From Olsenella massiliensis (lineage in GTDB: Bacteria; Actinomycetota; Coriobacteriia; Coriobacteriales; Atopobiaceae): a stretch of 64,000 bases of DNA. Position 1 is the first letter of the stretch; the number at the start of each line of letters is the position of its first letter. The stretch lies in assembly GCF_001457795.1 (NCBI RefSeq), contig NZ_LN898211.1, positions 441,038 through 505,037 on the forward strand, given 5' to 3'. The translations under genes were made by a program, and so were the position numbers. Of the stretch, positions 1 through 64,000 are shown piece by piece. Below the pieces are notes generated by a model. That model saw only the letters and a list, made by a program, of their open reading frames with translations. It ran no database searches and was not told the origin of the DNA.

Positions 1-1
1 C

Positions 2-43
2 CACGGCCGGCGCCCCGCGGCGCCTGAGGCCAAGAAGGCCTGA
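2..43 (+). CDS. 3' end of an upstream gene, possibly grpE (partial)
   Basis: The window opens inside a reading frame that ends at TGA 41-43 with the peptide tail APEAKKA. Only 13 codons are visible, so the family cannot be seen. The next two genes are dnaJ and hspR, and in actinobacteria this operon usually runs dnaK-grpE-dnaJ-hspR, so the C-terminus of GrpE is the obvious guess. DnaK is the alternative, as both families often end in charged, Ala-rich tails. The frame is open to the window edge and about 60 bp separate its stop from the dnaJ start, consistent with an operon. Confidence 0.35.
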   Translation, partial: HGRRPAAPEAKKA

Positions 44-103
44 CGGTCGCGCGCCTCTGCCGCGGTCGCGCACGAAATCACAGCGAAAGGAGGCGTTCGC
101 CTC

Positions 104-1078
104 ATGGCAGGGACAAGAAGCTACTATGACGTGCTCGGCGTGAAGCGTGACGCCACTGCCGACGAGATCAAGCGCTCGTTTCGCAAGCTCGCCGCCAAGT
201 ATCACCCTGACGCGGGCGGCGACGAGACAAAGTTCAAGGAGCTCAGCGAGGCCTACACCACGCTCTCGGACCCCGAGAAGCGCAAGGAGTACGACCAGCT
301 GCTCATGTTTGGCGGCATCCCCGGCCCCGACTTCGGCGGCTCCGGCGGGCGCGGCGCGCGGGGCTACACCTACACCACCAGCGCCGGCGGGGCCGACTGG
401 TCCGAGATCTTTGACAACATCCGCAACGGCGACGGCGCCTTTGGCGGCTTTGACTTCTCGTCCATCTTTGGCGGGCAGGCAGGCGGCGCCGGGAGGGCCG
501 GTCGTCCCGTCAAGGGCTCGGACCTCTCCATGACCATCGAGGTGAGCGCCGACGAGGCGTTCAAAGGCACGATGCGCAAGGTGAGCTACACCATCCCCTC
601 GACGGGGGAGCGCCAGTCCATCAACGTCAAGGTGCCGGCCGGCGCCGTGGACGGGGGCAAGCTCCGCTATCGGGGGCGCGGCGAGTACGGCGCGAGCGGT
701 GGCGCGCGAGGCGACCTCGTGGTCCTCACGCGCGTCGCCGAGCACCCCATCTTCAAGCGCGACGGCGCCGACGTGAGGATGGAGCTGCCCGTCAGCGTGT
801 ACGAGGCGGCCCTGGGGGCCAGCGTCAAGGTGCCCACGCCCGAGGGGATGGAAGTGCTTCTCAAGGTGCCGGCAGGCACTCAGGACGGCAAGACCTTCCG
901 CTTTCGCGGCATGGGCGCCGCGGACGTCAAGCACAAGGGGAGCAAGGGTGCGCTGTACGTGACCGTCAAGGTTCGGGTCCCCACGCGGCTCTCGTCCAAG
1001 GAGCGCGAGGCGCTTGAGGCGCTGCGGGCGGCCGACGAGCGGGCCTACAGGAAGGACGTGGAGAGCTATGGCTCGTAG
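104..1078 (+). CDS. dnaJ: DnaJ-type co-chaperone without zinc finger (CbpA/DnaJ2 class)
   Basis: A 324-residue Hsp40 that should stimulate DnaK ATPase activity and deliver unfolded clients. The J domain occupies about residues 6-68 and contains the essential HPD motif in YHPDAG. A Gly/Phe-rich linker (about 75-140) follows, then two beta-sandwich C-terminal domains. The four CxxCxGxG zinc-binding repeats of classical DnaJ are absent and no cysteine is seen in the protein, so this is the CbpA/DnaJ2 type. The start is the ATG at 104, ten bases after a strong ribosome binding site AAAGGAGG (86-93). The stop overlaps the start of hspR by 11 bp, showing co-transcription with the repressor. Confidence 0.93.
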
Positions 1079-1523
1079 GGACGAGGCGGAGCAGCCCATG
1101 GGCGGGCGCGCCGACAGGGACAAGCCCCTCTACATGATCAGCGTCGCTGCCGAGCTCACGGGCATGCACCCCCAGACCCTGCGGGTGTACGAGCAGAAGG
1201 GCCTCGTGAACCCGGGTCGGTCGCGCGGCAACACGCGGCTCTACTCCCATCACGACATAGAGCGGCTCAACCTCATCAGCAAGCTCACGGACGAGGGCAT
1301 CAACCTTGCCGGCGTCGTGCGCATCCTGGACATGCGCGAGCGGGCCGAGGAGCGCAATCGCCAGATCGACGAGCTGCGCGCTCGCGTGCGGGAGCTTGAG
1401 GACGACATTCACGAGCTGCGCACGCGCGAGCGGATCACGGCCCTGGCCCGCTACGACGGCTCGGACCCCGAGCAGGTCATGCGCGGGCTGCTCATGCAGG
1501 GCAAGGGCGACGAGGTCCGCTAG
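1068..1523 (+). CDS. hspR: HspR, MerR-family heat-shock repressor
   Basis: A 151-residue MerR-family regulator. The winged-helix domain is at about residues 20-85, with the recognition region [19 protein letters not shown] and the [10 protein letters not shown] segment typical of HspR. A coiled coil rich in Arg, Glu and Leu follows (about 88-130). In Streptomyces and mycobacteria HspR uses DnaK as co-repressor and controls dnaK, clpB and related genes. The start at 1068 lies inside the end of dnaJ, with GGAG at 1060-1063. An upstream in-frame ATG at 1014 would lie deep inside dnaJ and lacks support. A likely target motif lies before clpB, hsp20 and groES, but that HspR binds it is inference. 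Confidence 0.9.
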
Positions 1524-1637
1524 CCGCCGGCAGCGTCGACGTCGGTGGCCCGTGCCCTGATGGCGCCGGCCCCTGCCCCTGCCCCATGCCAATGCCCGGC
1601 GTCTCCGTCGCGCCCATGCGTCAGCGCCGCTGTTTTC

Positions 1638-1667
1638 TTGTATGGTGCAAGTCATATTATCTACTAT
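1638..1667 (+). promoter_or_regulatory. Candidate clpB promoter
   Basis: A TTGTAT -35 (1638-1643) and a TACTAT -10 (1662-1667), 18 bp apart, lie in an AT-rich island inside otherwise GC-rich DNA. This gives clpB its own start, with a leader of about 120 nt. The candidate heat-shock operator begins seven bases past the -10. Confidence 0.5.
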
Positions 1668-1673
1668 AAACAC

Positions 1674-1716
1674 ACTTAGATTTTGAATATCCTCCTTCGA
1701 TCTGGGAAAACTAAGT
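1674..1716 (+). promoter_or_regulatory. Candidate heat-shock operator upstream of clpB
   Basis: ACTTAGATTTT (1674-1684) faces AAAACTAAGT (1707-1716), an imperfect inverted repeat with one inserted base, placed over the expected transcription start. The left half recurs before hsp20 (7268-7278) and, on the opposite strand, before groES (52849-52859). It does not match the textbook HAIR (CTTGAGT-N7-ACTCAAG) or CIRCE elements. Which protein binds it is unknown; HspR, encoded just upstream, is the first candidate. Confidence 0.55.
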
Positions 1717-1795
1717 TCTGAAAGGAACAGTGGGGCCTGGACCACGACATGCGTCAAGGACGCGCTTCCAGGCAGCTACGGGAGGTTGAGGCCTT

Positions 1796-4459
<2,664 letters not shown>

Positions 4460-4513
4460 GACCGTTCCCTCCGGGGCGGGCGCGCCCGAACCAGAAGGTC
4501 GCCTGCAGAAGTC

Positions 4514-4543
4514 GGGCGGTCGGGACATCGGTCCCGGCCGCCC
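4514..4543 (+). terminator. GC-rich hairpin after clpB
   Basis: GGGCGGTCGGGAC (4514-4526) pairs with GTCCCGGCCGCCC (4531-4543), a 13-bp stem with one G-U pair and an ATCG loop. There is no U tract, so termination efficiency is uncertain; its position 54 bp after the clpB stop fits a terminator. Confidence 0.5.
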
Positions 4544-4693
4544 GTCGCGCTCGCCGTCGCGCTCGCCGTCGGCCGTCCGGTCATGTCATGCTACGCTGTG
4601 AGCGACCGCGTCCCGCGTTCTCGGGACGCGCGCAGGCGACGGGACAACGTGCGGGCGACGGCCCGGCTCGGCGGTTGGGCAAGGGAGGTTCCA

Positions 4694-6016
4694 GTGCCAC
4701 GAGAGCGGTCAGGGCCTTCCGGTCGCAAGGGGGTCACAGAGCGGTGGGGCACGGCCCGCACGGTCCTTGCCGTCCTGCTCGCGGGCACCTTTCTCTGCGG
4801 CGCCGTCGTCCTGGCGACCTACGGGCTCGAGCTCTGGGGCGGCAGGACCGTTCCCGACGTGGCGTTCAAAAATCACGACGCCGCCGTGGTGGCGCTTGCG
4901 GCAAAGGGGTTCGTGGTGCGCGAGGAGGACGTGCCGGTGGATGACGGCGTAGGAAGGGCCGTCGGCACCGACCCCTCGGCCGGCACTCGCCTCGCCGCGG
5001 GCAGCGAGGTCCTTCTACGCGTGGGTGTCGCCCGCGTCATGCCTGACGTCCAGGGGGTGCCGCAGGACGAGGCGCGTCGCGCGCTCTGCGACCTGGGGGC
5101 GCAGGACGTTCGCCTGAGCTACCGGGCTTCTGATGCGCCTCCCGGAACCGTCATCTCGACGGAGCCCGCGGCGGGCGCCAGCTTCAGGTCCACCGACGCC
5201 GTCACCCTGACGGTGGCGCAGGCGCTCACCGTCCCGTACGTCGTCGGCAAGACCGAGCGGGAGGCCCGCTCGCAGCTTGAGGCCGTCGGCCTGTCGCCGC
5301 AGGTTCGCTATGTCACGTCGGCCGACAAGGACCAGGGGACCGTCCTGTCCTGCGACCCCATCCCCGGCTCCGCGCTCGCCGCGGGCACGACCGTCGCGCT
5401 GGTCGTCTCGGCTCACTCGCCCACCGACTACCACCACCTGACGGAGTACTTTGCGTATAACCCGCGCATACTGTCGGGATATCTCTCTGACCAGGGCTTT
5501 TCGCTCAAGAGCAACTACGCCGCCGACGACGGGACGCTCCAGGCGCTCTTTGAGTCCGATGGCAAGGGCACGCTCGTGCTGGGCAGCCGTCCCTACTCGC
5601 ACACCTTTGCCGTGGGACGAGGCAAGGCCGCCGGCGACCTGCTGGGTCAGGGAACGCCGTTTGACGGAATCCGCCTTGACCTGCCCTCATCTGAGCTGCC
5701 CAAGGGCGCGTCCGACCTCTCTGAGGCGGCTGTCTCGGCCGTCATGGACCTCTGCGGCCTCACGGGACGCCTTCAGACCGTCAACCAGGACACGGTCGCG
5801 AGGCCCGAGGGCCCTCAGGCGGAGTCCGTGTCGTTTGTCTGCGCCTATGGCAAGATGGGCGACACGTGCTGGACGGTGCTCATCGCAAACGAGCAGGGAG
5901 GAACGCGCGCCACGGTGACGGCGGCTCGCACGTCGCTCTATGAGGGCGTCAACCTGAGGCCGTTTGGTGGCAGCGTCTGCTCCTTCGTCGCCTACAGTGA
6001 CGCGTGCGCCACCTGA
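4694..6016 (+). CDS. PASTA-domain membrane protein
   Basis: A 440-residue single-span protein. After a short basic N-terminus there is one transmembrane segment (about residues 22-46, AVLLAGTFLCGAVVLATYG). Three PASTA repeats follow (about 50-235), each beginning with a (V/M)PDV- or VPYV-type strand and ending in a Gly-rich valine run; these usually bind muropeptides or lipid II. A C-terminal domain of about 200 residues is not recognised. No kinase domain is present, unlike PknB/StkP. The start chosen is GTG 4694, five bases after AAGGGAGG (4681-4688); the longer ATG frame from 4583 has no ribosome binding site and an Arg-rich nonsense-like leader. A weak extended -10 (TGCTACGCT, 4589-4597) may drive it. 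Confidence 0.75.
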   Translation: MPRERSGPSGRKGVTERWGTARTVLAVLLAGTFLCGAVVLATYGLELWGGRTVPDVAFKNHDAAVVALAAKGFVVREEDVPVDDGVGRAVGTDPSAGTRLAAGSEVLLRVGVARVMPDVQGVPQDEARRALCDLGAQDVRLSYRASDAPPGTVISTEPAAGASFRSTDAVTLTVAQALTVPYVVGKTEREARSQLEAVGLSPQVRYVTSADKDQGTVLSCDPIPGSALAAGTTVALVVSAHSPTDYHHLTEYFAYNPRILSGYLSDQGFSLKSNYAADDGTLQALFESDGKGTLVLGSRPYSHTFAVGRGKAAGDLLGQGTPFDGIRLDLPSSELPKGASDLSEAAVSAVMDLCGLTGRLQTVNQDTVARPEGPQAESVSFVCAYGKMGDTCWTVLIANEQGGTRATVTAARTSLYEGVNLRPFGGSVCSFVAYSDACAT

Positions 6017-6051
6017 GCCACATGAGGAGCCACGATGGAGGGGGTGCGCCC

Positions 6052-6303
6052 ATGAGACTGACAGGAAGCGCTCCGGGCGCAGACTCCCGGGACCGTCGCG
6101 CCGTCGCGACGGAAACGGTCGTCGGGCGCGATGCGCCGGCACCTCGTGGGCCAACGGGGCCGGGGCATGACGGCGGGGCGCGGCCCAAGGGGGACGGCTC
6201 CCCGTTCCTGCGCCCGGAGGGGGAGGACGATGACGGCTACGATCCCTTCTCGGACCGCCCGCCGCGTGAGGAGCCTCTGTTTGAGCGAGATCCCTGGGCG
6301 TGA
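6052..6303 (+). CDS. Small disordered acidic protein, unknown function
   Basis: An 83-residue frame with a good ribosome binding site, GGAGGGG (6037-6044), seven bases before ATG 6052. The N-terminal half is Gly/Pro/Arg-rich and probably disordered. The C-terminal part is acidic and aromatic (GEDDDGYDPFSDRP, then PLFERDPWA), which looks like a conserved short linear motif rather than chance sequence. It follows the PASTA gene by 35 bp and is probably in the same transcript. No family is recognised; conservation in relatives would decide whether it is real. Confidence 0.5.
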   Translation: MRLTGSAPGADSRDRRAVATETVVGRDAPAPRGPTGPGHDGGARPKGDGSPFLRPEGEDDDGYDPFSDRPPREEPLFERDPWA

Positions 6304-6316
6304 AAAATGCGCTGGC

Positions 6317-6342
6317 GCCGGGCATCGCGAAGGACGCCCGGC
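6317..6342. terminator. Hairpin between convergent genes
   Basis: GCCGGGC (6317-6323) pairs with GCCCGGC (6336-6342) around a 12-base loop, between the stop codons of two convergent genes. It lacks a U tract. It could serve as a bidirectional terminator. Confidence 0.4.
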
Positions 6343-6393
6343 CGCCACGCCGCGCTAGCCCCGCGCGTCAGGAGGGGTCCGCAGGCAGATTGC

Positions 6394-7002
6394 CTACATG
6401 ATCGAGCGCACGAGCGCCCCGATGACGAGGGCGGCGAGCGCCAGAAACACGATGAGGGCGACAAACGACTTGATCGACTTGCGCCGACGCGCCTGCTCCT
6501 GCGAGACGAAGATGGAGCGCCTGCCCTTGGGTATCTCAAGATACTGGCCATAGCGGCTGCCCCTGACCTGACCCATGCCGCTACGCGTCCTGCGGTAGGC
6601 GCCGCCCGTGAAGGCGCCGGCGCGCATGCCGCCGCGAACGGCCACGTTGGAATCGTGCGCGTACTGGCCTGTCGAGGCGCCATCCTCGGCAAGGTCGTCG
6701 ATGGCATCCTGCGTCAGGCGCGCCGCGCGCTGGCGCACGAAGCCGGGCTGGACCCTGGACGGTCTGCCCACGCGGTCGTGGGAAGGCCGCGCGTCGCGCG
6801 GGGACGCACCCTGGCGCGCCGCGTCATCAAGGTGCGGTTCGGCAGCGTCCTGCGCGTCAGCGACGTGGCCGAAAGCCTCCGCCCGCGCGTCGGTCTTGGC
6901 GACGGGTCCCACGGGGGAATGACGGCGCCTGGGCTGCTCCGGCGCGCATGACGCCCCGGAACCCGTCTTGGGGTCGATGTCGTCGTACCTGTCCTCGTCC
7001 AT
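6394..7002 (-). CDS. Tail-anchored membrane protein, unknown function
   Basis: A 202-residue protein of unknown function. Residues 1-175 are hydrophilic, Arg/Asp/Ala-rich and Gly-containing, with no recognised domain. The extreme C-terminus is one strongly hydrophobic segment (FVALIVFLALAALVIGALV) preceded by the basic stretch RRRKSIK, so it should be anchored with its bulk in the cytoplasm. The start is the ATG at 7002, six bases after GGAGG (7008-7012 on the plus strand); the frame continues upstream to another ATG at 7092 but that has no ribosome binding site. The plus-strand frame over the same DNA is Arg-rich and looks like a shadow. Confidence 0.6.
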   Translation of the reverse strand: MDEDRYDDIDPKTGSGASCAPEQPRRRHSPVGPVAKTDARAEAFGHVADAQDAAEPHLDDAARQGASPRDARPSHDRVGRPSRVQPGFVRQRAARLTQDAIDDLAEDGASTGQYAHDSNVAVRGGMRAGAFTGGAYRRTRSGMGQVRGSRYGQYLEIPKGRRSIFVSQEQARRRKSIKSFVALIVFLALAALVIGALVRSIM

Positions 7003-7401
7003 GAGCACCTCCGGAGTCGCGGCGGGCCTTCTCCCGCCGCGCGCCACGCCTGGGTCACGGGCGCACCTAGCAGGCGCGCCTGTCATCTGCACCTATCATA
7101 GAGCAGCCGCGTCGGGCGACATAGCCCCGGACGCTGGCGAGCTCATGAGAATCACGGACAAGCCATCGTCCTTGCGCGTCTCGTCCGTTGCCCTGCGCGC
7201 ATCTTCAGGAGGCGCCGTGGCTCGCTGCGCTTTAAACAATACCCCGAGCAATATCTTATATAGTATGACTTAGATTTCATGAGTATCTTACAGTAATAAA
7301 ACCTTTCCCAAACGTATAAATTTATCGTGTGAGGGAACAATAGACATGTGCGACAAGGCGTTCGTCCAAAGAACGCCGCATAGGCAGAAAGGATGGTCAT
7401 C
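7003..7401. other. Divergent intergenic region before hsp20
   Basis: This 399-bp gap separates the tail-anchored gene (minus) from hsp20 (plus). Its right half is strikingly AT-rich (7231-7320) and holds the hsp20 promoter and stress motif described separately. I see no ORF with a ribosome binding site. The left part (7020-7200) is ordinary GC-rich DNA with nothing I can name. Confidence 0.6.
7252..7284 (+). promoter_or_regulatory. hsp20 promoter region with heat-shock motif
   Basis: A TATAGT or TAGTAT -10 (7259-7266) is followed at once by ACTTAGATTTC (7268-7278), the motif also found before clpB and groES. ACTTA (7268-7272) and TGAGT (7280-7284) form a 5-bp inverted repeat with one mismatch and a 7-bp spacer. 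A clear -35 is not visible. The placement over the start site suits a repressor. Confidence 0.5.
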
Positions 7402-7827
7402 ATGTCTGGATTGATTCCGTACGATCGCTACGACAGGGCTTTGCGCAGGGCGTTCGATCCGTTTGACTCGTTCTTCTCGACGCCGCTCGCAGCGCTTTCG
7501 ACCGATGACAGCTTCAAGATGAACGTCGAGGACGCGGGCGACGCCTACGTCGTGAGCGCCGAGCTGCCGGGCGTCAAGCGCGAGGAGATTGACGTCGAGC
7601 TCAACGAGGGGCGTCTGTCGATCTCGGTCGAAAAGAAGGAGACCGAGGAGGAAAAGGGCAAGAACTACCTGCACAAGGAGACGACGGAGTGGCGCGCCAG
7701 CAGGGGCGTATACCTCAAGGACGCCGCGACGTCCGGCCTGACGGCCAAGTTTGAGAACGGCGTGCTGAACGTCAACATTCCCAAGCAGGAGGAGAAGGCC
7801 AACGTCACCAAGGTCACCATCGACTAG
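7402..7827 (+). CDS. hsp20: Hsp20/alpha-crystallin small heat-shock protein
   Basis: A 141-residue ATP-independent holdase. The alpha-crystallin domain spans about residues 33-130, with the conserved AELPGVKREEIDVE segment and the GVLNVNIPK signature near its end. The N-terminal arm is short and carries FDPFDSFF. The C-terminal extension carries an I-x-I-like VTKVTI. ATG 7402 is chosen over ATG 7393 because GAAAGGA (7387-7393) is eight bases upstream of it. The leader contains the stress motif shared with clpB and groES, so heat induction is likely. The gene is monocistronic, closed by the hairpin at 7885. Confidence 0.93.
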   Translation: MSGLIPYDRYDRALRRAFDPFDSFFSTPLAALSTDDSFKMNVEDAGDAYVVSAELPGVKREEIDVELNEGRLSISVEKKETEEEKGKNYLHKETTEWRASRGVYLKDAATSGLTAKFENGVLNVNIPKQEEKANVTKVTID

Positions 7828-7884
7828 CCGTGTCACTGCCGGCTGCCGTGCGACCGTATCGGACGGCGAGCGACAGCATGCGCC

Positions 7885-7922
7885 CAAGGCGCCCGACCGC
7901 ATCAGCGCGGCCGGGCGCCTTG
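7885..7922. terminator. Bidirectional terminator between hsp20 and the WalJ-type gene
   Basis: CAAGGCGCCCG (7885-7895) and CGGGCGCCTTG (7912-7922) form a perfect 11-bp stem with a 16-base loop between two convergent genes. No U tract follows on either strand. Confidence 0.65.
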
Positions 7923-8024
7923 CCGTGTCAAGACGTCGCTCCGTGCCTCGCCTGCCGAACCGCCGCCCTGGCGTCGCGTCAGGCGCCGCCGCCCGTGTGT
8001 GCCGATGGCATGCAGCGACGCTCC

Positions 8025-8867
8025 CTACCACACCACCAGTGGCTCGTCCTGGCCGGCAACGCAGATGGTGAGGCTTCCATCCCGGCCGCGCGCCTCGGCC
8101 AGGGAGCCCGCCGAGACCTCCTGCGGACCAAGCGGCTGCGCCCCCAGCGCCTCGGAAAGCTCGCGAATGCAGGCGCCGGGCGTGTTGTTCTTCTGGGACA
8201 GGTGAAGCGCCACGACCGTCTCGGTGCCCTCGCCGACGAGCTGGGGAAGGGCGGCCGCGCACTGCGCGTTGGAAAGGTGGCCCGTCTCGCCTCCCACCCG
8301 GCTCTTGAGGAAGGAGGGGTACGGTCCGTGCGCCAGCATCGACGTGTCATGGTTGGCCTCGATGCCCAGGATGCGACAACCGCGCAGGGCGCCGAGCGCC
8401 TCCGCCGTCAAAAAGCCGGTGTCCGTGCACCAGCCCAGGGCGTCTTGGGGCTCGCCCCCCTCGTTTGCCACCGAGAGCCTCAGGCCAAAGGGGTCGGACA
8501 CGTCATGGGAGGTGGGAAAGAGCTCCACGCGCATGCCGCAGACCTCAAAGGCCTCGTCATGCCTCACCAGCGAGAAGGGCATATCAAGCAGGCGCCGGCT
8601 CGCCGCCGCGGTGCCGGCGGTGGTGATGAGCTCGCAGGACAGGTTGCGGCGGACCACGTCCAGGCCCGAGCAGTGGTCGCCGTGCTCGTGGGTGAGGATG
8701 GCTGCCGTCACCTTGCGCAGGTCGACGCCCGCGCTCTCGGCGCGCCGCGTGAGCTCGCGCCACGACAGCCCGCAGTCGATGAGCAGCGACCCTCGCGGCC
8801 CCTCGATGACGGCGGCGTTGCCTTTGGACCCGCTGGCAAGGACGGTGAGATGAAGCGTGGGCGTCAC
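8025..8867 (-). CDS. walJ: YycJ/WalJ-type metallo-beta-lactamase-fold hydrolase
   Basis: A 280-residue metallo-hydrolase. The N-terminus has LASGSKGNAAVIEG and the metal-binding signature THEHGDHCSGL near residue 65, then further metal ligands in SHDVSDPFG and EANHD. This is the YycJ/WalJ family, linked in Firmicutes to cell-wall control by WalRK and to DNA metabolism; the actual substrate is unclear. Start: GTG 8867, preceded by GAGGGG. The frame extends upstream to an ATG at 9017, but that leader is Arg-rich and crosses the divergent promoter region. It is transcribed away from pepT and ends at a shared hairpin with hsp20. Confidence 0.82.
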   Translation of the reverse strand: MTPTLHLTVLASGSKGNAAVIEGPRGSLLIDCGLSWRELTRRAESAGVDLRKVTAAILTHEHGDHCSGLDVVRRNLSCELITTAGTAAASRRLLDMPFSLVRHDEAFEVCGMRVELFPTSHDVSDPFGLRLSVANEGGEPQDALGWCTDTGFLTAEALGALRGCRILGIEANHDTSMLAHGPYPSFLKSRVGGETGHLSNAQCAAALPQLVGEGTETVVALHLSQKNNTPGACIRELSEALGAQPLGPQEVSAGSLAEARGRDGSLTICVAGQDEPLVVW

Positions 8868-8919
8868 GGTGTTCCCCTCGTCTGGCGCGGGACGTGCGTC
8901 CCAGCGCAAATCTGATAAC

Positions 8920-8936
8920 TGGTCTACTCTAGACCA
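8920..8936. promoter_or_regulatory. Perfect palindrome in the walJ/pepT divergent region
   Basis: TGGTCTA-CTC-TAGACCA is a perfect 7+3+7 inverted repeat. On the minus strand it lies exactly in the spacer of a plausible walJ promoter: TTGTCC (plus 8938-8943) and AGTTAT (plus 8915-8920), 17 bp apart. That position suits a repressor operator. The binding protein is unknown. Confidence 0.45.
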
Positions 8937-9031
8937 CGGACAAAAAACGCGCGCGCAGGCGCGCGTGCGCCTGCGACGGGGCCTGCCCTGCGCCTCGTCG
9001 TCGCGGGACGCCTTCACGAAGGGAAGTTCAC

Positions 9032-10264
9032 ATGAGAGCCTATGAGCGTCTTCTGAGGTATGCGGTCGTGCGCACGCCGAGCGACGCGGACAGGGACACG
9101 ACTCCCACCACCGCCTGTCAGTTTGACCTTGCCAAGCTCCTGGTCGAGGAGCTCGGCGAGCTGGGGGTGCGGGACGTGACGCTGAGCGACGAGTGCTTCG
9201 TGTACGCCAAGATCCCCGCCACGCCCGGTCTTGAGGACAGTCCCAAGCTGGGGCTCATCGCGCACATGGACACGGTGTCGCAGTTCTGCGACCACGACAT
9301 CGTGCCCGTGCTGCACGAGGGCTATGACGGCGGCGATCTCGTCCTGGGCGACAGCGGCCGCACCCTGACCGTCAAGGATTTTCCCCACCTGCCCACGCTG
9401 GCGGGGCGCACCCTCATCACCACGGACGGCACCACGATTCTGGGCGCGGACGACAAGGCAGGCATCGCCGAGATCATGACCGTGCTCGAGACCCTGCGCG
9501 ACGAGGGGATCGCCCACGGCCCGCTGCGCGTGGCCTTCACGCCGGACGAGGAGACGGGCACGGGCGCCTCCCACTTTGACCTCGCCGCCTTTGACGCCGA
9601 CGTGGCCTACACGCTCGACGGCGACGTCGAGGGCCAGATTCAGTACCAGAACTTCAACGCCTGTCGTGCGGAGTTCGTGGTCACGGGCGTGAGCGTGCAC
9701 CCCGGCGCCGCCAAGGACGTCATGGTCAACGCCGCGATCCTCGCCTGCCACATCAACGCGAGCCTCCCCGCGTTCGAGACGCCGCGCCACACGAGCGGCT
9801 ACGAGGGCTTCTATCACCTGCTGTCCATCGAGGGCGACGAGGCGACGGCCAAGGTCGAGTACATCGTGCGCGACCACGACGCGGCCTCCTTCGCGGCTCG
9901 CAAGGCGACGCTGCGACACGTCGCGGACGTCATGAACGAGCGCTGGGGAGAGGGCACCGTACGCCTTGACATCGATGACGAGTATCAGAACATGGAGTCG
10001 GTCATCGCCGAGCGCATGTACATGATCGACGTCGCCAAGGAGGCAGCCGAGCGGGCGGGCGTCAGACCGGACGTCTCGCCCATTCGTGGCGGCACCGACG
10101 GCAGCCAGCTGTCGTTCCGGGGGCTGCCCTGTCCCAACCTGGGCACGGGCGGACACGGCTTTCACGGCCCCTACGAGCACATCACCGTGGAGGGCATGGA
10201 CCTGGCCGCCAAGATGGCCCTTGAGCTCGTCAAGCTCTATGGCAAGAGGGGCAACCGCCCATGA
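9032..10264 (+). CDS. pepT: Peptidase T (tripeptide aminopeptidase)
   Basis: A 410-residue di-zinc M20 peptidase that removes N-terminal residues from tripeptides in the cytoplasm. Visible ligands: GLIAHMDTVSQF (zinc His and catalytic Asp, about residue 78), GADDKAGIAE (bridging Asp), TPDEETGTG (catalytic Glu and zinc Glu), TLDGDVEGQ (Asp) and the C-terminal HGPYEHI (His). The inner dimerisation domain carries the family motif VHPGAAKDVMVNA. The length matches E. coli PepT (408). ATG 9032 follows GAAGGGAAG. The stop overlaps the tilS start as ATGA, so the two are translationally coupled. Confidence 0.95.
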   Translation: MRAYERLLRYAVVRTPSDADRDTTPTTACQFDLAKLLVEELGELGVRDVTLSDECFVYAKIPATPGLEDSPKLGLIAHMDTVSQFCDHDIVPVLHEGYDGGDLVLGDSGRTLTVKDFPHLPTLAGRTLITTDGTTILGADDKAGIAEIMTVLETLRDEGIAHGPLRVAFTPDEETGTGASHFDLAAFDADVAYTLDGDVEGQIQYQNFNACRAEFVVTGVSVHPGAAKDVMVNAAILACHINASLPAFETPRHTSGYEGFYHLLSIEGDEATAKVEYIVRDHDAASFAARKATLRHVADVMNERWGEGTVRLDIDDEYQNMESVIAERMYMIDVAKEAAERAGVRPDVSPIRGGTDGSQLSFRGLPCPNLGTGGHGFHGPYEHITVEGMDLAAKMALELVKLYGKRGNRP

Positions 10265-11775
10265 CCAGCGTCATGCGCAGGTTCGCCTCGGGCGAGCGCC
10301 GCTTTGACCGGCCCTCACCCAAAGGCGACGAGGAGACCCGCGCCCCTGTGGTGCTCATGGTCTCGGGAGGCGCCGACTCGACGGCGCTACTGCTGCTGGC
10401 CGTCGGCTCACGCCTGGACATTGACGACGGCAGGGGGTGCGTGCGCGTCGCTCGCGAACGCCTGCACGTGCTTCACGTGAATCACGGCCTGCGCGGCGCC
10501 GACGCCGACGAGGACGAGGCGTTCGTCCGGAGGCTTGCGGCATCCTGCGGCATTCCCTGCACGGTGCGTCGCGCGGACGTCAGCTCCCTGGCCCGGCGCG
10601 CCTCATACGCCGGGTCCAACGTGGAGAACGTCGGGAGGAAGCTGCGCTACGCCGCCGCCAACGAGCTTGCCAACGAGCTTTCCGCGACGTTTGGCACGCC
10701 CCGGTCGGCGGCGCGAATCCTGACCGCCCACACGGCCGACGACAGGGCGGAGACCTTCCTCATGAATGCGGTGAGGGGGGCGGGGGCGGCGGGCCTCTCG
10801 TCCATCCCCCGACGTCGCAACCGCGTCGTCCGTCCCCTGCTCGATCGCACGCATCAGGAGCTCTGCGACTTTCTGCGCATGCGCGGCGCCACCTGGCGCG
10901 AGGACGCCAGCAATGCCGACACGCGCTACCTGCGCTCGTTCGTGAGGCACCGCCTGCTCCCTTTGATGCGCGAGCGAAACCCACGCGTGGTGTCGAGCCT
11001 CTCGACCACCTGCGACATCCTCTCGGAGGAGGATGCCTATCTGTCCGGCGTGGCGGCCCGCGCCCTGCGGAGCCTGACGAGAAGGGACGAGGGCGGCGTC
11101 GTCGCCCTGGACGCCCGCAAGCTTGCCGCCCTGGACCTGGCCGTGGCGCGACGCGCGGTGCGCGCGGCCATGCTGCGGGCCTCCTGTGACGCGCGACTCG
11201 AGGCGCGTCACGTTGACGCGGTGCTGGCCCTTGTCGCCGCAGGTCATGGTTCGCTCTCAACGCCCATGGGCTGCGACGCGCGCGTCGAGTACGGGATGCT
11301 GTTCCTGAGGGCCCCGGGAGCCTCGCAGCAGGGAGAGCCCCTGTGGCTGAGGGTGCCGGGCGCGCGGACGCTCGCCGACGGCAGGGTCCTGAGGGCGCGT
11401 TTGCTCCCGCTTACGGACGCGCGCGACCCCGTCGCGGTCGCACGGGCGCACGGGATGGAATGGCAGGGCATGTCGGTGCTGCTCGACGCCGACGCCTGCG
11501 GTCTCAGCCAGCGGCAGGACTCGCGCCTGTGGGTGGACGCCGCGGCGCCCGGGGACGTCCTCTGCCCGCTGGGCATGCACGGTCAGTCAAAGAAGCTCTC
11601 GGACCTGCTCAACGAGGCGCGCATACCTGCGGCGGACCGCGCCGGCGTGCCCATCGTGCGCGTCGCGCCCAACAGGGAGATAGTGTGGGTGGCGGGCATT
11701 CGCGCCGACGAGCGCTTCCGCTGCACGTCAGACACAAAACTGCTGCTAGTATTAAGCATTGTCCGGCAAGGGTAG
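10261..11775 (+). CDS. tilS: tRNA(Ile)-lysidine synthase
   Basis: A 504-residue TilS, which attaches lysine to C34 of the CAU-anticodon tRNA-Ile2 so that it reads AUA. The PP-loop ATP-binding motif is SGGADSTALL (about residues 37-46). HVNHGLRGADADEDE and TAHTADDRAET are the typical following motifs. The C-terminal TilS domains include PLGMHGQSKKLSDLLNE and IVWVAGIRADERF. The start ATG overlaps the pepT stop by 4 bp. The gene is followed 40 bp later by hpt and then ftsH, the classical tilS-hpt-ftsH order seen in many Gram-positive genomes. Confidence 0.95.
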   Translation: MTSVMRRFASGERRFDRPSPKGDEETRAPVVLMVSGGADSTALLLLAVGSRLDIDDGRGCVRVARERLHVLHVNHGLRGADADEDEAFVRRLAASCGIPCTVRRADVSSLARRASYAGSNVENVGRKLRYAAANELANELSATFGTPRSAARILTAHTADDRAETFLMNAVRGAGAAGLSSIPRRRNRVVRPLLDRTHQELCDFLRMRGATWREDASNADTRYLRSFVRHRLLPLMRERNPRVVSSLSTTCDILSEEDAYLSGVAARALRSLTRRDEGGVVALDARKLAALDLAVARRAVRAAMLRASCDARLEARHVDAVLALVAAGHGSLSTPMGCDARVEYGMLFLRAPGASQQGEPLWLRVPGARTLADGRVLRARLLPLTDARDPVAVARAHGMEWQGMSVLLDADACGLSQRQDSRLWVDAAAPGDVLCPLGMHGQSKKLSDLLNEARIPAADRAGVPIVRVAPNREIVWVAGIRADERFRCTSDTKLLLVLSIVRQG

Positions 11776-11815
11776 GTCCCTTGCCGCCCGGCGTCTCATG
11801 AAGGGGGATCATGAC

Positions 11816-12364
11816 ATGGAGAGCCTGCATCCCGACGTGCAGAAGCTCCTTTTGAGCGAGGACGACATCAAGCGCATCGTCGAACGCCTGGGAGACGAGA
11901 TATCGCGTGACTACGCGGGCAAGAACCCGCTGATCGTGGCCGTGCTGCGGGGCGCCTTCGTCTTCACGGCCGACCTCATCCGCTCCGTCACGGTGCCCTG
12001 CGCGGTGGACTTCATGGCCGTGAGCAGCTACGGTGACGGCATCAAGAGCTCGGGCGTGGTGCGCATCGTCAAGGACCTGGACACCAAGATCGAGGGGCGT
12101 CACGTGATCATCGCGGAGGACATTCTTGACTCCGGCCTCACGCTGAGCTACCTCATAGACCTTCTCAGGGCCCGCCATCCCGCCTCGGTCGAGGTCGCCA
12201 CCTTCGCGGTGAAGGACATCGAGGGCAAGACCCCCGCCATCGAGCCGCGTTACGTGGGCACGCACGTTCCCAACGAGTTCATCGTGGGCTACGGCCTCGA
12301 CTTTGCCGAGAGGTACCGCAACCTTCCCTACGTTGGCGTCCTCAAGCCCGAGGCGTACGCCTAA
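11816..12364 (+). CDS. hpt: Hypoxanthine phosphoribosyltransferase
   Basis: A 182-residue purine salvage enzyme that makes IMP or GMP from hypoxanthine or guanine and PRPP. The PRPP-binding signature is VIIAEDILDSGLTL (about residues 98-111). The N-terminal LRGAFVFTADLIR and the Lys-Asp near VKDIEGK are typical of the family. Length equals that of Firmicute HprT. ATG 11816 is chosen because AAGGGGGA (11800-11807) sits eight bases upstream; an in-frame ATG at 11798 and a longer frame from 11759 overlap the tilS end. It lies between tilS and ftsH. Confidence 0.95.
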   Translation: MESLHPDVQKLLLSEDDIKRIVERLGDEISRDYAGKNPLIVAVLRGAFVFTADLIRSVTVPCAVDFMAVSSYGDGIKSSGVVRIVKDLDTKIEGRHVIIAEDILDSGLTLSYLIDLLRARHPASVEVATFAVKDIEGKTPAIEPRYVGTHVPNEFIVGYGLDFAERYRNLPYVGVLKPEAYA

Positions 12365-12424
12365 GATTCCGCCCCGAATCCGCCCCGTCCTGCGGGGGGC
12401 GCACGACAGCAAGGAGCACCGTCG

Positions 12425-14597
<2,173 letters not shown>

Positions 14598-14611
<14 letters not shown>

Positions 14612-15791
14612 TCAGAGCTACGAGCTGGGAGTCGCCACGTCGTCCATCCGCGAGATCGCCGCCTATGCCGCGGCGCGCAAGGCGCAGATAGGCCCCCAGA
14701 ACGTGTTCGACTTCTCGCTGGGCAACCCCTCGGTGCCCGCGCCGCCCGAGGTCCGCGCGTCCATCGAGCGGTCATTGGCGCTGGATGCCACGGCGCTTCA
14801 TGGCTATACGCCCGCCGCCGGTCTCCCAGAGGTCCGCAAGGCGGTCGCCGCGTCGCTCAACCGGCGCTTCATGACAAGCTATGACGCCGGCGACGTCTAT
14901 CTGACCTGCGGGGCGGCCGCGTCGATCGCCATAGTCCTCAACGCCCTCGTGAGCCCGGGTGACGAGGTCATCGTCATCGCCCCGTACTTTCCGGAGTACC
15001 GCGTGTGGATCGAGGCCGCCGGTGCCCGCTGCGTGGAGGTCAGGGCCGACGAGCGCACGTTCCAGCTGGACGTCGATGCCGTGGCGCGCGCCGTCACCGA
15101 GCATACGCGGGCGGTGCTCATCAACTCGCCCAACAACCCCGTCGGCACGATCTATCCCCGCGAGGACCTGGAGCGCCTCGGTCGCGTGCTGGACGAGTGT
15201 GGCAGGGAGCTTGGCGGCCAGGTCCACCTGATCGCCGACGAGCCCTACCGCGAGATCAGCTATGGCGCCGAGGTGCCCTGGGTGCCCGACGCATATGGAC
15301 GCACGGTCGTCTGCTACTCGTACTCAAAGAGCCTGAGCCTGGCAGGCGAGCGCATCGGTTGGGTCTTGGTCCCCAAGACCAATCCCGAGCACGACGAGCT
15401 GGTGCCCGCAGTGGCGGGGTCGGGCCGCAAGCTGGGATTTGTGTGCGCCCCGGCGCTGTTCCAGCGCGTGGTGGCGGACTGCGTGGACGTCCCCAGCGAC
15501 GTGGCCGCCTACGCCAAGAACCGCGCCGCCCTCACGGAGGGCCTGTCTCAAGCCGGTTACACGTACGTCGAGCCGCAGGGCGCCTTCTACCTGTGGGTCA
15601 AGGCCCTGGAGCCTGACGCCAAGGCGTTCTTCCGGCAGGCGCGGGAGCTTGAGCTTCTGCCCGTGCCGTCCGACAGCTTCGGCTGTCCCGGCTGGGTGCG
15701 AGTGGGCTACTGCGTGAGCCATGACACCATTGTCAACTCGATTCCCGCCTGGGAGCGGCTGGCCCAGCGCTACGGGCGACGTCATGGATAG
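14598..15791 (+). CDS. PLP-dependent class I aminotransferase
   Basis: A 397-residue fold-type I aminotransferase. It shows [14 protein letters not shown] near the N-terminus, [15 protein letters not shown], the cofactor-binding [11 protein letters not shown], the Asp-Tyr region [11 protein letters not shown], and the PLP-lysine motif [14 protein letters not shown], with a C-terminal Arg in WVRVGYC. This is the AspC/AlaT-like group; the amino-acid substrate cannot be fixed from motifs. Start: ATG 14598 is nine bases after GGGAG; ATG 14604 is the alternative, and either overlaps the ftsH stop. Its own stop overlaps the start of the PHP gene. Confidence 0.88.
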
Positions 15792-16890
15792 TACGCCCAC
15801 CTGCGCAGACTGCCTGTTCATGCAGAGAAGGACGGGGCTTCTTCGGACGCGCCTTGCCTGCTTTGGGCCGCAGGGGCGCAGGGGGCAGGTCAAGCCGGGG
15901 GATCCTGCCTGCGAGGGCTTCGTCCTGACGCAGCGGGCAAGCTTCGGGCTTGGCGCCCTCAAGCGCGAGCCTGCCGGCGGCGGCGGGCATCCGACCAGGG
16001 CAGCCTCCCAGAGGCGGGCCGCACGGGCCACGGCCGGCCCGGGAGAGGGCCAGGAGTTGCGCATCGCCTGCGACGTCCACACCCACACGGTCTTCTCTCG
16101 CCATGCCTACGGCACCATCGAGGAGAACGTGCGCGCCGCGTCAGAGCGAGGTATGGAGCTGCTGGGGTCGACAGATCATTTTTCGCCCATGACCTCGACG
16201 CTCTTTGGCGCCGACGTCCGCCCCGACGACCTGGGAGGCGTCGTCTCCAGGGACTATCAGCACTACCTCAACTATGCCTGCTGGCCCAAGGAGTGGCACG
16301 GCGTGCGCGTCCTGCGTGGCTGCGAGGCGGACATCGTGGACCTTGAGGGGCGCCTCTTTGGCTGGGATGTGCCCGTGGCGCGACGCATCGACGGCAAGCG
16401 CCTGCGGCGGGCCGTCACGCTCAAGGAGCGCGTCTTTGACGCGTGCGACTACGCGATTGCCTCCGTCCACGATGACGACTTTGCGGAGGGAGCCACGCCC
16501 GCCCAGGTCACGGCCATGTACGTCAGGGCTCTGGAGGACCCCAAGGTCCTCATCCTGGGGCACGTGGGCAGGTCGGGCCTTGACTTTGACCTCGACGCCG
16601 TGCTCACGGCCGCCCACGACCTGGGCAAGATGGTCGAGATAAACGAGAGCACCTTTCGGCAGCGCCCGGAGACGACGCCGCGCTGCCGGGCGATTGCCCA
16701 GCGTGCGGCCGAGCTGGGCTGTCTGCTCTCGACGGGCACGGACGCTCACATAAGCCCCCTCATAGGGCGGCTGGACAAGACGCGCGCCCTCTTGGAGGAC
16801 GTGGGCTTTCCCCAGGAGCTCCTGGCGACGACGGACGCCGCCAGCTTTCTGGGAGCCCTACGCCGCGCCCTGCCCGAAAGCTCCGCCTGA
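15784..16890 (+). CDS. PHP-domain phosphoesterase (YcdX-like) with N-terminal Cys cluster
   Basis: A 368-residue protein. From about residue 97 a PHP fold is clear: DVHTHTVFSRHAYGTIEEN, STDHFSP, ADIVD, SVHDDDF, ILGHVGR and STGTDAHIS supply the His/Asp ligands for a trinuclear metal site, most like phosphatase YcdX. The first 45 residues form a separate cysteine cluster (Cys 7, 10, 26 and 43; CADC then ACFG and ACEG) that could bind zinc or a cluster, followed by a Gly/Arg linker. ATG 15784 overlaps the aminotransferase stop (ATGGATAG); the ribosome binding site is weak, so coupling is likely. The substrate is unknown. Confidence 0.8.
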   Translation: MDSTPTCADCLFMQRRTGLLRTRLACFGPQGRRGQVKPGDPACEGFVLTQRASFGLGALKREPAGGGGHPTRAASQRRAARATAGPGEGQELRIACDVHTHTVFSRHAYGTIEENVRAASERGMELLGSTDHFSPMTSTLFGADVRPDDLGGVVSRDYQHYLNYACWPKEWHGVRVLRGCEADIVDLEGRLFGWDVPVARRIDGKRLRRAVTLKERVFDACDYAIASVHDDDFAEGATPAQVTAMYVRALEDPKVLILGHVGRSGLDFDLDAVLTAAHDLGKMVEINESTFRQRPETTPRCRAIAQRAAELGCLLSTGTDAHISPLIGRLDKTRALLEDVGFPQELLATTDAASFLGALRRALPESSA

Positions 16891-17005
16891 CGCCCGCCGA
16901 CGCCTGGGTCCGGCCTGACGCCTGCCGACGGCTCCTGATGTCCCCTGGCACCTCCTGGCGCGCGGGAACCTCCGGCGTCGGGAGGCTCGCGTCATCGAGC
17001 TAGCC

Positions 17006-17809
17006 TCACAGCCTGATGCGCAGCGACACGGGGCAGTGGTCGCTGCCAAAGACGTCGTCCAGGATGGAGGCGCCCTCAATGCGCCCCGCCGCGTCGTCGC
17101 TCACCAAGAAATAGTCGATGCGCCAGCCCACGTTGCGCTCGCGGGCGCGCATGCGGTAGCTCCACCAGCTGTAGGCGTCCGTGCGGTCGGGGTAGAGCAT
17201 ACGGAAGCTGTCCGTGAAGCCGGCGTCCAGGAGCCTGCCAAAGCTACCGCGCTCCTCGTCCGAGAAGCCGGCGTTCTGATGGTTGGTGTCGGGGTTTTTC
17301 AGGTCGATCTCCTCATGGGCAACGTTAAAGTCCCCGCAGGTGACCACGGGCTTCTGCTGGGCGAGCCCCACCAAGAAGTCGCGATAGCGCTCGTCCCACA
17401 CCATGCGCTCGTCCAGGCGGGCGAGGCCGTTCTTTGAGTTGGGGGTGTAGACGTTGACGAACCAGTAGCTGGCGAACTCCAGGGCGCACACGCGACCCTC
17501 GTCGTCTGCCACCGGAGACCCGATCTGGCGGATGACCTGGAGGGGCTCCTCCTTGCTGAAGACGGCCGTGCCCGAGTAGCCCTTGCGTTCGGCGTAGTTC
17601 CAGGTCTGGTAGTAGCCGGGGATGTCGAAGTCCACCTGGCCCTCCTGGAGCTTGGTCTCCTGGATGGCAAAGACGTCGGCATCGCAGGACGAGAAGACGT
17701 CGGCAAAGCTCGGCTCCTTCTTGATGACGGCACGCAGGCCATTGACGTTCCAGGAAACGAGAGTCCTGGCGGGAGTATCTGCAGTTGCAGTGACGCTATC
17801 GAGAGGCAC
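17006..17809 (-). CDS. xth: Exodeoxyribonuclease III / AP endonuclease
   Basis: A 267-residue EEP-superfamily nuclease for base-excision repair. Visible active-site motifs: SWNVNGLRA (Asn), AIQETKLQ (catalytic Glu), VNVYTPNSKN (Tyr), CGDFNVAHEEIDL (Asp/Asn), NVGWRIDYFLVS and the terminal GSDHCPV (Asp-His). The length is normal for ExoA/XthA. Start GTG 17809 is six bases after AAAGGAG; an ATG ten codons upstream lacks such a site. It converges with the PHP gene, and no clear terminator is seen in the 115 bp between them. Confidence 0.94.
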   Translation of the reverse strand: MPLDSVTATADTPARTLVSWNVNGLRAVIKKEPSFADVFSSCDADVFAIQETKLQEGQVDFDIPGYYQTWNYAERKGYSGTAVFSKEEPLQVIRQIGSPVADDEGRVCALEFASYWFVNVYTPNSKNGLARLDERMVWDERYRDFLVGLAQQKPVVTCGDFNVAHEEIDLKNPDTNHQNAGFSDEERGSFGRLLDAGFTDSFRMLYPDRTDAYSWWSYRMRARERNVGWRIDYFLVSDDAAGRIEGASILDDVFGSDHCPVSLRIRL

Positions 17810-17845
17810 GTGGTTCTCCTTTGCTTGTGTTGGCGGCACGGTTGA

Positions 17846-17900
17846 GCGGTGGCGTGATGGCGTGTTGGCGCGGTGGCGTGATGGCGTGTTGGCGCGGTGG
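17846..17900. repeat. 24-bp tandem repeat, 2.3 copies
   Basis: The unit GCGGTGGCGTGATGGCGTGT plus TGGC is repeated exactly at 17846-17869 and 17870-17893, then a partial GCGGTGG. It starts 36 bp upstream of the xth start codon. Confidence 0.75.
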
Positions 17901-17988
17901 AGCGGTGGCGGCGCACATGGCTAGGGTACCCCAGCGAACGAGCCAGCATGACGATGGGTATTCGCAGCCGTCTTTGCCCTCCCCAGAC

Positions 17989-18057
17989 GCTCATCTTGCG
18001 AATCGACACAAAATCCGGTCGATTTTGCGCGAAAAGTGAGCAAAAAGGCAAGACGAG
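17989..18057. repeat. Palindrome family A, copy 1
   Basis: A 69-bp element beginning GCTCATCTTGCG and ending GGCAAGACGAG. Outer arms TCTTGC/GCAAGA enclose an inner TCGAC/GTCGA-like hairpin around AAAATCC. It matches copy 2 (18123) at all but about four positions, in the same orientation, 134 bp apart. Confidence 0.8.
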
Positions 18058-18122
18058 AGTCACTGCGGGCGCTCGCTGCAGCGTGACGGCGAACGTCGGG
18101 ACCGTCAGTACCCTTCCGGTCC

Positions 18123-18191
18123 GCTCATCTTGCGAATCGACACAGAATCCGGTCGATTTTGCGCGAGAAGTGAGCGAAAAGGCAAGATGAG
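18123..18191. repeat. Palindrome family A, copy 2
   Basis: A second 69-bp copy. The outer arms GCTCATCTTGC (18123-18133) and GCAAGATGAGC (18182-18192) are perfect 11-bp inverted repeats; TCGAC/GTCGA forms the inner stem around ACAGAATCCG. Confidence 0.85.
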
Positions 18192-18345
18192 CGCATGTGG
18201 TGCGCCGCTCGCCACGACCGCCGCTCGCCACGATCGCCATGCGCCACGCCGCTCGCCACGACCGCCATGCGCCATGAGCCACGCGTCACGCCGCGCGCGT
18301 CACGACCGCAACGCGTCACGCATGCCGCTGACTTCGGCAACGTTG

Positions 18346-19392
18346 CTAGCTGGGACGAATGGTGATGTAGCCGTCGTCGCCGTCCGCGTCCCGAATGCGC
18401 TGACGCATGAGCTCGGGGTCGGGTTGCGGGCCCCCGTCCTCGGACCCAAACAAAAAGCGGCGCCAGCGCGGCAGGTCGCGCAGGGCCTGATGACGCCCCT
18501 GGTCATAGGCGTCGCGCAGGAGCGCGGGGTCGAGCGTCTCGCTCTCCACGGGCATGACGTCGGGATACGCTATGAGGCAGCGTCCCTCCTCGGCGAGGCG
18601 CTCTGCGCGGTCCAGCTCCTCGTTGTAGCGTTCCCAGCGCGTGAGCAGCGCGTTTCTCAGATACGGGTAGTCACGCGAGACGAGTTCGTATGCCTTGCGC
18701 TCGCGCGCGGTGGGCGGCTGCTCGCGATAACCCTTGGGGCGCGTCGTCACAAGGAAAAAGCGCCCAAAGCCCTCCTCCTCCGCCAGATGGAGCGAGATGC
18801 CCGCGCCCTTGCCCAGCCCACCGTCGAGCAGGGCGGCATCTCCTACGGCAGGAGACCTCATGGCGCCAGGACGGGTGGAGCCGACACGTATGAGGTCGAG
18901 CAGCGCCTGGGCGTTGGGCATGTCTTTCTTGCCAAAGGTGAGAGTCCTTCCCGTGTCGCGCTCAAAGGCCTGAATGCGCACGTCGGCAGGGTTGTTCGTA
19001 AAGGCGTCCCAATCAAAGGGAAGGCCGTCGTCCTCCATGAAGCCCTCAAAAGGCGAGTCGGCGGCAAAGGGGCTGACGGCCAAGGGACTGGCAATAAAGG
19101 GGCTGGCGGCAAAGGGGCCCGACCCGTGCAGCAGGGAGGGCAGAGCGCCCAGCGGCAAGCCTGCGGACCTAACGTCAACAAAGGTGGAGCGTGTGCGCCT
19201 CAGATCGCGCGAAACATAGTTGACGGCATGGCTCGCCCCCGCGGCAACACCGCATACGAGGGGAAAGCGTATCTCGTGCTCGAGAAGGACGCGGACAAAG
19301 CCCGCCGTGTAGGCTCCGCGACGCCCGCCTCCCTCAAAGACGAGGGCGCAGCCAGAGACGTTGGGCGTAGGCGATGGCGTTGTCCTTTCCAT
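18346..19392 (-). CDS. Patatin-like protein lacking the catalytic serine
   Basis: A 348-residue patatin-fold protein of the YjjU-like kind. The oxyanion-hole loop EGGGRRGAYTAG (residues 20-31) and the dyad Asp in LLDGG (Asp190) are present. The nucleophile-elbow GxSxG, expected as GVSAG, reads GVAAG: Ala50 (codon GCC at 19243-19245) replaces serine. Ordinary lipid acyl-hydrolase activity is therefore not expected unless Ser54 substitutes. Residues 90-118 are a low-complexity SPFAASPF-type run encoded by short DNA repeats. The ATG at 19392 follows GAGGAGG by six bases. It is divergent from the sirtuin gene. A binding or regulatory role is possible but unproven. Confidence 0.78.
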   Translation of the reverse strand: MERTTPSPTPNVSGCALVFEGGGRRGAYTAGFVRVLLEHEIRFPLVCGVAAGASHAVNYVSRDLRRTRSTFVDVRSAGLPLGALPSLLHGSGPFAASPFIASPLAVSPFAADSPFEGFMEDDGLPFDWDAFTNNPADVRIQAFERDTGRTLTFGKKDMPNAQALLDLIRVGSTRPGAMRSPAVGDAALLDGGLGKGAGISLHLAEEEGFGRFFLVTTRPKGYREQPPTARERKAYELVSRDYPYLRNALLTRWERYNEELDRAERLAEEGRCLIAYPDVMPVESETLDPALLRDAYDQGRHQALRDLPRWRRFLFGSEDGGPQPDPELMRQRIRDADGDDGYITIRPS

Positions 19393-19625
19393 GACGGGCC
19401 TCCTCTGGACGGGAATATGTTCGCCTTGTACCCAATTGCATCAGGCCGCCGACCCGGCAAGGCTCATGCGCGACGATGCTCCACAAGCGCTACGATGGGA
19501 GCCAACGCAACGCCGTCGCGGTGCCATGGCGCAACGGCGCGGTGGCGGCGCGGTGCCACCGCGACACGACGCCGTGGCTCGGACGACTCACGAGCAGAGC
19601 AGGCCACGGGGAGAGGGGCGGACCT

Positions 19626-20369
19626 ATGGGCAGGACCATCACCGACGCGGCGGAGGCGGCCCAGGAGCTACGCCGCAGGATCGACGTCGCCGGCTCCGTC
19701 GTGTTCTTTGGTGGGGCGGGCGTCTCGACGGCCAGCGGCATCCCTGACTTCCGTAGCCCCAGCGGCCTCTATCACCAGCACTTCTCCAGCGACTATGCGC
19801 CCGAGGAGCTTTTGAGCCACCATTTTTACGTGGCGCACACCAAGGAGTTCTTTGACTTTTACCGCACGATGATGTGCGCGCCCGAGGCTCGGCCCAACCA
19901 GGCGCACCTCAAGCTTGCGCAGCTGGAGGCCGAGGGCAAGCTCACGGCCGTCATCACGCAGAACATCGACGGCCTCCACCAGGCCGCCGGCTCCAAAAAC
20001 GTCATCGAGCTGCACGGCTCGACGCACCGCAATCGCTGCCGGCGCTGCGGGGCGCTGTACTCGCAGGAGTGGGTGCTCGCAACTGAGGGCGTGCCTCACT
20101 GCGAGAGCTGCGGCGGCGTGGTGAAGCCCGATGTCGTGCTGTATGAGGAGGCGCTCGACGAGGGCGCCATCTATGCCGCCGTGCGCGCCATCGCGAGCTG
20201 CGACATGCTCATCATTGGCGGGACGTCGCTCGTGGTGTATCCGGCGGCGGGTCTCGTCAACGAGTTCAGAGGCAATGACCTCGTCATCTGCAACAAGGGC
20301 ACGACGCCTCAGGACGCCCGCGCCGACCTCGTCTGCGACTGCGACATAGCCCAGGCCTTTGCGTGGTAG
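19626..20369 (+). CDS. cobB: Sir2-family NAD-dependent deacylase (CobB-type)
   Basis: A 247-residue sirtuin that removes acyl groups from lysine using NAD. Motifs: [16 protein letters not shown] (NAD binding), [12 protein letters not shown] (catalytic), the HG of ELHGS (catalytic His), a four-cysteine zinc site (CRRCG and CESCGG), and [12 protein letters not shown]. The length is normal for bacterial class III/U-type sirtuins. The ATG at 19626 follows GGGGAGAGGGG; the frame runs open upstream but only through low-complexity DNA. The neighbours do not reveal a substrate. Confidence 0.94.
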
Positions 20370-20477
20370 AAAGGCCGAGAGGGGCGACGCCCGCCCCTTG
20401 GCGGCGCCTCTCGCGGTTCCATCGTCGTGGGAGGGCGTCCGCACGCCGTAGGATGGTCGTGTGGGGTGTGCCCCGGC

Positions 20478-20505
20478 TTGCGGGTCACACCCAAGCAGGT
20501 ACAAT
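20478..20505 (+). promoter_or_regulatory. Candidate promoter for the folate gene
   Basis: TTGCGG (20478-20483) and TACAAT (20500-20505), 16 bp apart, lie about 85 bp before the chosen folP-folK start. Confidence 0.45.
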
Positions 20506-20591
20506 CTACAGGAACCATGCGCGTTCCGACCCGCCTCGGCTCCATGGGCATGCGGGGCGCGCGCAGCCGTTTTCCGGGAGGTCTGGCACCC

Positions 20592-22043
20592 ATGCTTCGA
20601 GAGGACTACGCTACCTGGCGCTGTGGCCGGCACGAGCTGTCACTGACGCGCCCCCGCGTCATGGGCGTCCTCAACGTCACGCCCGACTCCTTCTCGGACG
20701 GCGGGCAGGACGCTGACGCGAGGGCTGCCATAGACCGGGCACTTCAGATGCTCGACGAGGGCGCCGACATCATCGACGTGGGAGGCGAGTCCACCCGCCC
20801 GGGTCACACGCCCGTGGACCCCGAGGAGGAGGGCAATCGCATCGTCCCCGTGGTCAGGGGCATCCTTGCGGCGGCGCCCTCGGCGATCGTCTCCATTGAC
20901 ACCCGCCACGCCGCCGTCGCAAAGATCGCCGTGCGCCTGGGCGCCTCCATCGTCAACGACGTCTCGGGCTTCACGGACCCCGCAATGGTGGAGGTTGCCG
21001 CCGAGTCGCGCTGCGGCTGCATCGTCATGCACTGGAACAGGCTCAGTGGCGTGAGCACGCGCCGCTCCGTCACGCTTGACTCACCGCGCCTGCGCTCGCG
21101 CCGGCCGGCCCAGCCGCGCGTGGTTCCCACGAGCACCCGTCGCTTCACGCTGCCCGAGGAAGCGCCCATCATGCGCGAGATCATGGGCTTTCTGGGCGAT
21201 CAGGCCCGCACGCTCATGCGAGCGGGCGTGAGCCACGACCGCATCTGCATCGATCCCGGGCCCGGGTTTGACAAGACGGCCGACGAGGACGTTGTCGTGC
21301 AGCGAGCCACGCACAAGCTCGTCTCCATGGGCTATCCCGTGGTCACGGCCGTCTCGCGCAAGCGCTTCGTGGGGGCCGTGTCGGGTGTGGCGGATGCCGC
21401 CCGGCGTGATGCCGCCACCATTGGCATGGTCCTCTCGGCCATCGAGGCGGGTTCGCGCATCGTGCGCGTTCACGACGTCGCCTCCACGACCCAGGCCGTC
21501 AACGGCTACTGGTCGGTTGCCAAGCCCGACGCGCGCCAGGGCTTCGTGTCCCTGGGGTCAAACGTGGGCGACCGCGTTGACAATCTCACGCGCGCGGTCA
21601 AGCTCATCAACAAGATTCCGCTCACCCGCGTCGTCCTGGTGAGCCGTGCGTACGAGACCGAGCCCGCCTATGGCATCGACACTCCCGTGGCCAACGCCGT
21701 GGCCGAGATTCGCACCGAGCTTCATCCCCTCGTGCTCCTTGATGCCCTGATGGGCGTCGAGGAGAAGCTCCAGCGCGTCCGCGACCCCCGTCAGGCGGGG
21801 CATGGCCCGCGCACCATCGACTGCGACCTCGCGTTCGTCGAGGGCGAGCGGCATGCCGGGCTCAAGCTCACGCTTCCCCATCCGCACCTGGGCGAGAGGG
21901 ACTACGTCTTGGTGCCCATGGAGGACCTCATGCACGACCCCGTGCGCTTTCTCATGCATGCCGGCGTGCCTGTCTTCGCGCCGGAGGAGCGGGTGGGGCA
22001 CGTCCTTTCCGAGCTGGGGGAGCTCGACTGGCAGGAGGCATGA
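20592..22043 (+). CDS. folP-folK: Dihydropteroate synthase / HPPK fusion
   Basis: A 483-residue bifunctional folate enzyme. The N-terminal DHPS domain (about 1-300) has MGVLNVTPDSFSDGG, DVGGESTRPG, SIVNDVSGF, DPGPGFDKT and SRKRFVGAVSG. The C-terminal HPPK domain (about 320-480) has SLGSNVGDR and GHGPRTIDCDLAF. HPPK makes the pyrophosphate that DHPS joins to p-aminobenzoate, so the two steps are fused. Between the DHPS strands ending IVMHWN and the helix MREIMGF there is an Arg/Pro/Ser-rich stretch of about 45 residues. The start ATG 20592 follows GGGAGG (20576-20581); several upstream in-frame ATGs exist but lie near the -10. The stop overlaps the next gene as ATGA. Confidence 0.93.
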   Translation: MLREDYATWRCGRHELSLTRPRVMGVLNVTPDSFSDGGQDADARAAIDRALQMLDEGADIIDVGGESTRPGHTPVDPEEEGNRIVPVVRGILAAAPSAIVSIDTRHAAVAKIAVRLGASIVNDVSGFTDPAMVEVAAESRCGCIVMHWNRLSGVSTRRSVTLDSPRLRSRRPAQPRVVPTSTRRFTLPEEAPIMREIMGFLGDQARTLMRAGVSHDRICIDPGPGFDKTADEDVVVQRATHKLVSMGYPVVTAVSRKRFVGAVSGVADAARRDAATIGMVLSAIEAGSRIVRVHDVASTTQAVNGYWSVAKPDARQGFVSLGSNVGDRVDNLTRAVKLINKIPLTRVVLVSRAYETEPAYGIDTPVANAVAEIRTELHPLVLLDALMGVEEKLQRVRDPRQAGHGPRTIDCDLAFVEGERHAGLKLTLPHPHLGERDYVLVPMEDLMHDPVRFLMHAGVPVFAPEERVGHVLSELGELDWQEA

Positions 22044-22660
22044 TGCCGCCGTCCACGCCGGCGGCGCGGCCGTCGAACCCAACGCCGCCTCCGACGTCCC
22101 CAGTGTCCCCAACTGCAGGCGCACCGGAGCTGTGCTGGTCTCTGACGTTGCATCCCAAGCTTCCCCTGCATTACGTGCATGGCGTTCCCTGGTGCGTCGC
22201 CCTCGGCGTCGTCGACTGCCTGCGCGACGCCGGTTTTGATCGGGCGGGCGTCTTTTGGCCCCACGACATCGACCGTGGCGACGGCGTGCTCCTAGCGATG
22301 GCCGCCTCCGGCGGCGCGGACGAGGAGGGCATGTACGTGACGCTGCGGGTGCAGGGCGAGGCGTCGGGCATGGACGTCGGTGCCCTGGATGCCGCCGTGC
22401 GTCGTCGCGTGGACGCCTGGGAGCGCGACGTCAGCGAGGGGCGCTGCGTGGCGGGGCCCCTCGCCTCGTTCTTGCCCGAGCTCTTTGATCGCATGATGCT
22501 CATGGGGGCAGACGTTGACGTGCTCTACCCCAACGGAAGGGCGTTTGACCGGGGTGCCCTTGTCGGCCTGGACGTTTGGGGTCGGGCCACCGTCAGGCGC
22601 GCCGACGGCTCGGAGCTGCAGATCGCGCCTGAGCAGGCGCGCCTTCGCAGGGCTCGTTAG
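22040..22660 (+). CDS. Degenerate BirA-like (biotin-protein ligase fold) protein
   Basis: A 206-residue protein coupled to folP-folK (ATGA overlap). The last 90 residues resemble the BirA core end and C-terminal SH3-like domain: a helix, then GLDVWGRATVRRADGSELQ, and LQIAPEQARLR. Upstream, the segment FWPHDID aligns with the ligase motif KWPND, with Phe in place of the catalytic Lys and His in place of Asn. The ATP/biotinyl-AMP loop GRGRxGR is absent and the first 35 residues are Pro/Thr-rich. As read, it should not biotinylate protein. birA and coaX are often neighbours, and coaX is the next gene here. Family assignment is by eye. Confidence 0.55.
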   Translation: MMPPSTPAARPSNPTPPPTSPVSPTAGAPELCWSLTLHPKLPLHYVHGVPWCVALGVVDCLRDAGFDRAGVFWPHDIDRGDGVLLAMAASGGADEEGMYVTLRVQGEASGMDVGALDAAVRRRVDAWERDVSEGRCVAGPLASFLPELFDRMMLMGADVDVLYPNGRAFDRGALVGLDVWGRATVRRADGSELQIAPEQARLRRAR

Positions 22661-22776
22661 GATCGCCCACGACCGCCGCCCGACGACGCGCCGCGCGCTG
22701 GCGCCTGCGGAGCGGCGTCTACCATCATCTGCGGCGCGGCGCCTACCGTCATCTGAGACGCGACACCCTTCGCTAC

Positions 22777-23595
22777 CTAGCGGTCGCGCTGCGACGCCCG
22801 ACGCTTCTGGTTGCGGTGCGCCCAGATGCGATAGATGCCCCGCACGGTGAGGTCGCAGTCGATGGCGTCAAACATGTCCGTGACGCCGGAAATCTCGTGA
22901 GCGAGTCCGCCCGTGCCCACGACGGTCACCTTGCCAAGCTGAGAATCCTCCGCCCTCAGCTCGTCGATGATGCGCCTGACCAGACCCTCGGCCTGGGCGG
23001 CGGCGCCAATCACGAGGCCCGACTGCACGGCCGTCTCGGTGCTGTCGCCCAGGGCGTGCGCCGGCGCCACCATGTTGACGCTTGAGAGCCGCGCCGCCTG
23101 GGAAAAGAGCGCGCTCGCCGAGAGCAGCAGGCCCGGCATGATGGCACCGCCCCTGAACGCGCCCTTGCGGTCCACAACGTCTATGTTGGTGGCCGTGCCA
23201 AAGTCCACCACGATGACCGGCGCCCCGTAGCTGTCGCGCGCGGCGACGGCGTTGGCGATGCGATCGGCGCCCACCTGGCGGCGGTCGGGCATGTCGATGG
23301 CGATGCCGCAGTCGCGCGTGGCGTCAACGACCAGGACGTCCTCCTGCTTGAGGATGTGGCCCAGCATGTACTGCCACTCGCGGGTCAGGATGGGCACGAC
23401 GCTCGCCAGCGCCACGTGGGTGACGTCGCCCAGGCGCAGGCCAAGCATCAGGAAGTAGCCAAAGAGCCGCTCATGCAGCTCGTCCGCCGTGTCCGTCTTG
23501 TCGGACGCCATGCGCCACTGGCGACGACAGGAGCCCGCCTCGTCAAAGAGGCCGAGGGTGGTCTGGGTGTTGCCAATATCGACGGTCAGAAGCAC
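22777..23595 (-). CDS. coaX: Type III pantothenate kinase
   Basis: A 272-residue enzyme for the first step of CoA synthesis, phosphorylating pantothenate. Family motifs: DIGNTQTTLGLFD at the N-terminus (phosphate loop), VGADRIANAVAA, DFGTATNIDVVD and GGAIMPGLLLSASAL. The start GTG 23595 places the DIGN motif at the usual residue 6; an ATG at 23646 with GGAGAG upstream would add 17 residues and cannot be excluded. Convergent with the BirA-like gene. Type III kinases are not feedback-inhibited by CoA and need a monovalent cation. Confidence 0.93.
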   Translation of the reverse strand: MLLTVDIGNTQTTLGLFDEAGSCRRQWRMASDKTDTADELHERLFGYFLMLGLRLGDVTHVALASVVPILTREWQYMLGHILKQEDVLVVDATRDCGIAIDMPDRRQVGADRIANAVAARDSYGAPVIVVDFGTATNIDVVDRKGAFRGGAIMPGLLLSASALFSQAARLSSVNMVAPAHALGDSTETAVQSGLVIGAAAQAEGLVRRIIDELRAEDSQLGKVTVVGTGGLAHEISGVTDMFDAIDCDLTVRGIYRIWAHRNQKRRASQRDR

Positions 23596-23792
23596 GGAAG
23601 GTCTCCAAGTCTGGGAGGGCGCGCCATGCGCGCCGGATGCCTGCATGGTCTCTCCATAGTATGCAAGATTGCGCAGGCGATGGGGAAGAAGTGCGGACAA
23701 TCTGCTACACTGCTTAGGCTCACTGTCTCGCATGCTGTCGAGACACCCCCTTGCCTGGTCGGAAACCAGGCCAATCAAAGGAGTGCCAGAAC

Positions 23793-24233
23793 ATGAAGCA
23801 AGGAATCCATCCCAAGTACATGGAGTGCACCGTTCGCTGCACCTGCGGCAACACCTGGGTCACCCGCGCCACCAAGAGCGAGATGACCGTTGACCTCTGC
23901 GACAAGTGCCACCCGTTCTATACCGGCCAGCAGAAGCTCGTCGATACCGGCGGGCGCGTCCAGCGCTTCTCCAGCAAGTTTGGCGGTGCAGCTGCCGCCC
24001 AGCTCAAGAAGGCCGAGGAGGCCAAGGCCGCCAAGGCCGCAAAGGCCGCCGAGGAGGCTGCTGCCAAGAAGGCCGCCAAGGAGGCCAAGGCCGCCGAGAA
24101 GGCCAAGCGCGCCGCTGAGTTCGCGAAGAAGGCCGAGGCCGAGGCCCAGGCGCAGACTGCCGCCGAGACCGTCGAGGCCGCGCAGGCTTCTGCGGATGTC
24201 GCGCCGGCTTCCGCCGAGGAGGCTGCCGAGTAG
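23793..24233 (+). CDS. rpmE: Ribosomal protein L31 with long Ala/Lys tail
   Basis: A 146-residue protein. Residues 1-70 are a standard zinc-type L31: MKQGIHPKYMECTVRCTCGN, then DLCDKCHPFYTGQQK, with the Cys ligands CxC and CxxC intact. Normal bacterial L31 ends near residue 70 to 80. Here about 72 further residues follow, almost all Ala, Lys and Glu in a predicted continuous helix (KKAEEAKAAKAAKAAEEAA), ending in an acidic Ala-rich stretch. ATG 23793 follows AAAGGAG (23777-23783). It is monocistronic, ended by a strong terminator at 24280. The frame is uninterrupted and base use matches, so the tail is part of the gene. Confidence 0.93.
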   Translation: MKQGIHPKYMECTVRCTCGNTWVTRATKSEMTVDLCDKCHPFYTGQQKLVDTGGRVQRFSSKFGGAAAAQLKKAEEAKAAKAAKAAEEAAAKKAAKEAKAAEKAKRAAEFAKKAEAEAQAQTAAETVEAAQASADVAPASAEEAAE

Positions 24234-24279
24234 GCGGCTGGCTAGGGCCCCTCTCGCCAACTCACGTCAAGGCACGAAC

Positions 24280-24314
24280 ACGAGGCGCTCGCTGAGACGG
24301 GCGCCTCGTTTTTT
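24280..24314 (+). terminator. Rho-independent terminator of rpmE
   Basis: ACGAGGCGC (24280-24288) pairs with GCGCCTCGT (24301-24309) across a 12-base loop and is followed by a run of T to 24314, a classical intrinsic terminator. Confidence 0.88.
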
Positions 24315-24401
24315 GCTTGAATGTCGCGTCGGACCGAAGCGTGGGGTATCTCGCGATGGGGCGCCCGCGCCGAAGCGTCGCACGATAAGGCACCTCGCAG
24401 C

Positions 24402-24471
24402 GCTAATCTTGCTTTTTGACTCAGAATCCGGCCTCTTTCGGGCAAAAAGTGAGTCAAACGACAAGATGAGC
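24402..24471. repeat. Palindrome family A, copy 3 (divergent)
   Basis: A 70-bp element, GCTAATCTTGC to CAAGATGAGC, with the outer arms and the central CAGAATCCGG shared with copies 1 and 2. The inner stem has changed to TTTGACTC/GAGTCAAA while pairing is kept, so structure rather than sequence appears conserved. Confidence 0.75.
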
Positions 24472-24713
24472 GAGAGGGACGCGAGCATGGCCACTGTTCG
24501 GGAGCCAGAGTCCCAAGCCAGAGTCCCGAGCCAGAGTCCCGAGGTAAAGCCTCGGGCCAGGGCCCCGTGGCAAGCCGAGACAGCGTCTGGCCAGGCGTGC
24601 ATCGCAAGCAGCCGTTTTTTGGTCTATGCTCATCTCAGCGCTCAGCAACGTCTTTTGGCGAGCTCTGGATGCGGCGACGTCTGAGCAGGGAAAGACTGAG
24701 CAAGGGAGAGACC

Positions 24714-26138
24714 ATGGCGACAGCTTCAGAGACGATGCCCACCTTGGCGGACGTCTTGATCATAGGGGCGGGGCCGGCGGGCATCTTCTGCGCCCTCGGC
24801 CTGGTGCGCGGCGGCTTTTCCGGCTCCATCGTCATGGCGGAGAAGGGGCTTCCGGTCGAGCGGCGCAGCTGCCCCAAGAAGAAGGTCGGGCGCTGCGTCG
24901 GGTGCTCGCCCTGCCGCATCACGACGGGCTTTTCGGGCGCCGGGGCCTTCTCGGACGGCAAGCTCTCGCTGAGCCACGAGGTGGGCGGTAACCTGCCGCA
25001 GCTCATCGGGCCCTCTTGCGCTCAGGCCACCATCGATCGTGTTGACCAGATGTACCTGGACTTTGGGGCGGACCCCCATGTTGAGGGCCTGGGGCATCGA
25101 GCCGAGGTGGCGCAGATTCGCCGTCGTGCCATCAAGGCGGGGCTCAAGCTCGTTGACTGCCCCATTCGCCATCTGGGCACGGAGAAGGCCCAAGAGATCT
25201 ACCTGCGCATTGAGCGGGCGCTGCTTGACGCCGGCGTGCGCATGCTCTTTCAGACGGAGTGCACGGAGGTGTGCGTGGAGGACGGTCGTTGCGTGGGCGC
25301 CGTCCTCAAGGGGCCTGACGGGCAGGAGCAACGCGTCGCCGCCGGCAGGACCATCGTCGCCACGGGACGTCGCGGTGCCAGCTGGTTTGACGACATGTGC
25401 GAGAGGCACGGCATCGACCACTCGTCCGGTCCCGTTGACCTGGGCGTGCGCGTGGAGGTGCGCAACGAGATCATGCAGGAGGTCAACGACGTCCTCTACG
25501 AGAGCAAGCTCGTGGGCTATCCGGGGCCCTTCCGCAACAAGGTCCGCACCTTCTGCCAGAATCCCGGGGGCTTCGTGAGCCAGGAGAACTACGACGGCAG
25601 CCTTGCGGTGGTCAACGGCCACAGCTACAAGGAGCGCAAGAGTCCCAACACCAACCTGGCGGTGCTCGTCTCGTTCAACTTCCGCGAGCCCTTTGACCAG
25701 CCCATCTCGTATGCGCAGCACGTGGGGCGCCTCTGCAACATGCTGGGCGCGGGGCATATCCTGGTGCAGCGCTTTGGCGACATCATGGACGGCAAGCGCA
25801 CCTGGCCCAAGGAGCTGGGCCGCTCAAACGTGGTCCCGACCCTGACGGACGCCGAGGCCGGCGACATCACGGCCGCCATGCCCCACAGGGCCATGGTCGA
25901 GATCGTGGCGTTCATGAAGGCGGTCGATCAGGTGGTGCCCGGCTTTGCCGCTGACGAGACCCTTCTCTACGCCCCGGAGCTCAAGTTTTATAGCAACCGC
26001 GTGGGCATGGACGAGCGCTTTGACACCAACGTCAAGGACCTGCACTGCCTGGGCGACTCCAGCGGCTGGACGCGCGGCCTCATGATGGCGAGCGTCATGG
26101 GGCTTCTCATGGGCGAGAGGATCATGGCGGAGGCGTAG
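24714..26138 (+). CDS. FAD-dependent dehydrogenase (COG2509 family)
   Basis: A 474-residue flavoprotein of unassigned function. The Rossmann motif GAGPAGIFCALGLV starts near residue 18. A conserved Cys-rich stretch follows (CPKKKVGRCVGCSPC), then FSGAGAFSDGKLSLS, which is typical of COG2509 dehydrogenases. A second FAD contact is TIVATGRRGASW, and the C-terminus has LHCLGDSSGWTRGLMMAS, with the usual GD near the flavin. It is soluble. Start ATG 24714 follows AAGGGAGAG. An upstream frame from 24567 has no ribosome binding site. It stands alone between rpmE and the rplM operon, so context gives no clue to substrate. Confidence 0.85.
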   Translation: MATASETMPTLADVLIIGAGPAGIFCALGLVRGGFSGSIVMAEKGLPVERRSCPKKKVGRCVGCSPCRITTGFSGAGAFSDGKLSLSHEVGGNLPQLIGPSCAQATIDRVDQMYLDFGADPHVEGLGHRAEVAQIRRRAIKAGLKLVDCPIRHLGTEKAQEIYLRIERALLDAGVRMLFQTECTEVCVEDGRCVGAVLKGPDGQEQRVAAGRTIVATGRRGASWFDDMCERHGIDHSSGPVDLGVRVEVRNEIMQEVNDVLYESKLVGYPGPFRNKVRTFCQNPGGFVSQENYDGSLAVVNGHSYKERKSPNTNLAVLVSFNFREPFDQPISYAQHVGRLCNMLGAGHILVQRFGDIMDGKRTWPKELGRSNVVPTLTDAEAGDITAAMPHRAMVEIVAFMKAVDQVVPGFAADETLLYAPELKFYSNRVGMDERFDTNVKDLHCLGDSSGWTRGLMMASVMGLLMGERIMAEA

Positions 26139-26481
26139 AGGCTGAGGCATGGCGAGGTCGTCGGGTCTCTTGAGGGCGTCTCGACAAAGGGGCGCCGTGA
26201 CGGCTTGTGCAATTGCCGGCCTGGTGAGGGCGTCCAAGTGGTTGTTCGTGGCCGTCGGTCTGCCCCCGCGCATCTTGCGTGATGACCTCCCGCGCGCAGG
26301 CCTCCTCGCGCGCCTCTCGTGCAGACCTTTTGAAAACGAGGCTTTTTTGGTGCGTTTCTCCCAACGTCAGCTGAGTGCTGTATACTTCTAGGGCTTTTCC
26401 ACTGAGCCCCGTAACCTCACAGAAAAGCATGCGACGGCTTGTCCAGAGGTCGCCGATAGTCAGGTTCGTAGGAGGAGTCAC
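26139..26481. other. Leader and promoter region of rplM-rpsI
   Basis: No gene is visible in these 343 bp. The right part has a -10-like TATACT (26381-26386) with no good -35, then a leader of about 95 nt. The strong AGGAGGAG just before the rplM start is at 26469-26476. The left part is ordinary GC-rich sequence. Ribosomal protein leaders are sometimes autoregulatory, but I cannot name a known L13 leader structure here. Confidence 0.5.
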
Positions 26482-26922
26482 GTGAACAAATCGACTCAGT
26501 ACGCCAAGAAGGGCGAGGTCGAGCGCCGCTGGGTGCTCATCGACGCCGATGGCGCCACGCTCGGTCGTCTTGCGACCAAGGCCGCCACGATTCTTCGAGG
26601 CAAGAACAAGCCCCAGTACACCCCCAACGCGGACACCGGTGACTTCGTGGTCGTCATCAATGCCGACAAGGTCAAGCTGACCGGCATGAAGGCGGAGCAC
26701 AAGAGCTACTGGCGCTATTCCGGCTGGCTGGGCGGCCTCAAGATTGAGTCCTTCAAGGAGGCCATGGCCAAGCATCCCGAGCGCGTCATCGAGCACGCTG
26801 TCAAGGGCATGCTGCCCAAGACCACGCTTGGCCGTCAGCAGGGCATGAAGCTCAAGGTCTATGCTGGGCCCGAGCATCCGCATGCCGCGCAGAACCCCGT
26901 CAAGATCGATCTGGAGGCGTAA
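26482..26922 (+). CDS. rplM: 50S ribosomal protein L13
   Basis: A 146-residue L13, an early-assembly large-subunit protein. It shows [21 protein letters not shown] near the N-terminus, [21 protein letters not shown], and HYWRYS-like KSYWRYSGW, with [13 protein letters not shown] towards the end. The length matches the family. Start is GTG 26482 with AGGAGGAG six bases upstream. It forms the usual two-gene operon with rpsI, four bases apart. Confidence 0.97.
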
Positions 26923-26926
26923 CTCG

Positions 26927-27322
26927 ATGGCTGACAACACCGCTGTTTACACCGGCACCGGTCGCCGCAAGGAGTCCAGGGCGCGCGTTCGCCTGGTTCC
27001 CGGCACCGGCAAGGTTACCATTAACGGTCGCGACGCTGCCCAGTACTTTGGCCGTCAGCAGCTCGTTGACAACGCGCTCGTCCCCTTTAAGGTCACTGAC
27101 ACCGTTGACCAGTTCGACGTCCTCGCAAACTGCGACGGCGGTGGCATCAACGGCCAGTCCGGCGCCCTGCGCCTGGGCATTGCCCGCGCCCTTCTCGAGG
27201 CCGGCGAGTATCGCGCCGACCTTAAGAAGGCAGGGCTCCTCACCCGCGATGCCCGCGCAGTCGAGCGTAAGAAGTACGGCCTGAAGAAGGCTCGCAAGCG
27301 TCCGCAGTTCTCCAAGCGCTAA
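26927..27322 (+). CDS. rpsI: 30S ribosomal protein S9
   Basis: A 131-residue S9. The N-terminus [21 protein letters not shown], the middle [19 protein letters not shown] and the basic tail [16 protein letters not shown], which reaches the ribosomal P-site, are all intact. ATG 26927 follows GGAGG inside the end of rplM. Transcription should stop at the strong terminator at 27377. That terminator and the next 300 bp are duplicated in inverted orientation near 59 kb. Confidence 0.97.
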
Positions 27323-27376
27323 GGCCTCCGGCGCGACCCGCGCCTTTACGCGCCTTCAGCCCATTTTGCACGTTCG

Positions 27377-27402
27377 GGACCCGCCTCGGCGGGTCCTTTT
27401 TT
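27377..27402 (+). terminator. Rho-independent terminator of rplM-rpsI
   Basis: GGACCCGCC (27377-27385) pairs perfectly with GGCGGGTCC (27388-27396), followed by TTTTTT (27397-27402). Confidence 0.92.
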
Positions 27403-27420
27403 GCGCGATGCTCGGGGGTT

Positions 27421-27510
27421 CCGTTCAAAGCGTACGTCTGGACGGGCCTGAATAATCGAATCCTGGGCAAACGTAAAAGGTAGCCTTCGCGACGCGCGCG
27501 TTAGCCGGGG
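27421..27510. repeat. Palindrome family C, copy 1
   Basis: Begins CCGTTCAAAGCGTACGTC and contains CGAATCCTGGGCAAACGT. Its far arm (GCGACGCGCGCGTTAGCC) has drifted, so the outer stem is poor here. It is the reverse complement of copy 3 (59018) and resembles copy 2 (55194). Confidence 0.7.
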
Positions 27511-27547
27511 GGTGCCGGGCATCCGTCCGCATGCGCCGGGCTGCCCG

Positions 27548-27623
27548 TAGCCAAAACACGACGCTTGTGTCAAAATCGCGGGCTTTGGGCTGGGATTCTG
27601 ACACAAATGTCGTGTTTTGGCTA
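27548..27623. repeat. Palindrome family B, copy 1
   Basis: A 76-bp element: TAGCCAAAACACGAC (27548-27562) and GTCGTGTTTTGGCTA (27609-27623) are perfect 15-bp inverted arms, extended inside by TTGTGTCA/TGACACAA. Other copies are at 42143 and 58906. Confidence 0.9.
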
Positions 27624-27802
27624 AGCCCCGCGGCCCAGCCAGGCGTCGCGGACCGGCCAAGCCCAGCAGCCCAGCAAGACGTCACGGCCCAGCCAGGCGT
27701 CACGGCCCAGCTAAGCCCAGCGGCCCGGCCAGGCGTCACGGACCAGCCAAGCCCCGCGGCTCGGCCAGCCGCCGCGGCCCGGCCAGCCGCCGTGCCCCGG
27801 CC
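27623..27802. repeat. GC-rich imperfect tandem repeat, 36-bp unit (18-bp half-units)
   Basis: Units beginning AAGCCC(A/C)GC and containing CAGC(C/A)AGGCGTCACGG start at 27623, 27659, 27713 and 27749, with extra 18-bp half-units at 27695 and 27785. About two units are also present in the inverted copy near 58.84 kb, so copy number differs between the two loci. Confidence 0.75.
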
Positions 27803-27896
27803 ACGGACGTAAATCCATCCGCGCCCGCTCAATTGTGAAGATACCCGCGCCCCGGCATGGAGCGCCGCTGTGCGCCGCCGGCCCATGGGAGTCTGC

Positions 27897-27905
27897 TGCT
27901 AGAAT
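27897..27905 (+). promoter_or_regulatory. Extended -10 promoter for glmM
   Basis: TGC-TAGAAT (27897-27905) is an extended -10 element about 60 bp before the glmM start; no convincing -35 lies upstream. The same TGCTAGAAT occurs before the Fe-S protein gene at 56088. Confidence 0.5.
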
Positions 27906-27964
27906 GAAGCGCGTCCGTATCCATCGCAGTTCATTCGCAGCAGGTGACACGGGAGGACGCATCC

Positions 27965-29308
27965 ATGAGGTACTTTGGCACAGACGGGTTTCGCGGCAGG
28001 GCGAACGAGGGCCTCAACGTTGACCATGCCTATAAGATCGGTCGCTTCGTGGGCTGGTACTACGGCGCTCGCCTGAACAAGAAGGCTCGTGTCGTCATCG
28101 GCAAGGACACCCGCCGTTCCAGCTACATGTTTGAGTCGGCCCTGGTCGCGGGTCTCGTCGCCTCGGGCGCCGACGCCTACATGCTGCACGTCATCCCCAC
28201 GCCCGGCGTCTCCTACGAAACGGTGGACGGCCAGTTTGACTGCGGCATCATGATCACGGCCAGCCATAACCCCTACACGGACAACGGCATCAAGCTGGTC
28301 GGCGGCGAGGGATACAAGATGGACGAGTCCGTCCTCGCGCAGATCGAGGACTACATCGACGGCAAGGTGGAGGTGCCTCTCGCCACGGCGGACGCCATCG
28401 GCTGCACGGTGGATTACATGCAGGGGCGCAACCGTTACATCGCACACCTCATCGCAAGCGCCAACTTCTCCCTCCAGGGCGTCAAGGTGGGGCTCGACTG
28501 CGCCAACGGCGCGGCGTCGTCTGTTGCCAAGCCCGTGTTTGACGCGCTGGGTGCCGACGTCCGCGTCATCAACAACGCGCCCAACGGCTTCAACATCAAC
28601 GTGGACTGCGGGTCCACCCACATCGAGCGCCTGCAGCGCCACGTCCTCGAGCAGGGTCTTGACGTGGGCTTTGCCTATGACGGCGACGCCGATCGCTGTC
28701 TGGCGGTGGACGAGAGGGGCCGCGTCGTCGATGGCGACCTCATCCTGTACGTCTGCGGCAAGTACCTGCACAAGCACGGCCGTCTGGCGGCAGGCATGGT
28801 CGTCCCCACAATCATGAGCAACTACGGCCTCCTCAAGGCCTTTGACCAGGCGAGCCTCTCGTACACCACCACCGACGTGGGCGACAAGAACGTCTATGCC
28901 TGCATGCGCGAGAACGGCTACTCGCTGGGCGGCGAGCAGTCCGGTCACGTCATCTTTGGTGACATCGAGCGCACGGGCGACGGCATCATGACCAGCCTTC
29001 GCATCATGGAGGTCATCCGGGCGGAGCGCGAGACCCTCAGCCAGCTCGTGGCGCCGGTCAAGCTCTATCCGCAGCAGCTCGTGAACGTCCGAGTTGCCGA
29101 CAAGGTCGCCGCCATGGAGGCCGCGGAGGTCAAGGCGGCCGTCGAGCGCGCGGAGGGCTTCCTGGCGGGCAACGGGCGCGTCCTCGTGCGCGCGAGCGGC
29201 ACGGAGCCTTTGGTCCGCGTGCTGGCGGAGGCGCCGACGGACGACCTGTGCGCCGAGGCCAACGCGATCGTCCTGCGCGCGCTCCAGCCGTTTGCGACGC
29301 AGGAATAG
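27965..29308 (+). CDS. glmM: Phosphoglucosamine mutase
   Basis: A 447-residue enzyme converting glucosamine-6-phosphate to glucosamine-1-phosphate for UDP-GlcNAc and peptidoglycan. Motifs: YFGTDGFRGRAN at the N-terminus, the phosphoserine loop TASHNPYTDNGIK, the metal loop DGDADRC, the sugar loop GGEQSGHVIF and the phosphate loop RASGTEPLVRV. The length is typical. ATG 27965 follows GGGAGG; a longer frame from 27944 has no better site. glmS follows 75 bp downstream, so the two consecutive steps of amino-sugar synthesis are adjacent. Confidence 0.97.
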   Translation: MRYFGTDGFRGRANEGLNVDHAYKIGRFVGWYYGARLNKKARVVIGKDTRRSSYMFESALVAGLVASGADAYMLHVIPTPGVSYETVDGQFDCGIMITASHNPYTDNGIKLVGGEGYKMDESVLAQIEDYIDGKVEVPLATADAIGCTVDYMQGRNRYIAHLIASANFSLQGVKVGLDCANGAASSVAKPVFDALGADVRVINNAPNGFNINVDCGSTHIERLQRHVLEQGLDVGFAYDGDADRCLAVDERGRVVDGDLILYVCGKYLHKHGRLAAGMVVPTIMSNYGLLKAFDQASLSYTTTDVGDKNVYACMRENGYSLGGEQSGHVIFGDIERTGDGIMTSLRIMEVIRAERETLSQLVAPVKLYPQQLVNVRVADKVAAMEAAEVKAAVERAEGFLAGNGRVLVRASGTEPLVRVLAEAPTDDLCAEANAIVLRALQPFATQE

Positions 29309-29383
29309 CATTTGGGAAACGTGGTGTGACGACGGCCCCCGCGCGGGCATGCGGGCGGCACAGACGGTCGAAAGGAGCCGCGC

Positions 29384-31228
29384 ATGTGCGGAATCGTTGG
29401 GTTCACGGGAACGAGCCAGGCAAGCCACTACCTGCTCCAGGGCTTGGCGACGCTGGAGTATCGCGGCTATGACTCCGCCGGCGTCGCGGTGGTCTCGCCG
29501 TCGGGCAACCTGCATGTGGTGAAATGCCAGGGCAGGGTCGCCACCCTGCGGGAGCGCTGTGACAACGCCAACCTCGTGGGAACGTGCGGCATCGGCCACA
29601 CCCGTTGGGCCACGCACGGCGCTCCGGCCGACAAGAACGCCCATCCCCACGTGGACTGCACGGGCAGGATCGCCATCGTCCACAACGGCATCATCGAGAA
29701 CTTCGAGGACCTGCGTCGCGACCTGCTCGCCGCCGGCCACGAGTTCAAGAGCGAGACGGACTCCGAGGTCATCGTGCACCTCATCGAGGACGCCTGGAAC
29801 GGTCCGGCCAAGGGCGACCTTGCCGGCGCCGTGCGCAACGCCGTCGCGCGCCTCGAGGGCTCCTGGGCCATCGCGGCCGTCTGCTCCGACGACCCCGGCA
29901 CGGTCGTCGTGACCCGCAAGGGCAGCCCGCTGGTCGTCGCCTCCACCGACGACGGCGCCTACGCCGCCTCCGACGTCATGCCCCTCTCGGCCATCACGAG
30001 CCACGTCACGCAGCTTGACGACGGCGACGTGGCGGTTCTCTCCCCGGACGGCGGCGTCGCCATAACGGACGCCGCCGGCAACCCCGTGCACTCGCCTGCG
30101 ACGCTCGACATCGACTGGGATGCCTCCGCTGCCACGCTGGGCGGATATCCCGACTTCATGGGCAAGGAGATCGCCGAGCAGCCCGAGGCCATCGAGCGTC
30201 TGCTCAAGGAACGCCTGGGTGCCCACGGCATCGAGATGGACGAGCTTGACATGACGGACGAGGAGCTCGCGCAGATCGACCGCATCTACATCGTCGGCTG
30301 CGGCACCTCCTACCACGTGGGCATCATCGCCAAGACGCTCATCGAGCACTGGGCCCGGGTCTTAGTCTCGGTGGAGTATGCCTCCGAGTTCAACTACGCC
30401 GACGTGCTCGTGACCGACCACACGCTCTGCCTCATCATCACGCAGTCCGGCGAGACGGCCGACACGCTCTCGGCCGCCCGCCGCCTCAGGGGCATGGGCT
30501 GCAAGGTCTTTGCCATCACCAACGTCCTGGGAAGCTCCGCCGCCCGCGAGAGCGACGGCACCCTCTACGTGCAGGCCGGCCCCGAGGTGGCCGTCGCCTC
30601 CACGAAGGCCTACACCGCCCAGATGGTGGCCTCCGCCCTCGTCGGCCTGCGTCTGGCGCTGGCCAACGGCAGCATGAGCCAGGCGGAGGTCGAGAAGGTC
30701 TATCACGAGCTTGAGCTGGTGCCCGACCTCATGCGCGAGGTGCTCAGCCGCAGCTGGCAGGACAAGCAGGCCGTGCCCATCTTCCGCGACGCCCCTGCGG
30801 CGCTGTACCTGGGCCGCGGCACCAACTCCACGACCGCTTACGAGGGCGCTCTCAAGATGAAGGAGATCGCCTACGTCCACGCCGAGGCCTACCCCGCCGG
30901 CGAGATGAAGCATGGTCCCATCGCCCTCATCGAGCCCGGGTTTCCGGTGCTGGCCGTGGTGCCCGCCGACCACGTGCACGACAAGACCGTGAGCAACGTC
31001 ATGGAGTCCATCGCCCGCGGCGCCCGCGTCGTCGCCGTGGCGACTGACGGTGACGAGAAGCTTGCCAAGCTCTGCGACCAGGTGCTCTGGGTGCCGCCCA
31101 TGGACGAGTACCTGGTGCCCATCGTCGCCGTGGTGCACCTTCAGATGCTCGCACGCTACGTGGCAAAGGCCAAGGGGCTCGACGTTGACAAGCCGCGCAA
31201 CCTGGCGAAGTCCGTCACGGTGGAGTAG
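29384..31228 (+). CDS. glmS: Glucosamine-6-phosphate synthase (isomerizing)
   Basis: A 614-residue glutamine-dependent amidotransferase that makes glucosamine-6-phosphate from fructose-6-phosphate. The N-terminal Ntn glutaminase begins MCGIVGFTG, where Cys2 is the nucleophile after Met removal, and has GHTRWATHG. Two SIS sugar-isomerase domains follow, with the CGTSYH and GRG-type GRGTNS motifs and SGETADT. The end is PRNLAKSVTVE, with the catalytic C-terminal Lys region. GAAAGGAG precedes the ATG. No glmS ribozyme core is evident in the 75-bp gap after glmM, which is too short for one. Confidence 0.97.
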   Translation: MCGIVGFTGTSQASHYLLQGLATLEYRGYDSAGVAVVSPSGNLHVVKCQGRVATLRERCDNANLVGTCGIGHTRWATHGAPADKNAHPHVDCTGRIAIVHNGIIENFEDLRRDLLAAGHEFKSETDSEVIVHLIEDAWNGPAKGDLAGAVRNAVARLEGSWAIAAVCSDDPGTVVVTRKGSPLVVASTDDGAYAASDVMPLSAITSHVTQLDDGDVAVLSPDGGVAITDAAGNPVHSPATLDIDWDASAATLGGYPDFMGKEIAEQPEAIERLLKERLGAHGIEMDELDMTDEELAQIDRIYIVGCGTSYHVGIIAKTLIEHWARVLVSVEYASEFNYADVLVTDHTLCLIITQSGETADTLSAARRLRGMGCKVFAITNVLGSSAARESDGTLYVQAGPEVAVASTKAYTAQMVASALVGLRLALANGSMSQAEVEKVYHELELVPDLMREVLSRSWQDKQAVPIFRDAPAALYLGRGTNSTTAYEGALKMKEIAYVHAEAYPAGEMKHGPIALIEPGFPVLAVVPADHVHDKTVSNVMESIARGARVVAVATDGDEKLAKLCDQVLWVPPMDEYLVPIVAVVHLQMLARYVAKAKGLDVDKPRNLAKSVTVE

Positions 31229-31284
31229 GTCCAGCCTGTAGGGTCGTGGCGCGCGCGGGCGCGCGGAAGAGGGGAACGTGTCAG

Positions 31285-31953
31285 ATGGCGTTTGCCGGCA
31301 TTGGCGTTGACATGGTGGAGATCGCGCGCATGGCGCGGGTCATGGAGAGACGTCCCAGCTTCCTCGACCGCGTGTTCACCGCCGAGGAGCGCGCCTACTG
31401 CGACGGCAGCGCCCGGCCCGCCCATCATTACGCCGCCCGCTTCGCCGCCCGCGAGGCCGTTCTCAAGGCGCTGGGCGTTGGCTTCTCCGAGGGCGTGGGC
31501 CTGGCCGACGTCTCGGTCGCGCGCGGCGAGTACGGTCGCCCCTCGTGCGTGCTCAACGGGCGCGCCGCCCAGATCGCCCGCGAGAGGGGGGTGCAGGAGG
31601 TGGAGCTCTCGCTCTCGTTCACGCGCGAGCTTGCCGTGGCAAACGCGCTCGCCGTGACGCAGGACGTCAGGCCCCGCCAGGACGAGAGGCCCACCCCCCG
31701 GGAGGAGCTGGCGCGGTCGTTCAAGCGCGCCCGCTCGGTGATTGACGAACTTGACCGCCTCCAGGACGGCATAACGGATACATTAGAGGGGACGCCGGAT
31801 TCCGTGCGCCGCGCGGGCGAGGGCCCTCACGCCAGCGCGGATGATGACCCTGCGGGGCAGGCGACGGCCGAGGGCGCTCTCGCGCGGGGGGCGACGACTC
31901 CGGCGGACGACCATGAGCGACCAGGGAGCGTGACAGCATGCAGCCAGTCCTAA
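31285..31953 (+). CDS. acpS: Holo-ACP synthase with C-terminal extension
   Basis: A 222-residue phosphopantetheinyl transferase that converts apo- to holo-acyl carrier protein. The catalytic core is residues 1-127: GIGVDMVEIARM (metal Asp), RVFTAEERAYC, AARFAAREAVLKALG (metal Glu and CoA-binding Lys) and a LSLSFTRELAVANALA end, in which the common LSISH reads LSFTR. Typical AcpS is 120 to 130 residues. Here about 95 more residues follow: a charged predicted helix (ELARSFKRARSVIDELDRL), then an acidic disordered tail that overlaps the next gene by 16 bp. ATG 31285 follows GAGGGGA. Downstream are nnr, alr, udg and tsaE. Confidence 0.88.
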   Translation: MAFAGIGVDMVEIARMARVMERRPSFLDRVFTAEERAYCDGSARPAHHYAARFAAREAVLKALGVGFSEGVGLADVSVARGEYGRPSCVLNGRAAQIARERGVQEVELSLSFTRELAVANALAVTQDVRPRQDERPTPREELARSFKRARSVIDELDRLQDGITDTLEGTPDSVRRAGEGPHASADDDPAGQATAEGALARGATTPADDHERPGSVTACSQS

Positions 31954-33530
31954 ACGTCGAGGACGTCAGGCGGGTGGAGGAGGCCCTCACCGACGTAGGC
32001 GTGAGCATTTCCGAGCTCATGCACCGTGCCGGCATCTCCGCGGCTCGCGAGGTGCTGGGGCTTCCCAAGGTGGAGAACGTGGCGGTCCTCTGCGGCCTGG
32101 GCAACAACGGCGGCGACGGGTGGGTGTGCGCCGAGCATCTGCGCGGCAAGGGCGTCAACGTGACCTGCGTGAGCCCCCTGGCCCCCGATGACATCCGAGG
32201 CGACCTCGCGCGCGTCGTCGCCAGCAGCGCGGAGCGCTCGGGCGTGCCCGTGATGGTGGCGCCTCCTCGCGACCAGCTCGAGGAGCTCCTGTCGGGCAGC
32301 GACGTCATCGTCGACGCCATGCTGGGGACGGGGTTTCACGGTCTGCCCCGTGCGCCCTTTGACATCTGGATCGGCTGCGTCAACGAGTCCGGCGCGCGCG
32401 TCGTCGCCATCGACGTGCCCAGCGGCCTCTCGGCGCAGACGGGGCTCGCCCAGGGGGCCTGCGTCGCGGCGGACCTGACGATCACCATGCTCGTGCTCAA
32501 GCCGGGCCTGCTCGCCGACTGCGGGCGCGACGTCTGCGGGACCATCGTGGTCGCGCCGCTCGCCGAGCAGACGGAACGCCTCGTCGTCGATGCCGACCCC
32601 GTGGCCTGGCGGGCCGACCTCGAGGACTACGCCGGCATGCTCGCGCCGCTCTCGTATGCGGATGACAAGTTCACCCGCGGGTCGGTGCTGGTGGTGGGGG
32701 GGTCGCAGCGCTTCGTGGGCGCTCCGGTGATGGCCGCCCTGGCCGCCGTGACGCTGGCCGTGCCGGCGCCCATCGCACCCATCGTCCAGTCTCAGCTGCT
32801 CGAGATACCCGTCCTCGCGCTTCCCGCCTCGGACAGCGGCACCTTCTCCTCCGAGGCCGCCGACAAGGTGGCGGAGCTGGCCCGCAAGCGCTCCTGCACG
32901 CTGGTGGGGCCGGGCATGCGCGTTAACGCCGGCACGGTCGCCGTCGTGTCCCGGCTGCTCACGACCGAGGTGCCGCTGGTGGTGGACGCCGATGGCCTCA
33001 ACTGCATCTCGCGCCTCACCTCAAACGCCCTTGACGACTTCCCCGAGCTGATCCGAAGGCAGAGGCCGCTCGTCCTGACGCCGCACCGCGGCGAGCTCGG
33101 CAGGCTCGTGGGTCTTCAGGATACGCCGCCGGCCTCCCTCACGGCGGCCATGGAGGCGGCGCGGCGCATCGTGTGGTCCGACGGGGGCAGCGAGATCTGC
33201 GTGGTGGCCAAGGGGTCCGCAACCGCGTGCGTGAGCACGGAGGTGGCCGTGCTGCCCAAGCCCGGCCCCGCCTCCCTCGCCACTGCCGGGTCGGGCGACG
33301 TGCTGGGGGGCGTGCTGGCGGCGCTGCTCTCGCGAGGCGAGGTGGACAACGCCGACCTGCCCGTGCTCAGCGCGCTCGCCTGCGAGATTCACGGCTATGC
33401 CGGACAGCTCGCCGTCGAGCGGCGCGGGTCGAGGGGCGTCATGGCGCTCGACATCATCGACAGCCTGGGGCTTGCGCAGGACGCCCTGGAAGAGGACATC
33501 GCCTTCCCCGAAGGCAATCCAAAGGAGTAG
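31938..33530 (+). CDS. nnr: Bifunctional NAD(P)HX epimerase / dehydratase
   Basis: A 530-residue repair enzyme for hydrated NAD(P)H. The N-terminal YjeF_N (NnrE epimerase) domain spans about 1-215, with LCGLGNNGGDGWVCAEHL and AIDVPSGLSAQTG. The C-terminal ribokinase-like dehydratase domain (NnrD, about 230-515) has VVGGSQRFVGAPVMAALAA, GPGMR, VVDADGLN, LTPHRGELGRL and the catalytic ATAGSGDVLGG. ATG 31938 lies inside the end of acpS with GGGAG upstream, and its stop is three bases before alr. The acpS-nnr-alr order is common in Gram-positives. Confidence 0.95.
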   Translation: MQPVLNVEDVRRVEEALTDVGVSISELMHRAGISAAREVLGLPKVENVAVLCGLGNNGGDGWVCAEHLRGKGVNVTCVSPLAPDDIRGDLARVVASSAERSGVPVMVAPPRDQLEELLSGSDVIVDAMLGTGFHGLPRAPFDIWIGCVNESGARVVAIDVPSGLSAQTGLAQGACVAADLTITMLVLKPGLLADCGRDVCGTIVVAPLAEQTERLVVDADPVAWRADLEDYAGMLAPLSYADDKFTRGSVLVVGGSQRFVGAPVMAALAAVTLAVPAPIAPIVQSQLLEIPVLALPASDSGTFSSEAADKVAELARKRSCTLVGPGMRVNAGTVAVVSRLLTTEVPLVVDADGLNCISRLTSNALDDFPELIRRQRPLVLTPHRGELGRLVGLQDTPPASLTAAMEAARRIVWSDGGSEICVVAKGSATACVSTEVAVLPKPGPASLATAGSGDVLGGVLAALLSRGEVDNADLPVLSALACEIHGYAGQLAVERRGSRGVMALDIIDSLGLAQDALEEDIAFPEGNPKE

Positions 33531-33533
33531 ACG

Positions 33534-34793
33534 ATGGCCCGAATGGACGAGGGATGGGGCGTCAGGGACGAGAGGCGCCCGAGGGGCGGCGCGTCTCGCA
33601 TCGGTCGTACGGGGCTGGCCCAGGACGACGCGCTGCGCAACTGCCCCGACGACCGCTGGGCCTGGGTCGAGGTGGACCTTGACGCCGTCCGCGCCAACGT
33701 GCGGGCCTTCAGGGCGCTTCTCGCGCGGGGCACCAAAATGATGTGCGCCGTCAAGGCGGACGCGTACGGCCATGGCGCGGTCGCCTGCGCGCGCGCCATG
33801 CATGACGCAGGCGCCGACCAGTTTGCCGTGGCCACCGTGGCCGAGGGCGTGGCGCTGCGCGAGGCGGGCATAACCTGGCCCATCCTCGTGCTGGGGGAGC
33901 CCCCTGCGACCGTGCTTGACACCCTCATCGAGCATGACGTCATGCCGACGGTGTACACGAGCGAGTTCGCGCTCGCCTATGGCGAGCGGGCGGCCGCCCT
34001 GGGCACGGTGGGCAAGTACCATCTTGCCATCGACACGGGCATGACGCGCATCGGCGTGCTCCCCTCGGAGGCGGTGGAGCTCAGGCGCATGATCGACTTC
34101 CATCGCGGTCTCGCGTGCGCGGGCACCTTCACGCACTTTGCCACGGCGGACGTGATCGGCGACTGGGACTTCAAGCAGCAGGCGCGACGCTTCTCGCAGA
34201 CCGTCGGCGCCCTGGAGGAGGCGGGGCTGGAGCACGGCCTGGTGCACTGCGACAACACGCCCGCCACGGTGCTCCATCCCGAGCTTGACTTTGACATGTG
34301 CCGCGTGGGCATCGGCCTGTACGGCCTGCATCCCGCCGACACGACGGTCAGGCGCATTGACCTCGTGCCGGCCATGAGCGTGCGCGCCCGCGTCACCAGG
34401 GCGATCTTCCCTGCCGTCGGCGAGGGGGTCAGCTACGGCCTGACCTATCGCGTCCCCACGCCCAACATCCAGGTCGCCACCGTCCCGATCGGCTATGCCG
34501 ACGGGCTCGCTCGCTCGCTGTCCAACCGCATGGACGTGATCGTGGCGGGCCAGCGCCAGCGCCAGGTGGGACGCATCTGCATGGACCAGCTCATGTTTTC
34601 CGTGGACGTCAGCAAGAGGCGCCCTCACAGCGTCGAGACGACCGCGCCCGTCGCCCCGGGCGACGTCGTCACCATCATGGGTCGCGACGGAGACGAGTAC
34701 ATCGACGCGGACGAGATGGCGACGCTCCGAGACACAATCAACTACGAGGTCACCTGCAACTTTGGGCAGCGGCTGCCCAAGGTCTACGTGTGA
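33534..34793 (+). CDS. alr: Alanine racemase
   Basis: A 419-residue PLP enzyme providing D-alanine for peptidoglycan. The PLP-lysine motif is MCAVKADAYGHGAVAC (about residue 75). The alpha/beta barrel includes HLAIDTGMTRIGV, and the C-terminal domain has the catalytic Tyr in GVSYGLTYRVP and the CMDQLMFSVD motif. About 38 extra Arg/Asp-rich residues precede the usual start WAWVEVDLDAVRAN. The ATG at 33534 follows the nnr stop by three bases with AAGGAG overlapping the nnr end, so this longer start is well supported. Confidence 0.95.
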   Translation: MARMDEGWGVRDERRPRGGASRIGRTGLAQDDALRNCPDDRWAWVEVDLDAVRANVRAFRALLARGTKMMCAVKADAYGHGAVACARAMHDAGADQFAVATVAEGVALREAGITWPILVLGEPPATVLDTLIEHDVMPTVYTSEFALAYGERAAALGTVGKYHLAIDTGMTRIGVLPSEAVELRRMIDFHRGLACAGTFTHFATADVIGDWDFKQQARRFSQTVGALEEAGLEHGLVHCDNTPATVLHPELDFDMCRVGIGLYGLHPADTTVRRIDLVPAMSVRARVTRAIFPAVGEGVSYGLTYRVPTPNIQVATVPIGYADGLARSLSNRMDVIVAGQRQRQVGRICMDQLMFSVDVSKRRPHSVETTAPVAPGDVVTIMGRDGDEYIDADEMATLRDTINYEVTCNFGQRLPKVYV

Positions 34794-34836
34794 GCGCGTG
34801 AGGGACGGTGGCCGTGGGCGAAGGGAGCCCCCTGAC

Positions 34837-35469
34837 ATGAGCGCACTCAAGATACCCGGGCATGACGCCCCGGCGCCCGGCGAGGTCGCCTTGGACGAGA
34901 TTCGGGCGGTCATGGGCGACTGCCTGCGCTGCGAGCTGGGACAGACGCGCACCAACATCGTGTTTGGCGTCGGCAACCCGCACGCGCGCGTCATGTTCAT
35001 CGGCGAGGGTCCCGGACGAAACGAGGACCTTCAGGGGGAGCCCTTCGTGGGCGCGGCGGGCCACAAGCTCGACGAGCTGCTCTCGGTGGCCGAGCTCACG
35101 CGCGACGAGGTCTACATCGCCAACGTGGTCAAGTGTCGTCCGCCGGGCAACCGCAACCCCAAGCCCGGCGAGATCGAGGCCTGCTCGCCCTTCCTGAGGG
35201 AGCAGGTGCGCAGCGTCTGGCCCGACATGATCGTGACGCTGGGAAACTTTGCCTCGCAGTGGCTGCTCAAGACCGAGCGGGGCGTCACCAAGCTCCGGGG
35301 CGCGCTCTATCAGGTGGGCCACTTTGTGGTGTGCCCCACCTTCCATCCCGCCGCCTGCATCTACCACGCCGACTGGCTGCCCCTGCTCAGGGAGGACCTC
35401 GCCATGGCGGGGGCGTGGCTCAGGGCCAACCCCGAGGCGTCTGACGAGGGGGCAAAGGATGGAAGCTGA
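34837..35469 (+). CDS. udg: Family 4 (Fe-S) uracil-DNA glycosylase
   Basis: A 210-residue DNA-repair glycosylase that removes uracil from DNA. Motif A is GEGPGRNEDLQGEPFVG, and motif B has HP in CPTFHPAACIY. Four cysteines that ligate the [4Fe-4S] cluster are visible: CLRC near residue 28, and Cys in VVKCRPP and EACSPF. The length matches family 4 enzymes. The ATG at 34837 follows AAGGGAG. The end overlaps the tsaE start by 11 bp, so it is part of the acpS-to-tsaE operon, although its repair role is unrelated to neighbours. Confidence 0.92.
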   Translation: MSALKIPGHDAPAPGEVALDEIRAVMGDCLRCELGQTRTNIVFGVGNPHARVMFIGEGPGRNEDLQGEPFVGAAGHKLDELLSVAELTRDEVYIANVVKCRPPGNRNPKPGEIEACSPFLREQVRSVWPDMIVTLGNFASQWLLKTERGVTKLRGALYQVGHFVVCPTFHPAACIYHADWLPLLREDLAMAGAWLRANPEASDEGAKDGS

Positions 35470-35965
35470 GTTCGTGACGACGTCCCAGGACGAGACGATC
35501 GCGCTTGGTCGCAGCCTGGGCGGCCTTCTGCGCCCGGGAGACGTGCTCGTGCTCACAGGCGACCTGGGCGCCGGCAAGACGCAGCTCACCAAGGGCATCG
35601 CGGCGGGCATGGGGGTGGCTGGCGACGTGACGAGCCCCACCTTCACCATCGAGATGGTCTATCGGGGCTCAGAGCTGCCTCTGTACCACTTTGACCTCTA
35701 CCGCCTCTCTGACCCCGACGAGCTCGTCGACGTGGGCCTCTACGACGTGCTCGGCGGCGACGGGCCCTGCGTCATCGAATGGGGCGAGCAGTTTGTCGAG
35801 CAGATCGGCGACGAGCGCGTGGACGTCTTCGTGTCTCGGCTTGACGGGCAGGTCGCGCCCGGCGTGGAGCCGCCGCGGTCGCTGCGCCTCGTGTCTCACG
35901 ACGCGCGCGGCGACAAGCTGGTTGGTGCGCTGCGCGACATGGTGGGAGGCGGCGCCCGGGTGTAG
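35459..35965 (+). CDS. tsaE: tRNA threonylcarbamoyladenosine ATPase TsaE
   Basis: A 168-residue P-loop ATPase needed with TsaB and TsaD for t6A37 on ANN-decoding tRNAs. Walker A is TGDLGAGKTQLTKG, followed by the family motif TSPTFTIEMVY, HFDLYRLSDPDEL, and Walker B-like VIEWGEQ. The start ATG 35459 is inside the udg 3' end. The partner genes tsaB and tsaD follow as a fusion 158 bp later, so the whole t6A complex apart from TsaC is encoded here. Confidence 0.94.
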   Translation: MEAEFVTTSQDETIALGRSLGGLLRPGDVLVLTGDLGAGKTQLTKGIAAGMGVAGDVTSPTFTIEMVYRGSELPLYHFDLYRLSDPDELVDVGLYDVLGGDGPCVIEWGEQFVEQIGDERVDVFVSRLDGQVAPGVEPPRSLRLVSHDARGDKLVGALRDMVGGGARV

Positions 35966-36123
35966 TCGTCCTTGGCGCCCCCGGTCGCCCACAGCCTCAG
36001 CCCCCCGGCCCTGGACCGCAGGCGTGACCCGCCCGCTCTTTGCAAGAGGGCTACACTAGCCCCCGTACCCACCGACCGATGCCGACCGCGGCGTGCGCGG
36101 CCGACGGATTGGCTGATGCCATC

Positions 36124-38568
36124 ATGTCCATCGTCCTTGCCCTTGACAGCTCCACCGACATGCTCGCCTGCGCCGTCGTGCGCGTCGACGAGGGGCGCCT
36201 TGACGTGCTGGCGTCGTCCGACCACCTCTGCCGCCGTCGGGCGAACGTCGAGCTGACGACCACGGCCCTCTCGACGCTTGCCGCCGCCGGCCTCACCATG
36301 GCCGACGTGACCAAGGTTCTCGTGGGTCGGGGCCCCGGCTCCTTCACGGGCGTGCGCATTGGCATCGCGACGGCAAAGGGCCTTGCCTGCGGCCGCGGCG
36401 TGCCCCTGCACGGCGCCTCCACCCTTGACGCCGTCGCCTGGACCGCCTGGCAGTCGGGCGTGCGCGGCAGGCTCGCCGTCGTGGGCGACGCCATGCGAGG
36501 CGAGCTGTATCCCGGCGTCTACCTGCTTGACGAGCGAGGCGCCCATCGCGGCTTTGACGTGGAGCGCGTTCTCAAGGCTGCCGCAGCGGCGCAGGAGCTT
36601 GCCGCACGCCCCGACGCGGACGAGCTCATCCTCACGGGAAACGGCCTCAGCCGTCACGCGGAGCTGCTCGCCCAGGCGGGACTCACGAGACGGCTTGACG
36701 AGAGCCTGTGGCATCCCACGGGGGAGGGGCTCGCGCGTGCCGCCGCCGCCCCCGACGCGCGGCCGGCCGTCGGCGACGGGGACCCCGCGCTGGTGCTTCC
36801 CATCTACACGCGCCTCTCGGACGCCGAGGAAAACGAACGGGCCCGCCTGGGGCTCAAGCGTCTTGCGTCCGCGGGACTCACGGGCGTGGGCGATGCCCTT
36901 GCCGGGCGTCATCTGCAGCTGAGGCCCCTCATCGCCACTGACCTCGATGCGGTGGCGGCGCTTGAGGGGTGCGTCTTTGCCGCGGCGGCCCACACCCCCT
37001 GGACGCGACAGATGTTCGCCGACGAGCTCGCCCAGCCACGGCGCAGCTGGTGGGTGGCGCATGACCAAGGCAGGATAGTCGGCTTTGCAGGCGGGCGGCT
37101 TGCGGGCTCGGACCTCGAGATCACGGACGTGGTCGTAGCTCCGGAGCGTCGGCGGCAGCAGGTGGCGAGCCGGCTCGTGGCGCGCGTCGCCTATGACGGC
37201 CAGACCTTTGGCGCCACGAGCGCCTCCCTTGAGGTGGAGCGGGGCAACGAGGCGGGCAGGTCGCTCTATGGCTCGCTCGGCTTTTCGCAGGTGGGCGAAC
37301 GACCCGGCTACTACGGCGTTGACGCCACGGGAACGCCGGTCGACGCGCTCGTCCTGCGCTCGCCGCTGCCCCTGCGGGCGGACGAGAGGCTCCAGGAGCG
37401 GATGCCCGAGCCTTCCGCCTCGATTCGCCCCTGGCCCATCAAGCCCAAACCGCGTGACGAGGCGACGCGTCGGGCGCTTAGCGAGGCGGGCGACCTCGTG
37501 CTCGCCATCGAGTCCTCCTGCGACGAGACGGCCATGGCCGTCATAGACTCGCATGGCGTCATCTGCTCAAACGTGGTTGCCACCTCCGTTGACTTTCACG
37601 CCCGCTTTGGCGGCGTCGTCCCCGAGATCGCCTCGCGCAAGCACGTCGAGGCCATCGTGGGCGTGTACGAGGAGACGCTCGCGCAGGCGGGGGCCCACTT
37701 TGGCTGTGACACGCTGGCGCCGGAGGACCTCGCCTGCGTGGGCGTCACGACGGGACCGGGACTCGTGGGCGCGCTGGTGGTGGGCCTGGCATTTGCCAAG
37801 GGGCTCTGCGCCGCTGCCGACCTCGCCCTCACCTCCGTCAACCATCTGGAGGGGCATCTTCTGGCCAACCTCTTCGAGACGCCCGACCTCACGCCCCCCT
37901 TCGTGGCGAGCCTGGTGTCGGGGGGCAACACGATGCTCGTGCACGTCAAGGGCTGGGGTCGCTACGAGATCCTGGGCACGACCATAGACGATGCGGTGGG
38001 CGAGGCGTTTGACAAGGTCGCCAAGGCGCTTGGCCTGGGCTATCCGGGCGGCCCCGTCATCAGCAGGCTGGCGGCGCAGGGCAACAAGAAGGCCATTCAC
38101 TTTCCCCGCGCCATGCTGCACAGTCACGACTACCGCTTCTCGCTGTCGGGGCTCAAGACGGCCGTCATCACCTACATCGAGGGCGAGAGCAAGGCGGGGC
38201 GCGCCATCAACCTGCCCGACCTCGCCGCCTCCTTTGAGGCCGCCGTCATCGACGTGCAGGTTGCCAAGGCCGTCGCGGCGGTGGAGGAGACGGGCGTCAA
38301 CGACTTTTGCGTGGGCGGCGGCGTCGCTGCCAACCCGCAGCTCAGGGCCGCATACCGCCGCACCTTCGAGCGACGGGGCATTCGCGTGACCGTGCCGCCC
38401 CTGGCGGTCTGCGGCGACAACGGCGCCATGATCGCGCTGGCGGCGCTGCGCAACTGGCAGTCGGGCGTGCTCGTCGAGCTCACCCAGGACGCGGACCCCA
38501 ACGCCAGGCTCGGCTGCTGGTCGTCCGAGGCGCAGCCCGTCGTCGCGCCCGGGTGGCCGGGGCGTTAG
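36124..38568 (+). CDS. tsaB-rimI-tsaD: TsaB-RimI-TsaD triple fusion
   Basis: An 814-residue protein with three joined enzymes. Residues 1-230 are TsaB (LALDSSTDMLACAVV; GRGPGSFTGVRIGIATAKGL). Residues 255-420 are a GNAT acetyltransferase of the RimI type (ITDVVVAPERRRQQVASRL; NEAGRSLYGSLGF), which acetylates the N-terminus of S18. Residues 450-805 are TsaD (LAIESSCDETAMAVID; metal ligands HLEGHL; GGNTML; CVGGGVAANPQLR). TsaB-TsaD plus TsaE perform t6A synthesis. In most bacteria these three are separate adjacent genes. Start: ATG 36124, which begins at the usual TsaB residue; upstream in-frame ATGs at 36079 and 36040 lack ribosome binding sites too. No frameshift is seen at the joints. Confidence 0.95.
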   Translation: MSIVLALDSSTDMLACAVVRVDEGRLDVLASSDHLCRRRANVELTTTALSTLAAAGLTMADVTKVLVGRGPGSFTGVRIGIATAKGLACGRGVPLHGASTLDAVAWTAWQSGVRGRLAVVGDAMRGELYPGVYLLDERGAHRGFDVERVLKAAAAAQELAARPDADELILTGNGLSRHAELLAQAGLTRRLDESLWHPTGEGLARAAAAPDARPAVGDGDPALVLPIYTRLSDAEENERARLGLKRLASAGLTGVGDALAGRHLQLRPLIATDLDAVAALEGCVFAAAAHTPWTRQMFADELAQPRRSWWVAHDQGRIVGFAGGRLAGSDLEITDVVVAPERRRQQVASRLVARVAYDGQTFGATSASLEVERGNEAGRSLYGSLGFSQVGERPGYYGVDATGTPVDALVLRSPLPLRADERLQERMPEPSASIRPWPIKPKPRDEATRRALSEAGDLVLAIESSCDETAMAVIDSHGVICSNVVATSVDFHARFGGVVPEIASRKHVEAIVGVYEETLAQAGAHFGCDTLAPEDLACVGVTTGPGLVGALVVGLAFAKGLCAAADLALTSVNHLEGHLLANLFETPDLTPPFVASLVSGGNTMLVHVKGWGRYEILGTTIDDAVGEAFDKVAKALGLGYPGGPVISRLAAQGNKKAIHFPRAMLHSHDYRFSLSGLKTAVITYIEGESKAGRAINLPDLAASFEAAVIDVQVAKAVAAVEETGVNDFCVGGGVAANPQLRAAYRRTFERRGIRVTVPPLAVCGDNGAMIALAALRNWQSGVLVELTQDADPNARLGCWSSEAQPVVAPGWPGR

Positions 38569-38792
38569 GCCCTTGCGAACAAGCGAGCCTCGGGGGGCTT
38601 CGGGCCGCGTCCCCGTCCCCCTGACGTTCCATGACGCCTGGGCGCCGCACGTAACGAAAGGCGCCTCCGTCGCGCACCGGCGTGATGAATTGTGTAATTG
38701 TCGGTCAATTTGAAAAATTGCTTGAAGCCCCTGCCGTCAGGGCATACGGTATGAAGTCTGCACGAGCAATGACAAGGTGACGTTCAGGCGGG

Positions 38793-38942
38793 GTGGTGTG
38801 GTTGACCAGGCATGGGCTCAAGCTTGTCGTCACGGTCGTGGGGCTCGTCCTTGCCGTCGTCGTCCTTGCGCTCTGCGTCACGGTCATGACGACGCCCTTT
38901 GGGCTGATCCAGGAGCCTGACGCCGTGCTCGTGCCCTTCTGA
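38793..38942 (+). CDS. Possible 49-residue single-span membrane peptide
   Basis: An open frame of 49 codons from GTG 38793 (or GTG 38796, TTG 38802). It encodes a basic start, one strong transmembrane helix (LKLVVTVVGLVLAVVVLALC) and a short tail TTPFGLIQEPDAVLVPF. The hydrophobic pattern and stop position look gene-like, but the ribosome binding site is weak (AAGGTGA, 12 bases away). Directly after the TGA the +1 frame reads three DAHEA-type hexapeptide repeats and then a stop, so a frameshifted longer gene is possible. Function unknown. Confidence 0.35.
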   Translation: MVWLTRHGLKLVVTVVGLVLAVVVLALCVTVMTTPFGLIQEPDAVLVPF

Positions 38943-38994
38943 CGCGCATGAGGCCACCGACGCGCACGAGGCCGCCGACGCGCACGAGGCCGTG
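38941..38994. repeat. 18-bp tandem repeat, three copies
   Basis: GACGCGCAYGAGGCCRCC is repeated three times in a row (38941-38958, 38959-38976, 38977-38994), the last with GTG at its end. It begins on the last two bases of the TGA of the small membrane frame. Confidence 0.75.
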
Positions 38995-39186
38995 TCCAAC
39001 GTGTCGTCTTGACGCGCGTCCTCGCCGGTCAGAGTGCATATTTTTGTCACGACCTCTGCGTTTCTGATAATTCGCGCAGATGTTCATGCGGTTTCAAGGC
39101 CATTACGTTCTGCTCGCCTCCTCCGATCGCCCGAAAGACGGTCGTACACTGGTCCGACAGTTCACTAGCCAGGAAGGGGTTCCGTC

Positions 39187-40083
39187 ATGAACGCAGCCAA
39201 CGCCAGCACCCGCCGCGACTTCCTCAAGGCCTCGGGCCTTGGCGCTGCGGCCCTTGCCAGCTCGACGCTCCTGAGCGCGTGCGGCCCCTCCACGCAGACG
39301 GCCAACACGGGCTCGTCCTCTCCATCCGCGGCGTCGGGCTTTGGCGACAACGGCACGATGCGCGTGGGCATGGAGGTTGCCTATCCGCCGTACAACTGGC
39401 AGACTTCCGAGTCCACCGACGACACCATTCCCGTGCAGGGGCAGGACGGCGCCTATGCCGACGGCTACGATATCGTCTTTGCCAAGAAGATCGGCACGGC
39501 CCTGGGCCTTGAGCCCGTCGCGGTGAAGATGGAGTTCTCGGGCCTGGTCGAGGGTCTGACCAACGGTGTCATCGACGTCATCTGCGGCGGCATGACCGCC
39601 ACGGACGAGCGCCGCCAGTCCATCGACTTCTCTGACCCCTACTGGGTGGGCCACTATGGCCTGCTCGTCAAGAAGGGCTCTTCCTACGAGGGCGCAACGA
39701 GCCTGAGCGTCTTCTCGGGCGCGGCGGTGCTCGGCCAGCGCGACACGCTGCTCGACACGGTCATCGACGAGATTGACGGCGTCAATCACATGACGCCCGT
39801 CGATTCGGTCCCCGCGCAGCTCTCGGCCCTCAACCAGGGCACCTGCGACGCCATCACCTTTGACGTCGAGAACGAGAAGGGCCTTCTGGCCGCCAACCCC
39901 GACCTCGTGGCCGTTCAGATCGACGGCAGCAAGATCCTCTTCCAGGAGGACGTCCCCATCAACGTCGGCATCGCCAAGGGGCACGATGACGTGCTCGCCA
40001 AGATCAACGACGCCATCAAGTCCGTCTCGCAGGACGAGCGCCAGGCCGCCTGGGACGCCGTGCAGGAACGCCTGCCCCAGTAG
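39187..40083 (+). CDS. Polar amino-acid ABC transporter, substrate-binding lipoprotein
   Basis: A 298-residue type-3 periplasmic-binding-fold protein. The N-terminus has a twin-arginine-like STRRDFLKASG, a hydrophobic stretch, and the lipobox LLSAC (lipidated Cys about 35), so it should be exported, possibly by Tat, and anchored to the membrane. The binding domain begins GTMRVGMEVAYPPYNW and has ADGYDIVFAKKIG and the typical GGMTATDERRQSIDFSDPY. This group carries polar or basic amino acids; the ligand is not fixed. A permease and an ATPase follow directly, forming a complete importer. Confidence 0.92.
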   Translation: MNAANASTRRDFLKASGLGAAALASSTLLSACGPSTQTANTGSSSPSAASGFGDNGTMRVGMEVAYPPYNWQTSESTDDTIPVQGQDGAYADGYDIVFAKKIGTALGLEPVAVKMEFSGLVEGLTNGVIDVICGGMTATDERRQSIDFSDPYWVGHYGLLVKKGSSYEGATSLSVFSGAAVLGQRDTLLDTVIDEIDGVNHMTPVDSVPAQLSALNQGTCDAITFDVENEKGLLAANPDLVAVQIDGSKILFQEDVPINVGIAKGHDDVLAKINDAIKSVSQDERQAAWDAVQERLPQ

Positions 40084-40118
40084 CGCCTTTGCCTGTCCCG
40101 TCGCAAGGAGCCTCGCAC

Positions 40119-41336
40119 ATGAGCCACGAATCTGCCGCGCATCCCACCCGACGCGCGTCGATGACGCGCTTTGTCACGCGCGACCACCGCTACGTCTTCT
40201 TGGGGACGAGCGCCCTCGCGCTGTGCGGCCTCTGGCTTGCCAACACGCCGCATCCCGGCATGAGCTTTCTCGCCGCGTCCTATGTCGTGGAGTCGATCCT
40301 GTATTACCTGCTTCTGGCCTGGGTCGCGGTGTCGCTCGTCGCGCTCGTCAACAAGCTGCTGCGCTGGAGGGGCGACGCGTATAGGGCAAGCTCTCCCTTC
40401 TGCCGTCCCCGGGCGCTCCGGGCGGAGCGGTATGCCTCGTACGTCATATGGCTCATCGTCCTGCTCTTTGCGGTCGATCGCGTGGTCATGGGCGGCATCA
40501 GCCTCGTGAGCTGGGCGGCGGCCCAGACGACCAACCCCACGGACTTCTTTGGGTCCATGGCGTACATGCTGTGCAACATGTGGCCCACCTTCGTCCAGGG
40601 CGTCGCAAACACTGTCATCATCGCCCTGGTGGGCACCGTGGTCGCCTTCTTCCTGGCGCTGGCGCTCGTCTTTCTGCGCCTGCAGCTGCCCGACCGCTCC
40701 GACAACGACTTCGTGCGCCTCCTCAAGATCGTGGGCGCCGGCTTTGCCAAGGTGTACTCGCAGGTCGTGCGCGGCACGCCCATGATGATCCAGGGTCTCA
40801 TCATCTACTACGCGGGGACGGGCGTCCTGGCGGGGCGGGGCCTCTCGGCCTCGCAGATCCTCGTGGTGTGGTCGCCGTTCGTCGCCGCGCTGGTGACCGT
40901 CTCGCTCAACTCAACGGCCTATATGATGGAGGTCCTGCGTGCCGGCATCGGCGCCGTGGACGCCGGGCAGACCGAGGCGGCGCGTTCGCTGGGCCTCTCG
41001 CAGTGGCAGGCCATGCGCAGGGTCGTGTTCCCGCAGGGCATCAAGAACGCCATTCCCGCCCTGTCAAACGAGCTGGTCATCAACATCAAGGACTCGTCGG
41101 TGCTCATGGCCATCGGCGTCCTGGAGCTCACCTTTGCCACGCGCACCATAGCCGGCGTGTACTACAAGCAGATGGAGGTCTACGTGGCGGCGGCCGTGGT
41201 CTACCTCATCCTGACCCTGGCGGCCTCGTGGCTGCTGGGCAAGTTTGGCAGGCGCTTTGACGTGCAGGGCAACCAGGTGGTGCTGGGGACGTCCGACACG
41301 CCCGCCGCAATGCCGGCCAAGGGGGAGGCACGATGA
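40119..41336 (+). CDS. Polar amino-acid ABC transporter, permease
   Basis: A 405-residue membrane protein. The HisM/GlnP-type permease domain covers about residues 150-380, with the EAA loop in [29 protein letters not shown] and the entry motif [15 protein letters not shown]. Roughly 130 additional N-terminal residues carry two or three extra transmembrane spans, so it is longer than the usual 220 to 250 residues. ATG 40119 follows AAGGAG (40107-40112) by six bases. It overlaps the ATPase gene by 4 bp. Confidence 0.92.
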
Positions 41337-42100
41337 TGCGGAACACCACGGCACGGCAGGATGCGTCCCCGGTCGTGAGGGTCGCGGGCCTGCGCAAGTC
41401 GTTTGGCAGCCATGAGGTGCTCAGGGACATTGACTTTGAGGTCATGCCCGGCGAGGTCGTGACGGTCATAGGCGCCTCGGGTTCGGGCAAGTCCACCCTG
41501 CTGCGCTGCATCAACCTGCTCGAGACGCCCGACGCGGGGCACATCTGGTTCCATGGGCAGGACCTTGCTGCCGAGCATGTTGACGTCAACAGGCTGCGCG
41601 AGAACATAGGCATGTGCTTTCAGGCCTTCAACCTCTTTAACAACATGGACGTCCTGGGCAACTGCACGCTCGCGCCCGTCACGCTCAGGAAGGCGAGCAA
41701 GGCCGAGGCGGAGCGGATGGCGCTCGAGCACCTGGGCGAGGTGGGTCTCGCGGATTTCGTCCATGCCATGCCCTCCACGCTGTCGGGCGGTCAGAAGCAG
41801 CGCGTCGCCATCGCGCGGGCGCTCTGCATGAATCCCGACCTCATGCTCTTTGACGAGCCCACCTCCGCCCTCGACCCCGAGATCGTGGGGGAGGTGCTCG
41901 AGGTCATGAGGCGCCTGGCCGCAGACGGCATGACCATGGTGGTCGTGACGCACGAGATGTCCTTTGCCAAGAACGTCTCCGACAGGGTGGTCTTCATGGA
42001 CCAGGGCGTCATCGTGGAGGAGGGGGCGCCACAGAAGATGTTCTCCAGCCCCACTCAGCCGCGGACTCGCGAGTTTCTTGCGCGCTACCTGAAGGACTAG
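41333..42100 (+). CDS. Polar amino-acid ABC transporter, ATP-binding protein
   Basis: A 255-residue GlnQ-type ATPase. Walker [15 protein letters not shown]-loop in [13 protein letters not shown], signature [15 protein letters not shown], Walker [15 protein letters not shown] and switch His VVTHEM are all intact. The start overlaps the permease stop as ATGA, with GGGGGAGG just upstream. It ends the operon; palindrome B2 lies 42 bp after its stop and could act as a terminator. Confidence 0.95.
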
Positions 42101-42142
42101 GCGCGCCGCGCGGGCGGCTGTTGTGCCGTCGCGTGCCGTCGC

Positions 42143-42220
42143 TTAGCCAAAACACGACGTTTGAAACAAAAATACGCCTCCTGGCGGCGTTTTCTGACAC
42201 GTTTGTCGTGTTTTGGCTAA
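42143..42220. repeat. Palindrome family B, copy 2
   Basis: TTAGCCAAAACACGAC (42143-42158) and GTCGTGTTTTGGCTAA (42205-42220) are perfect 16-bp inverted arms. The interior differs from copies 1 and 3 but keeps TGACAC near the right arm and has its own ACGCC/GGCGT stem. Confidence 0.9.
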
Positions 42221-42289
42221 GGTGGGGGATGCGTTTCTCAACGTGCCGCCCGCAGGTGGCGCATGCCCCGCCGCAAGGAAAGAAGTCCC

Positions 42290-43969
42290 ATGGCCGGACC
42301 AGGCTCCTCGCTTGCCGTCATCACCTCTCGCCACGTCTATCTTGACAAGCGCCGTCCCGACGTCCCTGCGGCCCTCGTGATCGAAGGCGATCGCATCCGC
42401 GACGTCCTGCACCCTCGCAGCCCCGCGCTCGCGGCCCTGACAACCGATGGCGTCCGCGTGCGCGACCTGGGTGACGCCTTCGTCTGTCCCGGCTTTCACG
42501 ACGCCCACCAGCACGTGTTTCACACGGCGCTCTTTCGCTCGCCACTCGCCTGCCACTGCGACGGCGCAAGCGAGGAGGACTGCGTCAGCATCATGCGCGC
42601 GTTTGCCGCCACCAAGTCGCCCGCGGGCAAGGACGGATGGCTCGTCGGCCAGGGCTGGCGCTCGGCCCTGTGGGATGACCTTACGCCCCCTACCAGGGCG
42701 TCTTTGGACAGGGTCTTTCCCGACAGGCCCGTTGCGCTCTATGCCGGAAACCTTCACACGCTCTGGCTCAACTCACGCGGGCTGGAGTGTCTGGGCATCA
42801 CGTCCCAGAGCGTCCCGCCGCCCGGCGGCAGCTTTGAGAGGGATTCAGTCGGCCAGCTCACGGGCGTGTTGCGCGAGGCTGCTGCCATGGTGTATGCGGC
42901 CAAGGTCTTTGACACCCTGCCCCGCGCGGAGGTGCTTGCGGCCTATCGCTCCTACATGCGCATGAGCGTGTCGCAGGGCATCACCTCCGTCTGCGACATG
43001 GCGCTCTGCGCCGTGCCGGGCGTGGACTACGTCTATGAGGGCATCTACGAGGACCTCCTGGACGAGGGGGAGGTCGGGCTGGGTGACGAGCGGGGCAGCC
43101 TGCCCGTGCGCGTGAGCCTCTTTCCGCAGAACGTGGGCAGCTACCAGCGCGTCGAGACCCTGCGGGCACGCCTGGCGGGCAGCTACCTGCGAGTGCCCGG
43201 CACCAAGCAGTTCTTTGACGGCATCTCGAGCGCTCACACGGCGTGGCTGCACGAGCCGTACGCAAACCCGTACGTCCCGGGCGACTGTGGCCGGCCCACT
43301 GTGGAGCCCGAGCTGATGCGCTCGTACGTCCTCGCGGCGGCAGAGAGGGGCCTAGCCACGCGCATCCACGCCATCGGAGACAAGGCCGTCTCGACCGCCA
43401 TCGACATCTTTGCCGAGGCTCGTGCGCGCTACGGCAGCCCCCGCCAGGGACGTCATGCCATCGAGCACGTCGAGAACCTCCTGCCTGCCGACGTCGCGCG
43501 CATGGCCGCGGCAGGCGTCGTCGCCTCCGTCCAGCCTCAGCATCTGGTCATCGACACGACGCAGCCCGTTCGCGACCTGGGACCAGAAAGAGCGAGCTTC
43601 ATGTGGCCCTTTGCGAGCTTTGAGGCGTCGGGCGTCATGATGGCCTTTGGCACCGACGCGCCCTGCGTCGCGGACTCGGCCTTGGACGTGCTTGCGTGCG
43701 CGGTCACGCGCGCGGACCCTCACGCCGACGGTCCGGCGGGCGGCTGGTTGCCTGAGCAGCGCATATCAATGGCGGCGGCGATTGACGCCTACACGCGCGG
43801 CTCGGCGTACGTATGCGGTCGCGAGAGGGAGCTGGGCACGCTCGCGCCGGGCAGGCTGGCCGACCTCGTCGTGCTCGACGCCAACCTCATGACGGCGGAC
43901 CCAGGGCGCATCATCGAGGCGCGCACGCTTGCCACGTACGTGGGCGGGAGGATCGTCTGGGAGGCGTAG
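42290..43969 (+). CDS. Amidohydrolase (YtcJ-like, amidohydrolase family 3)
   Basis: A 559-residue metal-dependent hydrolase. The N-terminal beta-strand segment and the motif VCPGFHDAHQHVFH supply the first metal His pair. Further features: the KQFFDGISSAHTAWL strand, ATRIHAIGDKAVSTA (His ligand), AIEHVENL, and the Asp of FGTDAPCVA. The end is ELGTLAPGRLADLVVLDANL, standard for the family. Substrates of YtcJ-like enzymes vary (N-substituted formamides among them), so none is assigned. ATG 42290 follows AAGGAAAG. It lies after an amino-acid importer but in a separate unit beyond palindrome B2. Confidence 0.85.
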   Translation: MAGPGSSLAVITSRHVYLDKRRPDVPAALVIEGDRIRDVLHPRSPALAALTTDGVRVRDLGDAFVCPGFHDAHQHVFHTALFRSPLACHCDGASEEDCVSIMRAFAATKSPAGKDGWLVGQGWRSALWDDLTPPTRASLDRVFPDRPVALYAGNLHTLWLNSRGLECLGITSQSVPPPGGSFERDSVGQLTGVLREAAAMVYAAKVFDTLPRAEVLAAYRSYMRMSVSQGITSVCDMALCAVPGVDYVYEGIYEDLLDEGEVGLGDERGSLPVRVSLFPQNVGSYQRVETLRARLAGSYLRVPGTKQFFDGISSAHTAWLHEPYANPYVPGDCGRPTVEPELMRSYVLAAAERGLATRIHAIGDKAVSTAIDIFAEARARYGSPRQGRHAIEHVENLLPADVARMAAAGVVASVQPQHLVIDTTQPVRDLGPERASFMWPFASFEASGVMMAFGTDAPCVADSALDVLACAVTRADPHADGPAGGWLPEQRISMAAAIDAYTRGSAYVCGRERELGTLAPGRLADLVVLDANLMTADPGRIIEARTLATYVGGRIVWEA

Positions 43970-44096
43970 CCGCCTTGCCACATCTTGCGCCGCCCGGTCC
44001 CGCGTCGCCGTGCCGGCGCCTCGTGACGCGCCATCGTCGCCCGCGCACCGCGTCTGGTGCCCCGCGGCGTGCCGGACGTGCGACAATGGCCCCACG

Positions 44097-44161
44097 AGGC
44101 CAGCGTCGCCTTGAGGGCAGCGCCGCCACAAGGCCAGCGTCGCCTTGAGGGCAGCGCCGCC
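44097..44161. repeat. 34-bp tandem repeat, two copies
   Basis: AGGCCAGCGTCGCCTTGAGG plus GCAGCGCCGCC occurs at 44097 and again at 44131, with a further partial TTGAGG unit. It lies between the amidohydrolase and nadE, ending about 50 bp before the nadE start. Confidence 0.7.
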
Positions 44162-44212
44162 TTGAGGCTCGCGCAGGCGCGAGGCCAACGTCACCATACG
44201 CAGGGAGGAACC

Positions 44213-46165
44213 ATGCAGGACGGGTTTGTGAAGGTCGTCGCAGCGTCGCCGCAGGTCAAGGTTGCCGACGTCCAGGCCAACGTCGAATCGTGCGTTGACG
44301 TGGTCACCCAGGCCGTCGAGGATGACGGCGCCAAGGTCATCGTGCTGCCCGAGCTCTGCGTCACGGGTTACACCTGCGCGGACCTCTTCTGGCAGGACGC
44401 CCTGCTCGACGCGGCGGAGCGCGGCCTCAGGCGCCTGGCCCAGGACGTCGCCTCCCTCGACGCCCTGGTCGTCGTCGGCCTGCCCGTTCGCGCGGGTGGC
44501 AAGCTCCACAACTGCGCCGCGGTGCTCGCCCATGGCAGGCTCCTGGGACTTGTGCCCAAGCTCAACGTCCCCAACTACAACGAGTTCTACGAGCTGCGTC
44601 ACTTTGCCCCTGGCCCCAGGGTGCCGCGCCGCGTTGACCTTGCCGGCTGGCATGACGTCCCCTTTGGCGCCAACCAGCTCTTCTGCTGCGAGGAGCTTCC
44701 TGAGCTGGTGGTGGCCGTCGAGGTCTGCGAGGATCTGTGGGTGAGCGAGCCTCCCTCCATCAGTCACGCCCGGGCGGGTGCTACCCTCATCGTCAACCTC
44801 TCCGCCTCGGACGCCGTCGTGGGCAAGGCGGACTACCGACGCTCGCTCGTCGTGGGCCAGAGCGCCCGCCTCGTCTGCGCCTACGCCTACGCCAGCGCGG
44901 GCTGGGGCGAGTCCACGCAGGACCTGGTGTTCTCGGCCCACGACCTCGTTGCCGAGAACGGCGTCCTTTTGGCGGAGGCCAGGCCCTTTGGCTCGGCCTC
45001 CGCGCTGACCGAGGTGGACGTCCGCGCCCTTGCGGCGGAGCGCCGCCGCCTGACGACCTTCAAGACCCTTGCGGACCCCGTCGCCGCAGGCTACCTGTGC
45101 GCGCCCTTCTCGCTCAGGCGGGAGGAGACCCGCCTGACCCGCCGCGTCGACCCGCATCCCTTTGTTCCGGCAAGCTCCGCCAGGCGCAACGAGCGCTGCG
45201 AGGACGTCCTTGCCATCCAGGCGCATGGCCTGGCCAAACGCCTGTCGCACACCCGCTCGGAATGCGCGGTGGTGGGAGTCTCGGGCGGCCTTGACTCCAC
45301 GCTGGCGCTGCTCGTGACGGCGCGGGCCTTTGACGTCCTGGGGCTGGCGCCGGCCGGCATCATCGCCGTCACGATGCCGGGCTTTGGCACCACGGACCGC
45401 ACGCACGGAAACGCCCTTGAGCTCACGAAGGCCCTGGGTGCCACCCTGCGCGAGATTCCTATCGCGGCGGCGGTGCGCCAGCACTTTCGGGACATAGGAC
45501 ACGACGAGAGCGATCGCTCCGTGACCTACGAGAACGCCCAGGCGCGCGAGCGCACCCAGATTCTCATGGACGTCGCCAACCAGGAGGGCGGACTTGTGGT
45601 GGGCACGGGCGACCTTTCCGAGCTTGCCCTAGGCTGGGCCACCTACAATGCCGACCACATGTCCATGTACGGCGTCAACGCGGGGGTCCCCAAGACGCTC
45701 GTCCGCCACCTCGTGCGCTACGTGGCCGACACCTGTGCCGCCGACGCGCTCTCGCGGGTGCTCCTTGACGTCTTGGACACGCCCGTCTCGCCCGAGCTTC
45801 TGCCCCTTGCCAAGGACGGCAGCATCGCGCAGCGCACGGAGGACCTCGTGGGTCCCTACGAGCTGCATGACTTCTTCCTCTATCAGGTGCTGCGCCGCGG
45901 CTTTGCGCCCAGGAAGGTGTATCGTCTGGCACGCTACGCCTTGGGCCGGGGAACTGCGGCAAACTATGACGACGCGACGATCCTCAAGTGGCTGCGCACA
46001 TTTTACCGTCGCTTCTTTGCACAGCAGTTCAAGCGCAGCTGTCTGCCCGACGGCCCCAAGGTGGGGTCGGTGGCCGTGAGTCCCCGCGGCGACCTACGCA
46101 TGCCGAGCGACGCCTGCCCGGCGGTGTGGCTGCGCGAGCTGGCGGAGCTGGAAGAGGGGCGCTGA
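44213..46165 (+). CDS. nadE: Glutamine-dependent NAD+ synthetase
   Basis: A 650-residue enzyme that amidates deamido-NAD. The N-terminal nitrilase-like glutaminase (about 1-280) has the catalytic triad in LPELCVTGYTC (Glu), LVPKLNVPNYNEF (Lys) and EVCEDLWV (Cys). The C-terminal synthetase has the PP-loop GVSGGLDSTLALL, and downstream GTGDLSELALGW and TYNADHMSMYGVN. The length matches the two-domain actinobacterial form. ATG 44213 follows GGGAGGAA. The longer frame upstream covers a tandem repeat and is rejected. Convergent with the ABC block, with only 20 bp between stops. Confidence 0.96.
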   Translation: MQDGFVKVVAASPQVKVADVQANVESCVDVVTQAVEDDGAKVIVLPELCVTGYTCADLFWQDALLDAAERGLRRLAQDVASLDALVVVGLPVRAGGKLHNCAAVLAHGRLLGLVPKLNVPNYNEFYELRHFAPGPRVPRRVDLAGWHDVPFGANQLFCCEELPELVVAVEVCEDLWVSEPPSISHARAGATLIVNLSASDAVVGKADYRRSLVVGQSARLVCAYAYASAGWGESTQDLVFSAHDLVAENGVLLAEARPFGSASALTEVDVRALAAERRRLTTFKTLADPVAAGYLCAPFSLRREETRLTRRVDPHPFVPASSARRNERCEDVLAIQAHGLAKRLSHTRSECAVVGVSGGLDSTLALLVTARAFDVLGLAPAGIIAVTMPGFGTTDRTHGNALELTKALGATLREIPIAAAVRQHFRDIGHDESDRSVTYENAQARERTQILMDVANQEGGLVVGTGDLSELALGWATYNADHMSMYGVNAGVPKTLVRHLVRYVADTCAADALSRVLLDVLDTPVSPELLPLAKDGSIAQRTEDLVGPYELHDFFLYQVLRRGFAPRKVYRLARYALGRGTAANYDDATILKWLRTFYRRFFAQQFKRSCLPDGPKVGSVAVSPRGDLRMPSDACPAVWLRELAELEEGR

Positions 46166-46185
46166 GGCCAGGTCGCCGGGCCCCT

Positions 46186-46815
46186 CTACAGCTGTATGTC
46201 AATGACCTTGTTCGTCGGGGCGTTTGTCACAAGAAGCTCAAACGCCTTTCCTGGTATGGGCCTGCGGCAGTAGTTCTTGTCCTCGAGCATCTTCTCAAAC
46301 GGTTTAGGTATATCAATGTACGAGAAGGGCATGTGCGTCGTGTAGCTGCTGTTGGGCTTAAGGACCAGGGCCAAGGTCGATCCGTTCAGCTGGGGTTCGC
46401 TTGCCCCCCAGAGGTCGTAGTCCATCGTGTAGAAGGTGGTCCTGTCATCCGCTATGACCATCTGGGAGACCATGTCCAGGTATCCGGAGTCGTTGCCCAC
46501 GTTCCGCACGTCATAGGTGAGCACGAGGACGTCCCCGCTGCCGTTCTTGATCGTGCTGGGGTCGGCATGTGGCGCATAGCGAGCCAGGTACTCGTCGGAG
46601 TCCATGACCTCCGCCTTGGACACCGTCAGGTAGTAGCCCTTTGTGTTTTCCTTGGCGTCATCGAGGAAGGCCCCGTCCAGGTCCACCTCCTCGCCGACGT
46701 TGTAGTGCTCGACGGGAATGTGAAGCTGGCTTTGGTTCACGTGCCAGATGCGTATGCCCACAAGCAGTGCCAACGTCACCACCAAGGCCGCCCACGCAAG
46801 CCTATGCCTTAGCAT
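46186..46815 (-). CDS. Membrane-anchored extracytoplasmic protein A of the ABC block
   Basis: A 209-residue protein of unknown function. One N-terminal signal anchor (LAWAALVVTLALLVGIRIW) is followed by a beta-rich domain of about 170 residues, with strand-like segments ending VLVLTYDVRNVGN and PFSYIDIP. Its plan (short cytoplasmic start, single span, one beta domain with Asp-rich strands describing an ionic or peptide ligand) is the same as that of the first gene of the block (49162-49866). They look like relatives (DUF5027-type is my best guess). ATG 46815 overlaps the end of the ATPase gene. Confidence 0.7.
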   Translation of the reverse strand: MLRHRLAWAALVVTLALLVGIRIWHVNQSQLHIPVEHYNVGEEVDLDGAFLDDAKENTKGYYLTVSKAEVMDSDEYLARYAPHADPSTIKNGSGDVLVLTYDVRNVGNDSGYLDMVSQMVIADDRTTFYTMDYDLWGASEPQLNGSTLALVLKPNSSYTTHMPFSYIDIPKPFEKMLEDKNYCRRPIPGKAFELLVTNAPTNKVIDIQL

Positions 46816-47470
46816 GCGAACCCCTCCCCCCGAGCATCTCGTGGCCGTCCAGATGCCCCTCGGCCAGATAGTAGACCTGGTCGGAAAGACCCCGCAGAAC
46901 ATGGGCGTCATGGCAGGCGAGGATGATGGTGCATCCCCGCTCGCGCATCTTGTTGACCACGTCCGTGAGCATCTTGACGCCGGCGGCGTCAAGGGCGTTG
47001 GTGGGTTCGTCCAACAGCAGCAGGCGCGGGAGCTCCATGATTGCCGCGGCAATGCCCAATCGCTGCTTCATGCCCAGGGAGTACTTGGAAAAATGCCTGC
47101 GGTCATCGGGGTCCAGGCCCACGAGGTCCAGGACCTGCCGCACGCGTTTATCGTCGACGACGTCCTTGATGGACGCCAGGACGCGCAGGTTATCTAATCC
47201 CGTCCTGCCGGACAGGAAGGCGGGATTCTCTATGAGCAGGCCCACGCTTGGCGGAAAGGCGACGTCTGCCCATAACGTCTGACCGTCTATCTCCACCGTC
47301 CCCGTGGTAGGGCGAATGAGGCCTGCCATGGCCCGCATGAGCATGGTCTTTCCAGATCCGTTGACACCGGCCAAACCGGTGACCTCTGCGCTGGGAGCGG
47401 TGATGGATATGTCCTGAAAGATGGTGCGACCTTTGATGGTCTTTCCGAGGCCCTTTGTGAGCAGAGTCAC
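46802..47470 (-). CDS. ABC transporter ATP-binding protein
   Basis: A 222-residue ATPase of the CcmA/drug- and peptide-export type. Walker A is GVNGSGKTMLMRA, the signature is YSLGMKQRLGIA, Walker B is LLLLDEPTNALD, and the switch His is in LACHDAHV. GTG 47470 follows AAGGAGG by six bases. It is sandwiched between two membrane genes and protein A, so it should energise the two 6-TM-like permeases 47472-49153. The block resembles bacteriocin-immunity or peptide-export ABC systems in composition, but no precursor gene of known type is present. Confidence 0.93.
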   Translation of the reverse strand: MTLLTKGLGKTIKGRTIFQDISITAPSAEVTGLAGVNGSGKTMLMRAMAGLIRPTTGTVEIDGQTLWADVAFPPSVGLLIENPAFLSGRTGLDNLRVLASIKDVVDDKRVRQVLDLVGLDPDDRRHFSKYSLGMKQRLGIAAAIMELPRLLLLDEPTNALDAAGVKMLTDVVNKMRERGCTIILACHDAHVLRGLSDQVYYLAEGHLDGHEMLGGRGSHAKA

Positions 47471-47471
47471 G

Positions 47472-48305
47472 TTAGCCCTCCTTTCCGAGGATGTCCATGC
47501 GGACAAAGGCGATGCCGCCTGTCACGATCGAAAATACCGCGACGCCAAGGGCAAGCGCGAGCCCCCACTGTGGAGGAAAGCCAAAGCCTTGCCCCACGAC
47601 TCCGGGTGAGCGCATGGCCATGAGGTAGTTGCCGGGCAGCAGCGGACAGGCATAATAGAACGCCGACAAAAACAGGATCGAGAAGGAGGCAAGATAGCTG
47701 AGCGTTTGTCCCGCCACGAGTGAAAGAAAAAGCTGGAACAGGCACAGCGCCGCCGTCATGCAGGGAACGCCGACAAGGAAGAGCGCGAAGGTTCCCGTGT
47801 CAGGCCGGACGTTCATGTCAAGGTGCATCATGTGGTACAGGTCCTGAGACACGTCCAGACTAAGACCTCCTCCGGGAATGCAGGCAAACAGGGCGCAGAC
47901 CCCCAGGTGCACGGCCCAATACAGCAGAACGCTCGCCACGACCCACACGCATTTGGAGAGCCACCAGGCCCACCTGCTCCCTGCGCTGGCCAGGACTTTC
48001 TCGCCAAAGCCCATGAGGTCGCGATAGGGATAGTCCAGCGTAATAAAATGCAATAGCAACAGGAGAAACGCCCAGCTGACGGGAAATCGGAAGGGGTCGG
48101 TGGGAGAAGGCAGAAACGGGGCCATGCCGGCAAGGTTACCGGCAAGAATGTTGCCCAGGGACCAGGGGACCTTCTGAATGGATGCCACCGACGTCAGCAC
48201 ATAGGCTCCACCGCTCGCACACGCCAGAACGACTGCGGCGCCATACCACCGTGCTACCGACCTCAGCCCCTCGCGAAGGTCCATGTTGATCAGGCGCACA
48301 ATCAC
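47472..48305 (-). CDS. ABC transporter permease 1 (ABC-2-like)
   Basis: A 277-residue membrane protein with about six hydrophobic spans, for example WYGAAVVLACASGGAYVL, WAFLLLLLHFITL and GLALALGVAVFSIVTGG. There are amphipathic loops and no extracytoplasmic binding domain. It is not recognised beyond an ABC-2-like permease pattern. GTG 48305 overlaps the stop of the upstream permease (GTGA), with GGAGGG upstream, and its own stop is one base before the ATPase start, so translation of the whole block is coupled. Confidence 0.75.
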   Translation of the reverse strand: MIVRLINMDLREGLRSVARWYGAAVVLACASGGAYVLTSVASIQKVPWSLGNILAGNLAGMAPFLPSPTDPFRFPVSWAFLLLLLHFITLDYPYRDLMGFGEKVLASAGSRWAWWLSKCVWVVASVLLYWAVHLGVCALFACIPGGGLSLDVSQDLYHMMHLDMNVRPDTGTFALFLVGVPCMTAALCLFQLFLSLVAGQTLSYLASFSILFLSAFYYACPLLPGNYLMAMRSPGVVGQGFGFPPQWGLALALGVAVFSIVTGGIAFVRMDILGKEG

Positions 48306-49153
48306 AGCACGTCCCTCCTCACCTGACACATCGTCATCACAAGGGCAACTAACAACATCAGTGCCCCTTCACCGAAGATGACCTGGGGGCTTTGAAGATA
48401 CGTTTCGGCAATTGCCCGCATGTTCTGCCCCAACCCCAGTTGGACGCCACAGATTGTTCCTAGGGCATAGTAGATTTTGTCGTTGACAAACTGGAGTCCC
48501 AGCAGACCAAGCTGAGGGGCAATGAGCAGCACGACCCGGTTTTCGACGACAAAGGAGAGAGCATGAACAAAGGTAGCCCACAGTCCGCTCAAGACGCCCG
48601 CCAGAAGCGTGAAGAGGACCACATAGACCACGGGCAGGTTGTAGAAGAACCAGGCCCATAGGTCTTGGGAATAGACGGCGTTATACAGAACACCCACGAC
48701 GTCGGGCAGGTAGGCGGGGATGAAGCAGGCCAGCAGAAGAAAGTTAACCACCAGGGGAATGACGGCGACGAGCGCCCCAGACACAAACACCGCCAACGCC
48801 TTTGCGGCAAGGACCCTTTCTCTCCGGTCCCGTGACATGAGCTGATTGGCATAGCCGCTCTGAAGCTCCGAGCGATAGGACCATGCGTAGGGAATGACTG
48901 CCAACACGGGCATAAGCTGAAAGAGCAGGGTCGAGCTAGGTTGAATAAAGTCGAGAGAGACCCAATACTTGAAGCAGTTGCCTATCGTAAAGGGAATGAA
49001 CTTGTGCGGGTAAAGCGCAATGGGGTTGTCAAGAAAGTAGATGATGTTGCCCGCCGCGCTCGCGACGGCCAGGCCAAGCGCAATCGTCAGGGCAATCGCA
49101 AGCCAGGGATTCCTGAGGGCCTTGCGCAGCTCCATGCCCATGAGGTTTCTCAT
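48302..49153 (-). CDS. ABC transporter permease 2 (ABC-2-like)
   Basis: A 283-residue protein with about six transmembrane spans. It starts with MRNLMGMELRKALRNPWLAI, the amphipathic helix-plus-TM1 opening typical of ABC-2 permeases, then ALTIALGLAVASAAGNIIYF, LMPVLAVIPYAW, and SYRSELQSGYANQLMSRDRRERVL, a loop characteristic of this family. The ATG at 49153 follows GGAGGAG. It pairs with permease 1 to form a heterodimeric exporter. The third-position GC is visibly lower than in flanking housekeeping genes. Confidence 0.82.
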   Translation of the reverse strand: MRNLMGMELRKALRNPWLAIALTIALGLAVASAAGNIIYFLDNPIALYPHKFIPFTIGNCFKYWVSLDFIQPSSTLLFQLMPVLAVIPYAWSYRSELQSGYANQLMSRDRRERVLAAKALAVFVSGALVAVIPLVVNFLLLACFIPAYLPDVVGVLYNAVYSQDLWAWFFYNLPVVYVVLFTLLAGVLSGLWATFVHALSFVVENRVVLLIAPQLGLLGLQFVNDKIYYALGTICGVQLGLGQNMRAIAETYLQSPQVIFGEGALMLLVALVMTMCQVRRDVL

Positions 49154-49161
49154 AGCTCCTC

Positions 49162-49866
49162 CTATCCCACAAGCGTGGCGTTGAGCTCAAGGCGGTACTT
49201 TCCCTCGTTGAACCCCAACCCCGGCACTATGACCGACGGCACGTCAACGTGCCTCCCCAGCAGGTCGCCGTAAAAGTAGCCCAAGGTGTAATCCGCCTTT
49301 CCACCAACAGGGAGCTGGAAGCAAAAGTAGTCGTGGTCTCCCTTTGGCACGGTTGAGCCAGAGAAATACTCGAGATTACTGGACTCCTCGTCTAACTGGG
49401 CAATTGTGCTTATGCGGAAGCAGGGGTTGTCCTCAAAGTCCATTTCGGCGGGACGTGCGTCCACGTTCTCAAGGTGAATCGTGACGACAAGGAGCTTGCT
49501 TTTCTGGCTGTCCTCTGGATCAAACATCTGCGCGAGGTCAGCAGGTACCTGGTCATCCAAGGCGGCGGCGCTCTCGTACGCGCGCGCACTCGTCACGCTC
49601 ATGCGCATGGTGCCCACCCAGCCAAACACGTTTTTATTCAGGTCATCCGGGTTCAGGGCGTCCGAGGCGGCATCGTCAGGCGCGTCGCCCCTGAGATCTA
49701 TTGTCTTTCCAGCGGGCACGCTTACCGTTTCCTCCTCCTTCTTGCTTTGGGCATCCTTATAGGCCTTGTCGGCAAAAAAGCTGCTGACAACGCGCGATAG
49801 GAGCACGCCTGCAAAAAGGATGGCAACGACGGCAAGCGTCACCTTCTCCTTCTTCTTGAAGGTCAT
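49162..49866 (-). CDS. Membrane-anchored extracytoplasmic protein B of the ABC block
   Basis: A 234-residue first gene of the block. A Lys-rich start (MTFKKKEKV) precedes a single hydrophobic anchor (LAVVAILFAGVLLSRVVSSFF). A charged spacer and a beta-rich domain of about 180 residues follow, with strands such as KLLVVTIHLENVDA and DYFCFQLPVGG. It shares plan and length class with protein A (46186-46815). Proteins of this sort next to ABC exporters may sense or bind the exported peptide; that is inference. GAGAGG precedes the ATG. Confidence 0.7.
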   Translation of the reverse strand: MTFKKKEKVTLAVVAILFAGVLLSRVVSSFFADKAYKDAQSKKEEETVSVPAGKTIDLRGDAPDDAASDALNPDDLNKNVFGWVGTMRMSVTSARAYESAAALDDQVPADLAQMFDPEDSQKSKLLVVTIHLENVDARPAEMDFEDNPCFRISTIAQLDEESSNLEYFSGSTVPKGDHDYFCFQLPVGGKADYTLGYFYGDLLGRHVDVPSVIVPGLGFNEGKYRLELNATLVG

Positions 49867-49911
49867 GGCTGTGAGGCCTCTCTATCTGCTATGGGGGATA
49901 GCTCGTGAGGA

Positions 49912-49945
49912 CCGCCGTCCCGGCGACAGCGCGCCAGGACGGCGG
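49912..49945 (-). terminator. Hairpin between the 18-codon ORF and the ABC block
   Basis: On the plus strand CCGCCGTCC (49912-49920) pairs with GGACGGCGG (49937-49945), a perfect 9-bp stem with a 16-base loop. No U tract is present. It sits 46 bp before the first ABC-block gene and just after the short ORF, a position that would suit an attenuator or a processing signal. Confidence 0.5.
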
Positions 49946-49954
49946 GCGGGTCCG

Positions 49955-50011
49955 TCAGTTCGTCAGGGTTGCCCCCAGAATGGTTGTAAGCTGCTTGGCA
50001 GGGCATAACAT
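49955..50011 (-). CDS. Possible 18-residue peptide or leader ORF
   Basis: A short frame MLCPAKQLTTILGATLTN with a perfect ribosome binding site GAAGGAG (plus 50018-50024) six bases before its ATG. It lies between the regulator gene and the ABC block, on the same strand, followed by a 9-bp hairpin. It has one Cys and a hydrophobic C-terminal half. It could be a leader peptide that couples translation to expression of the block, or a small secreted signal. Without conservation data chance cannot be ruled out; a second ATG five bases upstream in another frame has a poorly spaced site. Confidence 0.4.
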   Translation of the reverse strand: MLCPAKQLTTILGATLTN

Positions 50012-50118
50012 GGCATGCTCCTTCATCAATGGGGTGACGGCGGGTACCCGATTGACGCCGAGCGTGCCACGAGTTTGGGACCATGACCAGTAAGCAGGCG
50101 TATGGAATTGGAGAAAAA

Positions 50119-52617
50119 TCAGTTTACGTGCTTTGTACCTGCGATGATACGTTCGATTAATTCCTGTCGGCTGTGAATGGAGAGCTTTCTGTACCCGTCG
50201 CGCCGGGCCGAGTTGACGGTGCCGCGGGAGTAGTTGAGCTCCTCCGAGACCTGCCCGCCGCTCCTTCCCCGCGCCGTCAGGAGAAGCACCTCCGACTCCG
50301 TCTTGCTTAGACCCTGAGACGCCAAAAAGCCAAGCATGCGTCGCCGGCGCTCGTCATTGGCTCCTTGTCCGAGCCCAAGGTCCTTAGCGCGCGCATCGTT
50401 GGAAAGGCGCACGCAGTATGCGCCCACCGAAAGCCCCGCGAGCGTGAGTGAGATCCCCAAAAGAATGCTGCCGGCGGATATTAGGCCGGTCTTGCCGCCC
50501 AAGAACGCCAGGGCCACCTCGTTGTAAAGAAGGCGGTCGCAATAGGCGTTGATGGCAACGGCGCCTGCGAGCATGCCCGCGCCCAGGCAGGGAAGAACAA
50601 GCCGCCTGGCGTCGTGCGCGTCTGGTGGCGTGGCGGCAGGACCCGCCGCCGCCCCCGCGACAAGTGCGACGGCAGCAAGGGCAAGGCGAAGGCTCATGGC
50701 GCCTTGTGCTCCGAGCGCGAGGGCGCCGCCCGCGACGGAGGCGCAGAGCATCTCCCAGCGTGCGCCCCTCATGAGATACGCCGAGCTCAGGCAGAGGGCA
50801 ATCAACAGCGGCATGAGGAGCTCCAGGGTCGAGAAGGAGCCTGTCGCCCGCCATGCCTCTTCCATCACAAAGCCCACGGTCGCGGCGATTGCCAGAGGAG
50901 CGACGTCAATGCCCCGGACGGGGTCTGCCGTGCGGAGGCGCTCATCTGCAAGGGGCATGGCCCCGGCGGCGGCAAGGCCCAGGCAGCCGACGGTGAGGGC
51001 GGGACGCAGGGGTGGCAGCACCTGCGAGAGCGACACGAGCGCCAAAGGCAACGACAACAGCGGCAGCGCAAAGACGTCACCATCGCCCTCGGCCGCACGC
51101 GTCGGCCTTGCGGTGGGCGTGCCGCGCGAGGGTGACGTCACGCAAAAGAGAATCGCAAAGAGGCAGGTAGGAAGGGCAAGCAGGGGATGAGCGGGGTAAC
51201 CGTTCATGCAAGACGCCTCAAGGTGGGAGAGTGCGATGGCGCACAGGCCCGTAGCCACAAAGACGCTCCTGAAGACGCCGCTTGCGACCCTTTGCGCCGG
51301 ACGTTCCCTGGAGCTGACGTGCGCGACGACCAGACGTCCAAGGCTCGCCGACGCAAGGAGTCCCATGCCAAACGAGAGGACGAGCGTCTGCCCGGCACCC
51401 CATGGACGCCCGGTCGCCCCCAGTGGCAGCAGCAGGAGGGCAAGCAGGGAGGTCCGCGCAACGGGCAGCCATAAACGCGCCGGCGCCGGAGGGGACGTCT
51501 CTTCCGCGCCCGTGTCAACAGACCTGGCTGAGAGCGACGCGAGCTCAGCGGCACTGCTCACTCCCAGCTTTTTGTAGGCGCGGCTCAAGAGGACGCGCGT
51601 CGTCGAGGGCGCCTTGCCCAGCCGCTCCGCGATCTTGGAAATTGCCGCACCCCCAAGCAGCAGCTCCGCGCACGCACGCTCGCCGGGGGTAAGGCCGCTC
51701 AGGTCAAGGGTGACGTCGGCCTCCACACGGCTGCCGGCAGGCGTGGCCTTGAGCGTGGCGGGACGCCACAGCATGAGCGCCATGGCGCAGGCGGTCGCGA
51801 GGGCGCACGCGATGACGGCAAGGGGGGCGTCACGTGGCAGCGTCGTCGAGATGGGCGCAAGCCTGGCGGCGCAGCTCCACAGAAGCACGCCCGTTCCCAG
51901 GCACGCGAGGGCGAGGCGCCGCAGCCTCTCCGGCACGCGCCTGCTCATGAGAAGGACGATTCCCAGCGAGAGCACAGGAAGGGCGAACATCCCAAACGGC
52001 GCCGACGCCTGGTCCGTCTGACCCAGGAGGCCAAGAGGCTGACGAAGGAGTCCCGCCACGGCGAGCGTCAGCAGCGTGGGCGCAGAGGACGCCTCCTCCT
52101 TCGCGCGGGTGTCGTCCACGTTGTCCCCCGGGCCCACGTCCTCGGCCGCCCCATCCGTCCAAAGTCGGGAGAGCAGCATCGCGCAGAGGGTCAGGGGCCA
52201 GTAGCCGACGGTGGTCTTGATCAGGTGCGGGAGACGCAAGCCTAGCTCGAGAAGGTCGTAGGCCGTTCCGGTCGCCCTGGCTGCGGCATGCTCGAGGAGG
52301 GGGAGGGCACAAAACTCGGACACGACGTACAGCAGGGCTAACGCGAGCGCCGCGACCGTCAGATACCGTGCCGGTCGCGTCCAGTCGTGCGAGCGTGCGC
52401 CGCTCGCCACGCCGACGGGCGCCGCGCCCGCCAGGAGTCCCAGGGCAATGCAGGAAGGCGCGCTGGTCAGGCCGGGCACCTGGAGCGAGTACGCCGAGCA
52501 CGCAAAGAAAGGAGTGGAAAAAAGCACAAAGAAGCCGACGAGCGCCGCCTGGCGCCAGATGCCGGGACGTTCCGTCAAGACGCAGGCCCTCCGCTTGATT
52601 GCCTGCCACAACGTCAT
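50119..52617 (-). CDS. Tandem-duplicated membrane LuxR-family regulator
   Basis: An 832-residue protein with two successive modules. Module 1 has about eight to ten hydrophobic spans (residues 24-285), then a LuxR-type HTH (about 309-363: LTPGERACAELL, ISKIAERLGKAPSTTRVLLS, YKKLGV). Module 2 repeats the plan: spans at about 385-720, then a second HTH (about 769-825: LSKTESEVLLL, SGGQVSEELNYSRGTVNSA, YRKLSI). Coriobacteriia carry many membrane LuxR regulators with one such module; two in one chain is unusual. ATG 52617 is preceded by GAGGGGGCGAGG; an upstream frame to 52743 exists. It probably controls the ABC block downstream on the same strand. Confidence 0.85.
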   Translation of the reverse strand: MTLWQAIKRRACVLTERPGIWRQAALVGFFVLFSTPFFACSAYSLQVPGLTSAPSCIALGLLAGAAPVGVASGARSHDWTRPARYLTVAALALALLYVVSEFCALPLLEHAAARATGTAYDLLELGLRLPHLIKTTVGYWPLTLCAMLLSRLWTDGAAEDVGPGDNVDDTRAKEEASSAPTLLTLAVAGLLRQPLGLLGQTDQASAPFGMFALPVLSLGIVLLMSRRVPERLRRLALACLGTGVLLWSCAARLAPISTTLPRDAPLAVIACALATACAMALMLWRPATLKATPAGSRVEADVTLDLSGLTPGERACAELLLGGAAISKIAERLGKAPSTTRVLLSRAYKKLGVSSAAELASLSARSVDTGAEETSPPAPARLWLPVARTSLLALLLLPLGATGRPWGAGQTLVLSFGMGLLASASLGRLVVAHVSSRERPAQRVASGVFRSVFVATGLCAIALSHLEASCMNGYPAHPLLALPTCLFAILFCVTSPSRGTPTARPTRAAEGDGDVFALPLLSLPLALVSLSQVLPPLRPALTVGCLGLAAAGAMPLADERLRTADPVRGIDVAPLAIAATVGFVMEEAWRATGSFSTLELLMPLLIALCLSSAYLMRGARWEMLCASVAGGALALGAQGAMSLRLALAAVALVAGAAAGPAATPPDAHDARRLVLPCLGAGMLAGAVAINAYCDRLLYNEVALAFLGGKTGLISAGSILLGISLTLAGLSVGAYCVRLSNDARAKDLGLGQGANDERRRRMLGFLASQGLSKTESEVLLLTARGRSGGQVSEELNYSRGTVNSARRDGYRKLSIHSRQELIERIIAGTKHVN

Positions 52618-53015
52618 CCTCGCCCCCTCGTGCCATCGTGTGCTGTCGGCCCCGTCAGATTCTGACGCCATCAGTATACGGCCCGACAGCGACGTTCTCT
52701 CAGACTCCGCCGCGCCGTGCGCCGCTCGATTCCGCGCGGCCAAATGTCTCTCGACCCAGCGCGCGTCTCACGGCCGTGCGGGCCCCCGCAGGCCCTGTAG
52801 GCCGCGCGCAAAACCATGAAGAAATTGTCCTGCTTCTTGGGACAACAGAAAATCTAAGTCATTGTCTGAAGATTTCTTATCTCGTGGGTGTATAGGGCTC
52901 TCGTGAGGGGTACTATTCTCAACGGTAGAGAGGCGAAGATTCCCAGCCTTGCGCCTGGGGTCAACGTCGTCGCAGGAAACGCGCCTGGCGGCGCACAAGA
53001 AGGAGGTTCTTGAAC
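52618..53015. other. Divergent region between the LuxR gene and groES
   Basis: This 398-bp gap is GC-rich to about 52800 and AT-rich from 52805 to 52925. It contains the stress motif at 52849-52859 and the groES leader with AGAAGGAGG at 52999-53007. No ORF with a ribosome binding site is seen. I could not settle a -35/-10 pair for groES. Confidence 0.55.
52849..52878 (+). promoter_or_regulatory. Candidate heat-shock operator upstream of groES
   Basis: AAAATCTAAGT (plus 52849-52859) is the exact reverse complement of the ACTTAGATTTT motif before clpB, and shares ACTTAGATTT with hsp20. A partial second arm AGATTTC follows at 52870-52876. No CIRCE element is present, so this replaces it as the visible candidate control site of groES-groEL. 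Confidence 0.55.
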
Positions 53016-55006
<1,991 letters not shown>

Positions 55007-55095
55007 GCCTCTGCGGCCCGGCCGCACGCCGTGACGTTCCGCGCGTCGGGACGTTTCGCAGGACGCGACGCCCCTGCGTCGCACCGCCTGACCTC

Positions 55096-55133
55096 AAGGG
55101 GCCCCGCCGCAGCCGCGGTGGGGTCCCTTCTTG
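55096..55133 (+). terminator. Terminator of groES-groEL
   Basis: AAGGGGCCCCGCCGC (55096-55110) pairs with GCGGTGGGGTCCCTT (55115-55129) over 15 pairs including two G-U, with an AGCC loop and CTT after it. Confidence 0.8.
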
Positions 55134-55193
55134 CTACGAGAGGCTGCATGCCGTGCCGCATGTTGAGCTGAAGACAGGGGGCTACTCGGCATC

Positions 55194-55283
55194 CCCGTTC
55201 AAAGCGTGCGTTGCAAAGGCTACCTTCTGCGTTTGCCTGGGATGCGGTTGTTAAGATCCGCCCAAACGTGCGCTTTGAACGGG
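55194..55283. repeat. Palindrome family C, copy 2
   Basis: CCCGTTCAAAGCG-TG-CGTT (55194-55212) pairs with AACG-TG-CGCTTTGAACGGG (55265-55283), giving a 13-bp plus 4-bp stem. The interior GGCTACCTTCTGCGTTTGCC aligns with copy 3 near 59045. Confidence 0.85.
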
Positions 55284-55390
55284 ACCCCCCCACGTATCCG
55301 GCGCCGCCTGCGGCCATCTTGACGGACGCGTGCGGTACGGGATAGCATCGGCCCGTCTTCGCCAGCAAGGCCAACCAGAAAGGCGACCCC

Positions 55391-56032
55391 ATGGATCTTA
55401 ACGCGCGCATCGACCACACCATCCTCAAGGCAAACGCGACCGAAGCCGATCTTGCTCGCTTGTGCGACGAGGCCAAGCGATACGGCTTTGCGACGGTCTC
55501 CATCAACGGCTGCTGGACGGCCTTTGCCGCCAGGCGCCTTGCCGGCTCCGGCGTGGGGGTGACCACCTGCATAGGGTTTCCCCTGGGGGCCGCCACCACG
55601 GCGGGCAAGGTTGCCGAGGCGCGCCAGGCGGTGCTGGACGGCACTGCGGAGATCGACATGGTCATCAACGTGGGCAAGCTCATCGACGGAGACGACGAGT
55701 ACGTGACAAACGACATCGCCGAGGTCGTGAAGGCCGCGGACGGCCACCCCGTCAAGGTCATCCTCGAGTGCTGCCTGCTGGATGACGAGCAGATCGTTCG
55801 CGCCTGCAAGGACTGCATGGCCGCCGGTGCCGCGTTTGTCAAGACAAGCACGGGCTTCAGCACGGGGGGCGCCACGATTCATGCCGTCGAGCTCATGAAG
55901 GCGACGGTGGGTGATGCCTGCCAGATCAAGGCGGCGGGCGGCATCCATAACCGACAGGAGGCCGATGCCATGGCGGCCGCCGGCGCCGATCGTCTGGGCA
56001 CGAGCGCGAGCATCGCCATCGTCGAGGGATAG
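55391..56032 (+). CDS. deoC: Deoxyribose-phosphate aldolase
   Basis: A 213-residue class I aldolase that splits 2-deoxyribose-5-phosphate to glyceraldehyde-3-phosphate and acetaldehyde. The TIM-barrel motifs are IDHTILKANATE, CIGFPLGAA, EIDMVINVGKL, and FVKTSTGFSTGGAT, where Lys is the Schiff-base residue. GDACQIKAAGGI supplies the second conserved Lys, and the phosphate site is GADRLGTSAS. The length is normal. The ATG is preceded by GAAAGGCG (55380-55387). It stands alone, without other nucleoside-catabolism genes nearby. Confidence 0.96.
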   Translation: MDLNARIDHTILKANATEADLARLCDEAKRYGFATVSINGCWTAFAARRLAGSGVGVTTCIGFPLGAATTAGKVAEARQAVLDGTAEIDMVINVGKLIDGDDEYVTNDIAEVVKAADGHPVKVILECCLLDDEQIVRACKDCMAAGAAFVKTSTGFSTGGATIHAVELMKATVGDACQIKAAGGIHNRQEADAMAAAGADRLGTSASIAIVEG

Positions 56033-56087
56033 GCGCCACGTGGGGCAGACCGCGCCGCCGCCAGGCCGGCGCCGCGTCCCCGCGCCG

Positions 56088-56096
56088 TGCTAGAAT
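56088..56096 (+). promoter_or_regulatory. Extended -10 promoter for the Fe-S protein gene
   Basis: TGC-TAGAAT (56088-56096), identical to the element before glmM, 57 bp before the start codon at 56153. No -35 is visible. Confidence 0.45.
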
Positions 56097-56152
56097 GGCT
56101 GCTCAGGGCAGGCGCCCGGCGAGCACCTCTCGCCCCGGCGGAAAGGGACCTC

Positions 56153-57457
56153 ATGGCTGACGCACGTGACGAGCACGATGTTCTCGATGACCTCATAGAC
56201 ATCCGGGACGGCTTCAGCGGTCTGCAAAACCCTCTTGGCAGCCTGACGGACGCGGTGATCGATCCCTCAAAGGTCAGGCAGTACGACCCCTCCGACTACA
56301 AGGAGCGCCCCCGCTCCAACTCGGTCTTCTGCACGCGCTGCAAGGCCAGCTCGCTCGTGAGCCAAGAGGTGGCCGACGCCTGCTGCAGCCTGTGCCTGGA
56401 CATCTGTCCGGTGGACGCCATCGAGATCCACAAGGCGAGCATTCGCGTCCTGGACACGTGCCGCATGTGCGGCCTGTGCACCATGGTCTGCCCGAGCGAG
56501 GTCTTCGTGGCGCAGCGACTCATGACGCGACAGCTCTATGACAAGATCGTGCGCGCCGCCAGCGCCCATGAGCAGTGCTACGTCACCTGCACGCGCGCCC
56601 TCGGCAGGCTTCCCAAGGACAACGAGGTGCTGCTGCCCTGCGTGGGCCTCATCCCGCGCGAGCTGTGGTTCTCGCTGATCGCCGACTATGACAACGTCAG
56701 CGTGTACCTGCCCCTGGGCATCTGCGACCGCTGCCGCACCACCACAGGCGAGGAGGCCTACGCCACGGAGATCTCCATGGCCGAGGAGTGGTCCCAGGCG
56801 TCGGTGGGCCTCGAGGTGGACGAGAAGGAGCTCAACCACGAGCAGACGCGCGCCTATCGACGTGGCCAGTTCCTCAACGAGATGCGTCGCGCGGGGCAGG
56901 CCGCCCTGACGTCGATGAACCCGGCGCTGGCAGGTGCCCAGGCAGTCGCCAAGAAGGTCAAGGACCACGCCGACCAGCTCTACCGCATGCAGCAGTCTCT
57001 GGAGAACGCCGTGGGCGGCAAGACCTCCGCCAGCCGTCAGCGCATCCTCACCCAAAAGCGTCGCACCGTGCTGGGCATGCTCCAGGGCCACCCCGCCCTG
57101 GCGGGGCGCATGCGCCTGCAGGTTCCCTCCTGCGACACCACGCGCTGCACCATGTGCGACGTCTGCACGCGCACGTGTCCCGTCAACGCCTGCGAGCTCG
57201 ACGCGCAGGGGCATTTTTCGGTGGAGACGGCCTACTGCATCAATTGCGCGGCGTGCGTGCGGGTGTGCCCGGAGGGCGCCCTGACCATGGAGACCTGCGA
57301 CCCCAGCGAGCTTGTCGTGCGCGACAAGGAGGCAGAGCGTCGCAAGCGCGAGGCACAGCAGCAGATGGAGAGGGCGCACAAGGCCGCCAAGGAGGGAAGG
57401 CGCCAGCTCAACCGTGCGCTTGACGCCCTCGAGCGCCTGGACGACGACGCGAAGTAG
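56153..57457 (+). CDS. Multi-cluster 4Fe-4S ferredoxin-like protein, unknown function
   Basis: A 434-residue cytoplasmic protein with two ferredoxin-like units. The first (about 55-115) has FCTRC, SLCLDICPVDAIEI and CRMCGLCTMVCPSEV. The second (about 345-395) has CTMCDVCTRTCPVNACEL and INCAACVRVCPEGALTM; each pair should hold two [4Fe-4S] clusters. The middle third has further cysteines (CYVTC, LLPCVG, CDRC) and no recognised domain. The C-terminus is a charged coiled coil. The design suits electron transfer or Fe-S sensing; the partner is unknown. ATG 56153 follows AAAGGGAC. Confidence 0.78.
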   Translation: MADARDEHDVLDDLIDIRDGFSGLQNPLGSLTDAVIDPSKVRQYDPSDYKERPRSNSVFCTRCKASSLVSQEVADACCSLCLDICPVDAIEIHKASIRVLDTCRMCGLCTMVCPSEVFVAQRLMTRQLYDKIVRAASAHEQCYVTCTRALGRLPKDNEVLLPCVGLIPRELWFSLIADYDNVSVYLPLGICDRCRTTTGEEAYATEISMAEEWSQASVGLEVDEKELNHEQTRAYRRGQFLNEMRRAGQAALTSMNPALAGAQAVAKKVKDHADQLYRMQQSLENAVGGKTSASRQRILTQKRRTVLGMLQGHPALAGRMRLQVPSCDTTRCTMCDVCTRTCPVNACELDAQGHFSVETAYCINCAACVRVCPEGALTMETCDPSELVVRDKEAERRKREAQQQMERAHKAAKEGRRQLNRALDALERLDDDAK

Positions 57458-57498
57458 CGTCGGCGGGCGCGGCTGGCGCGCCGTCCGCCGCGCGGCGC

Positions 57499-57539
57499 CA
57501 TGGGAGCGACGCCACGGCGGCATGGGAGCGACGCCACGG
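57499..57539. repeat. 22-bp direct repeat, two copies
   Basis: CATGGGAGCGACGCCACGG occurs at 57499-57517 and 57521-57539, separated by CGG, after the Fe-S gene. Confidence 0.7.
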
Positions 57540-57581
57540 CATAGGTCGCGCGCCATGGTCCCCACTGCGCTAAGCTAGGGT

Positions 57582-57653
57582 CCGTCACACCGTAGGGGTT
57601 CGTCATACCGCATGAGCCCGTCACATCGGAAGAGTCCGTCACATCGGAAGAGC
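57582..57653. repeat. 18-bp tandem repeat, four copies, in the ychF leader
   Basis: Units CCGTCACACCGTAGGGGT, TCGTCATACCGCATGAGC, CCGTCACATCGGAAGAGT and CCGTCACATCGGAAGAGC run head to tail (57582-57653), ending 16 bp before the ychF start codon. The last two differ at one base. Confidence 0.8.
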
Positions 57654-57669
57654 TGCTAAGGAGCATACC

Positions 57670-58734
57670 GTGTCGCTGTCTATCGGAATCGTGGGGCTGC
57701 CCAACGTCGGCAAGTCCACCCTGTTCACGGCCCTCACCAAGAAGGGCGGCCTTGCGGCAAACTACCCCTTTGCCACCATCGACCCCAACGTGGGCGTCGT
57801 TGACGTGCCCGACGAGCGGCTCGAGCAGCTTGCCAAGATAGTCAGTCCCGCTCGCGTCGTGCCGGCCACGGTCGAGTTCGTGGACATCGCAGGACTGGTG
57901 CGTGGCGCCAACGAGGGGGAGGGCCTGGGCAACCAGTTTCTCGCCAACATCCGCAACTGCGACGCCATCTGCGAGGTCGTGAGGTACTTTTCTGATGCCG
58001 ACGTGGTGCACGTGGACGGGCGCGTGGACCCCGTCGCCGACGTGGACACGATTCAGACCGAGCTCGTCCTGGCCGACCTGGGGTCGCTGGAGCGCTCGAT
58101 TCCCAAGCTCGAGAAGGAGGCCAAGCGCGACAAGGAGTGCGCGCCTCGCCTCGCCGTGGCCAAGCGCCTGCAGGCATGGCTCGACGAGGGCAACCGTGCC
58201 GCCGACCTCCCGATGAGCGACGACGAGCGAGCCTGCGCGCACGACCTCTTCCTGCTCACGATGAAGCCGATTCTCTACGTGGCGAACGTTGACGAGGACG
58301 CGGTGACCCAGGTTCCGGCGCCCGTGGGAACCCGGCAACCCATCGCGATCTGCGCCAAGGTGGAGGCGGAGCTCGCCGAGCTCGACGCCGACGAGGCGGC
58401 GGAGTACCTGGCGTCCCTGGGGCTGGAGCACAGCGGCCTGCAGGCCTTGGCGCAGGCGGCCTATCGGCTGCTGGGCCTGCAGAGCTACTTCACCGCCGGA
58501 CCCAAGGAGGTGCGCGCGTGGACCGTGCGCGTCGGCGCCAAGGCACCCGAGGCCGCCGGAGTCATCCATTCCGACTTTGAGCGCGGCTTCATCAAGGCAA
58601 AGACCATCAGCTTTGACGATTACGTTGCCCTGGGTGGCGAGACGGGCGCGCGCGAGGCGGGAAGGCTCCGCATGGAGGGCAAGGACTACGTGGTCCAAGA
58701 CGGTGACGTCATGGAGTTCCTGTTCAACGTGTAG
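57670..58734 (+). CDS. ychF: YchF/OLA1-family redox-regulated ATPase
   Basis: A 354-residue Obg-related P-loop protein that prefers ATP and binds ribosomes. The G1 motif is [19 protein letters not shown]3 is [22 protein letters not shown], and the G4 position reads YVANVDED, with the NxxE of YchF in place of NKxD. A helical domain follows, and the C-terminal TGS domain has [13 protein letters not shown] and [13 protein letters not shown]. The start is GTG 57670 with AAGGAG seven bases upstream. A weak hairpin (58770) may terminate it. Confidence 0.96.
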
Positions 58735-58769
58735 GCACGCTTGCGCGCGTGAGCGGGTGGGTGCCCCTT

Positions 58770-58789
58770 GGCGCCCCTCGCCGGGCGCC
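58770..58789 (+). terminator. Terminator-like hairpin after ychF
   Basis: GGCGCCC (58770-58776) pairs with GGGCGCC (58783-58789) with a CTCGCC loop. A second GC run and CCTTTTAC follow. Moderate terminator. Confidence 0.5.
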
Positions 58790-58905
58790 TTCTGGCGGCC
58801 TTTTACGATCTTCCATGGTCGAGCCGCAGCGGTTGGCCGGTCCGCGACGCCTTGCTGGGCTGCTGGGCTTGGCCGGTCCGTGACGTCTTGCCGGGCTGCG
58901 GGGCT

Positions 58906-58981
58906 TAGCCAGAACACGACATTTGTGTCAGAATCCCGGCCCAAAGCCCGCGATTTTGACACAAGCGTCGTGTTTTGGCTA
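58906..58981. repeat. Palindrome family B, copy 3
   Basis: TAGCCAGAACACGAC (58906-58920) and GTCGTGTTTTGGCTA (58967-58981), inverted arms with one G-U-type mismatch, plus TTGTGTCA/TGACACAA inside. It is the inverted partner of copy 1. Confidence 0.9.
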
Positions 58982-59017
58982 CGGGCGGCCCGGCACGCGG
59001 TTGGATGCTCGGCGCCC

Positions 59018-59107
59018 CCCGCCTAAAGCGCGCGTCGCGGAGGCTAGCTTTTACGTTTGCCCAGGATTCGATTATTCAGACCCGTCCAGACGTACGCTTT
59101 GAACGGG
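59018..59107. repeat. Palindrome family C, copy 3
   Basis: CCCGCCTAAAGCGCGCGTC (59018-59036) faces GACGTACGCTTTGAACGGG (59089-59107) with few mismatches. The interior GGCTAGCTTTTACGTTTGCCC aligns with copy 2. Confidence 0.85.
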
Positions 59108-59130
59108 ACCCCCGAGCATCGCGCAAAAAA

Positions 59131-59150
59131 GGACCCGCCGAGGCGGGTCC
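59131..59150 (-). terminator. Displaced copy of the rpsI terminator
   Basis: GGACCCGCC/GGCGGGTCC stem with its T run reading on the minus strand (59125-59130). No minus-strand gene ends here, so it is an orphan carried by the duplication. It could still shield upstream DNA from minus-strand transcription. Confidence 0.75.
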
Positions 59151-59351
59151 CGAACGTGCAAATGGGCTGAAGGCGCGATTCTGAGGGCACGAGCGACATG
59201 ACCTGGGCCAAAACGGTTTACAGACGGATGGCCATTTAGGCATCCTAGCTTGCTTGCAGGCTGAATACATGGTAAAAGGATTTGATATACACGTATCAGC
59301 CGGCGCCCGGCCGTGCGCCGTGCTGCTACGTGAAATGTCGTTGAAGGGGGC

Positions 59352-59380
59352 TTGACACGAGCGTGGGAACCCGCATCAAT
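59352..59380 (+). promoter_or_regulatory. Candidate adhesin promoter touching the heptamer array
   Basis: A perfect -35 TTGACA (59352-59357) and a weak -10 ATCAAT (59375-59380), 17 bp apart, end one base before the first 7-bp repeat. The array would therefore lie at the transcription start and in the 5' leader. Confidence 0.45.
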
Positions 59381-59471
59381 ACGCTCGACGCTCGACGCTC
59401 GACGCTCGACGCTCGACGCTCGACGCTCGACGCTCGACGCTCGACGCTCGACGCTCGACGCTCGACGCTCG
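59381..59471. repeat. Heptamer tandem repeat ACGCTCG x 13
   Basis: Thirteen perfect head-to-tail copies of ACGCTCG (91 bp) with no sequence difference among units, about 150 bp before the adhesin start codon. Such perfect short arrays change length by slipped-strand mispairing. Confidence 0.95.
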
Positions 59472-59620
59472 TATAGCCCTGCCTTCAAACGACGTCGCGT
59501 CACGCGACGTCGTCGCGAACCAGTCACGCAAGGCGCGCACTCCGCTTGACGCGGCGGAGCGTGCGTCTTCGTTTGTTGTATTCGCGCGGCTTGTCACCCG
59601 CGCGGGGAGGGGAGAGCGCC

Positions 59621-62600
59621 ATGCAAGACACTAGGACCAACACGCCACGGGGAGGTTTGCGGTCTGCGCTGTGCGAGCTCCGCCGCAACGCAGGCCTGGC
59701 GCTTGCCGCCGTCCTCCTTGTCGCTGCGGGCGTGGCGCTTCCCGCCATGGCCGCTCCCGCCGCCGAGAACAGTTCTGCGCCCGCCGAGGCATCCGCAGCC
59801 CCCGCCTCCACTGGAGATGCTGCCGCCTCCGCCGAGGAGACCTCTGCCTCAACGGTGGCCCCTGCTGATGCCGATGCCGTCTCCGCCTCTGCGGCCACGG
59901 CGCCCTCCGCTCCCGCAAAGGCCCCCGCCCCTGCGGAGCCCGACTATAAGTTTGTGGCCAAGTGGGGCAATCCCTTCAATGCGACCACCACGGGCTACGA
60001 ATACGAGAACCCCGCCACCCTATCGTTTGGCACTGCCTCCCACCCGCTGTACAACAGACCGTATGTTGCCTCCGTAGATATCTCCTTCAATCTCACAGAC
60101 ACGGGAAACGTCACGAGCCTGCCAGCAGGCTCAGTTACGGTGAGCGCCCCCTCCTCGCTGTTTGTCACCTGGGACAGCGACACAAATACCTACGTTGACA
60201 TCAACAAGAACCCCCTCAGCCCCCTGAGCCAGTTCCAGACGCAGGTGCCCGCTGCGCCTGCCGTTGCCGATACGACCAGCTTCAACTATGCAAAAAGCAA
60301 CGACGGCTCAAGGGTTATCGCCACAAATGCCAAGGTCATTTCGGGATCCAAGGCAGATAACTTCCTGTTCAACTATCACTTCATCCCAACTGTCCTGAGC
60401 GTGGACGCGCAGGGAAACTACGAGAAGACCTTTGACGTCACTCTGAGCGTGGACAAGGATCTGGACGGCAACGCCGACTTCACGCAGACCGTCACGCTCA
60501 CGGTCAAAGTTCACACCGAGGCAAAGCCTCCTGAGCTCACCATCAAGCGCTTGAGTCAGGCCACCCCCAACCCTGTCGAGGACACCTATCTGACCTGGCA
60601 ACAAAGCTGGGGCCCCAGACCGGCTGACGCGGACGATTACTTCTACGTTGCCTACGCCGCCCAGATCAGGCGCTTTGGAACGACGACCGAATCCAGCAGT
60701 CAGCCCTTCACCTACACCTTCGAAAACGTGGGGTCCGCTGCGGGTGAAGGCGGGCAGCTGGTTGGTGCCTGGACCGCCGACCAAAAGGTCGCGTTTAGCG
60801 ATCTTGCCCACATGTATCAGGGACTTAACCTGACCACGCTCAGCGGCCTAGCCAAGGACTGGGAGGGGCGCATGTGGTCCGACGGGGCTGCAAAGACGAG
60901 CCCCATCGTATATGAGGGCATCCAATCCTCCCTTGCCAACTCCCCTTGGAGCAGTCAAACGTACCTCGAACTTGGCGGTACATATAACAACAAGATTTCC
61001 AGCGGCAACGCCGGCGGTTGGAAGGCTTTCGTCCTCTTGATGCGCTATCCCAACACGCTCATCACGGACGCCAAGGCCCATGGCGTGGACATGGAAAAGC
61101 AGGGTATCGATGTGCACAATACGGTCAAGGTCACCCAGACCTCCAAGGATAACCCCAACAATCCTGCAGAACCGCACCGCTTTGAGGCCAGCGCGACGAC
61201 TGCGGCCAACATCCTGCTCCTTGAGAAGGGCGACTACGGATACAGGAAGTATACCTACCTAAAGTCTGGCGGCAAAAACCTGAACGATACGGACGCGCGG
61301 GTCAACTATGGTGGCCAAAGCGCTCTTGACGCCGGAAAGAAGGCGGAGGTGCAAGGGGGCTTCTGGGGCACCGATTCCTTCACTCACGTTGCCGACAGCG
61401 GCCCCGTGAGGCCCACTTGGGACAAGGATGCCCATACGTACTCCTGTGAGCCAAGGACCATGGTTATCTCGGAGCGGGGAAAGATCCTCTCCACCGGTGA
61501 CGGTAGGGGCCGCATACCCGGGACCACAGACAAGCTGATCGACCCCATCAACCTTTCTGACGACGACTACCGCTACACCAAGGTAACGATAGGCCTGCAG
61601 GAGTATGACGCGGTATATTCCCAGGCGGGTGTGTGGGAGCGCATGTCATCTCCCTCCAAGGACTACGCCAACCAAAAGCCCGTGAGCCTCTATATCAGGC
61701 ATGCGGGGCAAAATAACTTTGAATTTTTCCAGGACGTCAACGTCAGGGGCACGGCACAGGTTGCGTTGCCAGATGACGTTGTGGACGTGCGCGTCAGCCA
61801 TGAGAGTTCCTACTATGAAAGCAGTCTCTCCCTGGTAACCACGGAGGTCCTGCTTCCCTCGAAGAGGGTCAGGGACTATGTGCACCAAAACATCAAGGAT
61901 GGCAAGGAGACCTACTACACGGCTCCGGCTGACTATAAGCTCATGGAGGGAAAGACCGCCGATCAGGCTGGCGACCTGACTGCGCGGAGGCTTTCCGGGG
62001 TGACGGCCAGCACAGATGACGAGCATAATGTGTACATAACCTATCGCCTCAATCAGATTTCCAGGAACAGCTCCGTCCTCAAGACCGCGAGCGCTGTCAC
62101 GGACATCCCTGACAAGGCAAAACAGCGCGTCACCTACACCGTCATGACCTTCAACAACATGGGTAACTTAGGCGACGGCATGAACCTCAGGGCCTGCTAT
62201 AGCGAGGACGAGGGGTTGATGGGCAAATACGCGATCTCATCTGGCGTCTTTTGGGATCTTTTGCCTGCAGGCACCACGCTGGACACGTCGAGCATCGAGG
62301 TTGGGCGCTGGCATTATCCCAACACGCAGCATCTGTACGTTCCCTTTGACGCCTCGTACTACGACGTCGAGACGATTCCCAACTACCAGGGCAGCGGCCT
62401 CACCATGCTCAAGGTGACGCTCAAGGGCCTTCCGCCCGAGGAGAGTGCCTATAGCGTGCGCAACGATGACGGCAAGATGAAATACACCGGCTACGACGCG
62501 CCAACGTTTAGGCTCTACCTCAGATTTGATTTGGTCAACTCCTATGCGAACATTCGTGACAGGGGAGCCGATGTCCTCAACACGGTCGCCTTTGTGAACA

Positions 62601-64000
62601 CCTCGAAGGGCGAGTGGGACCCTGCGCAGATTGACTTCTCGAAGACGGACAATCCCGAGACGTACCATTACTTCACCTCGCTGGCAGACGCGGTTCGCGA
62701 CGCGAAGACAGGCGATACCGTCGGCTTTGGCCTGACGCACAGACCCGTGAGTTTCAAGCCAATCAACGTGACCGAGGCGGGCACCGAGCAGCAGGTTCGC
62801 AACGTCGAGCTAGACCAGACCTTCGAGGATGCTCAGGAGGGCACGAGCGACGTCTACACGGACTCCAGCTATCAGTATCGCCTGGCCTACTACCAGGAGA
62901 GAGCCAGCAAAGGCACGCAGATCGTCTTTTATGACACCCTCGAGAACGGTGCGGACGCACACGGCGGCTCGCCGGCGCAGAGCTCTGCATGGCGGGGCCA
63001 CTTTAGAAGCGTTGACCTCTCGGCTATCGCTGGGCGCACCTCTTTTGGAAAGACCGGGGCAAACGACCATGCCCGGCCCGTGCTCTACTACGCTACCACC
63101 GTCCCTGGCGAGGCAGATACCGACCTCTCCAACACGCAGGTGTGGACAAAATACGAGGGGACAGACGATTTCACGCAGATGGGCGCCTCGCTGCCCGAGA
63201 CAACCAAGAACGCCATACGTGCGATAGCGATTGACGCCTCTAAGACCAAGGGCGGGGACGACTTTGTCCTTGCCCCCGGATCGGCGCTCGTGGCATATAT
63301 CAATATGGACTCTCCCACAAAGGACGAAGCCGCAAACGACAAGCTGGACGGCAAGCTTGCCGTCAACCAGCATCGGGTGAGGTGCGTTAACGCAACGGGT
63401 GGGGCAAACCCCCTGACAAACGATCTCTATGCGGCAAGCTCGGTCAAGCTCCATACGGTGAACCTCGGGCTTACCAAGTCATCAGATCCCGCTTCGGGTA
63501 CTCAAGATGCGCCCGCAAAAATTAAGAACGAGCAGGGCGAGCCCATCGCATACACCATTACGGTGACCAATAAAAATGACACGCTCCCTCTTGCCAACGT
63601 GAAGGTCAGCGACCCTATACCTGAGGGACTGGACATTGACGAGGGCAACATTACGGCGAGCGGCACCGACAAGGACGGCAACGCGCTTACCCAGGGAATG
63701 GACGAGATTGCGGCAAGCCGCACGCGTGACGGTCGCACCCTCGCATGGACCATCCCGTCGCTGGAGCCAGGTCAGTCAATCAGCTTCACAGTGCCCACAA
63801 GCCTCGCCCAAAAGGCCGACAAACCCCAGCGCTTTGACAACACGGCGCAGGTGACCTCCGTGAGGGGGCAGGACGTCAAGCTCGTCTCCGAGACCACCCA
63901 TCACATGACCGAGCCCCTGGTTGACGTGCATGCGACAAAGACCTGGGCGGGCGGCGTCGAGGGCGACCACGGCGAGGTGACGCTTCAGCTCCTGCGCTCC
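59621..64000 (+). CDS. Large secreted surface adhesin with DUF11-like and Cna-B-type domains (partial)
   Basis: An open frame of 1460 codons running to the window edge, read through by eye with no stop. Residues 1-45 are a Sec signal peptide (basic start, LALAAVLLVAAGVALPAMA, cleavage near AMAAPA). Residues 46-108 are an Ala/Pro/Ser/Thr low-complexity stalk. A long beta-rich region follows (about 110-1280), with few Cys. Residues about 1284-1427 look like a DUF11/isopeptide-forming D2 domain (YTITVTNKN, VSDPIPEGL, LEPGQSISFTV). From 1434 a Cna B-type repeat begins (ATKTWAGG, EVTLQLLRS). A sortase signal is expected beyond the window. ATG 59621 follows GGGGAGGGGAG. Confidence 0.85.
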   Translation, partial: MQDTRTNTPRGGLRSALCELRRNAGLALAAVLLVAAGVALPAMAAPAAENSSAPAEASAAPASTGDAAASAEETSASTVAPADADAVSASAATAPSAPAKAPAPAEPDYKFVAKWGNPFNATTTGYEYENPATLSFGTASHPLYNRPYVASVDISFNLTDTGNVTSLPAGSVTVSAPSSLFVTWDSDTNTYVDINKNPLSPLSQFQTQVPAAPAVADTTSFNYAKSNDGSRVIATNAKVISGSKADNFLFNYHFIPTVLSVDAQGNYEKTFDVTLSVDKDLDGNADFTQTVTLTVKVHTEAKPPELTIKRLSQATPNPVEDTYLTWQQSWGPRPADADDYFYVAYAAQIRRFGTTTESSSQPFTYTFENVGSAAGEGGQLVGAWTADQKVAFSDLAHMYQGLNLTTLSGLAKDWEGRMWSDGAAKTSPIVYEGIQSSLANSPWSSQTYLELGGTYNNKISSGNAGGWKAFVLLMRYPNTLITDAKAHGVDMEKQGIDVHNTVKVTQTSKDNPNNPAEPHRFEASATTAANILLLEKGDYGYRKYTYLKSGGKNLNDTDARVNYGGQSALDAGKKAEVQGGFWGTDSFTHVADSGPVRPTWDKDAHTYSCEPRTMVISERGKILSTGDGRGRIPGTTDKLIDPINLSDDDYRYTKVTIGLQEYDAVYSQAGVWERMSSPSKDYANQKPVSLYIRHAGQNNFEFFQDVNVRGTAQVALPDDVVDVRVSHESSYYESSLSLVTTEVLLPSKRVRDYVHQNIKDGKETYYTAPADYKLMEGKTADQAGDLTARRLSGVTASTDDEHNVYITYRLNQISRNSSVLKTASAVTDIPDKAKQRVTYTVMTFNNMGNLGDGMNLRACYSEDEGLMGKYAISSGVFWDLLPAGTTLDTSSIEVGRWHYPNTQHLYVPFDASYYDVETIPNYQGSGLTMLKVTLKGLPPEESAYSVRNDDGKMKYTGYDAPTFRLYLRFDLVNSYANIRDRGADVLNTVAFVNTSKGEWDPAQIDFSKTDNPETYHYFTSLADAVRDAKTGDTVGFGLTHRPVSFKPINVTEAGTEQQVRNVELDQTFEDAQEGTSDVYTDSSYQYRLAYYQERASKGTQIVFYDTLENGADAHGGSPAQSSAWRGHFRSVDLSAIAGRTSFGKTGANDHARPVLYYATTVPGEADTDLSNTQVWTKYEGTDDFTQMGASLPETTKNAIRAIAIDASKTKGGDDFVLAPGSALVAYINMDSPTKDEAANDKLDGKLAVNQHRVRCVNATGGANPLTNDLYAASSVKLHTVNLGLTKSSDPASGTQDAPAKIKNEQGEPIAYTITVTNKNDTLPLANVKVSDPIPEGLDIDEGNITASGTDKDGNALTQGMDEIAASRTRDGRTLAWTIPSLEPGQSISFTVPTSLAQKADKPQRFDNTAQVTSVRGQDVKLVSETTHHMTEPLVDVHATKTWAGGVEGDHGEVTLQLLRS

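Follow-up and report, generated by a model that had tools for sequence, protein, structure and literature searches.

Results

A repeated 10-mer precedes heat-shock genes

The window, by which we mean the whole 64-kb stretch of the Olsenella massiliensis genome analyzed here, carries dnaJ, hspR, clpB, hsp20 and groESL (Table 1). The order dnaK, then dnaJ and hspR, all on one strand, is kept in relatives; the dnaK promoter itself lies ~3.2 kb before the window. Like the by-eye entries of Table 1, dnaK, grpE and htpG were named from their translations. That the window encodes the repressor HspR, as a first-pass annotation of this DNA had proposed, was confirmed by a score above the curated cut-off of the corresponding protein model. 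The same model exceeds its cut-off in 81 of 89 genomes of the class and gives some match in 88; the O. massiliensis genome holds two matches, the second one weaker. The assembly has a single N shortly before dnaJ (L001:5038), and an 874-aa ORF at 50119-52743 (-) lies divergent from groES.

Table 1. Genes, candidate operators and likely promoter elements in the window
Feature	Coordinates	Strand	Basis
dnaJ	104..1078	+	Named by eye, translation
hspR, MerR-family repressor, wing motif GNTRL58YS	1068..1523	+	NCBIfam NF047375, 120.7 bits (cut-off 105); alignment
Candidate HspR-type operator of clpB, ATCTACTA-TAAACAC-ACTTAGAT	1659..1681	+	Exact ATCT-N11-ACTTAGAT; conserved in relatives' clpB promoters
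10-mer at clpB (right half-site plus TT)	1674..1683	+	Exact match
Likely -35 of clpB, TTGAAT, abutting the operator	1683..1688	+	Letters; placed by comparison with relatives
Likely -10 region of clpB, GGGAAAACT (in relatives, commonly GGGAAtACT or GGGAACAAT)	1704..1712	+	Weak -10 match
clpB	1796..4459	+	NCBIfam TIGR03346, over cut-off
Candidate HspR-type operator of hsp20, ATCTTATA-TAGTATG-ACTTAGAT	7253..7275	+	Exact bipartite match
Possible additional HAIR-like site of hsp20 (degenerate), CATGAGT-N7-AGTAATA	7278..7298	+	Own copy fits relatives' pattern only partly
Likely -10 of hsp20, TATAAA	7315..7320	+	GTATAAA in relatives' consensus, weakly conserved
hsp20	7393..7827	+	NCBIfam small heat-shock families, E down to 1.6e-26, below their cut-offs
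Candidate HspR-type operator of groESL, reversed, ATCTAAGT-N6-CTGAAGAT on + strand	52852..52873	-	Spacer one base shorter
Likely -35 of groES, GTGTAT (relatives TTGTAT, TGGTAT)	52888..52893	+	Sequence, relatives
Likely -10 of groES, TACTAT, 17 bp after -35	52911..52916	+	Sequence, relatives
groES	53016..53306	+	Named by eye, translation
groEL	53366..55006	+	Named by eye; ORF; homologues in 37/41 own-family genomes

The annotation had drawn attention to a 10-mer, ACTTAGATTT, upstream of three heat-shock units, and all three of its positions are correct: 1674-1683 (+), 7268-7277 (+) and 52850-52859 (-). The window holds no further exact copy, and the largest count in 100 shuffles of it was 0. 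Across the whole genome (1,818,711 bases, 13 contigs) there are exactly three exact copies, those before clpB, hsp20 and groES, and none of the 10-mer read backwards. Scattered copies in coding DNA, or loss of the motif in relatives, had been named as grounds for rejecting it; the exact copies in the genome do not lie dispersed through coding sequence, and the motif is kept upstream of the orthologues. With one mismatch allowed, the genome gives 15 matches (the three exact ones and 12 others) against 10 for the control, so that single-mismatch copies are near background. One of these 12 is a reverse copy at 1707-1716 and one lies at htpG; the remainder were judged by sequence context, some also by ORFs. 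Two of the single-mismatch copies stand 55 bp apart (C12:244585 and 244640; L003:2086 and 2141), before an ORF of unknown function (L003:2181-2627).

We rejected the reverse copy as a partner of the copy at 1674: the gap is 31 bp, and CTAAGT occurs at that place in 0 of 57 clpB promoters of relatives. It sits within the GGGAAtACT-like promoter stretch of clpB.

The 10-mer is probably half of an HspR-type operator

Upstream regions of relatives point to a different partner. In them the 10-mer recurs in an extended form, AAATCTnAnn-N7-ACTTAGATTT, with a second half at a fixed distance, and the 10-mer is thus probably one half of an HspR-type operator whose complete, predicted site is an inverted repeat. 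The full site spans 23 bp, ATCTnAnn-N7-ACTTAGAT, and has the geometry of HAIR, the operator of HspR, which reads CTTGAGT-N7-ACTCAAG (PMC6102357, in excerpt). By its letters the motif is, as the annotation had stated, neither HAIR nor CIRCE; the architecture of HAIR is nonetheless present, namely two 7-base halves around N7, A- and T-rich flanks, and an inner AGT-N7-ACT in the strong half. It had escaped notice because the left half was taken for a -10 element: the TATA-like sequence that the 10-mer was said to follow directly at clpB and hsp20 is instead the left half-site of the operator.

The loci of relatives that we compared are the best 80 of 183, chosen by similarity to the window's HspR; they include Olsenella, Atopobium, Lancefieldella, Parafannyhessea and others, and many are metagenome assemblies. 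ACTTAGAT is present in 55/57 of their dnaK, 58/60 of their clpB and 26/32 of their hsp20 upstream regions, some of these exact matches not being the main site (L082, L122 and several minus-strand hsp20 regions). Regions without an exact copy differ by one mismatch each, save one clpB region with three. The left half-site is degenerate. Where a region holds a single [AG]CTTAGAT, [TC]CT stands at N7 in 53/55 dnaK, 54/56 clpB and 17/22 hsp20 regions, which gives 124 of 133 such regions when pooled, as in an inverted repeat whose half-sites are 7 bases long; outside N7, at spacings 4-6 and 8-10, [TC]CT occurs once in all. After dereplication the N7 left half is found in 28/29 dnaK, 47/49 clpB and 22/27 hsp20 regions, the best N7 left half deciding among copies in regions that had more than one. 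The hsp20 promoters may carry a second HAIR-like site, TGAGT-N7-RCTNAGA, which matches 14/32 hsp20 regions of relatives versus 0/57 dnaK and 1/60 clpB regions.

The candidate operator is concentrated before five heat-shock genes

The three units to which the annotation assigned the motif do carry it, and the set was incomplete: the dnaK promoter, beyond the edge of the window, contains the element too, as ACTTAGATAA. An exact search of the whole genome for ATCT-N11-ACTTAGAT returned four matches, those of dnaK, clpB, hsp20 and htpG, the last at G000:C10:56982-57004 (L005:1983-2005), on the other strand and 87 bp before the htpG start; a genome of the same genus (L276) also has the operator at htpG. 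At up to two mismatches the bipartite pattern gives 38 matches in the genome against 12 for the control.

A search of the genome and its relatives, of the kind that the annotation had recommended, found the operator concentrated before dnaK, clpB, hsp20 and groES, and also htpG. In 121 genomes of the same family the bipartite pattern has 245 matches, palindromic ones being counted on both strands, and is present in 113 of the genomes; the reversed pattern has 1 match. We looked at 60 of these places, 44 taken in the order listed and another 16 picked by hand: all 44 of the former and 12 of the latter lie at most 450 bp before dnaK (15), clpB (16), groES (13), hsp20 (11) or htpG (1). Of the other four, two fall within coding sequence, a third belongs to an hsp20-like promoter where a contig ends, and the fourth (L283:2501) precedes an apparent DUF308/HdeD-like membrane protein gene, perhaps an additional member of the regulon.

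At groES the site is reversed in 13 of 13 fetched places, as it is at htpG. Among the own-family genomes surveyed, 30 of 30 groES upstream regions match one of three forms of the pattern at one mismatch or fewer, and 6 or 7 bases separate the half-sites.

Likely promoters lie downstream of the candidate operators

The likely promoters of clpB, hsp20, groES and dnaK are placed downstream of the operators (Table 1). For groES, the strict pattern NNNT[AT]T-N14-GGG-TANNAT is found in 15/30 upstream regions of relatives, and in the dnaK regions of relatives GTATA is conserved, with GGG after it. We considered, and rejected, a reading of the GGGAAC downstream of the operator as the -35 of an ECF sigma factor: on inspection, GGGAAC-N17-CGTT can be read at the dnaK of O. 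massiliensis and was not seen at its clpB or groES.

Some relatives carry both CIRCE and the HspR-type site at groES

HrcA gave no match in the O. massiliensis genome (97% complete), and the best match to CIRCE (TTAGCACTC-N9-GAGTGCTAA) at its groES has 8 mismatches. HrcA was found in 8 of 121 genomes of the family; in the sample of the class it is present in 0/13 f1, 0/13 f3 and 12/12 f2 genomes, f2 presumably being Eggerthellaceae and f3, the sister family, Coriobacteriaceae. We examined groES in six of the eight HrcA-bearing family genomes, G019, G046, G061 and G073 having been fetched for their groES operator pattern and G012 and G035 without such a choice (G022 and G041 were left out), and each of the six has both CIRCE (0-2 mismatches) and an HspR-type site. 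CIRCE without a detected HrcA was found in a further genome, G081 (88% complete), which belongs to the genus of four of the six. As judged from these sites, joint control of groES by an HspR-type operator and HrcA exists, and it may have preceded the loss of HrcA. The groES regions with both sites (L238, L240, L241, L243, L244, L251 and L157) possibly represent a living intermediate of a regulon take-over.

Half-site letters change in a graded series

Canonical HAIR has no match in the genome at 0 or 1 mismatch and two at 2 mismatches; at up to three mismatches its 98 matches are fewer than the 128 of the control. Within the phylum, the operators form a graded series: CTTGAGT-N7-ACTCAAG; CTTGACA-N7-ACTCAGA; CTTGACA-N7-ACTTAGA; TCTnAnn-N7-ACTTAGA. 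The intermediates, CTTGACA-N7-ACTCAGAT and CTTGACA-N7-ACTTAGAT, are found at dnaK in other families of the Coriobacteriia, with a -35-like TTGACA inside the left half and a TATA-like box after the right half. Among 20 genomes from outside the class, 12 have ACTCAAG or ACTCAAC, three (families f33 and f35) RCTTAGA and one ACTCACA; in the other four no site was recognized or the dnaK start was not reached. The operators at dnaK in the own and sister families no longer contain TTGACA, and transcription there seems to start from a new promoter further downstream (class loci L165-L204 compared with L043-L122).

HspR wing residue 58 changes in step with the operator

HspR residue 58, in the wing (GNTR-L58-YS), is R in 12/12 rows of the HAIR type and L or M in 117/117 rows of the other group, although 23 of the 80 own-family rows among the 117 stop short of the dnaK promoter and were assigned the family's operator by assumption. 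Across residues 15-104 (90 in all), only 23 (M versus V/L/I) and 58 (L/M versus R) fully separate ACTnAGA rows from ACTCAAG/C rows. The operator labels used for this comparison and for the tree were set by hand from a strict-pattern scan, which gave no operator for 19 L58 rows, most of them own-family members with a more degenerate left half. Exceptions are the L58 genomes L195, L196 and L203, outside the own family, and the R58 genomes L209, L216 and L217, in which no operator was recognized; L224 (L58) has ACTCACA, L168 (M58) has ACTAAGG, and in L208 (R58) an additional site ends in GCTCAGA.

Across the phylum, the half-site change from ACTCAAG to ACTnAGA and the change from R58 to L/M mark the same split of a DnaK tree, which was built quickly and came with long-branch warnings. 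The co-change of residue and operator is a single event and therefore only suggestive of a causal role for residue 58; for the same reason a test on pairs cannot reach significance.

The nearest solved relatives of HspR by sequence are GlnR and TnrA. The GlnR operator is TGTNA-N7-TNACA, also with N7 spacing, and the GlnR wing residue that corresponds to HspR position 56 sits in the minor groove (PMC9249791, in excerpt). From the alignment with GlnR and these excerpts, residue 58, two residues further along the strand, is expected to have the same orientation. The same excerpts describe the GlnR wing contacts as nonspecific and report that exchange of a wing residue barely altered affinity (PMC9249791), and in metal-sensing MerR proteins 23 of 32 correlated protein-DNA pairs fall in the recognition helix, the remaining ones being divided between helix 1 and the wing (PMC5045206, in excerpt). 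Both sets of data weaken the case for a leading role of residue 58.

Discussion

We consider it very probable that the motif is an HspR operator in recoded form, that it governs an enlarged regulon and that HspR is its binder. Binding, repression and the heat response are what we infer from the computed sites, their geometry, their conservation and their co-distribution with HspR. In other actinobacteria, DnaK helps HspR on its operator. Here an HspR dimer, probably assisted in this way, would occupy the 23-bp inverted repeat and block RNA polymerase at the adjoining promoter, and heat would draw DnaK and HspR off so that the genes come on. The likely -35 would follow the operator directly at clpB and probably at dnaK. 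At groES the operator would end 14 bp before the likely -35; being clear of that element, it would permit simple occlusion only with an extended footprint. An extended footprint of this kind, 70-80 bp, is reported for Helicobacter pylori HspR (PMC6102357, in excerpt). In the left half-site the letters of HAIR would have been recoded from CTTGAGT through TCTGAGT to TCTAAGT. The regulon would comprise dnaK-dnaJ-hspR (with grpE, by eye), clpB, hsp20, groESL and htpG, so that HspR would also serve groESL, which elsewhere (Bifidobacterium and others) is under HrcA/CIRCE.

The annotation had left two options, a changed operator for HspR or control by another repressor; the evidence supports the first and has no need of the second. 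Under the second, a different repressor would have taken over the heat-shock regulon and would bind ATCTnAnn-N7-ACTTAGAT, leaving HspR a remnant or bound elsewhere. The departure of the site from the letters of HAIR, the failure to find canonical HAIR in the genome and the second, weaker HspR match would all suit such a replacement. We nevertheless think it unlikely, since the site shares the 7-N7-7 geometry and A/T flanks of HAIR, intermediates occur in sister lineages, HspR is retained above cut-off in nearly all genomes of the class (81/89, with a match of any kind in 88) and its wing differs in step with the operator.

A promoter element for a stress sigma factor, rather than a repressor site, would account for a motif close to heat-shock gene starts in many genomes, and yet we find this highly improbable for an inverted repeat whose N7 spacer is fixed, which is reversed at groES (13/13 places) and htpG and which, in other families, sits in the spacer of apparent TTGACA...TATAnT promoters (by eye). 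That a canonical HspR merely meets weak HAIR sites changed by ordinary drift, their common letters reflecting the shared ancestry of a few promoters, fits a change that is one event on the tree but is scarcely credible when the new letters are common to five different genes, conservation is higher in the half-site than in the DNA flanking it and the genome holds fewer HAIR matches than the control.

For the recoded HspR operator we can offer a history only tentatively, as possible rather than probable. In the common ancestor of the Coriobacteriia and its sister lineages, R58 to L/M may have recoded the outer base pairs of the operator. Later, in the ancestor of the own and sister families, the left half-site may have been freed from the -35 as the promoter of dnaK shifted downstream; the site, now more symmetrical, could then have spread to clpB, hsp20, groESL and htpG through a stage of joint HspR/HrcA control, kept in some relatives, that made HrcA dispensable.

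Here the change in a repressor's operator can be traced through a class in which intermediates survive, and the case also suggests that one repressor absorbed the regulon of another (HrcA/CIRCE). With so few candidate residues, the change in recognition can be tested by single amino-acid swaps. The operator consensus is usable for heat-shock regulons of gut and oral bacteria in which a search for HAIR fails. Among the open-access papers searched for HspR in Coriobacteriia, none by its title reports a recoded operator; for ACTTAGAT with heat shock, no title among those listed concerned heat-shock control in actinobacteria, and nothing was found in these papers on HspR with RegPrecise in Actinobacteria.

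Comparison with known systems

The nearest counterpart is HspR/HAIR of Streptomyces, Bifidobacterium and Helicobacter, which has in common with the present system hspR encoded with dnaK, a 7-N7-7 inverted repeat, dnaK and clpB as targets, the inner AGT-N7-ACT (here in the strong half) and A- and T-rich flanks; the Bifidobacterium HAIR, AAAsTTGAGysw-N6-CTCAAsTTTT, has the same AAA...TTTT flanks (PMC9004370, in excerpt). The two differ in half-site letters (CTTGAGT there, TCTAAGT here), in wing residue 58, which is L/M here instead of R, and in the additional presence of the site here at hsp20, groESL and htpG. In H. pylori, HspR acts at groESL too, jointly with HrcA (PMC6102357, in excerpt). 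HrcA/CIRCE likewise has groESL as a target, in Bifidobacterium (PMC9004370, in excerpt) as in many other bacteria, whereas the groES of O. massiliensis lacks CIRCE and bears an HspR-type site, and HrcA was not detected in the genome. GlnR/TnrA, also of the MerR family, resemble the present system in N7 operator spacing and in the wing motif GNxRL[YF]S; unlike it, they are nitrogen regulators with other half-site letters, and the Arg that reads a half-site G in GlnR aligns with Gln36 of HspR.
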